Of a stretch of DNA of 64,000 nucleotides, positions 1 to 64,000 are shown one piece after another. Under the pieces are notes generated by a model. It made no database searches, was not told the DNA's origin, and was given only the letters and a program-made list of their open reading frames with translations. The stretch covers positions 23,479,934 through 23,543,933 of the forward strand of contig OY783197.1 in NCBI GenBank assembly GCA_963678675.1, in the 5' to 3' direction. Position 1 is the stretch's first letter. Every line of letters begins with the position of its first letter. The translations under genes were made by a program, and so were the position numbers. Source of the DNA: Xiphydria camelus. Its lineage: Eukaryota > Arthropoda > Insecta > Hymenoptera > Xiphydriidae.

Positions 1-627
1 TAAGGGCGAGTATCTTGTACCAGTTTGCAAGGAAAGCCCATTACTCTCTTGAATTCCGCGGTGCCCTTGGTATTCTTTTTCAGGAAATTATATTACGCCA
101 CTCGGCGCGTCTCGCAACATTTTGCTTGGCGCTCGTAATATCTCAATTAATATCTCCCGGACACACAATCTACAACTTAACACTATACATTTTGTAGCAC
201 ACGTGATATTCGGAGATATATACGGCGGTATGATCGATTACATTCTCGTGGTAGTGGTGATTTTACGTTAATCCCAAGTTCGAAATCTGCCTCTCGGTCA
301 TTGGGAATATCATCCCTAAGAGCAAACGATCTTTATACTCCCTTGCGCATATTCCGAATCATGTTACAATACATATTTGTTTACCACTCATCGCATTCAT
401 ACAATCGTCATTCATACAAACAACCTTCTAACAATATTGATCGTAGGTAGAGAAATTGTAATTATCGCCACTGCGTGCATTCCCTATTTGCAAAATCCTA
501 CTTTATCCACCATGCTCACACTTCGTGATGCCACGGTGATAGCCATGTGGGCACGTACACATCGACATGATGTTTCCCAAATTCACCGCGCAATCTCACT
601 GTGTCGCTACTGTGAAGTCATCTGGCT
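1..627. other. Intergenic, no gene recognised
   Basis: Moderately AT-rich DNA without a credible coding region. The open frame around 377-712 has no recognisable domain and runs into the foldback palindrome that follows. The stretch 358-477 weakly resembles 11155-11273: both begin near 'catgttaca' and end near 'ccactgcgtg', about 118 bp apart. It may be a decayed copy of the same short element. Confidence 0.5.
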
Positions 628-1008
628 ATACCGTATGTATCATCCCAAATTAAACGAGCAGAGATACCGACATTGCCGAAACTTTACCGACGGTCAAGAA
701 TTTGATAGTTAGAGTTGGCTTGAGAAGAGTGCGCTGTGTGTGCTGCGTGAGAGCGAAAAGTGTCAAACGTCTGATTTCCCGATAGCTGTTAATTCAAGAG
801 ATCGAAGTGTTTCGTCTATTATTCAATACTTCGATTTTCCGAATTGACAGCTATCGGGAAATTAGACGTTTGACACTTTTCGCTCTCACGCAGCACACAC
901 AGCGCACTCTTCTTAAGCCAACTCTAACTATAAAATTCTTGACCGTCGGTAAAGTTTCGGCAATGTCGGTATATCTGCTTGTTTAATTTGGCATGATACA
1001 TACGGTAT
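628..1008. repeat. Large foldback palindrome (about 170-bp arms)
   Basis: Positions 628-796 read almost perfectly as the reverse complement of 841-1008. Complementarity continues inward (atcgaagt / acttcgat), so the single-stranded loop would be only about 15-20 nt. No coding capacity is evident. This is the structure of a foldback or long-TIR non-autonomous DNA element. I see no clear target duplication outside the arms. The high arm identity suggests a young insertion or ongoing arm conversion. Confidence 0.85.
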
Positions 1009-1012
1009 CGGG

Positions 1013-1092
1013 GCGACATTTACCTTCGGACGTACCTATTTGCCGACGGTGCACATGTACCGTCGGCAAATACTGCCGAAGGTAAATGTCGC
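1013..1092. repeat. Second, smaller palindrome directly adjacent
   Basis: The arm beginning gcgacatttaccttcgg pairs with the reverse complement ending at 1092, with the centre near 1051-1056 (accgtcgg around gcacatgt). It is flanked by a 13-bp imperfect direct repeat, acatacggtatcg (998-1010) and acatacggtaccg (1107-1119). The left copy of that repeat lies in the terminal part of the 628-1008 palindrome. Confidence 0.8.
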
Positions 1093-4039
1093 TTGTTGCG
1101 TTACGGACATACGGTACCGTAGTTATATCAACAGTTAATAATAGTAAAGGTATGTCCACCGAGCCATTCGTTCTAATTCTCCTTCAATTTGAAGTTTTCC
1201 AACTTCACCAGAGATGACACCACATTCACCTTAAGATTGCGTATCTTTCCCTCCCTCTTACCTATTTCTATTATCTTGTCTATTTCTAATTCAAACCTGA
1301 AGAAGTAAAAATTGACGATAAATCAATTAAACTTTCAACGAGCGAACGAAATAACTCATTATGCCATTTCCTCATCAGAACTAATTATTGAGACCATTCG
1401 CAAGAACCTGCAGAACTAAATAGAAGGTTGTTTTGAGAAAAAACAACAATGGAGAAACAGTAAACCTAATTCGGAACAGCGAAACGTTCTCGAATTTCGC
1501 ACCGAAAGTATTACTCCTACGAATTTGAATTCATTGCAATTTATTACCAAGCGTGCAACCTAACAACGCCATAATCAGTATGTACAACGCGTCGACACTT
1601 TCTACAAATACAGGATATCTGTCATTTCCATCCAATCACGTTGCCCGTTTTGAGTCGAGTCACGTCATTATCGCGATCCATTAAGCCGGGTTCCCACTCC
1701 GCGAAACTGTTTCGCGAAAAAGAGAGAGTGAGTGAGAAGAGGGAGCGCGAGAAAAAGAGGGGAGACACGACTCGCGCGAATACCCACAGCAGTTTCGCGC
1801 AGTGTCAATCCGGCTTTAGACGCGATTACAAATTCTTTCTCGCTCCGATGCACGAAAGCGTGGACCGTGTAACGATGGTGAGAAGGAGATAGCATGAGCG
1901 ACGCTCTCAATCTCGTCAGACAGACCTCTACGGTAATAAAGATGATTTATGTTACCGGGGCAGAGATGAATGAACTAATAATTACCGAGTTATTGATTGC
2001 CGCGAGCGATAGGTCAGTTTGAGGAATAGTCTATCTGGAAGGTGAAAAGGGGCTGGGGAAAACTACCAGTGATTTTTCTTTCGAGCGGAATAACTTTTCG
2101 TTATCAACCCGTCAGAACGCGCATCGTGAGCATTTTGCTCACGGTAATTTTGAAAGCGATAATATTCGTTAATTTTAAATGGCATGTATAGTCCAAACTT
2201 CGTCTATCTTCATGAAATTTATTCTGCAGTGGGAATCCAAGAATTTGGATACCGTCGGGAGGACTGCTCAAATTTCTAAACCCGCGCTCGTAGGCGTGAC
2301 TCGTGAGTGGGAGAAATTATACGTACACGCGGATATCTTGGGAATAGAAGTGCGTGTGCTGCAGTAGGCCGTCTCAACTATCGTGCCCCTCTCTTGAATA
2401 CCGACAAAGCAACGACAGAGGGGACACGAAAGTAAGGGATACCCAAATTTCTGGGAGCCCAAATTCTTATAGAACCCCATTGTACTTTGTTACACTGATA
2501 GGTATGTGCCAAGTTGATATAATCTTAGAAAAAGATATTCATTATTATTCCGAACCTCGTGTTTCGCCGTGGGAGTTTTTCTCATCGCGGGTCTATATTC
2601 GGCTGGAAGAAAATTTACGTTCGGTATCGTGTGCTGACGTTCGGTTATTTCCGGTTCACAGCTACGTTGTGCACACAGGCACACTCGTGTATGACATTTA
2701 TTGCGTCATAACTCATAATAAGCTTTTAAAAAATAAAATGTTTATTAATTATTTTCTTACTCGATCGTGCATTTACTTATTAATCGATTTCCGAACTTTA
2801 GTTGACATGAAAACGCGCGCGCGCTTCGGTGAGAGAAACTCTCCTCACGCGCCTACTCTACGCTGGTAAAATGACGCGCTTACTGACGGGTTAAAAAAAT
2901 ATTTAGATCAAACGCGCGATTTCGGCTGCAAACTCCGAGCAGCGGAGAAAGTTTGTAGAGCCAGACTCTGCTTCGGCGTATCACTGCATCCCTCCGTCCT
3001 CGCTCACGGTATACAGTATATAGCGCCCACTCTCCACTCGAATTCCAAACGTCTACAACCACACCTGCAACCGCGTACTCCTCCCCAGCCTCCGGCGTAA
3101 TTAGTCCCAGACGAGTCCGCCCGCAGCGCGAGCGTGAAAGTCAAATCCCGCGAGTTTCGGGAGGTCGACTCCCGCCGCAGCCACTCGGTAAGTCGAGGTG
3201 CCGGTCCATTATCGGGCACCGAGCCAGCCGCGCGGCGCGATTAACATAGAGATTAACATAGCGTTAATATTAATGCCCCTGCTCTCGGCTTTTTACATAT
3301 TTATAAGGATCCAATTATCTCGTACACGGGTTAATTTATGTTATTACGGACTATCAATAAAAATAATTGCTTTATTAACATTGACTAATGGTGAGTTTAC
3401 ATTCATAATGCATTCGTCGCTGACGCGCGGTGGATGCGCTCTCCCAGCGGGGTCCCTACCTCGGCGTCAACGTCGTTACGCCCGTCCGCGCGACCGATTC
3501 CCCTCTCTTTCCGCTCTTTCGCCTTCACCGCCATCGGATGAGTTCCGAATAAACTCGGACGCGTCATCGCGGAATGGAGTGGGAGTGGTGCGAAACGAAG
3601 GTGCATGTATGGTATAAGCATATGGGACTCCTCGAGGAAGGGACGCATAAGAGGTTTACGATTATCGCCGTTATCGTCATCATCGTCGTTATTATTACAA
3701 GTATTATCGTCGTCGAGCCGCTTACCACCGAGCACCGTGGTACACGGTCCGCGATCGTATTAAATTTAATGGGAGTGCGATGAGGTAGGCATTCGCTCGT
3801 CCTCCACCGACACGGTTTATACTCGCCACCACCGTGGAATATAAATCACTCGGTACACACAACCGCGTCGTTTATAAAGCTAAGCGACGATGGGTCAAGC
3901 CGTGCGATCTTCGCGAGTACTTGTGTGCATCGGTGTAAATATATGTACCTACATGGGGTCGAATCTACCTGCTGGACCGATATTCCGAGGTGTGAATATT
4001 CTTGAAAATGAATTTGATTCTTCAATTTTCATCCCTCGA
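1093..4039. other. Intergenic, with one MITE at 1684-1815
   Basis: No gene is supported. Apart from the MITE listed separately, 2230-2480 contains a weak inverted pair (gaatccaagaatttgg near 2231 and cccaaatttctgggagccc near 2442) that may be a decayed foldback. 2810-3240 and 3410-3600 are CpG-rich. The 171-codon open frame at 2354-2869 has no recognisable domain and crosses compositionally different blocks. Confidence 0.5.
1684..1815. mobile_element. MITE, Harbinger-like (TTA target duplication)
   Basis: A 132-bp element bounded by TTA at 1681-1683 and 1816-1818. The left end AGCCGGGTTCCCACTCCGCG and the reverse complement of the right end AGCCGGATTGACACTGCGCG are imperfect terminal inverted repeats of about 26 bp, continuing into GAAACTG. 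The interior is GA-rich and non-coding. A 3-bp TTA duplication is typical of the PIF/Harbinger superfamily; the family assignment is inferred. A second element with similar ends is at 48838-49041. Confidence 0.75.
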
Positions 4040-4173
4040 TAAAGGGCTGTCTATAAATTACGTAAGGTTTCTAGGAGGGAGAAGGAGTCTAAGCCAATCT
4101 CTCTGGTAATTTACGTTAGGGGGAGGGAGGGAGGGGGTCAATTTTACGTAAGAAATATTACAGGAATTCTTCC
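4040..4173. repeat. Partial transposon end (GGGCTGTCTATAAATTACGTAA type)
   Basis: The sequence begins gggctgtctataaattacgt. Related 'acgtaa' motifs recur in the next 130 bp (tttacgtt, tttacgtaag). Ends of this kind, a GGxCTGTC start followed by AATTACGTAA, are familiar from DNA-transposon relics in insect genomes. No opposite end is visible, so this is a fragment at best. Confidence 0.35.
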
Positions 4174-4660
4174 TTTACTCCTTATATAAAATGAAGAAGA
4201 AGTCACTGCACTTAAATGTTGGTAAAAAATCAACAATAGTTTTTCAATAGCATTGCGAGATTTTTAAAAGTGATGCTATGCACTTTGCGCAAGTAACTGA
4301 AACTGGTCCAAGAAGTTCCATCACTGAGGAAACAATTTATTAATAGTTGAGAAATGTAATTTAAAATGCGGCGAAATAAATATCTCGTTAGGACGATGAA
4401 ATATATCGACTGCCCAGAATAATAATGTTCTAACTCCACATTTTATCAATAGTGAAAGAGTGATCGTACTCCTAGTTTTATCTATTACAAATTTTCCAAA
4501 TAATACTGTACATTACTTTTGTGTACAAAGAAGATTTACGTTGATATATTGTTTTATATATTATAGCAGTTGTAACGTTCTCTTCTTATTTGCCCACTAC
4601 TGTGAAATTTATGTAAACGGAGTTAGAACATTGTTCTCCTGGGTATTCGATGTTAATTAA

Positions 4661-4800
4661 AAATTTTAGGCTTTCCCGGCCATAGTCATTATAGTTACGA
4701 GTCTTACTATTTTTATTCTTATTCTTATTCGTATTCTTGGCTTCCGGGTAGTAACCGCGTATTCCACCCGGAAGCCAAGAGTAGTAATACTCATAACTAG
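4661..4800. repeat. Foldback repeat, GGCTTCCGGGT family copy 1
   Basis: The left half carries ttttaggctttcccggcc, then gttacgagtcttacta, a (TTATTC)n run at about 4711-4740 and cttggcttccgggtagtaac. The right half contains the reverse complements ccacccggaagccaag and gtagtaatactcataac. The same module, without the right half, is at 30752-30834. It is a dispersed repeat of unknown class. Confidence 0.7.
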
Positions 4801-6222
4801 GTATATGTTAATTATTAAAATCTTTATTTCATTCAAATGGTGCCCTCAAAGTATTTCATTGTGCTAAAAAGATATCGTAATAGTTAACAGATATTTACTT
4901 GATCCAATAAAACATTTATTTCGCCGTATTCAAACAAACTATTATTACCTATAAATAAACTGTTTTCTCAGTGCGTACAAACCTTTTATAACGAGTTTGA
5001 TAAATTTAATTTTTTTACGTGATATCATATAAGGGGAAGGAACGAAGAAGAGAAATCTTACTGACTTCTCTTACATGGAAGATGAAAGTTATACGTCCTA
5101 CTAATTAAAACACCCCACGCATTGCCCCAAGTCCAGCAACCCCGGGAGATTCGACTGTACTCGCACACCTCACCTACCCACGCGTACAGGCGTTAACGTT
5201 TTCGCATCAAGACTTCCGCGCGGGGAGACAGACGGTCGCTTTATAACTCATTGACAGTTACATATAGGCAGGCGCGTAAGCGCGCGTGGGCGAACGACAG
5301 CGAAGTAGACGCTGTTAGGCCGATTATATTTCCAGCGGTGAGAGAGGTAGCGCGCTCCCCGCCTCTATCTCTCGCGGTGGCCCGTAGACGCGCGCGTACG
5401 CACACGACGCCGATGCACGCATCGGTGTAGAACGCGCGTATGAACGTACCGCGCAGCGGCGACCTAGGTGAATGATGTAGCTATTTGGCGGTAGCATGCA
5501 GGGGGTCCCGTGTAGCGCCGCTAATGTTTCCGTCATCTATTAGCCGCTCTCTCTTATCTCGCGGTGTTCGTTCGTTCATTCGCTCGTCCATCCGTCCGTC
5601 CGTTCGTTTAGATTGGAAGCGGCGAACACGCCGACCCAATATAAATTACGATCGCTATCTCTCGCGCGCCTAGTCTCCATCTATACTCCCTGAGAGGGAG
5701 GGAGGGAGGCAGGCGCGCTCACGGAGCCCGTGTTAAACCCGGGGGCAACCTTTGTCACGTGAGAGGCGATATTTATTTGAGCTCCATGAATATTTATAGG
5801 CCTCCTCCGCGCGGGGCTTGTAAGTAAAAATGAACGATTTGTTCAACAGTTTCCTGCCCCGGTGATAGAGCGTCGCCGGGGCTCTCTTGGGATGTATTTG
5901 TATAATTGTATACGACGGGGTAGTGGGGAGAAATTATCGCGCGTACAGTTCGGTCTCCACCGGTGTCCTCGTTCGGAGAGGGACGCGAAGTCGTTCGGGA
6001 GGAGATTTTTTCGCGTGGCGGCGATTCCAAGACGAGCTTCCAGGCTGCTCACGGTGAAAGAAAGCGGAGTAGTTCTCTGACTACTAATTTTCTGGCTCCT
6101 GAAGCGGTAATGTAGTCTCGAGTGACTACAGCACCATTCAACAGCTAGAAAACAACATGAATAGGAGCACGATATCACTTCTGTAGCGATACGTATTATA
6201 TTACTCGTGTGGAAATGCTTAA
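4801..6222. other. Intergenic; solitary pogo-like end near 5130-5158
   Basis: No gene is recognised. Near 5130-5158 the sequence ends ggagattcgactgta, which resembles the terminal repeat of Tigger/pogo elements (compare 12397-12858), but no partner end was found. 5240-5660 is CpG-rich with short ttcg/tccg tandem runs near 5563-5610. The overlapping open frames on both strands at 5794-6178 look like chance frames in GC-rich DNA. Confidence 0.45.
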
Positions 6223-6866
6223 GGAGTGTCTTTCAATTCTGTGGATTTTGAAAATAGCTCGTGGGAATTTTTCAAGTTATAATTAATCAGGTTACACCAA
6301 TTCATGAGATCAAATTCGCCCAATCAGTATTCAATCTTCATTGGATAATATTTAATGTCATCCGATAAAAATCGAACTCTCACTGAGCAACCACGTCTAC
6401 TGAACTAGTGTGCCTTGAATAAAGCTGAATACTTCCTAAAAGTCAAAAAATCGAAAATGCGTCATATGTGTCACGCGGCTCGTAATAACTCAATAAAGAG
6501 AATAGATGCGACGTTCTAATACATTATATTGGATTCAGCGAAATAATTTACGGGCTGCTACCGCGCGTGTCCGAATTTGCTGTAAGTACACGATAAATCT
6601 AATATTGCTCGAATTATCGGTGCCTGTCTGATCAAACTGAAATCACGCAAGCCAGCATGCTCATCGCTTGCGATCTTCTAAATTGAATAAAAAATTTGCA
6701 GACTGTTAAACGAAAAAAACCACACAATAGAGCAACATGTAAATAATTAAATAGGAGAGATTAAAATATATTTTAGTGAATTGCAGTAAACAGAGACGGA
6801 GATATTACGAGCCTATTAATTTGATTAAATTTTTCCAATTTCCAACAAAATTAAAAGACGCACCCC
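6223..6866. mobile_element. TTAA-flanked non-autonomous element, copy 1
   Basis: Flanked by TTAA at 6219-6222 and 6867-6870. The ends are GGAGTGTCTTTC and the reverse complement GGGGTGCGTCTTTT. Much of its length is homologous to 44997-45708, for example caccaattcatgagat versus caccgattcatcagat, and ttaatgtcatccgataaa versus ttaatgtcatccaataaa. No open frame of interest is present. A TTAA target is used by piggyBac and Kolobok elements; which one applies here is not settled. Confidence 0.7.
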
Positions 6867-8754
6867 TTAATGATATGTACAGCAGCGAAATATTCTCAGA
6901 TGTACTTTGGTTTGCTGCAGAATCGGTACTTTTTTTTTAATTGGAAATGAAGTAATCTAGCAGACACGCGCGTCTGCACTTTCGATGAGGTATAACGACG
7001 TCCGATGGAGCTCTGCGCTCGCACACGCAACGCCGCCATTCCTTCCCGCTAATGAAATAGCTTTTTATTGGACATCAGTAAAATTTACCGCGACTAAACA
7101 TTCGAACAATTCACTCCTGGCGACGTCGAACGACGTTATTGACCCCGGACAATTTATGCGAGGAAATAAATTTGTATTCGACGCAAATAAATTTCGCTAG
7201 CACTCGACTGAATCATTCTCCCTCGACCTCATCGAACCGGACACCGAAGGCCAGTCACGGCACGACGACTTTCCTTAATCAGTCAGACAGGACACGTCGA
7301 GCGTCCGTTAATGATCCGCGGAAAAGCCGGTGCGCGCGCTTGCGACGAGTCGTGCGCCGGTCGGGAATCGCTTCGTCCCCGCGAGAGTTTCCGCGTTAAA
7401 ACGAGTCGTCCTGAAGTCGTTAATTAATGCGCCGGCGGCATTAAAAGTAGTGAGCGCAACGCGATGAGGAGGCGGGGTGCGGTGCGGCGGGATTGGGAAG
7501 CGGCGAGGAGAGCTGAACCGTCGAATTTTTTAACTTTTTTGCACGCTCAGCTGCACGTGCTGTACGCCCGACTCGCGCTCCGCTCGGGGTTGAATAATTT
7601 ATAAAAATCCGCGCGGGGGGGCCCGGCCCACTTCAAAAGTCGAAACACCGCCGCCCGCCGCGGGCGCTTTTATAATTAGGCAACGAAACGAATCGCGTCT
7701 GACATCCATATCGACTACCTAACTCAAACTTAACTAACGATCCTTCGTTCCGTTCGATCGCGCGCCAATAAATCTACGGCACGTATCTCCGCCATTATCG
7801 TAAATCTTTTGCGCCGCTGGAAGCCTGCGCGTGTTTTTTCTCGGATAAACCTTTCATTTAGCTATTTACATCTGTCATAAATCACCCGGTCGTACACACA
7901 TAGGATTTCAACCGGTGGATCGTTCAGATGTTGCCACACACTTCGCGCGGGCGTCCCCCGCGTCGCCGCCGCCGTGCGTTTACGCCGCGGCGCTCGCGCG
8001 AGTGAAAATGATAAGGCCCGTGCGAGAGGGCGGTGTCTCCTTTGGGTGGGCCCTCGTCGTTGACGAAATCCCTTCGATTCCGTGCGATCCGCGCGATGAG
8101 ATCGCGTCTTTGCCGTCGCGTTCTCGCTGATTTACGCGACGAAATGATTTACTTTAGCACCGCGGTAGAACGCTTTATTTCTATAGCGGCTATTAATCAC
8201 TTCCACCTCCGTATCTGGGACGCATTTCTGGCGAAGACCGTAGTTTGTCTTTTTTTCTCCTGTTTATTATTCGACGCGTAGCGGGGAAAATATTTTCCCG
8301 ATTCGCGAGTGAAATTTATTCGATATCCGAGTTGATATTTATCGACCGCCGGGCAAATAAATATTCGGCCGGATCGAAGAATTTCTACGGATGTGTGGAA
8401 CCGCGAATTACCGTGGTTATTTTCCTGATGAGCGCGGGAGCGAAATAATTCTGCGAACTTCTCGAAGAGAACGTTTCATACGTGCGTTTTATTTAATCGA
8501 GCGCACTGGAAAGAAAATATGACTTCCATATGGATATAACGGAAAACTGAAAGTAGAGAGTTCCATATATAAAACCGTATACTTAAATTAGCGATATCAG
8601 TTCTGTTACTAATTCCAGCTAACATAGAACTATTACATCCTAAACATGATTGTTTATTCCTTTCTTATAGCAATAGAATCGATAGTTTCATATACCGTTT
8701 GGTTATATAGCTCTCAAAGCTATTTGCATTCCTGTTAAAGCCCAGTGACTATCA
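6867..8754. other. Intergenic, CpG-rich 7200-8450
   Basis: No gene is supported. Several overlapping short open frames occur on the plus strand (6985-7399, 7915-8448), but they overlap each other in different frames and show no domain. Near 7880-8100 there is a GC-rich block that could belong to a distant gene's regulatory DNA; nothing specific can be shown. Confidence 0.45.
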
Positions 8755-8954
8755 CACTGAGAACAAAAATTATATAATATATTCAATTAAGTCGGCGTTT
8801 ACGGATGGGGGAATGCAGAATTATTTTCTTCGACTAATAAAATTGATTACAGCGATTAGTTCATTCAAATCAATTATTAGTCCGAGTAACTTGATCTGCA
8901 TTCCCCCACTCGTAACCACCGATTTAGTTAAATCCACTGCATTCTTTCTCAATG
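8755..8954. mobile_element. MITE with CACTGAG ends, family of 18638-18859
   Basis: The left end CACTGAGAACAAAAATT is paired with the reverse complement of the right end CATTGAGAAAGAATG. Longer subterminal inverted repeats follow (cgtttacggatgggggaatg and its partner before 8930). The interior (ctaataaaattgatt, caattattagtcc) and both arms match the element at 18638-18859. The dinucleotide CA flanks both ends and may be a mutated TA duplication. Non-coding. Confidence 0.75.
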
Positions 8955-9812
8955 CATAGTTAAATTTACTATTGTGGCAATTGCACGCCTAATAACGCCA
9001 CTCTTAGTTCTCAAGAATAATTCGTAGGTAGCAATATTGTGTAGCTAACAGTAGCTAAATATAAGATAGTAAGAAAGTATAGCGCTCAGAGCAGAACAAT
9101 TCGTTTGTGGGATTACCCATTGGCTTCCTTCCGGATCAAACGGTACCGCGTTCGCCAATGGGGCTAACGGAGGCAAGACGTACAGTGGCGTGTATACGGC
9201 GCAAGAAGTAACGACATTGCTATCCAGGTCCTCTCGCCGCCTGCCGTATATCGACGAATTAATTGGCCCAGTTCTCGTAACGGTATATCTGACGTGCGCG
9301 CGAGGCGAGTCGCTGCATCGTCTAGAAAATAGCGCGGAATCGGTTGTATAAAAGGTCCGCGGGCCGTGCCGAAGCGAGAGTCGTTACTGACAGCGAACAT
9401 GGCCTCCGCCTGGTACAGCCGCGGGCCGGCTTAACAACTTCTCTCCCCGGCTCAACTCCTTTTTAGTGAATTGCTCGAGCATTATTAATCGCTTGATGTG
9501 GATTTCAAACTTATTACCGCGTCTGACACGACGGACGTTGCCGCCGGGCAACGTATCCCTCCCCTCGCTCTCTTAGTTCCACTACTCTCGTTTGACGTCC
9601 GAGCCAGGTGCCTGTCCGACCGCCTGCTCACCTCGTGTCTGACTCGCGCGGGTTATTCTTACTGCTACTCGGCGTCTATCTTAAATTCGCGGTTCAATTG
9701 AAAGTAGTTCCGCCGTACCGGTACGTCGGGCTGTGGGAATTAGAGTCAATGTGTCGACGCGCTTGTAGACCATCGCGTGTTGATGTGTTACACGGTCGGA
9801 AAGAGAGAAATC
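8955..9812. other. Intergenic; possible core promoter at 9347
   Basis: No complete gene is found. A TATA-box-like site at 9347 is listed separately. GC-rich sequence follows to about 9650. Confidence 0.4.
9347..9401 (+). promoter_or_regulatory. Candidate TATA-box promoter
   Basis: TATAAAAGG at 9347-9355 is followed about 33 bp downstream by gagtcgttact, a position where an initiator would lie, and then by the first ATG at 9399. The ATG frame runs 11 codons to a stop, and a GT (tggtacag) within it could serve as a splice donor. This fits a first exon, but no second exon was identified, so the call rests on spacing alone. Confidence 0.25.
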
Positions 9813-10076
9813 TTTAATAAAATATACTGCCGTTAAAACCCCTAGGAGAGAACTCCCGCCTATTAGTACGAAAGAAACGTTCATATGGTATTTTAACATA
9901 AAAAACGAAGACCACGTGTTACAATTACGATTTTTCCGATAAAGGAGACCTTCAAATTGTAGCACGTGATCTTCGTTTTTTATGTTAAAATACCATAATC
10001 CTGTAATGAACGTTTCTTTCGTACTAATAGGTGGGAATTCTCTCCTAGGGATTTTCACGGCAGTGTTTTTATTAAA
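9813..10076. repeat. Large foldback palindrome (about 115-bp arms)
   Basis: tttaataaaatatactgccg at the left pairs with the reverse complement at the right end. The arms continue through the gaacgtttctttcgtactaa region and ttttttatgttaaaatacca to a short loop near 9930-9955. Arm identity is very high. A minus-strand open frame across this block arises only because the palindrome is open in that frame. A degenerate half copy (aagaccacgcgtgtaacaat) follows at 10097-10116. Confidence 0.85.
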
Positions 10077-11411
10077 TAAACATTTTTTTAAGAAAACTAA
10101 GACCACGCGTGTAACAATTTGAAATTCTCCTTTGTCGCGAAAGCCATAATCCATTAGTGAAATATTCTTTATCTGGAAATGAGAACCGGCGTAAAATCTA
10201 AAAGAAAACATATAGCGGACAGATGCAGGCACGCTTGTGAGAGAAGAATGTCATACACAGTTGCACCTTCGATCTGCCCGGACGAGCAGCTGCTCGGTTT
10301 ACCGTTTATTTATGCGACGGAGCGTGGATACGGTTAAAGCGTTCACTCGTATTGGTACGGAGAACCGATAAAAATGAAAGTAGTCCACTTGACGCGCACG
10401 ATGGCCCGACGGTTAATACCCCTGGAAACTTATATCGGTACCGCTTTTACGAGCATTCTAACGAATTATCACTGGAGATATCGGCGCGATCGCAAAATAT
10501 ACTTTGTACCTATGCAGGTGTCTACTCTGTGCCGTGCGATGCATAGTTATTAAAGGCAACCGCACCGAGGAAATTTGCATTTGAACCGCACTTTATTGCC
10601 GCGGAACGGCGATTACAATCCGGCGCGGTGAGCCGCTCTTGCGGTAATCAGTTATTAGCAGAAATAACGCGCGCGCGTATATATATATTATGTGATCGGA
10701 AAAAAATGTCTGAATTTATCGCGACGCCGTACGTATGTGTACGGCGTGGAATCGATTACGCAGCCACACACGCGGATAAATCACACATTGAGTGCTTACC
10801 CTAATTACGGTGGTGTTATTTATGTAATCCGATGTTTTCTCTCGTTTGCCGTGTTTATGTTTAGGTATCTGGTATAGGCGCGACTTAAAATTACATCGGT
10901 ACCGGCTGGTGCGGCTTGCGGTTCGAAAGTTGGGCGGTTTCCCGGCAGATGGTAGCGTCCGTTTCGAACGGTGGGTCTAATGGACCGAGAAGTGATGCTG
11001 GGGTGCAAAAATGAGGCATGCAAGTTTATGCAAATATTACGGCTCTCGCATTTTTTGAAAATTTGTAGGTTCTTCGTTAAAATTTATAAGTCTTAGTGAA
11101 TTTACTCCATCCCGATCGAGACGCACCCCTTCCTAAAAAACACGAAGTAATAATCATGTTACAGTTATATTACAATTTCCGTATGTCACATTGCTTGTAT
11201 ATTACTGTTATAACAAGTGCATTATATAACTATTATGTAGTTGAGGCAGAAATTGTAATATAACCACTGCGTGACTGTTCTTTGTGTTTGCTGAGTTAAG
11301 ATATTCACAAAAACCGAAATATTTGAAATCGAATTTTCGATCAGCTTTTCCGATATTTTTGTTCACGTTAATTTCGAAAATAACAGATTTATTAAGGAAA
11401 TCTCAAAAGAA
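10077..11411. other. Intergenic; half repeat copy and short inverted pair
   Basis: 10087-10150 is a decayed half copy of the preceding palindrome interior. Near 10671-10690 there is a (GC)n(TA)n run. 11155-11273 contains an inverted pair, ttatattacaatttc and gaaattgtaatataa, about 75 bp apart, which may be a small MITE. No gene is recognised. Confidence 0.45.
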
Positions 11412-11661
11412 CTTTCTTCATTCAAAAATATGATATAATACCAGGATCAAGCCCTGGTTTTTTTCGTGCAAGACAATATTTGTTAGACTCGAGTAATTTT
11501 TTTTTTCGCGCAGAGAATTTCTTATTTCAACGAAGGTATTCTTGAACCAAGTATACATATTCTTCCACCAAGAATCTGTATTCTCAAAAATTTGTAAGAT
11601 CATAATATGTTCTTGATTCAAGACATATTTTATTGACACTAGCAATTGTTTGTCTCAGTAT
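11412..11661. mobile_element. Diverged relative of the 13798-14053 element
   Basis: Homologous blocks in the same order as 13832-14053: tcaaaaatatgatata, a stretch resembling ttcgcgcagagaatttct, gaaggtattcttgaa, a 'catatt' block and cactagcaattgttt near the right end, finishing at ctcagta. The left terminus is degraded. The repeat is non-coding; the minus-strand open frame here is incidental. Confidence 0.65.
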
Positions 11662-12396
11662 TCACCTTAAATTTCCTGCCGAAGCTTTCCAATTTAAGAG
11701 TAAAAGTAGATCGTGAGAGTGCAAGAACAAATTCTCTCGCATCATTCGCGCGTTTCAATTCCTCGTTACGTGATTACAGCGTATGATAATATATCGCCTT
11801 CGATCTGTCGGCGACACGTTTTCACGGCAAGCTGGGCGTGTCACGCGCAATGCTCGAAACGAGCCGTTTTGCCCGTCGTAGCTCGTTACGTTTCTTCGTC
11901 CCGGCGACGCGCGCGGTTACGGTTCGTCGATTCGCTCCTCGCGTCGTTCCCGAGTTGTTGCTGCAGTCCGCTGCAGCTTGCCCGATTATTCACACGCCAA
12001 CGGCTCTTACCTGTCACCACGCGTGCAAGAATTACGTCACGGTCGCGCGAAGGAAATTACTTCTCGAGGGGTATAAAGGCGGCGGTCGATCGGCTAGAGG
12101 GAGAATAATGGTCTTTCACCGTGAAATTAAAAAACGTTATTTTTGACACGCTCGAAGAGATGCATATTTAAACGTATGGCTGAAAGGTATTCGAATCGAA
12201 AAATGTTTCCTGCTTATAAACGCAATTCTATCCCCGCCCCGCGAATCCTTTATCCTCGCAAACGTTCGAAAGGATCAATTGGAGGGTAATGGAGAAGTTG
12301 CATGACTTTAAAAATTATATTTTCTGGTTCTGCCCCGGTAGACTGTTTTCACGCGGAGCCGAAAAATTCGAACTTTTTACCATTAAAAGTGATATG
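11662..12396. other. Intergenic, nothing recognised
   Basis: A GC-rich block at 11740-12110 with overlapping chance frames, followed by ordinary AT-rich DNA. ggtataaagg at 12070 resembles a TATA box, but no exon follows convincingly. Confidence 0.45.
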
Positions 12397-12858
12397 CAGT
12401 CGAACCTCGATTATCCTAACTAATTAGGACCAGACCACGTTCGGTTAATTAAAAGTTCAGGTAATCGAACAAGTATTTTGCCGCCCGGGATTAAACAACT
12501 AAAGACATGAATTTTATATCAAAATACTTTTTTATTCGCTTAATAAACACACAATTACTAGATATTAAAATATAATTAACAAAGGATAAAATTATGAGTT
12601 TTTAAGCAATCAAACAAATTTAAAACAATCGTGCATCTTTCGCTACCTTATGCGCGCACACGCAATCGTACAGGTTTGAAGTAATCGTACATCTTTGGCT
12701 TGCGATTTCAGGAAAGTCAACAATACTAGATGTTTAAAAAAAAGAGATATCGTACTTGTATTTCAAAAGCGACACAATTAAAAAAATTGTATCATTTACT
12801 TCGGATACGATGCAGAAGCGTTCGAATAATTGAGGTTCGGATAATCGAGGTTCGACTG
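12397..12858. mobile_element. Tigger/pogo-like non-autonomous element
   Basis: A 462-bp element with terminal inverted repeats CAGTCGAACCTCGATTATCC at the left and GGATAATCGAGGTTCGACTG at the right, perfect over 20 bp. TA follows the right end; the left flank reads TG, so one side of the TA duplication may have mutated. CAGT-GAACCTCGATTATCC ends are characteristic of pogo/Tigger elements of the Tc1-mariner group. The AT-rich interior has no transposase frame, so this is an internally deleted or MITE copy. Confidence 0.85.
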
Positions 12859-13797
12859 TATAATACATTTTCTGAAATAGAAATATTATATGCTACTATA
12901 TAGGAACGGTAGGGTTGAGAAGTAATTATTCCAGATGCAACTCCCCCCATTCATTTGAATAGCAAGTGAGAATTCACAGGATCTCGCGAAAACGTCGAGT
13001 ACGGGGAAAATCAGAACAGGAAAGGATAACCGAGTTTTTGGCAGGACAGGGCAGGGACGTCCCACCGAGGCGTGTCGCCCCGCACCATTCTCGCGTTCGG
13101 AACGCCCACGGCCGGTGACAGTCGCGAAGATTTATGGCGCTATAAAATATCATTTGTATTTCGTGTCAGAGCGAGGGCATGATTAATGCACTGCCTCGCG
13201 CACAATGAATAACTGACGTGTTGTTGTAGTAACATCAATCTGAAAGGAGCCAGGGCGAGGGGGGGCCTGGGGAGAGCGGGTCGCTGATAAATTGTGTAGA
13301 TTGGGACCGTTGGCGAGATACAATCAGCGCACCTTCTACGATTCAATCATTAATACTTTCTCCCCGACGCGTCGCGCGGCTCCCGCGAGGCGAATAAATA
13401 TTCGAGGGCCCTCGTCGCGCGAAACATTGGCGCCGGAAGTCGAAATCGACGTTTTCCCGCGAGGATCGCGCGGGTGAATCGATTCCTCCGACGCGAGGCG
13501 CGAGATATACCTAATATATCGGCATCCAAAGTTCACGGCGTAAGTGAAAACGTATCGTATATGCGATCCGGCGCTATAAATATTTAACGAGTATAGGTTA
13601 GCTCACGTACTATCTCCCATCTGTGCATACATTACGAGCCGCGACCATTTGTCAGAGCTATTGCCGGTACATTTTTATTCATTGAACTCTCGGTGCGCGG
13701 CGGAAGAGTGTCGCTCGTCGATATTTCGTTGGCGGGAGCTGACGAGAATCTCGTTAACCCTTAGATGCATGAGTAAACAATTTCACTCCTGTGCAAA
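12859..13797. other. Intergenic, nothing recognised
   Basis: Mixed composition, with a CpG-rich block at 13340-13520. Short overlapping frames on both strands have no domain signature. Confidence 0.45.
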
Positions 13798-14053
13798 CAT
13801 GGAGAAAAATAATGGCTGGTGCTAAACGAATGTTTTCTTCGATCAAAAATATGATATATATTATTCCAGGAAAAAGCTACGATTTTCCTTGTTCGAGAAA
13901 ATATTTAATAGGCTCTTGTAATTGTTCTTTTCGCGCAGAAAGAATTTCTCGTTCCATTGAAGGTATTCTTGAATTAAAAAAAAAATGTGTAAAACATATG
14001 TTGTTGGTTCAAGTCATATTTTTTGTTGGCACTAGCAATTATTTCTTTCAGTG
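13798..14053. mobile_element. MITE with CACTGA-like ends
   Basis: The left end CATGGAGAAAAATAATGGCT continues as ggtgctaaacg. It pairs with the reverse complement of the right end, CACTGAAAGAAATAATTGCT continuing as agtgccaac. Interior blocks are shared with 11412-11661. It is non-coding; the 105-codon frame across it is open only because the element is AT-rich. Confidence 0.7.
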
Positions 14054-15563
14054 CACAAGTAGGGTCTCCCAGATCCGAATACAAATCATAGTGTACATTA
14101 TATTTTAGTTATAAGATAGTTTTTTTTAGCAAAGAAAATAATGTTAGACATTATACATACTCCTTCATATTGCACACACACACTAAACGTATTCATTATC
14201 GAAAAATTAAAATAAACATAAATCAATCGACCATCAATTACGAGTTATATATAACTAGTAACTAAGTGTAGTTATGTATAACTAGTAAACCAGTAAGTAT
14301 ACTTGGTATTTATTTTTACTGCTGGTCTGGCAAACCCGATTTATGCGTCTAAGGATTAAAAGAAAATGTACAGTCCAACCTCTCATAAGTTCGCAGGTAC
14401 GACCGCCTCGGAGATTTTTATCGCGATCCGTAAAAGTCCCAGTGGATTCTTATCTTTTCGGATGCTGGATGTGTGTGGCGCTGCACGCAGTCCAGCCGGG
14501 CGTGTATCCACGCCAATGGACACGCTGACGCGTTAGAACCGCACCGCTAAACGAAAGGTCGCCACGATAACAATCTATCATCGCTACCATCGTTAAGGAG
14601 AACAACGACGACTTAATTACGAGCTCCGAAACACTACCGGCTTTCGCCCCTATACGCATACAGCCCGAGACGAAAGTCCGTTCGACTCGGTATCCGGCAG
14701 CCGTGCGATAAAATTTCAAACCCGCGAAGATCCCTGCGTAAAGAAAGGTATTGCTAAAGTATGGCGAAAGTCTGGGAAAAGTTGGATGAAAAAGTATGGC
14801 TAGGTATCGTATCCCAGATTGTTAACAAGATAATATTTTTCTATCGTCTGTAAAGTAAATTTCACTTCATTTACCTGTGCCTTTTTGATTCAATTCAGTT
14901 GTACGGGGCTTCATTACAAAAGTATAACAACTCGTTCGGTTTTAGAATATAGTTCATTAGTAGGTAATTATTAAAGAGTCTGATAAAATAATAAACTAAA
15001 AATTTACAACCGACAGAAACAGACATCGATTGCAGCATAACCTCGAACAAACAACTGAACTCCGATTGGTTCAAATTTTTCCAGACTTCCGCCATACTTT
15101 GGCCATACTTTTTTTACGCGAGTCACCACAGAAGCTAAACGTATTTATTAAAAAAAAAAACCGACGAAACTTCAGCTCCCCCGTTCAAACGGATATTATT
15201 TCCTCGAACGATAAAGCACCGAATGAAACGCGCCACTCGGCACGCGGCTGAAAAGCGCCGGGTTTCCCCGATCCCTCTCGCCGCGCGATCATCAATCACA
15301 CACGGCGCAGTGATGATTTTATGCGGAGAGAACCGCGAGCGCGACGTCCCGGAGCAGACTGTACCTCGCCGCGGGGCGATATATCATCGCGGTATATAAT
15401 TTTACCCCCCCAGCCCCCGCCCGAGCGAGAGCGGGGTTCTTCAAAGCGCCCTGTACGCCACCGTACAGCGCCGCGACGTCGAGAGCAAAAGCGTCGACGT
15501 TCGATCGACGCGAATGCATTTTCACAGCGTGAAAACGCTTCGACCCCGACGTGGCGAGCAAGC

Positions 15564-15597
<34 letters not shown>

Positions 15598-18397
15598 AAA
15601 AGGGAGAGGAGAACGCAGGGGCATAAAGCGAGCGCGACCGAGGGTTACTTTTGTATATGGGCTGATTATGCGCGTAAATATTTCACCGGGGTGATTCGAA
15701 AAGTCCAAGCGAATGAGGTTTGGGGACAGGGATTTACGGATGCGAGCGCGAACGCCCTTTATACGTCGTCGACGTAATGTATGGCTGCTATAGATCACAA
15801 TTACGTGTAATGGCGCTCACTCTTGTATTCATGGCGATATTATTTCTGGTTGCTCCCACCCCACGATCGTTTTCCCCTTGCACCCCTGCCGCAACTTCGG
15901 GCCGTATGCTAAGCAGGCGGTAACGCTAGTTTGATTTACTCCCCACCACTGGCGCTGTGGCCGTAACGAGAATACGTGGGTGCAGCACGGTGGTGCAATG
16001 AGATTTTATCAGCGCTGCAAGCCTTCCCGGCGATATTCTCAAAATGATTTCTCTTCGTTTCTCCTCTCTTCAGCGATGAGGTCGTTTGTCATCAATTTAT
16101 TTACCGTTCCGCCGAGCGTATTTCATTGCATCGCACTCTCTGAGTGGTTAATATTTTTCCCGCAGAGGTGATTCATATTGGGTTCTTCTCAGAGATTGCC
16201 TCGGTAGCATTTCTTTTAAGGATTTTCATTCATTCCTCGTATCTGTGGATGCTGCGCGGTACCTACCTACTACAAACCCGTAGGAGCACGGGCTCTTCCG
16301 CCGTCATAAATACGAAGCACTATACCAACGACCACGTTGAGATCTTATATCAACGCGGCGGGTCTTTCGACAAATGTTTCCCATTAAATCTTGAGAACGT
16401 ACTTTCTCATTCGGCCTTTCAAACTGGTAAAAGCGGTAGTATCGTTAAATTATTAGATACCGTGTAGTGCGATCTCACACATCAGCGCCCGGATTACTTT
16501 ATAATTTTATTTACTCATTTTACTTCGATGTGCAAATCTATAAGTGTCGTGGAAAATTTACTGCGTGAAACTGGGGAATCACATCTTTCTCTCTACCATA
16601 TCTCTCAATCATGTAGTCGACTGTCATCACGTGATCCACGATCTGACCTGTGAGAAAAGCATTACTGCGATCTGAAATCTTAGCAATCGGTGAAAAAATT
16701 TAGTCGGTGTCGTTTAAAGTATTATAAGTTTTTAGTAAGAATTCGATAGTTTTCTCGATGTTTTCGCGCAATATTCGGCAATACACCGCGGGCCAAGCCG
16801 GGCTCGCGGTTCGATGCGTGGCGCAACGTAAACATTACGTGAGGGTGAAAATGCGCTCTGTGCATTGGGTTAGCGTAGCGCTGCGAGTGATCAGATCTGT
16901 AAGTTTATCTGGCATATTCCCCAAATGAGCATTAGAGAAAAAAGGTATATTTTTCAATTTATTAACAATTACGTACAATTGTCAGTAAATATTTCTTCAG
17001 TATAAAATAGAGGTACTTATATAGTAGATTCCCAGTTATAAGTCTGCTGAACCATCAAATTAGTGGTTGACTAATACAGAAACTAATAAATCGTTACCAC
17101 TCGTGATACGACCAGAGAAAATGAACTCGGTACTACGAACAGGATTCCAAAGCATCACGCATGATATAACTTTCAATTCAGAAAGATTTTAAAGGGAGAA
17201 GCCCTAGTAAGAAGTCCTCACGCTACAACAGTGGAACAACTAAAATCGTTAGATAATTTAAGTCTGATCAGGTGTTCTGTGGTCAGGCGGACCTCGGTAA
17301 TAATTTTTCCAGAATAAAGCTTTGTGTGAATGATAGAAAATATTTCTCACTTACTCTTGTCTCCGCGTACGGCATCTAATCGCTTTTGACGTTTCAATAA
17401 TTTATGAAAAACTAGAGGTCACGTGAGGAGGCAAGCAATGTTGAACACCGAATTTAAAGTAATACCTATTATATAGCACAATCTACAATTGAGTAGAATG
17501 AATGAGCTCTTTTTAAGAACCCATTACATTTCTTTCATCTCGAGCGTATTTTCGTACCGATTCCGCGGCGAATCCCCGCGAGACGTTCCATTTCGAGAAA
17601 GCGACCACGCTCGCGATCGAAAACGAGTGCGAGCGTGACGAGCGCCACACAAAGGAGCGAGAAAAACGAAATAAGTCAGCCGTCGCTCGCGACGACGGCC
17701 GATATATCATTGTAACCGATTCACAATAGGATATTACTCTCCTCGCGCGAGACACAATGGCTATCTCCGCCCAACGAGTACGCACACCGGCGAGGCAGCG
17801 CGTGCCTACGCGCGGACGTACATACGCGGCGACACGCTCTCCCCCCCGGTGCCGAGGGGGAGAAAACACGTACGGCGTTCTGTAAACACAAGTGTCAAGT
17901 AGCCATTGTGGGAGCACGGCGCACCTCACTCAATTACTACGTCGTATAATGCTCGCGCGCATGATTCACCCGCTCCCTAAATGCCGCGATGATATTACGT
18001 AGACGAATGAACCGCGCCCCCTCGCCGCTCCATCTGTCCTCTCGCGCCGCCACATGGCAAATTGCGGATCCGCGCGCGATCTGTCGCCGGCCGCGAGTAT
18101 TTAACGCGACAGCGACGAAGGGTGGGAGAGGGAGAGAGGCGACCGCGCGATGGAACGCGTCGACTAAATGAATCCAACGAGGACGACCGCCAGGAATGCG
18201 CTCCGCGATGTTATCCGACGTGTTCGGTGTCCCGAAGTAGTCCGCGCCACGCGAAGGTGGCCGGCGTAAGTAGGCTTCGCCAAAAGGACGAGCGGATCCG
18301 GTGGAGAGGAGAGGAGTTGAAAAGTGGAGGAGAATATTTCGGGGAGATCATCGGTGGGGAGAAAATTACGCCGAGTATATGGGACTTCGCGTCACTA
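14054..18397. other. Intergenic; GA microsatellite and a pogo-like end
   Basis: No gene is recognised over about 4.3 kb. At 14371 the sequence cagtccaacctctcataagt resembles a pogo/Tigger terminal repeat without a partner. Near 14900-15120 AT-rich DNA is followed by a CpG-rich block (15230-15640) with a GA repeat. 17510-18300 is another CpG-rich block. Frames on both strands in these blocks overlap each other and lack domain content. Confidence 0.45.
15564..15610. repeat. GA microsatellite
   Basis: A run of GA dinucleotides interrupted by short A tracts. Confidence 0.9.
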
Positions 18398-19099
18398 ATG
18401 CCAAAAGGTCGTATACGCTGCTTTACGCCTTTCTGGCATTATAAAAGCAAAAAGGGCTTGTAAAAAAATGTGTTCTTGCCACTGATAGAAATACGTAAAC
18501 GAGGCCCAAATATTGTGAACTAAAAATTTGAAAAACAAGGCATCGGGGCATATAGGATATGGTCGATACGCCTTTCTGACATTAGATTTCTTAAAAATTA
18601 CGAAAACTAATGCCTTAAGAGCACGTCGATATACATACGCTGAGAGAAAAGGGGTATATTCGATCAAATCTGCGTTTACGGGTGCGATCTGCAGATAGTA
18701 CTGAATTAGTTGCTCCGACTAATAAATTTGACTGTAACGATAAATGGCTACTTGTGACGGGAACAGGCTGTAGTCAATTATTAGTCCAAGTAAACAAGTC
18801 TGCTTTCCCCTACCCATAACCGTCGATTTAGTCAAATTTACTACATTTTTCTCTCGGTGTAGGTACAAGTGTAAATCTAAGATCGACACGCCCATGTGGC
18901 ATTAGTTTTCATGATTTGTAAAATATTTAATGCTAAAAGGGCGTATCGACCATGTTCCATGTTCCCTTTTGTTTTCAAATTTCTAATTATATTATTTCCC
19001 TTTATTTATTCGTATTTCGATCAATTTAAGTGAATAAAAAATCTTTTTATACGCCTTATCGACTTTATAAAAGCACTTTTTGGTGCGACCTCTTGGCAT
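18398..19099. mobile_element. Foldback element split by a MITE
   Basis: Terminal inverted repeats are ATGCCAAAAGGTCG at 18398 and CGACCTCTTGGCAT at 19086-19099 (13 of 14 matches). Longer internal arms are also present: ggtcgatacgcctttctgac near 18561 pairs with ctaaaagggcgtatcgacc ending near 18951, and gaaaactaatgcc pairs with ggcattagttttc. The element at 18638-18859 interrupts it close to the palindrome centre. No protein is encoded. Superfamily unknown. Confidence 0.7.
18638..18859. mobile_element. CACTGAG-type MITE with TA duplication
   Basis: The left end is CGCTGAGAGAAAA and the right end is TTTTTCTCTCGGTG, flanked by TA at 18636-18637 and 18860-18861. Subterminal arms (ctgcgtttacggg; cataaccgtcgatttagtca) match the copy at 8755-8954, so the two define a family. 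It sits at the centre of the foldback element 18398-19099. Confidence 0.8.
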
Positions 19100-22000
19100 C
19101 AGAGAGTGACACGATTTATCATCGATACGCCGCGCGTTTAACCGCTGTGTAAATCAATTCGCCGAAGGTGTCGTGCCGTGTATATCGAGGCCGTAAAATC
19201 GTCGTACGATCCTCACGATAAAAGTAACGTTGATTTATCTACCTTTCCATTTTAATCGGAGATCCGATTCTCGGCCTTAAATGGGTTACATCATCGAATG
19301 AAGTCTTCTGCAGCGGAAAGAACTTGCTAAACTGGCTGACCTTTTCTTTTTTTAATTAACGAGTCCACTTTGCGCGATCGGGACGAACTCTCCTCGCCGC
19401 GCTTGCTGCGGATTCCGTTCGATCGTATCGCCAGGCTGCCGCGTGCACGTCCAGTTCATTTTGCACGCGCGCGAGCGAGAGTCGTCTGCGCTCCGCAATA
19501 AAAGTTAAAAGGGTGCCTGTTATGCGGCAAAAAAGGACTCGTTATTAATTCACATTAGTTTAATAGGTGCGGAGGACCGTAAGGAGAAAAAGGTCACGCC
19601 AGGGAGTGAGTAATGAACGCGGTTTATCTCGGAGGAGTAACTAGCGGTGTTCGTGTAATGGAGGCATTCATCAACGCGATCTCGCGTCGCGACTTCGCGT
19701 TTCGCAGTCCCGTGACGATTCGCGCGGCTTTGACCGATCGCCCGGAGCGCGCGCACCGCACGGACCGGGACAAAACGAGTAACGCCGTCAATCGCGTTGG
19801 AGAAGCACGCGCGGTTCGTTCTCGTAACTCGAGGCGACGGATCTTTCTCGTCGGAAAATTAGTTTTAGCTTCTAGCGTCGGTATAAGGTTTGCATAGTTA
19901 TTTCAGGCTTCATATAGTGCATCCCCTATTTTCCTTCATTCCTAGATTTTTTTAGATATCCCCTTTTTCATCATAAAACTCACTATTTTCCTCATTTTCC
20001 CCTGTAACTCGATATTCTTCCTTTAAAACCACCTATTATTTAGCTCCTCAGTTGAGCGTCTTTTCATTGTTTCGGATTAAGTGAAAAGGGTCAAAATGGT
20101 TATTTTTTTATGGTACCATAACCCTTAATTAATGTTTCTTACCGGAAACTAGATTTGATAAATGATCCAGTTTTCTTAAATCAGATTCTTGGGCTCAAAT
20201 TTGAGTTGCATGATATGAGATATAAATTTTTAAGTTGCAAATACATCCTTCATTCACTTAATGAATATTGATGTTTCGCTGCATATCTTAAGAACTGTTA
20301 TTTTTAAACCACTGCACGTTTTTAATTTCTGGAAGGTCTTCTTCTTTAATCAAAATCATTCACTCTTTTTGTAAAAATTTCGCCCATTTCCCCTAAAATG
20401 AAATAAATAGGGGCTGTGAAGTCTGATATTTGTCAAGATCAGTCGGAATTCAGAACTACCAATGCGACAGTTGTGTGGTGGTGCACTTTTGCAACAGAAT
20501 ATTCCGGGGTGGAAACTGTCGATCAACAGCGTCGAACGGGTATTATAGCTCGTCGCTTTCACGTTCAATCGTCCATTATTCGCCCGAGTAATTGGAAAAT
20601 CATTGTTTCGACGCCGCTCGAAATTTACGGGGTAACGCGCTGACGCGGCAGCTGTTGGTCGCCCGCGGGTACGTATATAGGCACGCCAGGATGCATTTTG
20701 GGTCGATAAATCGAATGGCAGTTTCCGCAAATTATTTTTACACCGAATTTTGAAGCTGCACTGATGCGATGCGGTTACACCTTGTGTAGAAATTCGTTTG
20801 GGAATTTAATCGAGATCTTTTTGCCGACTCGGAAAGTTTCTAATAACGTAAACTCCTGCTTATAATACATTTCGGTATGTATCATCATCTGCCGAGAATC
20901 ACTCCTTTTACGCAAATTTCACAATTGAAATCGAAACAAATCCGACTCAAATATTTTTTTTCCGATTCATTTTTTCAAGAAGATGTTCCATTTGACGGAA
21001 AAGAAATATTTCACAGTGTTTCCCATTCAACGTTATATGAATTGTCATTTCCTACAAAATAAGGTTTTCCCCCCAGATACTTATAAGTATTTCCTATGAA
21101 TTCATCTTTATTGAATTTAATTTTCATTTATCCATTTATACCAATTGAATTCCCACTATATTAGTTTTAACCAATGAGATGCAATAATATCAATTTATTC
21201 CAACTGAGATTGAATCGGAATAGTCATATTAAATCTGATATCTTCTACATACCATATATGCATTTCATGGCGATTATTATTTTCCGATTAAATCCCATTT
21301 GAAAAAGGATTTCGAATTTTCTAATGCAAACCAATCAATAATTCTCAAATAAGAAATAGGTTCAAATAGGAAAATGCCAAGACAAAAACCGGATTTAAAT
21401 CGATTGAAGAAGTGAATAGGTTTGAATCCGACTTAATCGGATCCTTTAAGCAGGGCGATGCTCGTGCGCCACTTCACTTCCCCGCGTCAGAGAATCACGT
21501 CGACGTAGGAAATATAAAAATAAGTGGAAAGAGGGCGACACGAGAAGCCCAGAATTTCGTAAAAGTGCGTTTACCACTCTCCATATTCCGCCGATCAACG
21601 TCAGCGTGTGCATACGCGCGCACGCACATACAGAGCTGCGCGGCGTTACCGCGGGAACACGCAACCCGAAGAAGGCAGAGCCGTGTTATTACCGCCTTTT
21701 CGCAGTCCGCGCCTGTGTAATTATGATTTTACTTTTATGGACATAAATTATACAGGCTTCCTAGCTGTGTCATTATAGGCATTTTAATTCAAGGCTGTAG
21801 ACATAATGGTAACCCGCGTGTCTCGGGGCTGACTGCGTGTACTCGCCGGAGGAAGGCACTTTGCCTCTCGTACTTATTTACTGCTTCGCTTATTTTACCA
21901 CTCCTCCGCCACTCCGGTTTCCTCACCTACGATTGCGAACGTGCATCGCGCGCGTAGGGCAAAATTCTTACGCGCGGAGAACGCGCGCATTTACTTACGC

Positions 22001-22483
22001 GTACGCGATGTTACGGATATATGAGCGATATTTTAAAAAATGAGCGAACTCCATTATTTCTTGACAGTCTTGGGTGAATCCGCCCTGCACGCGCGTTACT
22101 ATAGGGATAAGTAACCACCGTCGGGGAGATTGGCTACCTTATTACCAAGGTGACGCCCACGGAACGTATGAGACTATAATTACCATTATTTATTATCTCG
22201 CAGGCCAAGCCGTGCTCGTTATTTATTTCTTCCCCTATAAATCCCGCGTATACGCACTAAGTACCATCACGAATACGCGCCGCGTATCTCTCGTGTATGC
22301 GCGCCGCGCTCTTAAATTCCACGAAGCTAATAAGTGCGCTTCGAATTTATGGCCGGTCTGTGCGCAATGGTGTTATAAAGCGGCCTAAATTTCAGGCCGA
22401 GGTGCAGCTGCGACGGCGTTAGCTGACGAACCACCCTTTTCTGAATGATTCCCCTTCGTCCTCTTCTTCATATTGCTCTTCAG
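19100..22483. other. Intergenic, nothing recognised
   Basis: Alternating GC-rich (19130-19890, 21430-22400) and AT-rich (19900-21400) DNA. A short perfect palindrome occurs at about 20099-20125 (ggttat.. atggtaccat ..aacc). No coding region with recognisable content. Confidence 0.45.
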
Positions 22484-22550
22484 CTTCCTCTTCATCTTCC
22501 TCTTCATCTTCCTCTTCATCTTCTTCTTCATCTTCCTCTTCTTCTTTCAC
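22484..22550. repeat. 12-bp tandem repeat (cttcctcttcat)n
   Basis: About five copies of a 12-bp unit, cttcctcttcat with small variants, lie in a longer pyrimidine-rich strand starting at about 22454. The minus strand would encode acidic Glu/Asp repeats, but no surrounding gene is recognised. Confidence 0.85.
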
Positions 22551-24506
22551 CATCACGCGATTCGAAGGAAAATCCCATTTCTAACAATGCAGTATTCCAT
22601 CCTCCCTGGCCTCCCGCGCGTTGTAAATATTTCATCCTCCGAATTTCTTCCCCGAATTCCTCATCGCCGTCTCTCACGTACGATCGACACCGATGAACAA
22701 ACTTAGACGTATTTTTTCCCCGCGACGAGGACGAGACCAGCCGCGTCACGGTCACGCGGTCGATCCTTTTCTTTCTCTCGCGACCGCGCGATACATAAAG
22801 GACGAGACGCGGGAGCAGAGGTCTGATCACTTTTTGTTGATGAATGGGATGGGAATCAACACGTACAGTAGCCGCGGTAATATTTGATGTTACGGACGCA
22901 CGGCTGAGCGGCGAGCTGTCAGCCCGCCGCCGCGCTGTCAGTCTCCTGTCTGGTTGCTGTCTGTCTGTCATTCACTCGCTCGCCCGCTCATTCGCTCATC
23001 CCCATCCCGTCGTCCCGAACTCGTTGGATCTCTTTTTCCCTCTATCGTGACTACCAGTGCGTTCGAGCCACTCTCGTTGGCCTCGACGCCGCGCTAACGG
23101 GCGAACGCGCGCGCACACCTGCGCGCAAAAATATCATCCCGTCCGACGATCTACGCGACGTCGCGTCGCTCCGCGTTTCACGCTTAACGGTTTCGGCTAC
23201 GGGAGGAGGTTGAGCGAGGAGGAAATATAATCCGCGAGAACACATCGAAGATTACTCGAAGACAGGGGGGGAAGTATATTGCATTTCGTTCGCGTTCCAG
23301 TACAAAAAATTGTTCGGCTATCGGTACATAGATACGAACAGGGGGGAAAAAATTGCACGTGAAATATGTAGCACGTACGATGCACGCGCGTGCACTCATC
23401 GTTTTTTCTCCGACCCGAAGTTATCCGCATCCCTTGAAAATCGCACCCTCCCATGCCACGGCGCGAACACACGGGGTCACACGCTGCACGCGGAGAATTA
23501 ATACCTTCCGATCACGCGAAATTTATTTTATGCATAATAATAACGGGTTGTAACGGTCGCACGTCGCGATCGAGTGGCGCGTTTGTAGTCGTGTAACGGG
23601 GATTTATCGCGGGCGAATAAAAACGTGCGGTCGTTCGTTGATTTCGCTGTATTTAATCGGGAAAGCTGAATTGTAAAACAGTAATACTCGATGGGAGTGC
23701 ACACGCAGACAGCGTGTCTAACATAATTTGAAAGTAAAATTCTCCGACGATATCCCTGCAAGTTTTTCAGAATTCTTCGCAGATCGCTAGACACCGTGAT
23801 ATCGCGCCAGTGCACTCGCTACCTGCTGATATATTTTAAAAATTCATTTAAAAATTCATACGGCCACGAAAAATCCATCAACGCGGACTCCTGCGCTCAT
23901 ACCTACCACAATGCTGCATATTTTTCCTGCGGGCGACTATGCAGCCGTGTTCCAACGCGGCTTTTCGCATTTCGCAGTTGTCACTCGCGTGACACGGGAT
24001 AATTGTAAAACCCCGCCGCTATCCGACATCTGTTTGACGTACGGAACAACGAACTGCATTTTACCCGTTCGCGCAGTCAAATTTAATTGCACGCGCGAGG
24101 CTACACCACAAAGGTGTACGTGTACCGTGTTTGTCTCGCGTATACGTGCGCGTTACCTCGGGACGCGTAAAACGCGACACACTCGGGAGCACCTCGCGTG
24201 CATCGCGTCGGTCGTCGAGTCAGGCCGCACGCGCGTGAATACGGCGTGTTATTACGGGACGTTCTTCGCGTTCTCCGGTTCGATTCACGTGTCGGTTCTC
24301 GTCTCGTCCGCTAATCAGAGAAATTATGGAGCGGCGGGGCGCACGAGAACGTGTCATCATCATTCGCCACTCCCCACCTGCTCGGCGCGAATCGAGGCAC
24401 GGAAACGAAGGAAAGAGAAAGTTCGCTGCCGAGTGTTGTTGCATCGTCGCGAGGTCTCGCGTTCGCGTGCAACGTCGATGCACTTGTTCGATGTCAGAAG
24501 AAGAAT
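22551..24506. other. Intergenic, CpG-rich, nothing recognised
   Basis: A nearly continuous GC-rich block with many overlapping chance frames on both strands (22528-24564). None shows a domain, signal peptide or consistent frame preference. It could contain regulatory DNA or 5'-untranslated exons of an unseen gene. Confidence 0.4.
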
Positions 24507-24634
24507 ATCCGTGTAGGAATTGCCGATATTTTTCGATAACGCAATCGGCCTGATACCGGCCCACTTATGCCAGCCAACACTTGAATTTCACAGCTGATCC
24601 AATGTTGGCCCGCTGCAATCTCATTAGTGCCATA

Positions 24635-25058
24635 CACCGAGAAAAATAACTTGGTTAAAATGACAAAACGCGTTTACTTATTCTAACAAAAATACTAATA
24701 AGTTGAGCCAGATATGTAGTTATTCTAACTACATGTCTAGTAATTCTAATCAGGAAATGACCAGTCTAACTAAACAGATGGAGAGGATCCGTATTTTATC
24801 AAACGGTTTGGTTATGCACTGAGAAAAAAAAAAAGATTAAAAATTATTCTGTTAGAAGGATAATCTGAGTACGAAAGGTAAAATGAATCGAAAATTATCC
24901 TAAGGAAGGTTACATTTTATACCCTGGAAGGATCATTTTTGATCTGTTTTACCTTTCGTACTCAGATTATCCTTCTAACAGAATACATTTTAATCTTTTT
25001 TTTTTCTCAGTGTGTCTCGAGGATTTTGGATAAATTGGCCAAGTTATTTTTCTCCGTG
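24635..25058. mobile_element. CACCGAG-ended element, copy A (middle level)
   Basis: Ends CACCGAGAAAAATAACTTGG and AAGTTATTTTTCTCCGTG, with TA at 24633-24634 and 25059-25060. It is homologous over its length to 58668-59469, for example agttattctaactacat, a 'gatccgtattttatcaaacg' versus 'gatccatttttcaccaaacg' block, and gattttggataaattgg. It contains the inner palindrome 24817-25012, which copy B lacks. Confidence 0.85.
24817..25012. mobile_element. Near-perfect palindromic MITE (inner level)
   Basis: The left arm starts CACTGAGAAAAAAAAAAAG and the right arm ends ctttttttttttctcagtg-like. The arms pair through ttctgttagaaggataatct and gagtacgaaaggtaaaa, with a loop of roughly 60 nt. It is flanked on both sides by TG. 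The homologous host element at 58668-59469 lacks it, which shows that it is an insertion. Confidence 0.9.
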
Positions 25059-25280
25059 TATTGGTGCCATGTATTTCTCCGAGTTAGTATCAGCTATTAA
25101 ATATCGTGCCAATATTTGCAACGAGCTTCGGCCTAATTACTCGTAGTTATACCAGTAGGTACCTACTGGTTCGATCTGAACATTAAGGAAGATAGGCCAG
25201 TTTTGGCCATCGGACCAATAACCAGTGTCATTTCCCGATACTAGCCCAATATTAATCCAACCGTCAATTCCCACACGGAT

Positions 25281-27587
25281 AGAACACGAAATAATCACAG
25301 ATTCGGTACCACGTCTTTGCCTTAATCCGCCCCTCTCCTCCATTCCCTCCACAGGGCGGAACGACGCGGCTGTTTGCATATCCGGTTTACGTTTCCATAC
25401 AGTCCCATCAATATGAATAAACGCCGGTACGTGAGGTAGTCCCGGCAGCAGCATTAATATGTATTGGCAATAAATCGATATCGATAATTAAAATCTGCGC
25501 AGCCAGGTAGGTAGGCGCTCCCGGTGGTGCGTCGCTACACGTACGCCCGCGTTTATATAAAAGTTCAATTCGTTATGTGTAACTGCTCCGCGAGACGACT
25601 ATAAATATTGCGTTACCCTTTTTAACCGGGATCGTAAATCCGCGTGATTTATGCGCGCGTCGGATGTCGGGGGTGGGTCGAGCTGGCAGGGCGGTGACTG
25701 CACCAGGATTTCCGGGAGTCTGGCGGGGCGCGCAGAGGAAGGGCCGAGGGAGGACCTTTTCCAATTACTTAGATACAACGCGAGTTTCTCGGATTTTGTC
25801 CGGGCTCGCGCGCGCGCCCCCTATATCGCCCGTCACGCGGCGCGCCTCGCATCCCCCGCCGAAAACTCCTTGCCGTTCCTCTCGCTCTCGCGAGCGAAGT
25901 GAATTTTTCTCGAATCGCTCGTCGACGTGGGATGGAGAGGACTCGCTTTCCGTCTACCCTTCGCGCAATTCTCGAAGAGGGACGACAATGGAGCACTATC
26001 CTCCATTGCTAGCCGAAGTCGTATACCGGGCTATAAGTGTACCCCGCTATACCTAATCGATTTACAGCGCCGGGTCCGCGCAGCAGCCTTTCCGAACAAA
26101 TTGTCGGAAGGACGGGGAAACGGCGCGCTGCACCGTACTATATCGAGCGGGCGAACGTGCTTCGTATAAATCGTCGAGACCTGCCGCTTTACAAATCGTC
26201 CGGGACACGTTACCCCGCCCCCTTCGGCGGAAGATTAAATGACTCGCGTCAGATTTCCAAAGGGTATAGTGCGAGCGAGAGGGAACGACGCGGGGGGCTG
26301 CGAGCGAGAGGGCGAGGGTGTGTTAACGTGGCTCGCGCGATCCGTTCGGGCAGGGGGGAGAGGGTGGTTCGACGAGGGGACGTGGAAGAAGGAGGTCAGT
26401 CGAAACGAAACGGTCGACGGCGCGGCGAGGGAAAGAGCCGCCCCGAGGAAAGGAGGAAAAGGAGGCGGATGTGGACCGAACTCGGTAACAGGACACAAAT
26501 GACAAATCGCGTCACGCGGCGAGACGTTGACGAAGTGTCCCGACAACCGCCGACAAATGCCGCAAAAATACAACAAGCCAAGCCCGCGTGCCTGCCCTCC
26601 TAATGACGCCATTTATTTCCTTTTATGAGGCGAGTGACGTTACAAAGGGCCGACCATTCGTCCCCGAGTCTCCCGCACACATTCACGCGTGCTAAAAGTG
26701 TCCCCTTTACAAAGCCTCCACCTTTCCACTTCGTCCGCGGTTTCCCCCGCGACCCCTCGTCCACACTGCGTGGTTCGGCGACACGTACCTACATATATAT
26801 ATAGATACTGCAAAAAAACACCTTCGGTGTGAAAAGACCTCCGCCAAATACTGCTGCGTTCGCCACTTATTACTCTTTACAACAACAGAAAAGTTAAGGG
26901 GCGTCGTTTAGCGTTATTGCATGTTGGCAAAATTGACACAAATCAGTAGTCCCGAAATATCTCTTTCCCTGCTTATTTTTATACGACGAAATCAATTTTA
27001 ATCGATCGTATCAAACTATTACCAGGTTGCGAAACTTTGATTTCAAAGATACGAGTTAACTTTTTTTTTTTGTAAATAGTAATAAATGATAAACGCAATA
27101 ATATTTAGCTGAAGTTTTTTGTAGTATCTTATCGTTAGGATAAGCCATACAGCGTCGCCTAAAAGAAAGTAAACAAGGCGAAAGTGGTGGTCTCATTGAC
27201 TGAAGTATTGTTTGAATTTACAAAGCCATTGATATCCATTTGAAGATAACGAGAAGCATCTCCTCTTCCTCCGACTATTACTAGTACTTAGTTCATTCTC
27301 CGATAATTTATGTCTAGATCACACTATTCTGTATCGTCGCGTTACATGTATGAAGTAAAATTAGAATTCGTCGAAATAAGTATCCCGACGTCGGGGAACT
27401 TTTCCTATACACAAATGGAAGAGCGATAAAAATTCTATCGAACGGGTGATTTGTTTCTTTAACTCTTATCTCGGCGATATCGCTTGATCATTATTACCGG
27501 ACGTCATTAAATAACACGCCGTGATTCATTCTCAGGCGGATGACAAGGTTGTTCAGTTAACGAATTTGCACCATAACTGCTTCGCTT
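25281..27587. other. Intergenic, CpG-rich 25640-26780
   Basis: No gene is recognised. A GC-rich block with overlapping frames on both strands (25651-26612) lacks domains. AT-rich DNA (26800-27587) follows the 3' end of the carboxypeptidase gene. I saw no clear AATAAA signal in the short 3' flank on the minus strand. Confidence 0.45.
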
Positions 27588-29466
27588 CTACAATCCACGT
27601 TTTTGCGCCTCTTTAAAGAGTGCTACAAGAGAATCTATGGTCTCTTTAGCCGTAGGAATGATCTGTTCCGCTGGAAGGAGAAATCCGTGTAATCCCTCGT
27701 CGCGCAATTCGTAGGTGTAAACGAGAGGGGTGCCGTGAGTAGCTTTCACCCAGTCCGTGGAGCTTCCGGTCGCAACGTCTGTTAAATAATATTTGCGTTG
27801 GACAAACGAATTTCTCTAGGAATCAGAATTCGAAGTCGTTACTTACAGATTGTTTCGGCGACATTTCCGACGGTGTATTTAGTACCGTATCTCCTTTCCA
27901 GAGCCTCGGCTGCCTTGAGGCCAATCGGGTACTGGAAGAAAGCGAGACGCAAGTCGATCATTGACTATACATTGCGGGAATTAATCAAGATTCGTAGAGC
28001 ATTTAGTCGTTTCACCGTGGTGTTGTAATTATCGAGATGTTCCTTGGTATCGCCGTAGGGTATCAGGAGGAGTTGGGAGTAACTGTGGAACGAGATGTAA
28101 GCGTAGAATTGGTCGGCCACGGATGTGATATACTCGGACAACGACTTCGTTTCAATTTCGGAGAACACCGAAGGGCCGGCGTAGGTTCCGGTGCAAGGCA
28201 GGATGCTGGCTCCACCTCCTTGGGAAATTAAAAGACGCGTTTTACGGGTAAAAGGATTTGTAGAGAAAAGATTTGAAAAACTAATTGTACGTTCGGATCT
28301 CTCACCCATCCATTTGTATCCCCAGTTTCTGTTAGCATCGGCACCGTAGCAAGAGCGTAGACTCGTGTAAGGGGTACGCGTTCTGCGCCACAATCGACTC
28401 TGAAACGCGATTATCGTTCGATTTCCGAATCGAAAGTTCACGTGGGAAACTTCCGTAAATTCGCTTCATCGGCTATCGCCGGCTAGAAAATTTGAACCTC
28501 TCGCTTTATACCTCTTCGTGACTGTAAGCGTAACCATCCGGATTGATCGAGGGGAAGATGAACCAGTTGTGTCGATCCGCCATCTCCCTGATATCGGGAT
28601 CCTCGCTGGTCAATAACTCGTTGATGATGTAAGTCGCGGTCGCTGGCGCGATCCACTCTCGAGCGTGAGTGCCACCCTCGATGAAAACGCCGGGATTCTT
28701 TTTCCCAAAGGTCAGCTTGACGCCCTTGATTTGTCGATCCTCGTACGAGCTACCGCCTACGATGATCTTGACTTTGTCCGGATAAGTCTTCGTCAACGAG
28801 TCCAGCCAGTCGTAGATCTGATCCAGAGTGTTGTAGCTGGTCCAGTCGAAGGCTTCCGATGCACGGGTTATTGAAATGTCGCTGTCGATCAGCCTCTGGA
28901 CATCTTCGATTTGAGTCGCGTAGCTGAGACCGATCCGCTTCATGTATTGAGAGAATTCGTCCAACTTGTGCGGAGCTACCATGACGCTGACATTTCGTCC
29001 GGTGAAGCTGGGTTCGATCCAGAAGTCGTACTGCGGATGAAGCAAGCGGTCAAGACTTTCCTTTGAATATGCACTCGTTGAAAATACCTATGAGGCTAAA
29101 CTTACTCGTCTGGAAAAAAAAATTTTAACCGCTATTACCTTATTATTTATGAACTTTTGGCCTGCATCAGTATAAGACTTTGTTGTAGATAAAAATATAA
29201 TCTTCAATAAAACGTGCTATAAAAACATGAGCTCAAAAATAATGAGAAAAGAGTGATTCAAAGTTCTCTCCTAGCGAGTAAGTTTAGCCTCATATGATAT
29301 ATGCTAGAATTTGACCTACTCCTTCGGAAGATCGTTGAAGCTTCTGCAAAGCGGCGAGCTGTTCGGTCGACCGGGGGAGGAACCTGAAGACCCTGTAGTT
29401 CTCGTAAGACACCTTTTCGGCAGTGACCAGCGCGAGCACCGCGAAAATTGCCAGGCACTTCAACAT
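27588..29466 (-). CDS. Secreted zinc carboxypeptidase (M14A), six exons
   Basis: A metallocarboxypeptidase that removes C-terminal residues from peptides, probably a secreted gut enzyme. Exons on the minus strand: 29466-29320, 29030-28512, 28399-28306, 28218-28016, 27931-27847, 27778-27588. All introns are GT-AG, 68-289 nt long, phases are consistent, and the product is 412 residues. Residues 1-16 (MLKCLAIFAVLALVTA) form a signal peptide. A pro-region follows, with likely cleavage near Arg105 (SITR/ASEAF). Zinc ligands are His171 and Glu174 (THAREW) and His298 (SFHSYSQ). Substrate-binding residues include Arg173, Arg227, Asn245-Arg246 (ANRNW) and Tyr350. The catalytic base is Glu373 (YTYELRD). 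The position matching bovine CPA Ile255 is Thr (ATGSSTDW), so it is not a B-type acidic pocket. The exon 4 acceptor could shift by 3 nt (AAG/GAG). Length and layout are normal for the family and nothing is missing. It stands alone, with no neighbouring gene recognised. Confidence 0.95.
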
Positions 29467-30738
29467 GTTGTCTCTGTAGAATAATAAACTGTTCGTTTCG
29501 ATATTGCGTTTTTCAATGACTGTCAGAATTGGTCAACTGCAGGACCTACCGTTCAATTCACCGCGACGGACGAAAGAGTCGGACTACTTCGATAAGAATT
29601 GGGATCTATTTATTAAATTTCATGATCCGTGCACACGGCACCAAGAAGAAATCGTTTCGGATTTTACAGATTGCTGGTGATAAGAACCTCGTATCTCTTC
29701 ACATACTAATTATTTGTATGAAGGCTAGAGATTGGTGCGTTTCCGATGAGTTTGTAGATCTAGATGTAATTATAGTATAGTATTGATATATTATCGCGAT
29801 ATGGAACGAGGCTCTCTCGCGATGATTTGTAATAGATAGTGAATGATCAACGCGAGATAACAATATTAATATAGCTTTTCACACACAGACGTTGAATTTT
29901 CCAGGGAAAGCTATTGCTATTAAGACACGTGACTCAGATCCTCCTTAACTCCTTGTGTGATAAGAGTTAATAATTTTTCCGTGAGGCAATCGCATCGTAC
30001 GAGTCTCTCCGGAAATGGGTATACCCTGTTCTGATAATGGCGTGGCCTCGGTTAAACGCGTATAGAAGGAAGGAATAGGCGAGACGTGACTGCCAATTCG
30101 TTTATATCGCGATTATGTCAAAATATGTTTCACGCGGGCGTCGGAACATCGCTTCTCGTGGAGGAAACTCATAAGAAGTTATTTATTCATTCTTTTCTGT
30201 AAATATAGGTATCCGGCTCAGAGCTTCGCGCTACGCAAACGTACATATTTGCCGCGAAACTCTACCGCGTTTCTTGATATATCTACAAGGGGACTCGCGC
30301 GTGAATTTCATGGTTGTACGGCGCGCGAGTGTCGTTCGCGCGAGATAGGTTCTAGGTACTTTGGCGGGACGCGCTTGTAACTCGAGCGCGCGGGCATTAG
30401 CTGTGCGCGGGTTGAATGATGAACGAGCTCGCGTAGGAAGCCGCTTTAAAGATCGTGTCCATTATCGTCGACGGTCCCGGAGGAGTCCGCGAGTTCTTCT
30501 CGCGATGTCGGCTCGAGTGGCTCGATCTCTCGTGAAATTGGGACGATTCGTGCCTACCTGCAATGCGTTATACGGATGTACAGTCTGATTCCCCGGGGCG
30601 GACGGAGTCGGGATATTGTTAAGTAGGGAAGATGTGGGGTAAAAGGGACATTTTTGTGTAAGACAATATCGCGAAAACCTAAAGAACTATTCTAGTTCTA
30701 GTTGACAATGATAAAAAGGTTGCTTATCCGACACTAAC
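29467..30738. other. Upstream and intergenic DNA of the carboxypeptidase gene
   Basis: Contains the 5' flank with GATAAG sites. 30240-30600 is CpG-rich with an open frame lacking a domain. No other gene is recognised. Confidence 0.45.
29591..29964 (+). promoter_or_regulatory. Three GATAAG sites upstream of the carboxypeptidase
   Basis: GATAAG occurs at 29591-29596, 29679-29684 and 29959-29964, all in the same orientation, within 500 bp upstream of the start codon. A further GATAAC is near 29865. GATA-family factors control many insect midgut genes, so these are plausible control sites for a digestive enzyme. The link is inferred from motif presence only. Confidence 0.35.
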
Positions 30739-30847
30739 AATACGTGGTAATCAAAAATTTTAGGCTTTCGCGGCCATTGTCAATATAGTTATGAGTATTA
30801 CTACACTTGGCTTCCGGGTGGTAACCGCGTACAAAATACGTGGTAAT
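30739..30847. repeat. GGCTTCCGGGT family copy 2 with 13-bp direct repeats
   Basis: The 83-bp core (30752-30834) contains ttttaggctttcgcggcc, agttatgagtattactac and cttggcttccgggtggtaac, matching the left half of 4661-4800. It is flanked by identical 13-bp direct repeats, aatacgtggtaat, at 30739-30751 and 30835-30847. This looks like a target-site duplication longer than most DNA transposons produce. Confidence 0.7.
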
Positions 30848-33221
30848 GATAAGCTTCTCACTATATTTACTTGTCTTATTTTTAATTTCTTTAAGAAAGT
30901 GCATTCTGTCCCTTCCATAAATCGGTTGTATTGAAAGGGACAGTCTAATAAAACGTACATTTTTCATAATATACTTCTGAACATAACTGAACATAACTGA
31001 ACATTGTACTCATAAAAATTTGTTCACACAATGAAAGATTAATTTTGTTAAATTCCTTGAGTCAATCTGAGCTAGACTCTTTCTTTGCTTTCCATGAAGC
31101 AGTTAAGACTTGTTTAAGTTTCACAACATATTGATACACTACTTTTCCGACTAGCTTAATATTCACTCATTAACACATTATTTCTGGAGTCTTTAAATAA
31201 TTCGAAAGGAAACATTTTTCTTCAATTTTTGCTGTTTCCCTTTTATAAATATGACAACAAAATTCGAAACCTCTAATCTCTAAAGTTAAAAGGTGAAACA
31301 AAAGGTACCTAATGTGTCACGTTGTCATTTTTTAATAAGTATCTGTCCAAATGCAGTAATCGAAATATCAACCAATAGCAACAGTACTTCAGAAAACGTT
31401 TTGGAAAAGCATTAAAAATGTTACTTTACAGCATGAGAAATTTCAATCGCGTATCAACGCCAGTTCCAAAGTCACAGCAATCTGAAATTAGGCGTGGTTG
31501 AGCATGTATTATTGTTACCACGTAATGCTTTCGTTGTGAAGAGATCCTTCGACTTTCAGATAATCGCTAGGTCCCTTTCAAGACGTGTCCCTCTCACCCC
31601 ACCTTTCCCCTACCTATACAGTCTCGCGTATAAAAGAGGTACGAGTTTTCGCGGCAATAGGGAGGTTAATACCCGCCCGACAGCGAAGGATAAGAAGCGC
31701 GCGGGAGAAAGTCAAAAAAGGGGTTGCGTCGGCCCGACGCGTTTCCCGCGGGCGCGCCGCGCGAGAGACGTACGGCCTCGCCGCGTAACTAAGATATACG
31801 AGCACTTTTCCCGAAAAAGTGTTAAGGAATTATGCTTCGGAGAGTAAATGAGATGTGTCTGCGCCGGGACATAGATCACCCGGCCGCCATCCATTCCCGC
31901 CACCGCGGAAATAAATACGATCTGCTCTCTCCTCGCGCGAAAGAGGCGCGACGCGTCGCGGGGCGCGGGTTAGACGCGCGGAGCGAGAAAGAGATAGCGA
32001 AATCGTCTCCTGGCGGCCCGCATCCCGCAGCACATCTTTCTCCCCGACACCCGGGGGATCCGCGGGCCATTTCTCCGCTCCGCTGTACGTGTTTCCGCGT
32101 GTAGGTGAGGATGTCGCCGGTGTGTGCGCGCGCGCGCGCTCTCTACACCCACACGCCCGCGCGGTAATACGTCACTAGCGCCGCGAGATTCCTGCAGCCG
32201 CGGCAAATAAATTGATCCATTACTCAACCGCGCGCGAGTCATCTTCCCTCCCTCCTTCATTCGCGCACTCTTGCCGGCGGCGTCTGGGTCGCCGCGTCGA
32301 CGTCGACCTCTCCCGCGACACCGGTACACGTAAGAAAGTCGAGAGGATCTCGAGGATCGTCGAGGTTTAGCGGACCTTTTTATCCGGAGTCGAATTCCTT
32401 CTTGCGCCGAGCGGTTCGCCTCGATATCACAGTCGCGATTGCATCGGGGTGGAATCGATGTACATACGTGTATCGACGTCTCATCTCGCTCGATTGCACC
32501 GAAGGGCGGATATACACGTATACGAGACGAGTCGGGGTGAGAGGGTATATATATAGTCGAACGCGAGAAGTTCGGATGTGTATCCCGAGGGATTCGTGCA
32601 GTGGGCCGCGAAGGAGGAGCGACGTTAGTGAGCTGTCACCTGTCGCGAAGCAGGGATCGCTGACGTGGCCCGAAATCCATCATGCCTCGCGGAGCAATTA
32701 ATAACCGCGGGTCATCGTTGCACTCTCGCACGCTCGTATCCCGCCAGCTCGTACGTCTGCCGACCCACCTACCTATCTACCTACCTACCGACGCATCGCG
32801 CAGCATCATCAATCTTCTCATTATAAATGCGAGCCACTGCTTTGCCGGTCGCGTCAGCCCAGCGGGATAAATGACTCCGCACATTACGTTTGTAATTTCA
32901 TTTTATATTTAAAATGATCCTCCGCGCGCTCCGCCTCTGCCGCCGGAGACAAATTGCCCATTTGCATAATGCTGTTATTTGTTAACGACCGCGCGATGCG
33001 CGCGGCCCGTACCTATATCTATAGCGCCGCCTTCACGGGGACGTACATTCGGCCGCAACAAAGTCGACTGCGTGGCGTGAAGCCTTTGGCGTTCCGTCGA
33101 TATATCGTACAACGTGTAGATATTTCTTTTCAGCTTTCTTCCGCGAGAGAATTAATTGAAATGGTCGTGTCGATCATGTTCTCGCGGAGGAGCGAGTAAA
33201 TCATCGGTTCCCGAGAGTATA
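30848..33221. other. Intergenic, CpG-rich 31570-32880
   Basis: AT-rich DNA to 31560, then a GC-rich block. ggtatatatatag near 32549 resembles a TATA box, and (GC)n runs occur at about 32128. A cctacctatc repeat lies at about 32766-32787. Open frames on both strands overlap and lack domains. Confidence 0.4.
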
Positions 33222-33710
33222 CACGAAAAATAACAGCAATTTTTACCACTTCGTCTGGTAACGCTGAAACTCGAGCTCATTTTCAGGAGTTTGTATGAAA
33301 GAGACACTTCTGTTTACAGAAGACTCTCTCAAATGGCGCACCTCTCAAATAGCCCCTTCTCCTACTTTCCTGCCCTCTCACCCGGTTCTTCATTGGTGAA
33401 GAAAATTGAGGTTGAGGCGGCCCGCCGCAAATTAACACTTTTATCCCTCTTATCCCCAAGATACGTACATATACCTAGTATGTGATAACATGTTACCGAT
33501 AATAAAACAGTGCACTATCAGTATGTAAATCTCTCCTCTCTGAACGCGACATCTCAAATAGCTCACCCTTCGGTCGAGTGCGCCATTTAGGAATTTTCTG
33601 TACTGTCTTAAATAGTACACAAAACAGTCTCCTCTGTACAAATTCTTGAAAATGGACTCGACTCTCAACGCTGGATGAAGCGTATACAAATTGCTGGTTT
33701 CTTTTCCGTT
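33222..33710. mobile_element. 489-bp MITE with long arms, family of 45062-45255
   Basis: The left arm CACGAAAAATAACAGCAATT continues to about 33310. It pairs with the reverse complement of the right arm (aacggaaaagaaaccagcaa...). Shared blocks are cgctgaaactcgagctcatt and ttttcaggagtttgta. TA flanks both ends (33220-33221 and 33711-33712). The interior carries a second inverted pair (caaatggcgcacctctcaaa near 33332; its partner near 33554-33590). The arms match the shorter element 45062-45255. Confidence 0.8.
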
Positions 33711-34691
33711 TAAGGGAAAGTGTATAACGCGGTGACTCATTCATTGAATCGATCCTTCGTTACTACAATATACGGTATCAACCGAGGACCGACCATAACG
33801 GCTCGCTATAAACCCTGCGTTCCTCTACGCGCTCCCGCAACATTGTTTAGTAGCGTCGACCACGACGCAAAGCAGACGCGACCCGAAAGAAACGCACGTT
33901 CGAACGAATCACCGCGCGAAATCCATCTCTTCATAGCGTCCACCACTGCGGAAGGCGGAACGTCGACCCGGCGACGGTTCCCAGCAACCGCGACGCTCCA
34001 AGTCGAAAGGCAAACGTGGCATGAAATGCCCCGCGACGTGGGACTGCGCGCAGCCGTCGCGCGCGGGGCGATAGGCAGTGGGGTGCGGGAGAAAATCAAT
34101 TGAGTCGTGTTTACTCACAATTTTATGCCTCTCCATTAAACGCAGGTAAATAATGGAGTTTGAAATGTCCCCGTCACAGTCCGTGACACGATTCAGCGGG
34201 CTCGCCCGCCTCGCAGAGGTGCGTCGCGCGGGAATTGTGCAGGAATTTCGAGACCCGCGCGCGGAGAACGAAGCCGGGTCTAGCCCGTGACGAGGCGTTT
34301 CGCGCGAGCGTACCGATCGTGATTCGTCCTGCGTGCTTTTTTCGTTGGAGCCACCGTCGAAAGAAACGGTACACCGTCACGGGGTGATTTAATCGAAGCG
34401 GAGAATTTAATTAAAATTATAATGCGAATCGGTCGTCGCGCCGAGCGCACGCGGAGTGAGAGAGGGGGGGTGGGGGGGAGTCGGGCGTTACACATTGGTC
34501 CCGGCGGAGAACTCCGATGTCGATCGACGGGAGACCACCGTCGTCGTCGACGTTGACGCGCGTGTGTGCAATAATTTAACCGCACTCCAACTCGACTTCG
34601 ATGGGCGCGGCGTGATCGAAGGAAGGGGTGATGCGGGGAACGAGATTGGGTATAGATTTTTCATCGCTCGAACTTTAGGTAGATCGAAATT
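33711..34691. other. Intergenic, CpG-rich, nothing recognised
   Basis: A GC-rich block with overlapping frames on both strands (33720-34745). A short G run occurs at about 34465-34480. No recognisable protein. Confidence 0.45.
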
Positions 34692-35421
34692 ATTCATGTA
34701 GGAATTGACGGTTGGGACAACATTGGGCCAGTACTGACAAACCAAGCGACACTGAATAATAGTTCGACGGGGTTAGTCAGTAAATATTAGCCCAATTTTA
34801 AGTACCAATTGTTTTGCCAGCGTCGACCCGATTGCTGTGGCAAAAAACTGCTGATGCTTGGCAGTAAAATATCGGTACAATATATTGGCTTAGTTGTTTT
34901 GCCAGTACTGGCCTGATTGTTTTGCCGACATTCAGCAGTAAATCGGTCTGAGATTGGTCCAGTTATTCCACCAGTACCTGGCCCATATATTACTCCAATA
35001 TTAGCAAAATAAGTGGGCCGATATTGGGTCTCAATATTTTGTCAACTGCAAAATTCGAATATTGGTTAGTACAATTGAGCGAGTACACGGAAGAAACTAA
35101 TTTTGGCTTAGCAAGAACACCGAAAATCAATTATTATAGAAACATTTTTTGTTACGGTAACAGAAACAGTTTGCTGTTGGGATGAAAATATTTGACAGGT
35201 TTCCTTGATTACAATGAAAATCATTCTTTTTCATTCTTTTTTTTTCGCTGCCATAACAAGTTGATTTGTTATAATAAAAAATCGAACTGTTGTCACTATT
35301 TTAACTCAAATATTTGTTACGGTAGCTTAAATAATGTTGCACTAATAAATTCTTTTTTTCCGTGTATCACGATCCGGCCGTGTTGTTGGCGAGGTTACAG
35401 CAATTCATTCATGGATAAAAT
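34692..35421. mobile_element. Relative of the 24507-25280 outer element (tentative bounds)
   Basis: It begins attcatgtaggaattgacgg and then gttgggacaacattgggcc, close to the end of the 24507-25280 element. The interior is made of degenerate motifs (ttgttttgccagtactggcc, ccaatattag, ccgatattgggt). A weak opposite end is seen at about 35405-35421 (gcaattcattcatggat). A MITE (35086-35364) interrupts it. The right boundary is uncertain. Confidence 0.45.
35086..35364. mobile_element. CACGGAA-ended MITE with TA duplication
   Basis: The left end CACGGAAGAAACTAATTTTG pairs with the reverse complement of the right end (cacggaaaaaaagaattt). TA is present at 35084-35085 and 35365-35366. An internal gttacggtaac/gttacggtagc pair adds symmetry. 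Non-coding, AT-rich. Confidence 0.7.
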
Positions 35422-36161
35422 GTAGGTATACTAGATAAACGTACGTAAATATCATCAACAAATTACAATTGCGACCGCGGTTACAACCGCTTCTGTTCTT
35501 TATCTTTAGGATTCGTGGACCGTGCGAGCGTAAGTTATACTTTTTTAATTTCTTGTTCACTCTCACGGCATACTGTAGCGGCCGCTCGAGCCGCTCGATA
35601 AGAGCCACCGTACGAGAATTTCGTCGTAGTGTACACGGAAGTGGGTTGATTTATTTCGCCGTGAACGCGCGAATTGCGAGCGAGTCGCGAGAAGTTTAAC
35701 GTCGCAGAGCTGCGACGCAACGAGGAACATCTGTCGATGGCAAGTTCGCCGTGCTGCGATCCCGGAGAGCCTCGTCGTGCGCGTGGTGCGAACTAAAAGC
35801 GGCGCGGGCGTTGCGAGGCGTGGAAGAAATCGAAAGAGAGAAAAAGGTCGAGTGACGCCTCTGACGGAGTGACTGCAACTGCAAACGCGTCGTGAATTTA
35901 TTTACGTGGCAGCGAAACGTTTAAACTCCGTTTCGTCTTCCAAAATCAAAACTCGCGTTATTTCTGAAGTATTTCAGAAGAAGACTCGTTTAATTCGTAA
36001 CGAAACTATCGATAGAGTTTAAATTGAAGCTGGGGTACCAGCTATTCCTTCCTCGATGAAACGCATGCAATCCGAGAAAAAAAGTCCTCATTTATAATGG
36101 AGAACATTTTCCGGAAATCGAGAGAAAGGAAGCCTTACAAACTCGTTATATAAGCGATATA
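35422..36161. other. Intergenic, nothing recognised
   Basis: A CpG-rich block at 35500-35900 with short overlapping frames, then AT-rich DNA. No gene. Confidence 0.45.
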
Positions 36162-36372
36162 TTGAAAAAATAATAATTTGCCGATCTAATGTAAGTAATC
36201 ATCGACATGAAAAGTGCCAGAAACATATTTATTTAAGACAAGTGTATGCTCATTGAATTGAACGAATTTACACTTGATTCGAGTAACATTATACTTGATT
36301 CAACGACAATACGTTTGACTTAAATAAATATGTTCTTGGCACTATTCTTGGATCGGCAAATTATTTTTTCAG
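36162..36372. mobile_element. CTGAAAAAAT-ended MITE
   Basis: The left arm is ttgaaaaaataataatttgc (36162) followed by cgatct, and later aagtgccagaaacatattta and tttaagac. It pairs with the right arm (ttaaataaatatgttcttgg, ...gatcggcaaattattttttcag). TA flanks both ends (36160-36161 and 36373-36374). Confidence 0.75.
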
Positions 36373-38008
36373 TACAGGAACACTACATCGCGGGGACCAG
36401 AATAGTTCGCAAGTGTCGTGGAGTGATTCGTAATTACGATGGCTGCGATCAAGATGTGCCTTCGGTGTAACTCTTGCATAATATTACATTATCCATTAAG
36501 CATGCATGCACCGCCTGCAGGCGCTCTTCCAACTCGCGAGGAAATATATGGTCCCTTCACCGTCGGTGCATTTGTCAGCCGAAGAGGGTTGGTGGCTCGG
36601 CTCTTAAAGGTTACACGGCTATCGTATGTCCCCCCTTCGAAAGGTCATTAAATGCCAGAAACTATCGACATCCAAAAGTATACCGCTAAGGTGCAAAAAA
36701 TACACGTTAGAAGTACCAATGTGACATCAGAATTCACTTTCGAATTTGACTTAAGCGAGCTTGGGAGTGAACAGGGAATTCTGACTTCTTGCTCTTTAGA
36801 GCCAGCTTTCCTCCAATTGCAAGAATTCCATACAGTTCCATATTTTCTAACCAATGATGTTTACGGAAAATTATAATTATTTTTGGGAAATTCGTTTCGT
36901 CGATTTCTCCGTAATTATCTATTTTCGCAAAGTGAAATATTTTTTTTCGAAATCAACGTGCCGTACTACATTTCCTAAAATACAGTCGGCTTAAGATATG
37001 ACTCAAATCGGTAAAAATACTGTTATTATAACAACTGTTATTTTCCGATTTCGTTACCCTTGCATAGTGGATATGATTTCAGGAAATAATTTCGGTCCAT
37101 TTACATATGAAAAGTGCGTTCGCTTTATGATTTTCGTTCCAATCACAGAGAAAGTAGTGAAACAAATTCTAATTACTCTTCTGGGAAAAATTAAATTCCA
37201 TATTTGTCCAGAAGAAAACACTAGTTGTACTCCACAGTAGTCTATAGGTTCTTTTAAGTTCTTCTGGTAAAATCTTTATTTATACAGTCAGACCTCCCGT
37301 TCAGACGGAGTTATACACCTTCAAAATAAGGTTCTACCAAACATAAAGAATAACAAGAATCGTACAAACTAATAAAGTTGAATAAATTTTGGAAGGATGT
37401 TACAGGAAATTAAGAGAAATGTCGAAATAATGAAATCAAAACCAAACGTGTGACATCGCGCAAGGTCCAACCGTATCCGCCAACTCCCTTTATATCTCCC
37501 GCCGTTCTTCGGGGCCTGTATTTGTCTTCGAGATTAAAGACACGACGCACAAAGCAGTCCTCTCCTGACGTTTAAATATTTACTCGCGCGCGAACGCGAG
37601 ACCTTCGACGAACCCCGCGAGAGTCGGAAAGGGTTGGGCGGGCGCCCGGGGTGAATAATGCCCCAGCAAGGAGAAATATATCGCGCTGCCGATACGTTGG
37701 CGTTGCACGTGCATACCATGCAGAATGTATACAGTTCGTCGCCCGACGTCGGTTGAGTGCGGAGTGAGTGACGGTACGGGGTGGCGGCGGCGGCGCGACG
37801 AGTCGGCGGATGACGAGGGAAAGAGGGGGAGAGGCATTAGTGTCGCGGAGGCGCGACGGCGTGTATATTTGCCACTTCATCCTTCCGCCGCCACGGACAG
37901 GTGCAGGTGCCAGCTGACATAAGACGTCGCGCAGGGATGCAATGGCTGCGCGATTTTCGACGAGAGGTCGAGGCGAGAGCTTCGAACCCCGTCGCGTCTG
38001 CCTCTAGC
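36373..38008. other. Intergenic; pogo-like end near 37285
   Basis: AT-rich DNA with the plus-strand frames 36652-36876 and 36998-37240, which lack recognisable domains. cagtcagacctcccgttcag at 37285 resembles a pogo/Tigger end without a partner. 37560-38000 is CpG-rich. Confidence 0.4.
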
Positions 38009-38310
38009 GTCTATTTCCGTGGCGAATTGCTCGCGCGCGAGGAAACTCGAGGGTCTGTGGAATTTCGTAAATCGGGGCAACTTTGATGTCTTTATACGCT
38101 CCGTTGAAAATGTTGTATTATTATTTTTCTTCGGAATAGTGTGGGGATAAATGTATTACGCGTTTGTGTAAGGAGAGAAAATGTAACAATAATTAAGTAA
38201 AAAAGAAATTAGAGAAGAGAATAGCTTTCTTGAACGAGGTAACGGGAGTGTCCGCACTTGATGGTCCGTATCTACTAGCCCACGTCTCGCCAGAGTCTTT
38301 CTCTACTATC
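38009..38310. repeat. Segmental duplication, copy 1
   Basis: About 302 bp, roughly 80-85 percent identical by eye to 40963-41263 in the same orientation. Shared blocks are attgctcgcgcgcgaggaaa, tgtggaatttcgtaaa, taaaaaagaaatt and gtctttctct. It is non-coding as far as I can see. Confidence 0.8.
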
Positions 38311-39070
38311 TGCCGGAGCGTAGCGGTCAGTTTTCACTATAGACAAAATGTAAGCCTATATTCGTAGTCGGAACTTCTCGAGTCATCGCCCCGACCAATA
38401 AGTGACCTTCGATGCTAACTTAACTCCATACTTATTTGTCCTACTTATTTATAAGTAGCAACTATGAACAGGGCATTAGAGTCGATTATAATTCCTACTC
38501 TGAATTTGGAGAAACTCCCCTCGAGTGTATAATTCTCCGTAAGTTTCCACATTTAGAACTTTTGGGCTAGGAGCGAGATACGGCACTGCAGTCAGGGGAT
38601 AAGATGCTGAGTGCACTTCATCTCGGTCGCTTAATTCCCCGAAGCAGCGGCAACGTTACCGGCTCGGATGCTTAATTCCCAGCAGCTCCGACATCGTTTC
38701 CAAGAAACGTCTCCGCGACCTGCCGCTGCACCTCTCCCTTCTCTCAGCTCTCTTCAACGAAATTATACTTCACGCGACGCCACTCGCTAGACAACTACAT
38801 AATCTAATGCCCGCGCGAGTCGTAGTCATGTCTCGCCAGCTCTACTTCGTCTTTCGACTCGCCGCTTACAAAGTGCAGCTCCGCGCGAAAGCGTCAGCGG
38901 ACGCACCGCACGTACAGGATGAATCATTGGATCTGCGACACAGCAAATATGGTATACGATTTTTCTGGAGCTGTAGACGATGAACGTCACCGTTGATTGG
39001 TCATGGTGAGTAGGAGAAGTTAAGCAGAATTGTCAACTGCCAATAATGAAACTCTTCAAGCAGGTAGGTC
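38311..39070. other. Intergenic, nothing recognised
   Basis: Mixed composition. No gene, no repeat recognised. Confidence 0.45.
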
Positions 39071-39323
39071 CACTGAGGGAAAAGGTCTAATTGAATACGA
39101 ACCTAATAGACAAATTTATTCGAGATAAATAGAACTCTATTCACACCGCGTAAAACGTCTATTTGAATTGAATAAATATTTCGCATATTTTTTAATCGAA
39201 TACGAAACGAGTAGAATATCTATCAAACTCAAATAGACTTTTGTTCGATGTAAATAAATTCCTATTAATCTCAAATAAATTTTTCTATCAGGTTTGTATT
39301 CAACTAAATTTTTTTCCTGGGTG
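39071..39323. mobile_element. CACTGAGGG-ended MITE
   Basis: The left end CACTGAGGGAAAAGGTCTAA continues as ttgaatacgaacctaataga. It pairs with the reverse complement of the right end (cacccaggaaaaaaatttag, ttgaatacaaacctgataga). The interior is rich in caaatagac/taaataaatt motifs. It is non-coding, and the target duplication is unclear. Confidence 0.75.
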
Positions 39324-40962
39324 TGTACACGTGATTCTTACCAGATTTCTCTCTAGGTCTGGTTTGAATCAGGAGTACCTACCTCAGTTTAAGAGTTTCA
39401 TCATTACAGTTGCCGATCCTGATTAACCTCTCCTACCCACCACGGCCAATCAACGATAACACTCTATCGTTCCATAAATCGTATACACCGTATTTGCTAT
39501 GTCACACAACCAACGATTCGCCCTGTATGCAGGTACAAATTTCGAGCCAACTCTCGTCTCGGCCGAATGCTTCCAATGCGAGAGGATCTTCGCGGTGCGC
39601 GAATAAATGATGTAGCGCTACGGATACACAGTTGATTCCAACGGTTTTCCTCGAGTCGAGCCTCGAGCCGCTGCAATAAAGCGGATCCTATCGCGGAGTC
39701 TGATTGCGATCCCACGAATACCTCGACAGGCGCATACATATACGCGAGTTCCGTTCGCGCAGCAGCAACGCTTTGACGAACGTCAGAGGGACGACTCACC
39801 GTTCGCGCGCGGCGGTTGGCTCGTACGCGTATAGCCGAGAATCGAAACGTGCCTCGCGTGCCTCGCGTGCATCCTGTTACGGAAGATCGGTACGCAGGAA
39901 TAGCGATGGCAGCCGGAATGCAATCGCTCGCCCGTTCGAAACGGAGTAGGACCATATAAACGCGGGCCGGTTGGCCGGGATACCTTTAACCGCAGCGCGG
40001 GCTGTCGTTGGCCCGCGGCCAGAGTACCTATCCGCGCGGGCATTCGTCTTTTCATCGCGACGTGTTTCGGCTGCGGCGGCGGATAGATCGACGCGCGGCG
40101 AGCCGAATGACGGACGGGAGTCGTTCGAATGCCATCGTGGAGAGGGCTCGGAGTCCCCTCGCGCGATACCGGAGAAGAGAGATGCCGCAAATACGACGCC
40201 CCCGGCTGGTACGCGTCTCGTGGGTAGGTACACGCGTCTCTCTCGCGGTTGGAATTATTTTTTCAAGCCCGGAAACGCGAGACATTTAAAATCGAAGGCG
40301 CAGCGATAGACTTGCACGATTGTCACGACGTTTATACAAACTGGAGTACATAATTGATTGTTTTAAAGTCTACCTTTCTTTTCCCGCGTGAATTTGAAGA
40401 AATAAGTATTCTTAGATACCCGTAAATCACTAAATTTACATTATTAGATGATTCGAATTAATCTCTGTATTTATTGTAACAATAATTTTCGAAAAATTGT
40501 GTTTGCATTGAATACATTTTCAGCATTTTATTTATATTAGTTTGCAATCATTTAATGTCAGAAATATGCTTGCTTAACGTTGACTCATAAAGTGTGCAAC
40601 CTTTGCGCATCAGATGAGCTGATACAACCTAAAGTCGCTGTACAATTTACGTGCATTCGTCTATCTTGGTCGCTACGCGCTGCGCGAGTGACAATAAAGG
40701 CCGAGAGACATTTTTATCCGGCAACATTTTAACATCCGAAAACCCTTTTGTGTAGGTACCCCTTTTATTGTAGATACCGTAAAATTTACTGGTGTCAGTC
40801 TTTCCGTGCACATTCGCACATATAACATTAATTATCTCGTTATCCGCATATTTCTCGCTGATTCGGCATAAACTTTTCTTGTAGATCGAATTCTAATCTT
40901 CAAAACATATCCGAGCCATTGGACTAATAGTCAATAGATAACGAAATAATGGCGATTAAAGT
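39324..40962. other. Intergenic, CpG-rich 39590-40300
   Basis: A GC-rich block with long overlapping frames on both strands (39497-40309). None has recognisable domains, and the frames switch. AT-rich DNA follows. The last bases, 40936-40961, form the left half of the direct repeat flanking the duplication below. Confidence 0.45.
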
Positions 40963-41263
40963 GTCTATTTCCATTGCTAATTGCTCGCGCGCGAGGAAAC
41001 TCGAGCGTCTGTGGAATTTCGTAAACCCGGGCCACTCTGATGTCTTTATATGTTCTGTTAAAAATTTGCTATCATTATTTTTCTTCGGAAAAATACGAGG
41101 ATAAATGTATTACTCGTTTGTAAAGAGGGAAAATATAATGATAATTATGTAAAAAAGAAATTCGAGAAGAAAATAACATTCCCGAACGAGGTTACAGGAG
41201 TGTCCGCCCTTGACGGTCCGCATCTACTAGTCCACGCCTCGTAAAAGTCTTTCTCTGCTATCG
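40963..41263. repeat. Segmental duplication, copy 2, between 26-bp direct repeats
   Basis: Homologous to 38009-38310. It is bordered on the left by agataacgaaataatggcga (40936) continuing ttaaag, and on the right by cgataaccaaataatggcga (41262) continuing ttaaag. The two 26-bp copies match at 24 positions. Copy 1 has no such flank, so copy 2 appears to be the inserted one. Confidence 0.8.
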
Positions 41264-42799
41264 ATAACCAAATAATGGCGATTAAAGCTTATTTATTCGC
41301 ACACAATGCGCGTGTTTCTCTCGAGTGTCCCATTCGAATATATACAACGCGCGAAGGAATTCCGCATATCAAAGCACGTCCGCAGTAACATTGGCAGCGG
41401 CAAATCGCGAGACCCCGGGATACATACGTAGCCACTGGTACGTCGCGATCCGATCCATCCTCGCAGCGCGCTTTAACTCGCGATAATCGCCGGCGGTCAT
41501 CGTATATAAATTCTGATTTAAAAGCGGAGAGTCGCGCGGCCCGCGACGGAGCGTCCGCCGACGGGGCGAGGAGCCATTTCTCAGAGTGTCACTTACGCGG
41601 CCCGTACGTTTTATCTAATGCGTTTGCCCGTCGCGCGCGGACGCGTGATAAACCACTCCGCCGCGCTCTTTCCCGTAAGTCGAGCCGCTGAAAAATCCCG
41701 CTCGTTATTCACGATCGTTCCGACCCGCGCGCGGCGGGGAAACAAAACGGTCGCGCGTACAGTCCGTACACGGAAAAATAATCCCCCGTTGGCGGAAGGC
41801 GAGAGAGGAAGGGGGGATGAAATATTTATACGCTCGGTTTTTTTCGGCAAAAGACGAATAAGGCGCGGAGGCGGCATGGGTGAGCACGGGAGGGGGGACG
41901 AGTGATCAACGAGCGGCTGCGAACGACGGTCGGATCTCATTAATTATCACAAAGGAGCCGTCCTCGAAGTCGTCCCACGGTTTCGTAGGAATTTCAAATA
42001 TTATCGTTCCGTGGATTTCCCCGACGAAAGATCCCACTCGCGCCGTGTCTCGATGCGACAAATCGACGTCGACGTCCGTTCGCGTCGCCCTTGGCCGTCG
42101 ATTTATTTGTACAGCGCCGCGTCGAACGGGAAACGTTCGATCAAGCCGACGGGTCGGTAAAACGCGGCGAGACGAAGCGTCGCTCGCGCGGATAAAATAG
42201 AGCTTTCGCGTACGCGAGAGGTCTGAAGAGCTCTTCGATCTTTTAAATAAAAACGGAGCTATTTCAAAGCGCCCAATCAAGTCGTATATAGCCACGAAGC
42301 GACTCGAAGCGCGCGCGCGCGCGCGGTGTTAAGGTTAATCTGGCGGGAGGCGTCGCGACGCCCGGCTAATGGTTCGCCGGAGTTGCGTGCCAGCTTCCTC
42401 GGCCAAGCGGCAGCCGTTGAGCATCCGTCGACCAGGGTCGAGCGAGTGATGAAGTGAGTGCAGAGTGAGGCCTATTTTTGTACGCGCCAACAAACAGCCT
42501 CGTAGATCTCGTGACACGTCGTTAGAGCCCCCCGAAATACCCTCAAAGCTAAAGTGGTGCGGTATAACCACCTAAGCCGTCGTTTATTCCGAGAATCTAC
42601 TAAATGTTGCTCACCGGTCCTCTCCGTGAGGAGTTCCGAAAGCGCTTCGGCGTCTCCGCGCGCGCGCGCGACGGGGTATATTTGTTTTTCCGTTGGACGC
42701 GTCGGTATTAGATTTTCCGACGATGTTTTTCGCTGTAGAAATAACGGCGGAAGATGCATCGATACATTTTCAGAGGAACTTTTTCTGTGTGCAATATTC
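41264..42799. other. Intergenic, CpG-rich, nothing recognised
   Basis: A GC-rich block (41390-42700) with overlapping chance frames and a (GC)n run at 42310-42326. No gene. Confidence 0.45.
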
Positions 42800-43173
42800 A
42801 CGGAGAAGAAGGATTAGTCATTTTTACGGCGAGTCTCGGTAAGCGGGCTCCTCGAGGTGAAATATCGAATGTTTCAATAGGCACAACGTACTTTTTCAGG
42901 GCGGCTACAGACCTGGAAAACCGGGAAATGCCAGGGAATTTGATCCGTCAGGGAAGCGTCAGGGAATTTTGGATTCTTACTGGAAATTATAAATAAAGTA
43001 GAGTTAATATCTCGAAATGTAACCGTTGATACATTTTATAATGGAGTATGCACTGCTGTTTCAAATGTCAAAACTTCACGTTTCATGTTTCACGTCGAGG
43101 AGCACTGTTACTGGGATGACTGTAAAAATTCATGGATCATCCCATGGCTTTTTGCCAATCCTTTTTCTCCGTG
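42800..43173. mobile_element. CACGGAGAA-ended element
   Basis: The left end CACGGAGAAGAAGGATTAGT pairs with the reverse complement of the right end CACGGAGAAAAAGGATTGGC. The interior includes a block with repeated 'cagggaa' motifs (acctggaaaaccgggaaatg, gtcagggaagcgtcagggaa), a motif type seen in many arthropod repeats. Non-coding. Confidence 0.6.
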
Positions 43174-44130
43174 CTTAGTTCCTTAACCGGATCGCAAAAT
43201 TATTCCGTACCTATAAGGTGAAGTTACCATGAACAAAAAAAAGAACTGAAAATATTTAGAAAAGCTCCAGTATTCGAACAACTCCCGCGGTCGTATAGGT
43301 ACGGCGACTGGTTTAGGTACCGGCGGCGAAAGCGCGTCGGATTTTCGAGCGTGGAAACGCGCCGTCGGAGGATTTGCAAGGAAATGGCCCGCGGATGTCA
43401 GTGGCAAATGATCGCCGGGACCGGAGAGAAGGAAGGGTTGTAACGGAACTGGGATTGCGCGGGATGCGGTGTAATCGCCCTCATCTGTATGCATTCCGGC
43501 AGCCGGGTATGCCCGAATCGAGTGGAGACTGTGAATATATCCGGTGGATGCTGCGCCCGCCGCGGCAAGCGGTTATACTCGTAATACGCGCCGCGTGGAA
43601 GCACGTTTCACGGCGGTAACCGTGGAGAGAGAGAGGAGCCCGAGGGATGGAGGAGCAGAAAAATTCCCTCACTTACGTACCGTAACCGACGGTAATGCGG
43701 AAAATAAGAGCAGGTCGTCGAATCATTCCAGTCGAGACGACCGGCGCTCTTTTCGCGCGGGGAAACGCGTATATGTAATTCGTATTTTTACGATCCCCCG
43801 CAGCTGAGTCTCTCGCGCGTGCGCTTTTCGCTTGTTCCTTCGTATACGATACGTCGGCGAACTTCAACCACGCCACGCTCACTCCTGCGTGCCGGTTCTC
43901 CGATACAGCTTTTCCACCGTTCTCGTTCCCCGCGAGCGTTGAAAAGTTGCGCATACCTCTTTCGCGCCCCGTATAAAATACCGCAAAAGTTTCCGGAAAA
44001 CGTTCCCGTTGAATCAAATATAAGACGTCGCTCCGCGCACATTTTTAACCGCTCAGCCCCACAATCTCCACGGTGCACAAGTGCCTGGCGATCTACTCAA
44101 AAGCGGGCGACACACACACACACACACACA

Positions 44131-44205
<75 letters not shown>

Positions 44206-44996
44206 CCTACATATAAAGAGCCTGCGCCCGCGACATCCTCCTCCCTCCCACGCGCAGAGGCCGTGATATATTTACGAAACAAATCCCAGCATGCGCGCGC
44301 CCACTTCGTCAGCCTCCGTCTCCCGCTTCCTCCGTCTGTGCGCCGCCCGTGCGCAGCGGCGCGGCGAACTGACAGTTATCGCGACGTTCGAGGGGCGTTC
44401 GATTAAATTATTACAAGCAGCTGTGCGCTCTTTTTCTCCACGGTCTCGTGGACTCGCCCGTGAAAACTATTAGCCGCGCCCGCGCGGCTCCGCGTCGACG
44501 CAATCTCGCGCCGATGGAACGACGTGGCGGAGGAGGGCGCGCGAGAGAAGGGGAGGTAGAAGCGAGAGGAGATAGAGAAACCTACATACATCTCTCCTCG
44601 GAGCTAAGTGGCGGTGAACTAATGGTAAACACGATTCTTCGCCGCTGTAAGTGAAAATTAATGTGCCGGGTGTAACGGTAAATGGAGTGGAAGGAAGACA
44701 ATGGACTGCGTGATGAATGGTATTAGGTTGCCCGGGGAAAAAAAGAGTCTGCGCACGTAGAGAGCGCGCCGCGCGCTCTTTGGCGGCGGTACTCGAAGAG
44801 AGCGAGAGATACGGTGTGACGAGGGACGTCGAATTTCCAATTTCCGATCTCTCGATCGTCGCGTCGGGAGACTGGAGAAGATAGGTACGCAGGTACCTCC
44901 GGAATGAGGCTGGAACGATTTAGTTAGCTTTGGTCGTTTTTTCGTGGGTTCGACTCGATCGCGCGATTTTTACGTGGGTCGATACAACGTTATTAA
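43174..44996. other. Intergenic; compound CA/CT microsatellite
   Basis: CpG-rich DNA with overlapping frames on both strands. The frames that cross 44109-44203 owe their length to the microsatellite. No gene is recognised. Confidence 0.45.
44109..44203. repeat. Compound microsatellite (CA)n(CT)n
   Basis: About 12 CA units run directly into about 35 uninterrupted CT units. The long uninterrupted tract suggests a highly mutable, polymorphic locus. Confidence 0.95.
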
Positions 44997-45708
44997 GGGG
45001 CGTCTTTCATTTCTAGGGACTTTGTGAGAATAGCTCACAGGAATTTTTCAGGCGATAAGTACATGGAAAAAAATGGTAATTTTTACCGCTTCATCTAGTA
45101 GCGCTGAGACTCGAGCTCGTTCTCAAGAATTTGTAGAGGGGAAACATTTTTCATTATTACCGTTGTAAGCAGTACATAGAAATGTTTCCTCTATAGAAAA
45201 TTCTTGAAAACGAGCTCGCGTCTCAGCGCGGTAAAAATTGCTGTTTTTTTCCGTGTTGTTAGTTAGGATACACCGATTCATCAGATGAAAATCACTCAAT
45301 CGGTATTCGATCCTCATTGGTTAATATTTAATGTCATCCAATAAACGTCGAATTCTCATTTCGTTCAAACTGACGCCTCAAAAGATTTAATTGTGCCAAA
45401 TAAATATTGTAATAATTAACGAAATTTACTGTAAGTACATAAATAAGTCTAATACTACTCGAAATATTGTCGTCTGTCAATTTTGTTAGCCATCATAGGT
45501 GGTGATGGGAATCGACTGCGATTTTCTTAATCATATAATACATTTTTCGACGATTAAATAAAAAAGTGCGCGTTAGCGACCTGGTAATAGTTTGATACTA
45601 TCGATTGAAATTGATTCCAGCGCATAAAAATAAACGGAGAAAGAGATATTTCGGTACTATTGATTTGTACCAATTTTGGCAACATATAATAATGCTAAAA
45701 GACGCCCC
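44997..45708. mobile_element. TTAA-flanked element, copy 2, carrying a nested MITE
   Basis: TTAA occurs at 44993-44996 and 45709-45712. The ends are GGGGCGTCTTTC and AAAAGACGCCCC, better preserved than in copy 1 (6223-6866). Its interior is homologous to copy 1, except that 45062-45255 is an additional insertion. Confidence 0.8.
45062..45255. mobile_element. MITE nested in the TTAA element
   Basis: The ends CATGGAAAAAAATGGTAATT and (reverse complement) CACGGAAAAAAACAGCAATT are followed by taccgc, a gctgagac block and gcgagctcgttttcaagaat. Homologous to the arms of 33222-33710. It is flanked by TA on the left and TT on the right. The copy at 6223-6866 supplies the empty site. Confidence 0.85.
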
Positions 45709-45712
45709 TTAA

Positions 45713-48006
45713 GCCTATTTAATACTTTTTATCGCTTGCTTTTATTTGTATCACTGCGGACTGTAAAAATGCCCAGTTCGGTTGTCCTTCCAACTGTCTG
45801 TTCGATCGAAATCGAATTTGTATCGCGATTCTCAATTATTTCTCCATCAATTGAATTGATTTCCGGTTGCTTGGACTCAATTTCACAACGATCCGTGAAG
45901 CAGATTCACAAATTCATATTTTTTCACCCTCAACATCGAGAACACGTCCTTCGGGGAAAGCATAAACGACGGGAAGTATCGTTTAACGGTAACTCTTGAC
46001 GAGAGGATAAGCAGCGAAATAGAGTAGCCTGATACGGATGGGCAGGAAGGCTGGTGAGGAAGGAAGGAAGGAAGGAAGGGGTAAATCAATAATATTTATA
46101 TAAATTTAATCGACATTTATTTGAATCGGATAAATATTGCTATTAGAAATATTCAATTAGCAAACTATTTGAAACAAGCACGATTTTTTTCTTAATATAC
46201 TCGTTGAATATCAGTATTAGACCTTATTCTATTGGTTCCCTTCTATTCGTGCAAAATTTCAACAAAATCCGTCCATTAATTACCAAGGTACACATGCAGC
46301 ACCGTTTCCAACAAGACCGCCTTACATACAACACGACCGTCATATCCTCAATTTAACTTATTTTTAAATGACACTTATACAGAACTGTTAGATCAAAATA
46401 TATAGTTTAAGATGTGTATAATGATTTTTTCCTCAAAAAAATATTTCCACCAAAAACAAATAGTCCTAATTCACCCTGCCTTTCCTCATTTCCGCATATA
46501 GCCCCTTAATATTTTATTATCTCGGTTCGCCGCTGAAAATACCCCTTCATTTCTAGTGTGCGGTAATACAAAACCCAGCGCAACGAGCACAAATCCCGTT
46601 TGAAATCCGTCCAACTCGACTCGCAATTAACGCTTCCGATATACCGTTCTCCCGCCGGCCACTTTCCGACGGAAACGGAGAAAGTTCGGCTACACCTACA
46701 CAGACCCCCATTCTCCGGCGTCTAATCTCAACAGCGGCGCAACGATACGAGCCGACATTCGTTCCCTCGTTAAGCAACTAGCAACGGCCGCCCCGCGAGT
46801 TCGTTCCAACAGCGAACGAACCGTACCGCGGTAATGAGTGGAGCTTCATTTACGTCTCGGACGCGCGGTGCAGCTCGCCGCTCGTGAAGTTCTCCCCCCG
46901 GGGTCGTTAGTACCCACCTACTTTCTGCCCGGTGGCCGCGCGGGCAAACTTACGATCGCCGGGCGCCTTTACACCGCGCGCGCGCGCGTAGGTGTATAGT
47001 TACGCTCTTTCTTCCGGTGAGAAGCAGCTCGCAACTCGCGATGCACGAGCGCTCTCCGCACTCGTGCAGCGCTCGTCGAGTTCCTCGGAGGCCGCGACAT
47101 TAATCATCACAATCCGCGCGCGCCTCTTTGATCCCTGGTCCTTCGTTATACAACCGCTCACGCGCGTTTCCGACGCTCGGTTACTCCGTTCCGATGCTTT
47201 GATCGATCAAAGGGGGAGCGCTATTTATACGACGCGAAGCTCGCGCGGCAAATTTATGGCGGAATCCCGTCAAAAGGAAGGAATTCGTATATCGTTTGTT
47301 TCGCCGTCGCCGCCATCGCTCGCCGTTCTCCGAGTCGCGAGATCGCTCTCTGGAAGTTACGCAGTGGTCATCGCGTAAAGAAGCGCTTTTAACGTGATTT
47401 ATAAGGGGCCGGAGTAGTGCTCTCGCGTGACGCGGAGGAGTCCCCGGGAGTCAAGCGGGTTTGGAACGGTCCGGAGCGCGCGACACTCCGAGATCCATAT
47501 AAGGCAGTTTAAGTCATCTCCGGGTGATTTAGGAGCGGGGCTTTGTTTCAGCTGTCGTCCCTAAATCGTAAGAGTCGCCGGTCGACTTACGATATACCTG
47601 CTACCGTTTTCTGGCTGCGGTTGCGTCGATGGGGAGGGCAGGAGTGGGGGTAGACGGTCTTGTCACGCTGGCTGAGCACTTAAGCAGCTGGAACTGTGGA
47701 AAATATACGTATATCGATTATATATAAGTTGTTAATTGCAATATTGAATTTGTCTAATAATCGAAATTTCAATGAAAATCGTATGCTCGACCGTCCTATC
47801 TTATGTCTCCGTTGTAAACGATTGATTTCAATTTTCAATATACGGTTGACAGAATACATGCCATCATTGAGCAATTGCAAGATTTACTTCTGAAATTGTT
47901 GGTTATCGATCGTCGTGCGTCGTCGTAACACTTTTAAAGTCGAATTTGAGATCCTTGACGACTACTCGGGGTTCGATATTTATTTTTATTAAACACTAGT
48001 ACCTAC
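45713..48006. other. Intergenic; GGAA microsatellite at 46057-46080
   Basis: AT-rich DNA with a short (GGAA)n run, then a CpG-rich block (46800-47480). A minus-strand acceptor-like site followed by a short frame ending in a stop near 47867 could be a terminal exon of the 48007-48183 gene; this is a guess. Otherwise nothing is recognised. Confidence 0.4.
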
Positions 48007-48183
48007 CTGCATTTCCGTTGGTCAGTTCCTTCATATGAAATTGCAATAAGCTGAGTTTTTCATTTAAAAGGGCCATTCTTTTTTTAAGTTCTTGAAACTG
48101 GAGCCACAATTTCATATACTTGGTTTTATATTTATTACTTCCTCTTACTCCGTTGCGCTTTCGATGTTGCGGCATTATTCTGC
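48007..48183 (-). CDS. Orphan coding exon, basic and coiled-coil-like peptide
   Basis: A well-bounded exon. A strong acceptor (a T tract then gtttcag) precedes 48183, and a good donor (GCAG/GTAGGT) follows 48007. The first ATG (48175-48173) opens a 56-codon frame that runs to the donor, leaving one base. The peptide begins MPQHRKRNGVRGSNKYKTKY, a basic stretch. It continues with a helix-forming region (LWLQFQELKKRMALLNEKLS) in which leucines and other hydrophobic residues recur about every seven positions, as in a short coiled coil. A CCAAT/TATA module with a splice donor lies about 1.1 kb upstream on the same strand (49280-49450) and may supply the first, untranslated exon. No convincing following exon was found: one candidate acceptor near 47893 would end the protein within about eight codons. 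No family is recognised. It could be the start of an unfinished gene, or an exon of a transposon-encoded protein. Confidence 0.5.
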
Positions 48184-48837
48184 CTGAAACAAAAAAAGAA
48201 ATATATAACAAATATAGGATTGTATTTTAACATCCATTTACATTAAGCTGCGAAATTAGCTAGTAGCATATAATTCTATTGTTACAATCAGCCCTTTTTA
48301 TCCCGTAGCGAATAATAAATTAGCATTCGCGATATTCGGATAACTATTGCTTTACGGGGACCTGGAATTAACTCTGAAATTATTTGCGTGATTCGAGAAA
48401 AAAAATTAAGGCGAGGAGAAATTCGAAAATCATATGTAGATACGTCCCATGACATAATACATGTGCCGCGTATTAGGTATAATTATTTCCGCACCTACCG
48501 CTTCTATCGAAAAGATATTTTCTCATCCGTACATAAATCAATGATAAATGCAAATATTTCAGTATAGTTTCCTTATAACTAACAAAATTTTTGTCTCGAT
48601 GAAATCCGTACGTAGGGACAGATCGGATACGCCGCCATTGTTACCGCTGATAACGTGATTCAAAACTCGGCAGAGGTTACACAACAAATACAATGTAGGC
48701 ACATACTAATACGTTCAACAATGCAACTATCGAATATACTGTGGCGAAAAGAGTTGGTCGCTATCTAATCGGCAGAGCGTTTCGTCCCGGAGTCGGCCAG
48801 TGGACTCGTCAGTAAGGCTAGGCCAACTCCTGCCTTA
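48184..48837. other. Intergenic or intronic to the orphan exon gene
   Basis: AT-rich DNA with no recognised repeat. It would be intron 1 if the 49280 donor joins the 48183 acceptor. Confidence 0.35.
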
Positions 48838-49041
48838 AGCCCGGTCTAGACGCACCGTCTTGTCCACGGTTTTGACTGCGCAGTCTTTTGCGTGCAGGTA
48901 AGACGTAGCGTCTGGACAGGAAAACTGAATACGGAAGACGAAGCAAAGAGAGGGATTCTCGCAAGTGCGACAAAGATAATCTTGCGCTCCTTCTTGCCTG
49001 CAGGCAAAACGGACGACAAGACGGTGCTTCTAAACCAGGCT
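48838..49041. mobile_element. MITE, Harbinger-like (TTA target duplication)
   Basis: TTA flanks both ends (48835-48837 and 49042-49044). The left end AGCCCGGTCTAGACGCACCG and the reverse complement of the right end AGCCTGGTTTAGAAGCACCG match at most positions, then both continue with TC. The interior is non-coding. The ends start AGCC like those of 1684-1815, consistent with the same superfamily. Confidence 0.8.
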
Positions 49042-49279
49042 TTAGACGCTCTGTGGTATTCCGTGAGAAACGGGCAGTTACCGTCTTATATAGTAACTTT
49101 CCCGTTGTTGGAACACTAACGAGAAGCCGAGAGCCATGGGCCGGTGGCCGCGGTGTCGAGGGCCGAGAGGGTCGGCGCCATCCGGCCGCCGTAGCGTGAC
49201 GGGTAGTCACAATACAATACTATCTACGTTACGTTCCGCGATACTAGATTGACTCGATGTAGAACCTTGGTTGACTTAC

Positions 49280-49450
49280 TGATTACGAGTGAGGTTGAGC
49301 AGCGGAGCACGACGCGTTTGATGATTGGTAGTACATTAAAGACGACGCGGTTTGTCTCGGGTTATATACGAGCGGTATTTGGTTGACGGAGGGGATAGCG
49401 TGGATGACGCCATGCAGCCTGATTGGCCGAAGGAGGAATGTCGGTGGAAC
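49280..49450 (-). promoter_or_regulatory. CCAAT/TATA promoter-like module A with splice donor
   Basis: Read on the minus strand: a CCAAT box (ggccaatcaggctgcatgg, about 49412-49430), a conserved box (cacgctatcccctccgtc, about 49386-49403), a TATA box (gtatataacc, about 49361-49369) and, about 85 bp on, a donor A/GTAAGT at 49280. The CCAAT and conserved boxes recur in module B (51390-51830). This arrangement fits a promoter plus a short untranslated first exon. It could instead be part of a long terminal repeat. Confidence 0.45.
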
Positions 49451-49517
49451 AGAAGATGACGCTGGGGAAATTTCCGAGTCTGTGTCCAAAGGGCGAAGGT
49501 ACCGTTGCTCACGGTCA

Positions 49518-49656
49518 CTTAACTACACGGTTGCCTCACTTCGGCCAGGTCGCAGGAGAGGGGATAGGCTATGACGTAGCTCAGAATGTAAGTGCACGTC
49601 ACAGCCTATACCCTCTCCTGCGAACCTGGCCGGAGTGAGGCAACCATGCAGTTAAG
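49518..49656. repeat. Foldback palindrome (about 59-bp arms)
   Basis: cttaactacacggttgcctc... pairs with ...gaggcaaccatgcagttaag. The arms continue through ggccaggt-gcaggagagggg and aggctatgacgt, leaving a 19-nt loop. Several mismatches show some age. It lies within the sequence that separates the two halves of duplicated unit A. Confidence 0.8.
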
Positions 49657-49861
49657 GTATTTCAATGGTGACAGTCGTATTCAAATTTTTTGCTTCAGGA
49701 CTTAGTACAACTGATCACAAACTGTATTACGCACGAACGAAACTTTTGAGTAACTCTGTACTCTCTGAGCTCCTTGCTACACAGAGACCTCCTGTGTACA
49801 AATGGACCTCACACATATACACTGCCTGGCCCGATAATCGTGGCGTCAGTGCTTCTCTCTC

Positions 49862-50106
49862 TAGAGCCGCGCCGCGCCGCTCTAGTGTGCGGTAGTACAT
49901 TCATTTGTATGTATTTTATCCAGTCGGTATTTTGACGCGACGCGACGCGAAGAGCCGCTCTGGGCAAGAACCCCGTCCCTGACGCGACGCGACGCGCCGC
50001 GCCGCGCCGCTCTAGTGTGCGGTAGTACATTTATTTGTATGTATTTTATCCCAGTCGGTATTTTGACGCGCCGCGACGCGACGCGACGCCCTAGTGTGCG
50101 GTAACC
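49862..50106. repeat. Two copies of a 130-bp unit with (GCGAC)n/(GCCGC)n runs
   Basis: tctagtgtgcggtagtacat occurs at 49881 and 50011, and a third partial copy (cctagtgtgcggtaacc) begins at about 50090. Each is preceded by gccgcgccgcgccgc- or gacgcgacgcgacgc-type runs and followed by ttatccagtcggtattttga. The architecture, a short GC run next to a t(a)gtgtgcg motif, parallels the element at 53097-54162. Confidence 0.8.
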
Positions 50107-50963
50107 TTTAGAATACCGCTATGTGCCTGCCACTACGTGCCGTAGTGGGGGCTGCCGCGCCACATGCCACTATCCCCTCTCCGGTAGCAAAAGTACTACT
50201 GAGTCCCATAGTCACAGGAGAGGGCTAAATCAGCTGTGCGCACTGTTGCCACATCATCGTTACTCGTCCCCACCACTTTGCAGTTTCAAGAAAAATCTCA
50301 GTTTTAAATTATAATTTCTCTGAAACTATATGGCTCAGCGCACTTCCAGTTTTTGTGAACATAATCCTACAATATCATTTTATTCGCTGTTAGTTTTTCT
50401 TTAACATTGCAAGATTGGTTCTGTAGTTATAACTCAAAACGTCACTGAGGTACCGTCCTTCTACATGTTAGCCATTGAAAGTCAGTGTAGAAAATGCTAC
50501 TTTGAATTAACATTTTCTTTTAAACTACATGGCTCAGCGTTTTGAAATTTTGGGAATCGATGGGTAATATTTCAGTCTTTTGAGATTGGCAAAATTTCAT
50601 GAGATTCGTAAGAAAAACGCAAAACCATAGAAATACCTTAAGTGCCCGTGACTGTTGCTAACTGTGGTCATGCACTTAACGGTCAAGAAGACCGGATGCT
50701 CGTTCTCAACCGTGAGGATACGTCAGACTGCCTGAGACCGTGAATTCGTGGGTGTATGGGAAAAAGGTCATAACTCAGTTTTTTTTTGCGAAAATGAGTT
50801 TAAGTCATAAAGGGTATTGTAAAAATGTTCTCTTTGCATGTGAATAATGAAATAAGTCTATATTGTATTAGAAATCCACTTTACGTTATATGTACAAAAA
50901 CATAAGTCATGCTTTTTTTTGTGTAAACTGTAGCTAACTATTTTGACTTGTAACCTTTGACCC
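50107..50963. other. Intergenic, repeat-like AT-rich stretch
   Basis: Contains ctatcccctctcc and caggagaggg, echoing the 49518-49656 palindrome, and a near-duplicated block (gaaactatatggctcagcgc at about 50322; taaactacatggctcagcgt at about 50522). Probably decayed transposon sequence. No gene. Confidence 0.4.
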
Positions 50964-51281
50964 ATGCATCCGCGAATTGATTCCCTAACACCTGGATATG
51001 CCACCATTGGCATGTCGATTTGGCACGATTGCCTCTGGCCATCGGCTGAATTCGACATTCCTCCTTCTAATCCGGCTCGGTATTCGCGTACTGGCGATCC
51101 CCCGTCGAGTGGGCATTGCAGAAACGACTCGCGACGATCCGTACGGTCATTGCCTTCCGAGAAAGGTCTGACCGTGGCATTCGCGGCCTACGTTCGCCGA
51201 ATTAGACCGCTTTGTGATTCTATCAAACAGTATGAACCGATGTGCCGTATTCCGTCCATCATGCGACGGAACAGAATATAA
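50964..51281 (+). CDS. Possible coding remnant, unknown family (copy 1)
   Basis: An open frame of 105 codons with no recognised domain. Its C-terminal half (about residues 55-100; VAFAAYVRRIRPLCDSIKQY, then EPMCR) aligns with the translated plus strand of 51898-52110 (VTFAAYIRR; DTIKRYDPLCR). The second copy is broken by a stop and a frameshift. Similarity at the protein level between two diverged copies hints that this frame was once coding, but the DNA similarity alone could explain it. The N-terminal half has no counterpart. No function can be given. Confidence 0.25.
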   Translation: MHPRIDSLTPGYATIGMSIWHDCLWPSAEFDIPPSNPARYSRTGDPPSSGHCRNDSRRSVRSLPSEKGLTVAFAAYVRRIRPLCDSIKQYEPMCRIPSIMRRNRI

Positions 51282-51389
51282 ACCACAACGGTGATAAATT
51301 TTCACGAATGTGACACGCACGTTATTTGGAATCCGTAGTCGATCGCGCGTGAAAGAAACTCTTTTCTTTTATATAATAAATATACATAC

Positions 51390-51830
51390 CTGCGTATTGC
51401 GCTCGCACGTGCCTCTTTTTTCTCGCTCGAAATTGACCGATCTCACTACAGCACCACGTTGTGTTGGCTAACTTTCTCGCTGATGCTGCGTACCGAGCCG
51501 GTTCAGGTCGTCTGTAGACGGCGAGTCCGTACCCGTGGAGCACTAAGGCACTCTGCTTCAAAGGTGCGGAAGCGGATAAAGAATAAACTAAACACTGCAC
51601 TCACTATAAGACTGATATATTCAAGTTAGAGATACAAGACGTGTTGATGAGTGATACAATCAAGACAAGGCAAGAGAATACGACGGGAGCCTCTTGGCTT
51701 CGTCTTATATAGTTCGGAACGTGTGGCGACATTTCGTCGACGGAGGGGATAGCGTGGGCAACGCTGTGCACCCTGATTGGCTAATTAGAGGATGGTCGGA
51801 CACTGTCCGAGTCCAAAGGGCATCAGACTA
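51390..51830 (-). promoter_or_regulatory. CCAAT/TATA promoter-like module B with splice donor
   Basis: On the minus strand: tccaaaggg-like and CCAAT boxes (agccaatcagggtgcac), the conserved cacgctatcccctccgtcga, a TATA box (ctatataagacg, about 51702-51711), about 310 bp without an ATG, then a donor CGCAG/GTATGT at 51390. Parallel to module A. The long ATG-free leader followed by a donor fits an untranslated first exon. A long terminal repeat is the main alternative. Confidence 0.45.
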
Positions 51831-51897
51831 CCTTGAACGGTAAATAGATTCTCTCGTACCTGGATAAGCCGGGTACTGCATCAGACGGCTCGCGACG

Positions 51898-52110
51898 CTC
51901 CGTCCGATAATTGATTTCCGGGAAAGGTATACAACCGTGACGTTCGCAGCTTACATTCGCAGAAATATACCGTTTCGCAGATCCCGAGATTAGCTATGGG
52001 TTGGCGAGGTATTTATGACTGTGATACTATTAAACGTTACGATCCGTTGTGTCGAATGGTGATCCGTATTTGTCAAGCTCAGCGCAGAGGGCACTGCATA
52101 ATATAAACAG
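51898..52110 (+). pseudogene. Broken second copy of the 51113-51281 segment
   Basis: Homologous to the 3' part of 50964-51281, beginning at ggctcgcgacgctccgt and ending at cataatataaac. In the frame that matches copy 1, a TAG follows after about 30 codons, and the later match is in another frame. Together with modules A and B it shows that a promoter-plus-domain unit has been duplicated in tandem. Confidence 0.4.
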
Positions 52111-52487
52111 AAAATGAATGACAAATACTTTTATTGAACAGTAGCTCAGTTAAAAGGTGAATTAAATCGTCGGGGAGCTTCTTTGCAAAGAAAGAAGAAA
52201 GATCTTCTTGACAGGTAGATAAATTCCAAATTATATGTGTATACAAACCTCATAACCTTAACAATTTAATTATTTATGAAAGAAATCGTTTGAATACACG
52301 TATGGTAAAGAACTGATCAGTTAGATCATGAGCGATATATTTTTTATTTCAGATTATCTATACTTGTAAGATGCAAATAACCATTTTAATTTGCCGAACA
52401 CCTCAACTTCAAATGATAATATCAGTAGTTTGGATCCAATGTTTTGGTCACCAAATTCTTCAAAGTACAAAGACATTAATGCAAAAA
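52111..52487. other. Intergenic, AT-rich, nothing recognised
   Basis: A minus-strand AATAAA (ttcaataaaag, about 52125-52135) is present but cannot be tied to a gene. Confidence 0.4.
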
Positions 52488-52760
52488 CAGTGCTCCCTGG
52501 CTAATTCGCTCCCTACGCAATTCGCCGCGTGAGGGAAGAGATATCCCCCACTTGACTCGTGACGTCACGCGCGAGTTGATGCGCCGGAGGCCGGTTAGGT
52601 TGTTTTAAAAAGCGCGCGTTAATCGACTTGCGATCCTTCTCGCACACTCCTGCTGTCTCTGTCTTAGCCACGCCTATTGCGAGCATAGCGGGGGCCCTGT
52701 CTAATTCAGCAATTCTTAGAATTCTCGGTCCCACTACGGGCGAATTAGCCAGGGAACACT
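52488..52760. mobile_element. MITE with CAGTGCTCCCTGGCTAATTCGC ends
   Basis: The left end CAGTGCTCCCTGGCTAATTC pairs with the reverse complement of the right end AGTGTTCCCTGGCTAATTCG. The interior is GC-rich and non-coding and includes a gacgtcacgcgc block. The CAG start and about 22-bp TIRs would suit a hAT-type MITE, but I cannot see an 8-bp target duplication. Confidence 0.65.
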
Positions 52761-53096
52761 TTACCATCATTCCTTGGAATAACCACAGGACGACGTGCTT
52801 TCCATCAATGACATACGTATATAGCATAACGTAATGTAATCCGATTTAAACGATTTAGATCAATATACGCGTAAAATACATTTATAGATATCTAATTTCA
52901 TTATTTGTATGCTCCAACTGCTAGATTACAGATTTGGAATCATCGATATATATGTAAATTTTTAATAAATAATTCATTGTTGTATTTAACGGAATGAAAT
53001 ATGCGCGGAAAAGCCTAGGCAGTAGTGCGCCGCCAAGTGGTGAAGTTTGGTAGTGAGCTTCCCCATTCTATACAGGCTTTAGATGCATAGAAGGAC
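52761..53096. other. Intergenic, nothing recognised
   Basis: AT-rich; no gene or repeat identified. Confidence 0.4.
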
Positions 53097-54162
53097 AAAG
53101 GTCAAAGCACATCTAGGCGAAGCGAAGCGACGCGAAGCGCGGCTGTGCAACGCACACTTGGGCGAAGCGAAGCGACGTGAAGCGAAGCGCGGCGAATTCT
53201 ATCCCCTTCTCTACCAGGTATAAACAGCTATACCTGAAAATATCCGTATATGGATACCCGGGTAGAGAAGGGAGGGAAGGGAAGCGCCGTGAAATGTCAG
53301 TCATTTTCGCCTTTTTCGCCTTTTTCATTCATTTTCGCCTTTTTCAAACTGATGAACGCAACGTGAAATGAGCCGTGTACATGTTTTGTTTTGAGAAATG
53401 GGCATTCGTGAGGAAAAATAGTATATGTCATTCGGCGGAAATCCTCGGAATTTTAAGACTGTATTTATATAGATCGTAGCCTCCTCCCCAAACCATGCCT
53501 CGCGTGTTACGACCTAATTAAACACAGTCTGAAAAAATCTCGAATTTCCGCCTTATGATATAAGATACTATTTCGTGTGAGAAAATTCATTTCGTTGACG
53601 AGATCTATCTTGGAAAGGATTTTCGAATCGTTAACGGAAGTGATCGACGAAACTTTACACCTGTTAACGAATTACATTCCGTCCACGATAAACATTTCTC
53701 GCGGCGCTTCGCTTCGCGGCGCTTCGGTTCGCCGCGCTTCGCTTCGCTCAAGTGTGCGTTACCTCGTAAGAATCAATGGAAATATAAAAGGTAGCTTCGC
53801 TTCGCGGCGCGTCGCTTCGCTGCGCTTCCAGTCGCACAAGTGTGCTTATCCTAGGTCGCGGCGCTTCGCTTCGCTTCGCGTCGCGTCGCTTCGCTCAAGT
53901 GTGCGTTACCTCATAAGAATCAATGGAAATATAAAAGGTAGCTTCGCTTCGCGGCGCTTCGCTTCGCTCAAGTGTGCGTTACCTCGTAAGAATCAATGGA
54001 AATATAAAAGGTAGCTTCGCTGCGCTTCCAGTCGCACAAGTGTGCTTATCCTAGGTCGCGGCGCTTCGCTTCGCTTCGCTCAAGTGTGCGTTACCTCATA
54101 AGAATCAATGGAAATATAAAAGGTAGCTTCGCTTCGCTTCGCCTAGATGTGCTTTGGCCTTT
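53097..54162. mobile_element. Satellite-bearing element with long TIRs (GCGAAGCGAAGC)
   Basis: Terminal inverted repeats: AAAGGTCAAAGCACATCTAG at the left and, as reverse complement, AAAGGCCAAAGCACATCTAG at the right, both running on into gcgaagcgaagcg. Inside the right half is an array in which cttcgctcaagtgtgcgtta recurs near 53743, 53891, 53963 and 54075. It alternates with cgcacaagtgtgcttatcct (about 53833 and 54033) and aatcaatggaaatataaaag. The higher-order unit is about 200 bp. The left half has the reverse-complement motif (cgcacacttgggcgaagcga). No gene; the 145-codon frame is a translation of the repeats. Confidence 0.75.
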
Positions 54163-57100
54163 AAGAACATTTTCTGATTAAAAAAAAATTTTAAGAGAAA
54201 AAACTCAAAAAGATGTTTTTTCTTCATGAAGGAATGGCCCTCCCACTACCAAATTTTTTTCTACACAGTTTTTATTGATTTCAAATATACGGAATTTTTT
54301 AAAGAAAAATCGAGACTGTCGCATTGACGAAATAAATATTTTCTGGTGTCTTTTTTTTCACTTTTTTGTAAGAAAATGACCTTTTAGTGTCACTTAAAAA
54401 TTTTGATACATTTTTTATTCAAATTGAGAAAAAACAAGAATTGTCATGTATACAAAGTTGTTTATGCCATTAATAGTACACTTGAAACTTTAAAGTTAAA
54501 ATTTATTTTTCAAATCGATGTATACCTACCATTGACGGCGCGTGAAAAAAATTTTAAAAAATTCAAGTCATGCTTTTTTCATCAAGTATGACTATGTAAA
54601 TAAAAATCAGATTTTGTTGAGGCCCTCGAAAAAAAGTGGCTGTCTTGACACAGAATGCCCCATATGTTTTAGTTTAAACATCTGCGTATATGTTGGATTT
54701 GCGCATTGTTGAAAACCAAACCAATGTAATTTGGTAGAAAACCGACGAAGTCACCCTAGTAAATTAAATAAACGAAAAATGCCAAAAGGAATAATTTTGA
54801 TAATCTTGGGGCTCTACATTTAATTCCTTTATCAAATTAACGTGACTGTATTGGTTTCTTTTCAATAACCACTCTTTACACTACTTTTGTCGCGATTATC
54901 TTTTCTTTTTTCCTAGGATGAGAAGACCTACTAGCGCTATCGAATCGTCGTGTACCGATGCCATGATTGACTGACAATGAGAGACTGTCACAGGTTTGCC
55001 GCTGTGGAAACAATGTGAAAAAATGCATGACAGAGCGGCCGAGATTTCGATTTTTACGAAAAATTGACAATCAGAAATTATGTTATGCGATAGTATCTTA
55101 CACGTTAGAAGGTAATCATAGTACACAGTAACAAAACGAAGAAGTTTTAACGGGTGTTTTATTATCGCTATTACGGTAACGACATCTGCGAACGAGAATC
55201 CTCGCGCGAAAGCAAATGCGCGCGATAAAGGATATCGCTGAGCGTCGCGACTCGCAAAATTCGAACGTCTCTATATGTATCCCGCATCTCGTATATTACA
55301 TTGACTTGTTTGTTCAGGGATATCCGGCTCAAGGAGGAGAGGACGAGAGGGCTCCCGATTCTGGTTCGCTTCGCGCTCCTTGCTCGCGCAGTTATGAATA
55401 TAAATATAATGGCCCCGCGGCATAATATATCGCTGGAAAACAAAAGCCGGCTGTAAATAATGCCCCACTAATTCTAGACGGGGGCGACCCCCTTCCCTTG
55501 CCGTGCCTTGCCGCCCTCGCGGCGAGGGAGAGGACGAGAAAAAAATGTCGTATATCACCGAAGCACGCGAGAGCGGGGGGTGTTTTACGCGCGATAAAAA
55601 TCTGGACGCACAGCCTGACGCCCCTTCTGCGCGCGAATATCTCGAGGAGACGGGCCGATTTTTACGCTCCTTTGACTCGCGAGTGGATCGGTGACGATAC
55701 GATCGAATAAAGCCATTGACGAGAAAAAAAATGGACAAATTTATAGCTCCTTATTATTTCCCGATGCGGGCGATCGATCTAACGAATATATGGCACCACC
55801 GCTCACCAGCGACGCGCAGTCATTAAATTCATCGCATAAGCGAAGTCCGACCGTAACTCGCCTGGATAGTGCTATTAAAAAAGGATAAAACTGAACATCC
55901 GGTCGCTCCCATTAGCGAAGTTCTTTTACGGCTGTCTTTGAATCCGTTTTATTCCCATCATTATGTGGATAGCTCTCGCACCGGTTAATTGAAAAAAAAT
56001 TGCGTAGCATTAGTACGGTTTTAACGAGCAAAAAAGTGAGCACCCTCCAATTGAAATTTCCGACTAACGTTGCGAAATTGAATTCGGTCTTTAAATAAAA
56101 AAATATTCATATTTTTGAATTCAATTTGTAATCTGTATACATGTTCAATATCACACAAAAAAAGAAAATACTCGAAAAAATAATTATTCGCAGAGATAAC
56201 GTAGCTGCATTTCGAAATGTCGTTTTCCAGCTTTGATAAGGCCGAAAATGGAAAATGAAAAAACACGGGGTAAATAACTTTGCCCACATTTTTCGAATCT
56301 GCGATAAAAAAAAAGTTGCTTAAAAACCGAATTGGAGAACGCACGATCGACTTGGCATTTCGAAATGATCGAAGCTGCAGCTCGCGGCATTTGCATATAT
56401 AACGTACGTACTACATTACACGCGCGGTGCAGCGCGCAGCGGAGAGAGAGAGAGTGTAAAACTTTTTAAATTGCTCTTCCAAAGCGTTAACCTACTTTCG
56501 CGGAAGTCTTACGATACAAGCTTGGCTCTCGCTCGATCTGCCGGTGAGATTATTGGAATAATAAACACCGCGCCAGACACTGATAAGACGCTTATTCTCC
56601 CATCTGGACCTCCGAGAAAGTGTATGCATTCGAGTCGATCGAGGAAACGTCGAAGACGTGCGCGCTTTGAATCATAAATACTCTTAAGTCCATCGACCGA
56701 GATGAGGGGCGTCTTATTCCAGCCGAAGAGAGAAATGTTATTCCTGGAATCGCGATAAATCCATCGACTTTTGCAATCGAATATAATAACATCTTACATT
56801 GACGTAAACACTTCTGGACGTTGTTATTTCTATCATCAACATTATCATCACTATCAGATTATTATCAATCGTAGTACTGATTTGATACCTCTCTTCATCT
56901 CCTTTTTATTATTATTTTTTCTTTTTACATTGACTTATTTTTACTTTTCTTAATATTCTTTCTATTTTTTATAAAAATTCAAAACAAAATGATAAACATT
57001 TTTCCGTGAGCGTAGACACGAAGCACTTACGAGATATCCATAAAATAAAGTAAAACTATTTTCTCCAAACTAAAAACATCATCGATAATTTACCACACGC

Positions 57101-58667
57101 CCGACCGCTCGAGCGTGGACGAAACGTCGTCTAATTTCTCGCGTCACGCGTAATTATAATCGAACGTGGCAGAACACGAGCGGACCTCTCGAAGGTGGAG
57201 GGAGGGTTATCTACTCCCTTAGATTGAACGCCCGAGGAAGTGATTGCGAATGATGGACGAGCCGTGGCTACGGATGATGAAGTGGCAGCGCGACACGGAG
57301 GAGTATCGACGGGACGCACCCCCATCTATCACGGCTGCCACGCCGCCCTCCCCCGTCCCGCGACGTCGATAATCACCGGCGCGTAACTCGCGAACGGGGC
57401 AGCGAGCGGCGGAATACGAATCCTCGATAAACTCACGCGCGAAAGAAGACCGACGTGAAAAGTGGACGCATACGAGCATACATATATCGCGCATATGATC
57501 TACATAATACCGGAGAAATTTACCCCACCGATTTGACATCTCAACGAGAAATACGGCGCGGCTTCGTCGCACCCTCCCTCGAGCACTCTGACCGAATTTC
57601 CATTCCGAAACTGTCGCCAAAATGTCGCGCAATTTCGAGGGACTCCCCCCTCCACGCGAGTTCCACGCCACCGCGATGCAGCATCGCGCGAAAGCAGGAG
57701 CGCGAGAGACACCGCACGTAAAAGAGCCGCAAACACGCGGCAGTATATAGAGTGACGCGTCTCTATCGTATTACACGTCACATTTCGCCGCAACGCGCGC
57801 GCTCATCGATCACCGCGCGTGCGAAACCATGGAGCCCCTTGCCGCACACGTACGCAACGATTGTCGTATCTGTACGCCAGAAAAATCCGCTCTCTTCGCA
57901 CGACCTATAACTCTCGGCGCTCGCCGATGTAAGAGCTAGAAAATTTCACGGCTGACGTCACCGCAACGTCGAGTTTTACGGTCGAGGGATGCGCTGCGGG
58001 TTATGCGGGACTCGTACCATGCGCGCGTATGACGAATGTGTGCGGGGGATACCCTATATGCACGTCTCGCTGCGCACGAACGTACTCCTGTACGGCGCGT
58101 AGGTACATCGCCCGCGACGTACTTATATACCCGCTGTGCGCCAGCGTGTACGTAGGTTATACGCGCGTACGCGCGCGCATGCTGTTCGTACGTACGGAGA
58201 TCAGCATACGTCGCGCGTTATTTACAATTGGCGGCGATTTATGTCCCTGGGCCGGATGAGAGCAGGCAGCCGCGGAGAACGCGGCGTGAGGGAGGGAGAG
58301 AGAGCGAGAGAAAGGGAGAATTAGGATGCGAGAGGGAGTGAGAGAGAAAGAGAGAGAGAGAGGCCGCCTTGCCAGCCAATTCCCGGCGGCCCGCTATATT
58401 TACGAGGCCCATAAAGTAGCGAGCACGGCCGCGTATATTGCCGCGTAAATATCAGCTTATGGAAATATAGAGCTCAATATCTGCCTGCCTGCCTGCCTGC
58501 CTCTGCCTTTCTTCCCCTTCCATCGGCGCGCGAAACGCGAAAGGGGGTAGTTTTCGTATAGCGCGAAGCGGCGTTACTCATAATTACTCGAGCGTGAGTG
58601 CGAGTAGAGGGTGCGCGAGGCGGTGGGCGATTTCGCGGTCGCGACACTTAGGTACTATAGACTCCTG
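54163..58667. other. Intergenic; AT-rich then CpG-rich, microsatellites
   Basis: 54165-54670 is very AT-rich and ends in acacagaatgccccatatg, a motif resembling a transposon end. 55170-55720 and 57100-58450 are CpG-rich with overlapping chance frames. Simple repeats: GA tracts at 56443-56456 and 58290-58365, (CTGC)n at 58481-58502. No gene is recognised. Confidence 0.45.
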
Positions 58668-58741
58668 CACCGAGGAGAATAAGTTGGTTAGAGTGACGAA
58701 ACGTATCGGGTTAAACGGATTTAGTTGTTCAAACCAAAATA

Positions 58742-59302
58742 CAGAATCCGGCAGGGAGGTATGGTGTTCTTGAAAAGAATGACACACGCTTGTTTTAGAA
58801 CGAATTTTAAAATCTATTGTTTTTAGACATTGGTCGCATATTGTTGTTGTAGAATACGTAACATGATATTCAGCTGCGAAAAATCACATCAGTTAGGTGG
58901 CATCCATTTTTGTCGAGGCATTCTTGTAGACGGATGGCAAAATCATCCATACTTTTTTCGATCTCCTCCCCGTGCAGTCCCAGGTCTCAAGGATCCTGTT
59001 ATTTGAAATTTGTTTACCCACTTCATAATGGTATCCCGTTTTGGAATTCGACCATGCCGACCAACATTAAAATGATTCCGAAATCGTCGCTGTGTGAGCA
59101 TCACAGAACGACCAGTTTCAATGAAAGTGTTGTAAATAAACACACGATGTGCCACAGACCACGGCTCCATGGCTACTGAAATGGCATCCCGCAACGAGTT
59201 GATATCAACCATCCTGAAAACATTCGCTCCACACATGCGCGCATATATATATATATATATAACAGTCGTCTCAAAAATACCATATCTCTCTGCCGGACCC
59301 TG
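58742..59302 (-). mobile_element. Mariner-like element, internally deleted
   Basis: Terminal inverted repeats: CAGAATCCGGCAGGGAGGTA at 58742 and (reverse complement) CAGGGTCCGGCAGAGAGATA ending at 59302. TA at 58740-58741 and 59303-59304. At 561 bp it is far shorter than a full mariner of about 1.3 kb. The minus strand keeps the two ends of a transposase gene only (58870-59170). A (TA)n run lies near the 5' end (about 59248-59262). Confidence 0.9.
58870..59170 (-). pseudogene. Mariner-like transposase remnant, catalytic core missing
   Basis: Minus-strand frame from Met at 59170 (MEPWSVAHRVFIYNTFIETG) through MLTQRRFRNHFNVG and a segment ending IMKWVNKFQITGSL. This is the helix-turn-helix N-terminus found in insect mariner/IS630-type transposases (DUF4817-like). 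Near 58965 the frame shifts, and the other frame carries a typical C-terminal tail: DDFAIRLQECLDKNGCHL, then TDVIFRS and a stop at 58872-58870. The DDE/D catalytic domain between these parts, normally about 200 residues, is absent, so no active transposase can be made. An in-frame Met further upstream (59212) is also possible. The gene sits inside TIRs with TA duplications. Confidence 0.8.
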
Positions 59303-59469
59303 TACTAGCAAGTCGAAACAAATATTTAGTTATTCTAACTACATCTCTAATTATTTCAATCAGAAAGTGGTCAATCAAACCAAACAGACGGGGGATCCAT
59401 TTTTCACCAAACGATTTGATCACGATCTTCGAGATTTTGGTTAAATTGACCAGGTTTTTATTCTCAGTG

Positions 59470-60257
59470 CAAGTAGCAGATTTATATACTACCCGCAACG
59501 ATCCATTTTTCTCAGTGTGTAAGACTGTATCCAGTCTCTTCGAGAGGATGTGATAGTACCTCGCGGCTGACACCATTAGCGCGCCCATCCGTCACCATTA
59601 ACACAGATGTCCCGGCGTTGCCGCGAACGCGTCGCATTAATCGCACACCCGCGTTCGCATAAATTCCCGCAGGCTGTTGGGATGCCGCGCGATTATAATG
59701 TCGCGCGACTGACGGATCGAGAAAACGTTGAGCGACGGGCATCGCGGGATACGGGTCGACTTATTAAGAGGATCTTAACTCTTGAAAAAGCACACAGGTG
59801 TGAATTCGCACCAACACATTTTTCATAGCCGTAGAACTAATGCTAAAACCGAATCTATCGAACTGTCATCTAGAAGAGAAGATGTAGGAACTTTCAATTA
59901 TGATTCCCATGCATAGAAGTCGTCACTGATGCATCCATTTTTCCGGTAGAACAGAAAAGAGCTTTAAATACTATTTTTTCTATTCAAAATGCCTTTTTCT
60001 TTTTTAATTTCCGATTATTACTAAAAAAAGCGACCATTTGAAAAAAATGGTTTTTATTTCAGTATATTATGTAGAATGAAGGGTTTTATTCTAGTATATT
60101 TTTTTTTCACTCATATAAATGATGCTTTTTAATATTTAAAGTTAATCCACAAAATTCCTGACCATTTTCCCTTCATATTGAAGAAAAAACAAATGACACT
60201 AACTTTAGTCTAAACCAAGCTTAGCTAACAAATGAGCCAACGAAGCAGTGCTATCTA
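59470..60257. other. Intergenic, nothing recognised
   Basis: A CpG-rich stretch to 59760, then AT-rich. An isolated tttttctcagtg at about 59507-59518 could be another CACTGAG-type end without a partner. Confidence 0.4.
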
Positions 60258-60414
60258 CACTGAAAAAAGTATTTAGCTAATTCAGCTATATTTCTGGCTG
60301 CCTCAGACACAACTAGAAAAATATTGCTAGCGTAGCAAGAATTCTTGCTATTTCGAAAAAAATTATCACTGCAATTACTATAATTTTCTAGTTGTGGCCA
60401 AATTTGTTTGAGTG
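60258..60414. mobile_element. Short CACTGAAAAA-ended MITE
   Basis: The left end CACTGAAAAAAGTATTT and the right end, reverse complement CACTCAAACAAATTTGG, are imperfect. Stronger internal arms exist (acaactagaaaaatatt and ataattttctagttgt). TA at 60256-60257 and 60415-60416. Confidence 0.65.
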
Positions 60415-60639
60415 TATGCGCGCGTTATAAAGGTTTGCAGGGGATATGTGCACCGAAAGGGTTAAATTAAACGCGAGATGTTGTAACAATTATCTGATGT
60501 ACATGATATTAATAATATTATTTTGTACGAGAATAATTGAATCTTTTCCATAAAACCATCAACATCTTTATCTTCTTCCGGAATTTCCTCGATAAAATGA
60601 GATTACCCGAGTGACAAGATTTCTCGGCCAATAAAGATT

Positions 60640-61495
60640 CTATGTAGGCACGATATTGGTTTTGTACCGGCCAGCCTATGTAGGTTTTCCATTATGAGGG
60701 CAATGTTGGTTTGGGAACGGTCAACCTACATATACGTCACCTACATACAAGCGATATTGGTCCTATGACGGACAGCCTATAAAGGTCACTTCCTACGTAG
60801 GGGCGATATTGGTTTAGCAATATCTGGCCTACATAGGCCATTCTATATAAGGGCAATCTTAGTTTTGCGAAAGTCATCCTATGAAGGCCAAATCCTACAT
60901 AGGAGCGATATTGATTTTACAATATCCGGCTGTTATAGGTTATCCTTTATAGGGGCAATGTTGGTTTTGCGATTGTCAACCTATATGGGCCACACTACAT
61001 GCGAGCGATGTTAGGCCTGTGACGGTCAGCCTATATAGGCCATATCCTATGTAGGGGCGGTATTGGTTTCACAATATCCGGCTTTTATAGGTTATCCTGT
61101 ATAGGGGCGATGTCGGTGTTGCGATTGTCAACCTATATGGGCCACACTACATGCGAGCGATGTTAGGCCTGTGACGGTCAGCCTATATAGGCCACATCCT
61201 ATGTAGGGGCGGTATTGGTTTCACAATATCCGGCTTTTATAGGTTATCCTGTATAGGGGCGATGTCGGTGTTGCGATTGTCAATCTATATAGGCCACACT
61301 ACATGTAGGCGATGTTAGGCCTGTGACGGTCAGCCTATATAGGCCACATCCTATGTAGGGAAGATATTGGTTCCACAATATCCGGCTTTTATAGGTTATT
61401 CTTTATACGAACGATGTTGGTTTTGCGATTGTCGACCTATATAGGCCACACTACATGTGAGCGATGTCAGTTCTGTGACGGCCAGCCTATATAGA
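60640..61495. repeat. Left minisatellite, 152-bp unit of three ~50-bp subunits
   Basis: ttaggcctgtgacggtcagc begins at 61011, 61163 and 61315, an exact 152-bp spacing. Each unit contains three subunits of about 50 bp with a ctatataggcc/ctatgtaggggc/ctgtataggggc core. The outer (left) part is more diverged than the centre, giving about 5.6 units in all. Confidence 0.9.
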
Positions 61496-61534
61496 AGGGC
61501 ATTCACCACAAAATATATATACAAAAGATGTCGC

Positions 61535-61625
61535 GTCGGTCATATATACTATAATATAAGATCGAGGGGACAATTCTTGCACCCAGTACTCTCGTGGGCT
61601 TCGGCATTGAACTCTAAAGTTTACT
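61535..61625 (+). promoter_or_regulatory. Possible promoter and leader of the DUF4806-like gene
   Basis: Between the left minisatellite and the ATG are only about 130 bp. An AT-rich TATA-like stretch (atatactataatataag, about 61543-61560) lies 65-80 bp before the ATG. The adjoining array may therefore be part of, or abut, the promoter. Confidence 0.3.
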
Positions 61626-63066
61626 ATGGATCGGAAACGGACATTGATCCGAGAACGTGTTCAAAAGCATCGATGTAAAAAGCGTGCTCTGAAAAAGTGG
61701 GAACAAGTACGGAATGCTGCAGTGTTGGAAGAAGAAGGGGACTCTGGTTAGTATTACATAAAAATCGTACGTAATTTAACATTTTATAATCATTTTAGTA
61801 CGCGTTTTATTGAAGTACTTTAACTTTTTATGAAGAAATGATTGTTCCTCATTTGATTGAATTTTGTATACTTTCTAATGGATATTATAGTTGATTGAAT
61901 ATTGGAAACCTAACCTAAATCTCGAAAACGAGAAATATCATAATTTCTTATAAGATTGCGCGCGCGTTAATTCTATAGTAATATTTCTAAAAATTAACAA
62001 TACTAATCCATGAAATTATCATTTCTCCCATGAAAATTTCCCTCGACTTGAGAGTTAACACTTAACTTGAGGGAGATTTATGCGATGATATTGATTTATT
62101 ATCAAGTTTTCACCATTACGTCACAATTTTCGATTTAAACGGAAATTTTACTGAACTATTAGGAGTGGACGCGCCAAGCAAGGGCGATCCACGATGCCAG
62201 GTTGAAGCGGGCAGTTTCCCCCACAGTGACGTCAAGGCAACGGGGCTTTCCAACGCAGGCCCAGGACAAAGGAGCAAGGAGGACTCATGCTCCTCGAAGC
62301 AATCGAAGGAAGGCATTCGATCGACAACCGGCGAGGATCTCGGACCGTGGTTAGAGTCTTCGAGGATTGCTTATCGTGCGGCCGTCGAGTCTACCGCGCC
62401 GACCGTACCTTACACTTATTCATCATCATCAAGGTAATTCGTAACTGTTCGTTACATTCACTACAGGTAAGCCACAGATATAAGTACGAGGTTTTCTCAG
62501 TATTTTAGGGAAGGAGTTTTTTGGTTTTGGGGATTTTAAGAGTTTTAAAAAGATATATTTGCGATTTCTAGCGGAAATTTAAAGTGATTTTGAAATTTTC
62601 CTGATAATTTTTCTTGTTTTTGCAGAAAGAAATTTGAAGATACATTTTTGATGATGGGGAAAAATTGAAGAAAAACATCAAAACCGTTTTGATGAGTTTG
62701 ATGACTCGGGAAATTGCCATGAAGTTCACCGCGGTCAAGCCTAAGGAGAACAAAGACACATTTACTCATACCAACACTTCCCGGTTGATAGAAGGTAAAA
62801 TCATAAAGAAATTAGTAATATTATTAATAATAATAATTATGATAATAATTAATATTATTATTATTGAAATTACAGTTACTTTGAAAGATTTCTTGTCTTC
62901 GATGAGGCCCGAACAGAAGATGACGAAGAAAGAGTATGAGACAGCCCTGGGCTACGTTTTGACCAACGCGTACGACTGGGGTGATGGTCGAGTACAACGA
63001 CGACGAGAAAAAGCGGCCAAAGCGAAACAGAGTCCAACGGGGAAAAATCAAGTTTCGGAAAATTAA
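61626..63066 (+). CDS. DUF4806-like protein, four exons, frameshift in exon 3
   Basis: Exons 61626-61746, 62163-62433, 62626-62794 and 62876-63066. All introns are GT-AG (the first is about 416 nt, the third 81 nt). Exon 1 gives 40 residues, very basic (MDRKRTLIRERVQKHRCKKR). Exon 2 gives a Ser/Gly/Lys-rich linker. Exons 3-4 resemble the C-terminal DUF4806 domain of insect multi-copy genes: KNIKTVLMSLMTREIAMKF, later TNTSRLIEG, then KKEYETALGYVLTNAYDWGD and a basic tail. With the strong acceptor at 62625 the frame reads KKFEDTFLMMGKN and then meets TGA at 62666-62668. The domain continues in the next frame, so one base seems to be missing in the A/T run at 62659-62666. A weak acceptor 14 nt downstream (62638-62639) would also restore the frame. 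Function is unknown; the basic ends suggest nucleic-acid binding. A polyadenylation signal AATAAA follows at 63275. The gene fills a TIR-bounded element. Confidence 0.55.
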
Positions 63067-63274
63067 TCATACAACAACTATAACGACATATTTTAACAAC
63101 AATAACAAAATTTTAACACTGAAAAATGGATTCAAAGCACGTATATTCATTAGTATCGAATCCAATCAACATGTTTTTTTTTCGGTTCAGTTGTTAATTA
63201 ATCATAATAAGTGATTCATGAATTTTAATATAATTATGCTGTTCTCTATATGGAAATTCGATATTTCTCTGTGC

Positions 63275-63280
63275 AATAAA
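63275..63280 (+). terminator. Polyadenylation signal AATAAA
   Basis: AATAAA lies 209 bp after the stop codon of the DUF4806-like gene and about 70 bp before the right minisatellite begins. Confidence 0.55.
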
Positions 63281-63346
63281 AATTGATGTTCTATGCATTT
63301 GATTGATTTTATCTTAATTATTCTTACCATTTGACTTTAATTGTTT

Positions 63347-63955
63347 CGGCAATGTTTGGCCTGTGATATAGTCCGTGAATTACTTGGTCTGTATAATCTC
63401 TGAATCACTCAATTGGCTTATGTAGGTGGTACATCATACGGCGTGAATAGCCTCCATTGCGAGTGTTGTACTCTTGCTACGTAGGCCTATACAGACTCTA
63501 GCTTGCTGGTCTATGTAGCCTGAATATCATGAGGCCTATATCGTTTGCAAATTAAATACCCTATATAGCCTGAATATCACGTGGCCTATATAGTCTGCAA
63601 ATGGTAAGGCTTATATAGGCTGTACATTGCATGGCCTACATAGTCTGTAAATCGTGTGGCCCATATAGTCTGCAAAGCGTACGGCCTATATAGGCTGTAC
63701 ATTGCATGGCCTATATAGTCTGTAAATAGTGTGACCTACATAGGCTGTATATCGCACGGCCTACATAGGCTGTACGTTGCATGGCCTATATAGTCTGTAA
63801 ATAGTGTGACCTACATAGGCTCTACATTGCATGGCCTATATAGCCACTTTATAGACGAGCGTTACACTTCCTATATAGGCACTATGCAGGCTGCAGCTCG
63901 GTCGGCCTATATTGCCACCTCGGAAGGCCGATGTTGCCCCTACATAGAGCCGATG
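63347..63955. repeat. Right minisatellite, 25-bp unit
   Basis: Units such as ggcctatatagtctgtaaat (plus agtgt) and gacctacataggctgtatat (plus cgcac) repeat with a 25-bp period, most regular at about 63590-63840. The palindromic core cctatatagg is shared with the left array, but period and spacers differ. Confidence 0.9.
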
Positions 63956-64000
63956 AATTTTGTCAGTCGGGTATCGATACCAAGTACTCGGAGCGTACCT

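Follow-up and report, generated by a model that had tools for sequence, protein, structure and literature searches.

The window, by which we mean the whole 64,000-nucleotide stretch of DNA that was analysed, carries at 60606–63971 an element bounded by 22-bp inverted ends, one at 60606–60627 (CCCGAgTGACAAgATTtcTCGG) and the other, reversed, at 63950–63971 (CCCGAcTGACAAaATTcaTCGG). A 16-bp pattern taken from both ends has exactly two zero-mismatch matches in the window, which are the two ends themselves (at three mismatches there are seven window matches, which is the chance level), and the dinucleotide on both outer sides of the element is TA. Repeat arrays lie inside the ends and share a palindrome, CTAYRTAG, that occurs 28 times in the 1527 bp of the arms as against none in the 1839-bp core. 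Because the arrays sit inside its ends they travel with the element, and what the original prediction called minisatellites are subterminal repeats belonging to the element, with a 152-bp unit whose number varies by copy (one fewer in genomic copies L004, L005, L007, L013 and L014, two fewer in L018). No transposase frame is found among the reading frames of 60606–63971. The 22-bp ends, the outer TA and the inner arrays are thus all present where they had been reported, and a transposase frame is missing, as stated there. Elsewhere in the window GCTTCGC-rich units recur every 73 bp in an array (53699–54045), and on the minus strand at 27965–29087 there is a pair of reading frames that by eye resemble insect zinc carboxypeptidase. 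The features of the element are:

60604–60605, no strand: left copy of the target-site duplication, TA (sequence; flanking dinucleotides identical in 32 of 37 copies)
60606–60627, plus: left terminal inverted repeat, 22 bp (end-pattern matches in window and genome)
60640–61494, plus: left subterminal repeat array, periods of 50, 102 and 152 bp (unit number varies between elements)
61626–61746, plus: transposase exon 1 (MDRKRT...EEEGDS), transposase body missing (90% identical over 40 aa to a 17.3-kb element)
61747–62073, plus: what is left of transposase intron 1 (similarity to the 17.3-kb copy stops at 62073)
62074–62410, no strand: segment that is possibly a promoter or upstream exon of the second gene (not found in the 17.3-kb copy)
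62411–62466, plus: probable end of a non-coding first exon of the second gene, CAG/GTAAGC (predicted exon)
62626–62794, plus: coding exon 6 of the second gene, with an in-frame stop (TGA) in the window copy (match to the 17.3-kb element)
62876–63066, plus: last coding exon of the second gene, ending in a stop codon (match to the 17.3-kb element)
63275–63280, plus: AATAAA, polyadenylation-like signal (sequence)
63511–63938, plus: right subterminal repeat array, periods of 25, 50 and 75 bp (repeat analysis and CTAYRTAG count)
63950–63971, minus: right terminal inverted repeat, 22 bp (end-pattern matches in window and genome)
63972–63973, no strand: right copy of the target-site duplication, TA (sequence)

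Coding remnants and a full-size relative

The coding pieces of the window element were identified by comparison with a 17.3-kb element at C1:33033356–33050688, which has the same ends and is flanked by TG on both sides. Its transposase exon 1 runs from ATGGATCGG to GACTCTG and is followed by GTTAGT; after an intron ending in CTAG comes an open frame of 691 aa, which is in phase with this exon and makes a 727-aa transposase when joined to it. Further downstream lies a seven-exon second gene of 353 aa with no internal stop, in which all seven exons have a CAG acceptor and the first six a GT donor (the exon joins of both genes are predicted). Window positions 60606–62073, 62411–62472 and 62596–63406 and the right arm match parts of this element, and the CAG/GTAAGC donor is the same in both; 62411–62472 corresponds to L042 1897–1958 at 98%. 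Several transposase relatives have N-termini with which window exon 1 can be aligned. As only this exon of the transposase is present, the window copy is non-autonomous. Nothing in the window element matches coding exons 1–5 of the second gene as found in the 17.3-kb copy. Of the single spliced gene that had been predicted inside the element, therefore, the coding exons are real but are fragments of two genes. Our own first gene model (exon 1 joined to the GC-rich frame in the middle and then to the last exons) was wrong in the same way, being a mixture of the two, and a protein search with it gave no match at E ≤ 1 among 373 candidates.

Over alignable stretches the 17.3-kb copy differs from the window by roughly 6–12%, and it lacks 62074–62410 (partly present in L043 and L044), so that it is not the direct parent of the window element. 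Its transposase was found at only one locus in the genome (64 of 840 candidates scored). Three other copies were considered as full-size or autonomous partners and rejected. In L025 (4.9 kb) the extra piece is a nested 1.56-kb insert (4739–6295) within TTAA boundaries, with fragments that look piggyBac-like. L043 (7.7 kb) and L044 (5.2 kb) are both deletion derivatives with large nested inserts (933–6442 and 1616–4317, respectively) bearing mirrored reading frames, and those of the L043 insert include a cysteine-rich motif that by eye is of CXC type.

Capture of a host gene by a non-autonomous transposon, in the manner of Pack-TYPE elements, would explain a window copy that has coding exons without a transposase body, and the segment at 62074–62410 was not found in the 17.3-kb copy. 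Against this, exon 1 and the last exons correspond to the own transposase and second gene of a relative with the same ends, and in sister families a homologous second gene adjoins the transposase (see below). The coding pieces correspond to the two genes of the element itself, not to a host gene, and so are not captured cargo. This part of the original prediction is largely refuted; we consider it very improbable.

The label 'DUF4806-like' that was attached to the gene was not confirmed in Pfam tests, in which neither the window pieces nor composite second-gene proteins matched PF16064 (DUF4806) at E ≤ 10; the first coding exon of the second gene gave two weak, unrelated matches. The likeness of the second gene to DUF4806 is thus a presumed one, seen by eye, and the name calls for that caution. 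The accompanying suggestion that a DUF4806-like protein helps to mobilise the element survives in altered form, in that full-size relatives pair such a gene with a transposase.

Copies, duplications and age

Genome-wide, the end pattern at up to two mismatches gave 75 forward and 77 reverse matches (152 in all), compared with 0 and 0 for the reversed-pattern control. A search with the 1.76-kb core (40 of 760 candidates scored) identified at least 18 full-length matching places including the window, at 98–100% identity, at least one further place with a nested insert and at least 17 places with one internal deletion. Ends and body therefore occur as a unit at many loci. Flanks were surveyed at 37 loci (L001–L017 and L021–L040; L018–L020 coincide with L026, L025 and L024 and were excluded), of which L022 had no end pair and L038 had two, giving 37 elements. 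Flanking dinucleotides are identical in 32 of the 37 (TA 13; CA, AA and AT 3 each; CG, AC and GA 2 each; TG, CT, TC and TT 1 each), where base composition alone would be expected to give about three; the copies with unmatched dinucleotides are L007, L012, L033, L035 and L039. L028 and L035 (contig C29) share an identical 91-bp right flank that by eye comes from a Tc1-like transposase gene, and this sharing, together with the unmatched left side of L035, perhaps reflects rearrangement after insertion. For L021, L026 and L027 the joined flanks minus one dinucleotide align, through the point of insertion, with uninterrupted paralogous sequence (77%, 88–93% and 81% identity, respectively, with a 4-base gap near the insertion point in the L021 alignment). 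The recurrent unit, its 2-bp duplications and the paralogous empty sites bear out, through the alignment of copies with flanks that the original prediction proposed, its non-autonomous transposon. Its expectation of TA duplications was right as to their length, TA being only the commonest of 11 dinucleotides.

That same predominance (13 of 32) is what might suggest a member of Tc1/mariner, in which the duplication is TA only, or of PIF/ISL2EU. Nineteen of the 32 duplications are other than TA, and the relatives of the transposase match Transposase_21 (see below). ISL2EU elements, of the PIF/Harbinger group, have AT duplications and usually GG ends according to the portion of PMC4482050 compared here, a combination that the present family does not have. 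We give membership of either group practically no weight.

The family has been active recently. Mean pairwise difference among 18 young copies is 0.5% over about 1 kb, the window copy is 99.88% identical to L002 and 99.94% to L003, and an older set (L021, L023, L024 and L026) differs from the young copies by about 2%. Three of these older copies (L021, L023 and L024) have about 107 extra bases past the CAG/GTAAGC donor (window 62471) that are missing from the young ones. In the short copies a junction joining approximately 62318 to 63166, which removes exons 6 and 7, is common to all 14 examined and is also the one seen at the at least 17 places of the core search; the simplest reading is a single deletion that was later multiplied. 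On that reading, the second-gene exons removed in it are dispensable in cis. When old copies are compared with young ones, exons (provisional labels) differ by 2.6–3.4% (exon 1), 1.0–1.8% (exon 2), 1.3–3.1% (exon 3) and 2.9–3.9% (exon 4) and introns by 0–5.4%, so that exon divergence is about equal to intron divergence. These data bear on the idea that the DUF4806-like gene of the window copy is itself functional and mobilises the element, an idea favoured by the intact second gene retained in a full-size relative. With coding exons 1–5 unmatched, a stop in exon 6, exons about as diverged as introns and a form without exons 6 and 7 that has nevertheless multiplied, it is scarcely credible.

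The transposase and the second gene in other families

The 17.3-kb transposase has 256 relatives among 7990 candidates scored, the best at 73% identity; those named among the best 120 come from Leptopilina, Linepithema, Venturia, Fopius and other insects, the top ones being hymenopteran. Pfam gave nothing for this query protein at E ≤ 10. Relative P0038 matches Transposase_21 above the cut-off (2.9e-8), P0044 and P0052 match it below the cut-off, and five of the eight relatives scanned gave no such match. Among 70 aligned members (the query and 69 of the best 120 listed relatives) matches at E ≤ 0.01 were obtained to Transposase_21 (15), Plavaka (4), DUF1258 (3) and DUF4218 (2), with 55 of the 70 having no Transposase_21 match at this threshold. 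Residues D235, D314 and E557, presumably the CACTA catalytic residues, are invariant across 22 transposase sequences; across the 70, D235 is invariant and the other two are at least 90% conserved. In the X. camelus genome the 63 other scored transposase loci (64 of 840 candidates scored) are 31–43% identical to the query, and in 56 of the 64 the matched stretch has no stop. Contig C28 (25.5 Mb) holds 20 of the 64, about four times as many as its length within the 357-Mb assembly would predict.

One 6521-bp sister element (C1:25706237–25712757) has ends CCCGTGTGGAAA...TTTTTCCACACGGG (CCCG...CGGG) and TA on both flanks. Its first exon is short and basic, its transposase frame is open over 684 aa, and a second gene lies downstream, the order being that of the 17.3-kb element. 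Transposases of the sister families are about 40% identical, and alignment of the second genes of the two elements (N part 29%, E 9e-7; C part 28%, E 3e-14) indicates that they are homologous over both parts. In a third family (L046 and L047) the N part of the second gene follows the transposase at a distance of about 0.8 kb. When 70 of 105 second-gene rows were compared with the 64 scored transposase loci, a second-gene match was found within 12 kb downstream of the transposase in at least 19 of the 64, compared with about 0.08 expected; at 17 of the 19 all such matches are on the same strand, the other two being a facing pair on contig C10. Thirteen of the 19 seem to belong to a single family of near-identical members, which would leave about five independent groups. 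At the other 45 loci no second-gene match was detected within 12 kb downstream, through divergence or absence, and because these 45 include the 17.3-kb element and L046, whose second genes are otherwise seen, 19 is a lower bound. Conversely, 42 of the 70 second-gene rows could be placed within 12 kb downstream of a scored transposase and 28 could not. A search with a 287-aa composite gave no match at E ≤ 0.01 among 792 candidates, a result that applies to a mixed query (transposase exon 1 with second-gene exons 3–7) and leaves room for relatives of the true 353-aa protein.

From this evidence 60606–63971 is very probably a non-autonomous element that was active recently and that derives, by internal deletion, from an animal CACTA (EnSpm/TRC) transposon. 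Full-size relatives have two genes in the same direction, a transposase of two predicted exons followed by a second gene of several, and the window copy is without the body of the transposase and the greater part of the second gene but keeps its ends and subterminal repeats. These retained sequences would be the sites for a transposase complex, and the element probably moves in trans using the transposase of a full-size relative. For the second protein we prefer, as unproven, a role like that of plant TNPA, binding at the subterminal sites and thereby enabling the transposase. It is also possible, though doubtful, that the element is such a CACTA derivative and that the second gene of its relatives has nothing to do with end binding, serving for instance in evasion of silencing or in host regulation. 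The 6521-bp sister has no repeat array comparable to that of the window element, which weakens the array-binding idea, and the role of this protein is not legible in its sequence; against such alternatives, the position of the second gene downstream of the transposase in what appear to be about five groups is as a function in the element itself would predict, and plants offer a two-protein parallel (PMC2613891, in the portion consulted).

Returning to the TNPA-like reading, we put forward tentatively, as somewhat short of probable, that the conserved second protein of this animal CACTA lineage (which has no Pfam match here) is a TNPA-like partner, that the insect 'DUF4806-like' multi-copy genes are partly transposon genes, and that the window derivative is a substrate of a two-component system. 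In the literature compared (PMC1636069, in part) little was found on non-transposase proteins of animal CACTA elements. The second gene, which keeps its place next to the transposase across families that share only about 40% identity, offers a concrete candidate for that partner. The question can be put to the test with the derivative family, whose ends are ready-made and which has a full-size relative with open frames. Should kinship with DUF4806 be confirmed, such second genes may also account for some of the multi-copy DUF4806-like genes that the original prediction mentions in ants.

Comparison with known CACTA elements

By its ends and its relatives the window element is a non-autonomous member of the animal CACTA group. 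Its terminal inverted repeats start with CCC (CCCG...CGGG in the sister), the 2-bp duplication is without fixed sequence (32 of 37 elements, 11 dinucleotides), and a full-size element with the same ends has a transposase that is of the Transposase_21 (tnp2) type by homology only; the window copy has no transposase of its own. In the portion of PMC1636069 compared here, TRC is the animal form of CACTA, comprising SmTRC1 of Schistosoma and elements of Aedes and Tribolium, with CCC terminal-repeat starts, a 2-bp duplication (7 of 14 copies) and a Transposase_21 transposase in full-size members; SmTRC1 has an internal region of tandem repeats, and TRC and plant CACTA proteins are described as having no detectable conservation outside the Transposase_21 portion. 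The present elements agree with TRC in the CCC starts, the 2-bp duplication, the type of transposase in full-size members and the internal tandem repeats. The first three of these fit a published group, so that an undescribed superfamily, to which the original prediction pointed, is not supported. Differences are the homologous second gene that follows the transposase in some families, and the window copy's lack of a transposase. CMC-NA_1, CMC-NA_2 and ENS1_Cis (animal CACTA elements, of which the CMC-NA type is present in wasps) share the 2-bp duplication but have CAC...GTG ends as against CCC...GGG here (PMC6004678, as far as the part compared extends).

In plants, transposition by two proteins is established for CACTA elements, and En/Spm deletion derivatives keep their terminal and subterminal sites and move with two proteins supplied in trans, the TNPA-like second proteins differing between elements (sections of PMC2613891 consulted). 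Differences from En/Spm are the CACTA ends and 3-bp duplication of the plant elements, and the origin of both plant proteins from one alternatively spliced unit (same source), whereas here the second gene apparently has its own first exon. With its cis sites kept, subterminal repeats and two element proteins available from its relatives, as in the maize derivatives, the window element should, by analogy, work like an En/Spm deletion derivative.
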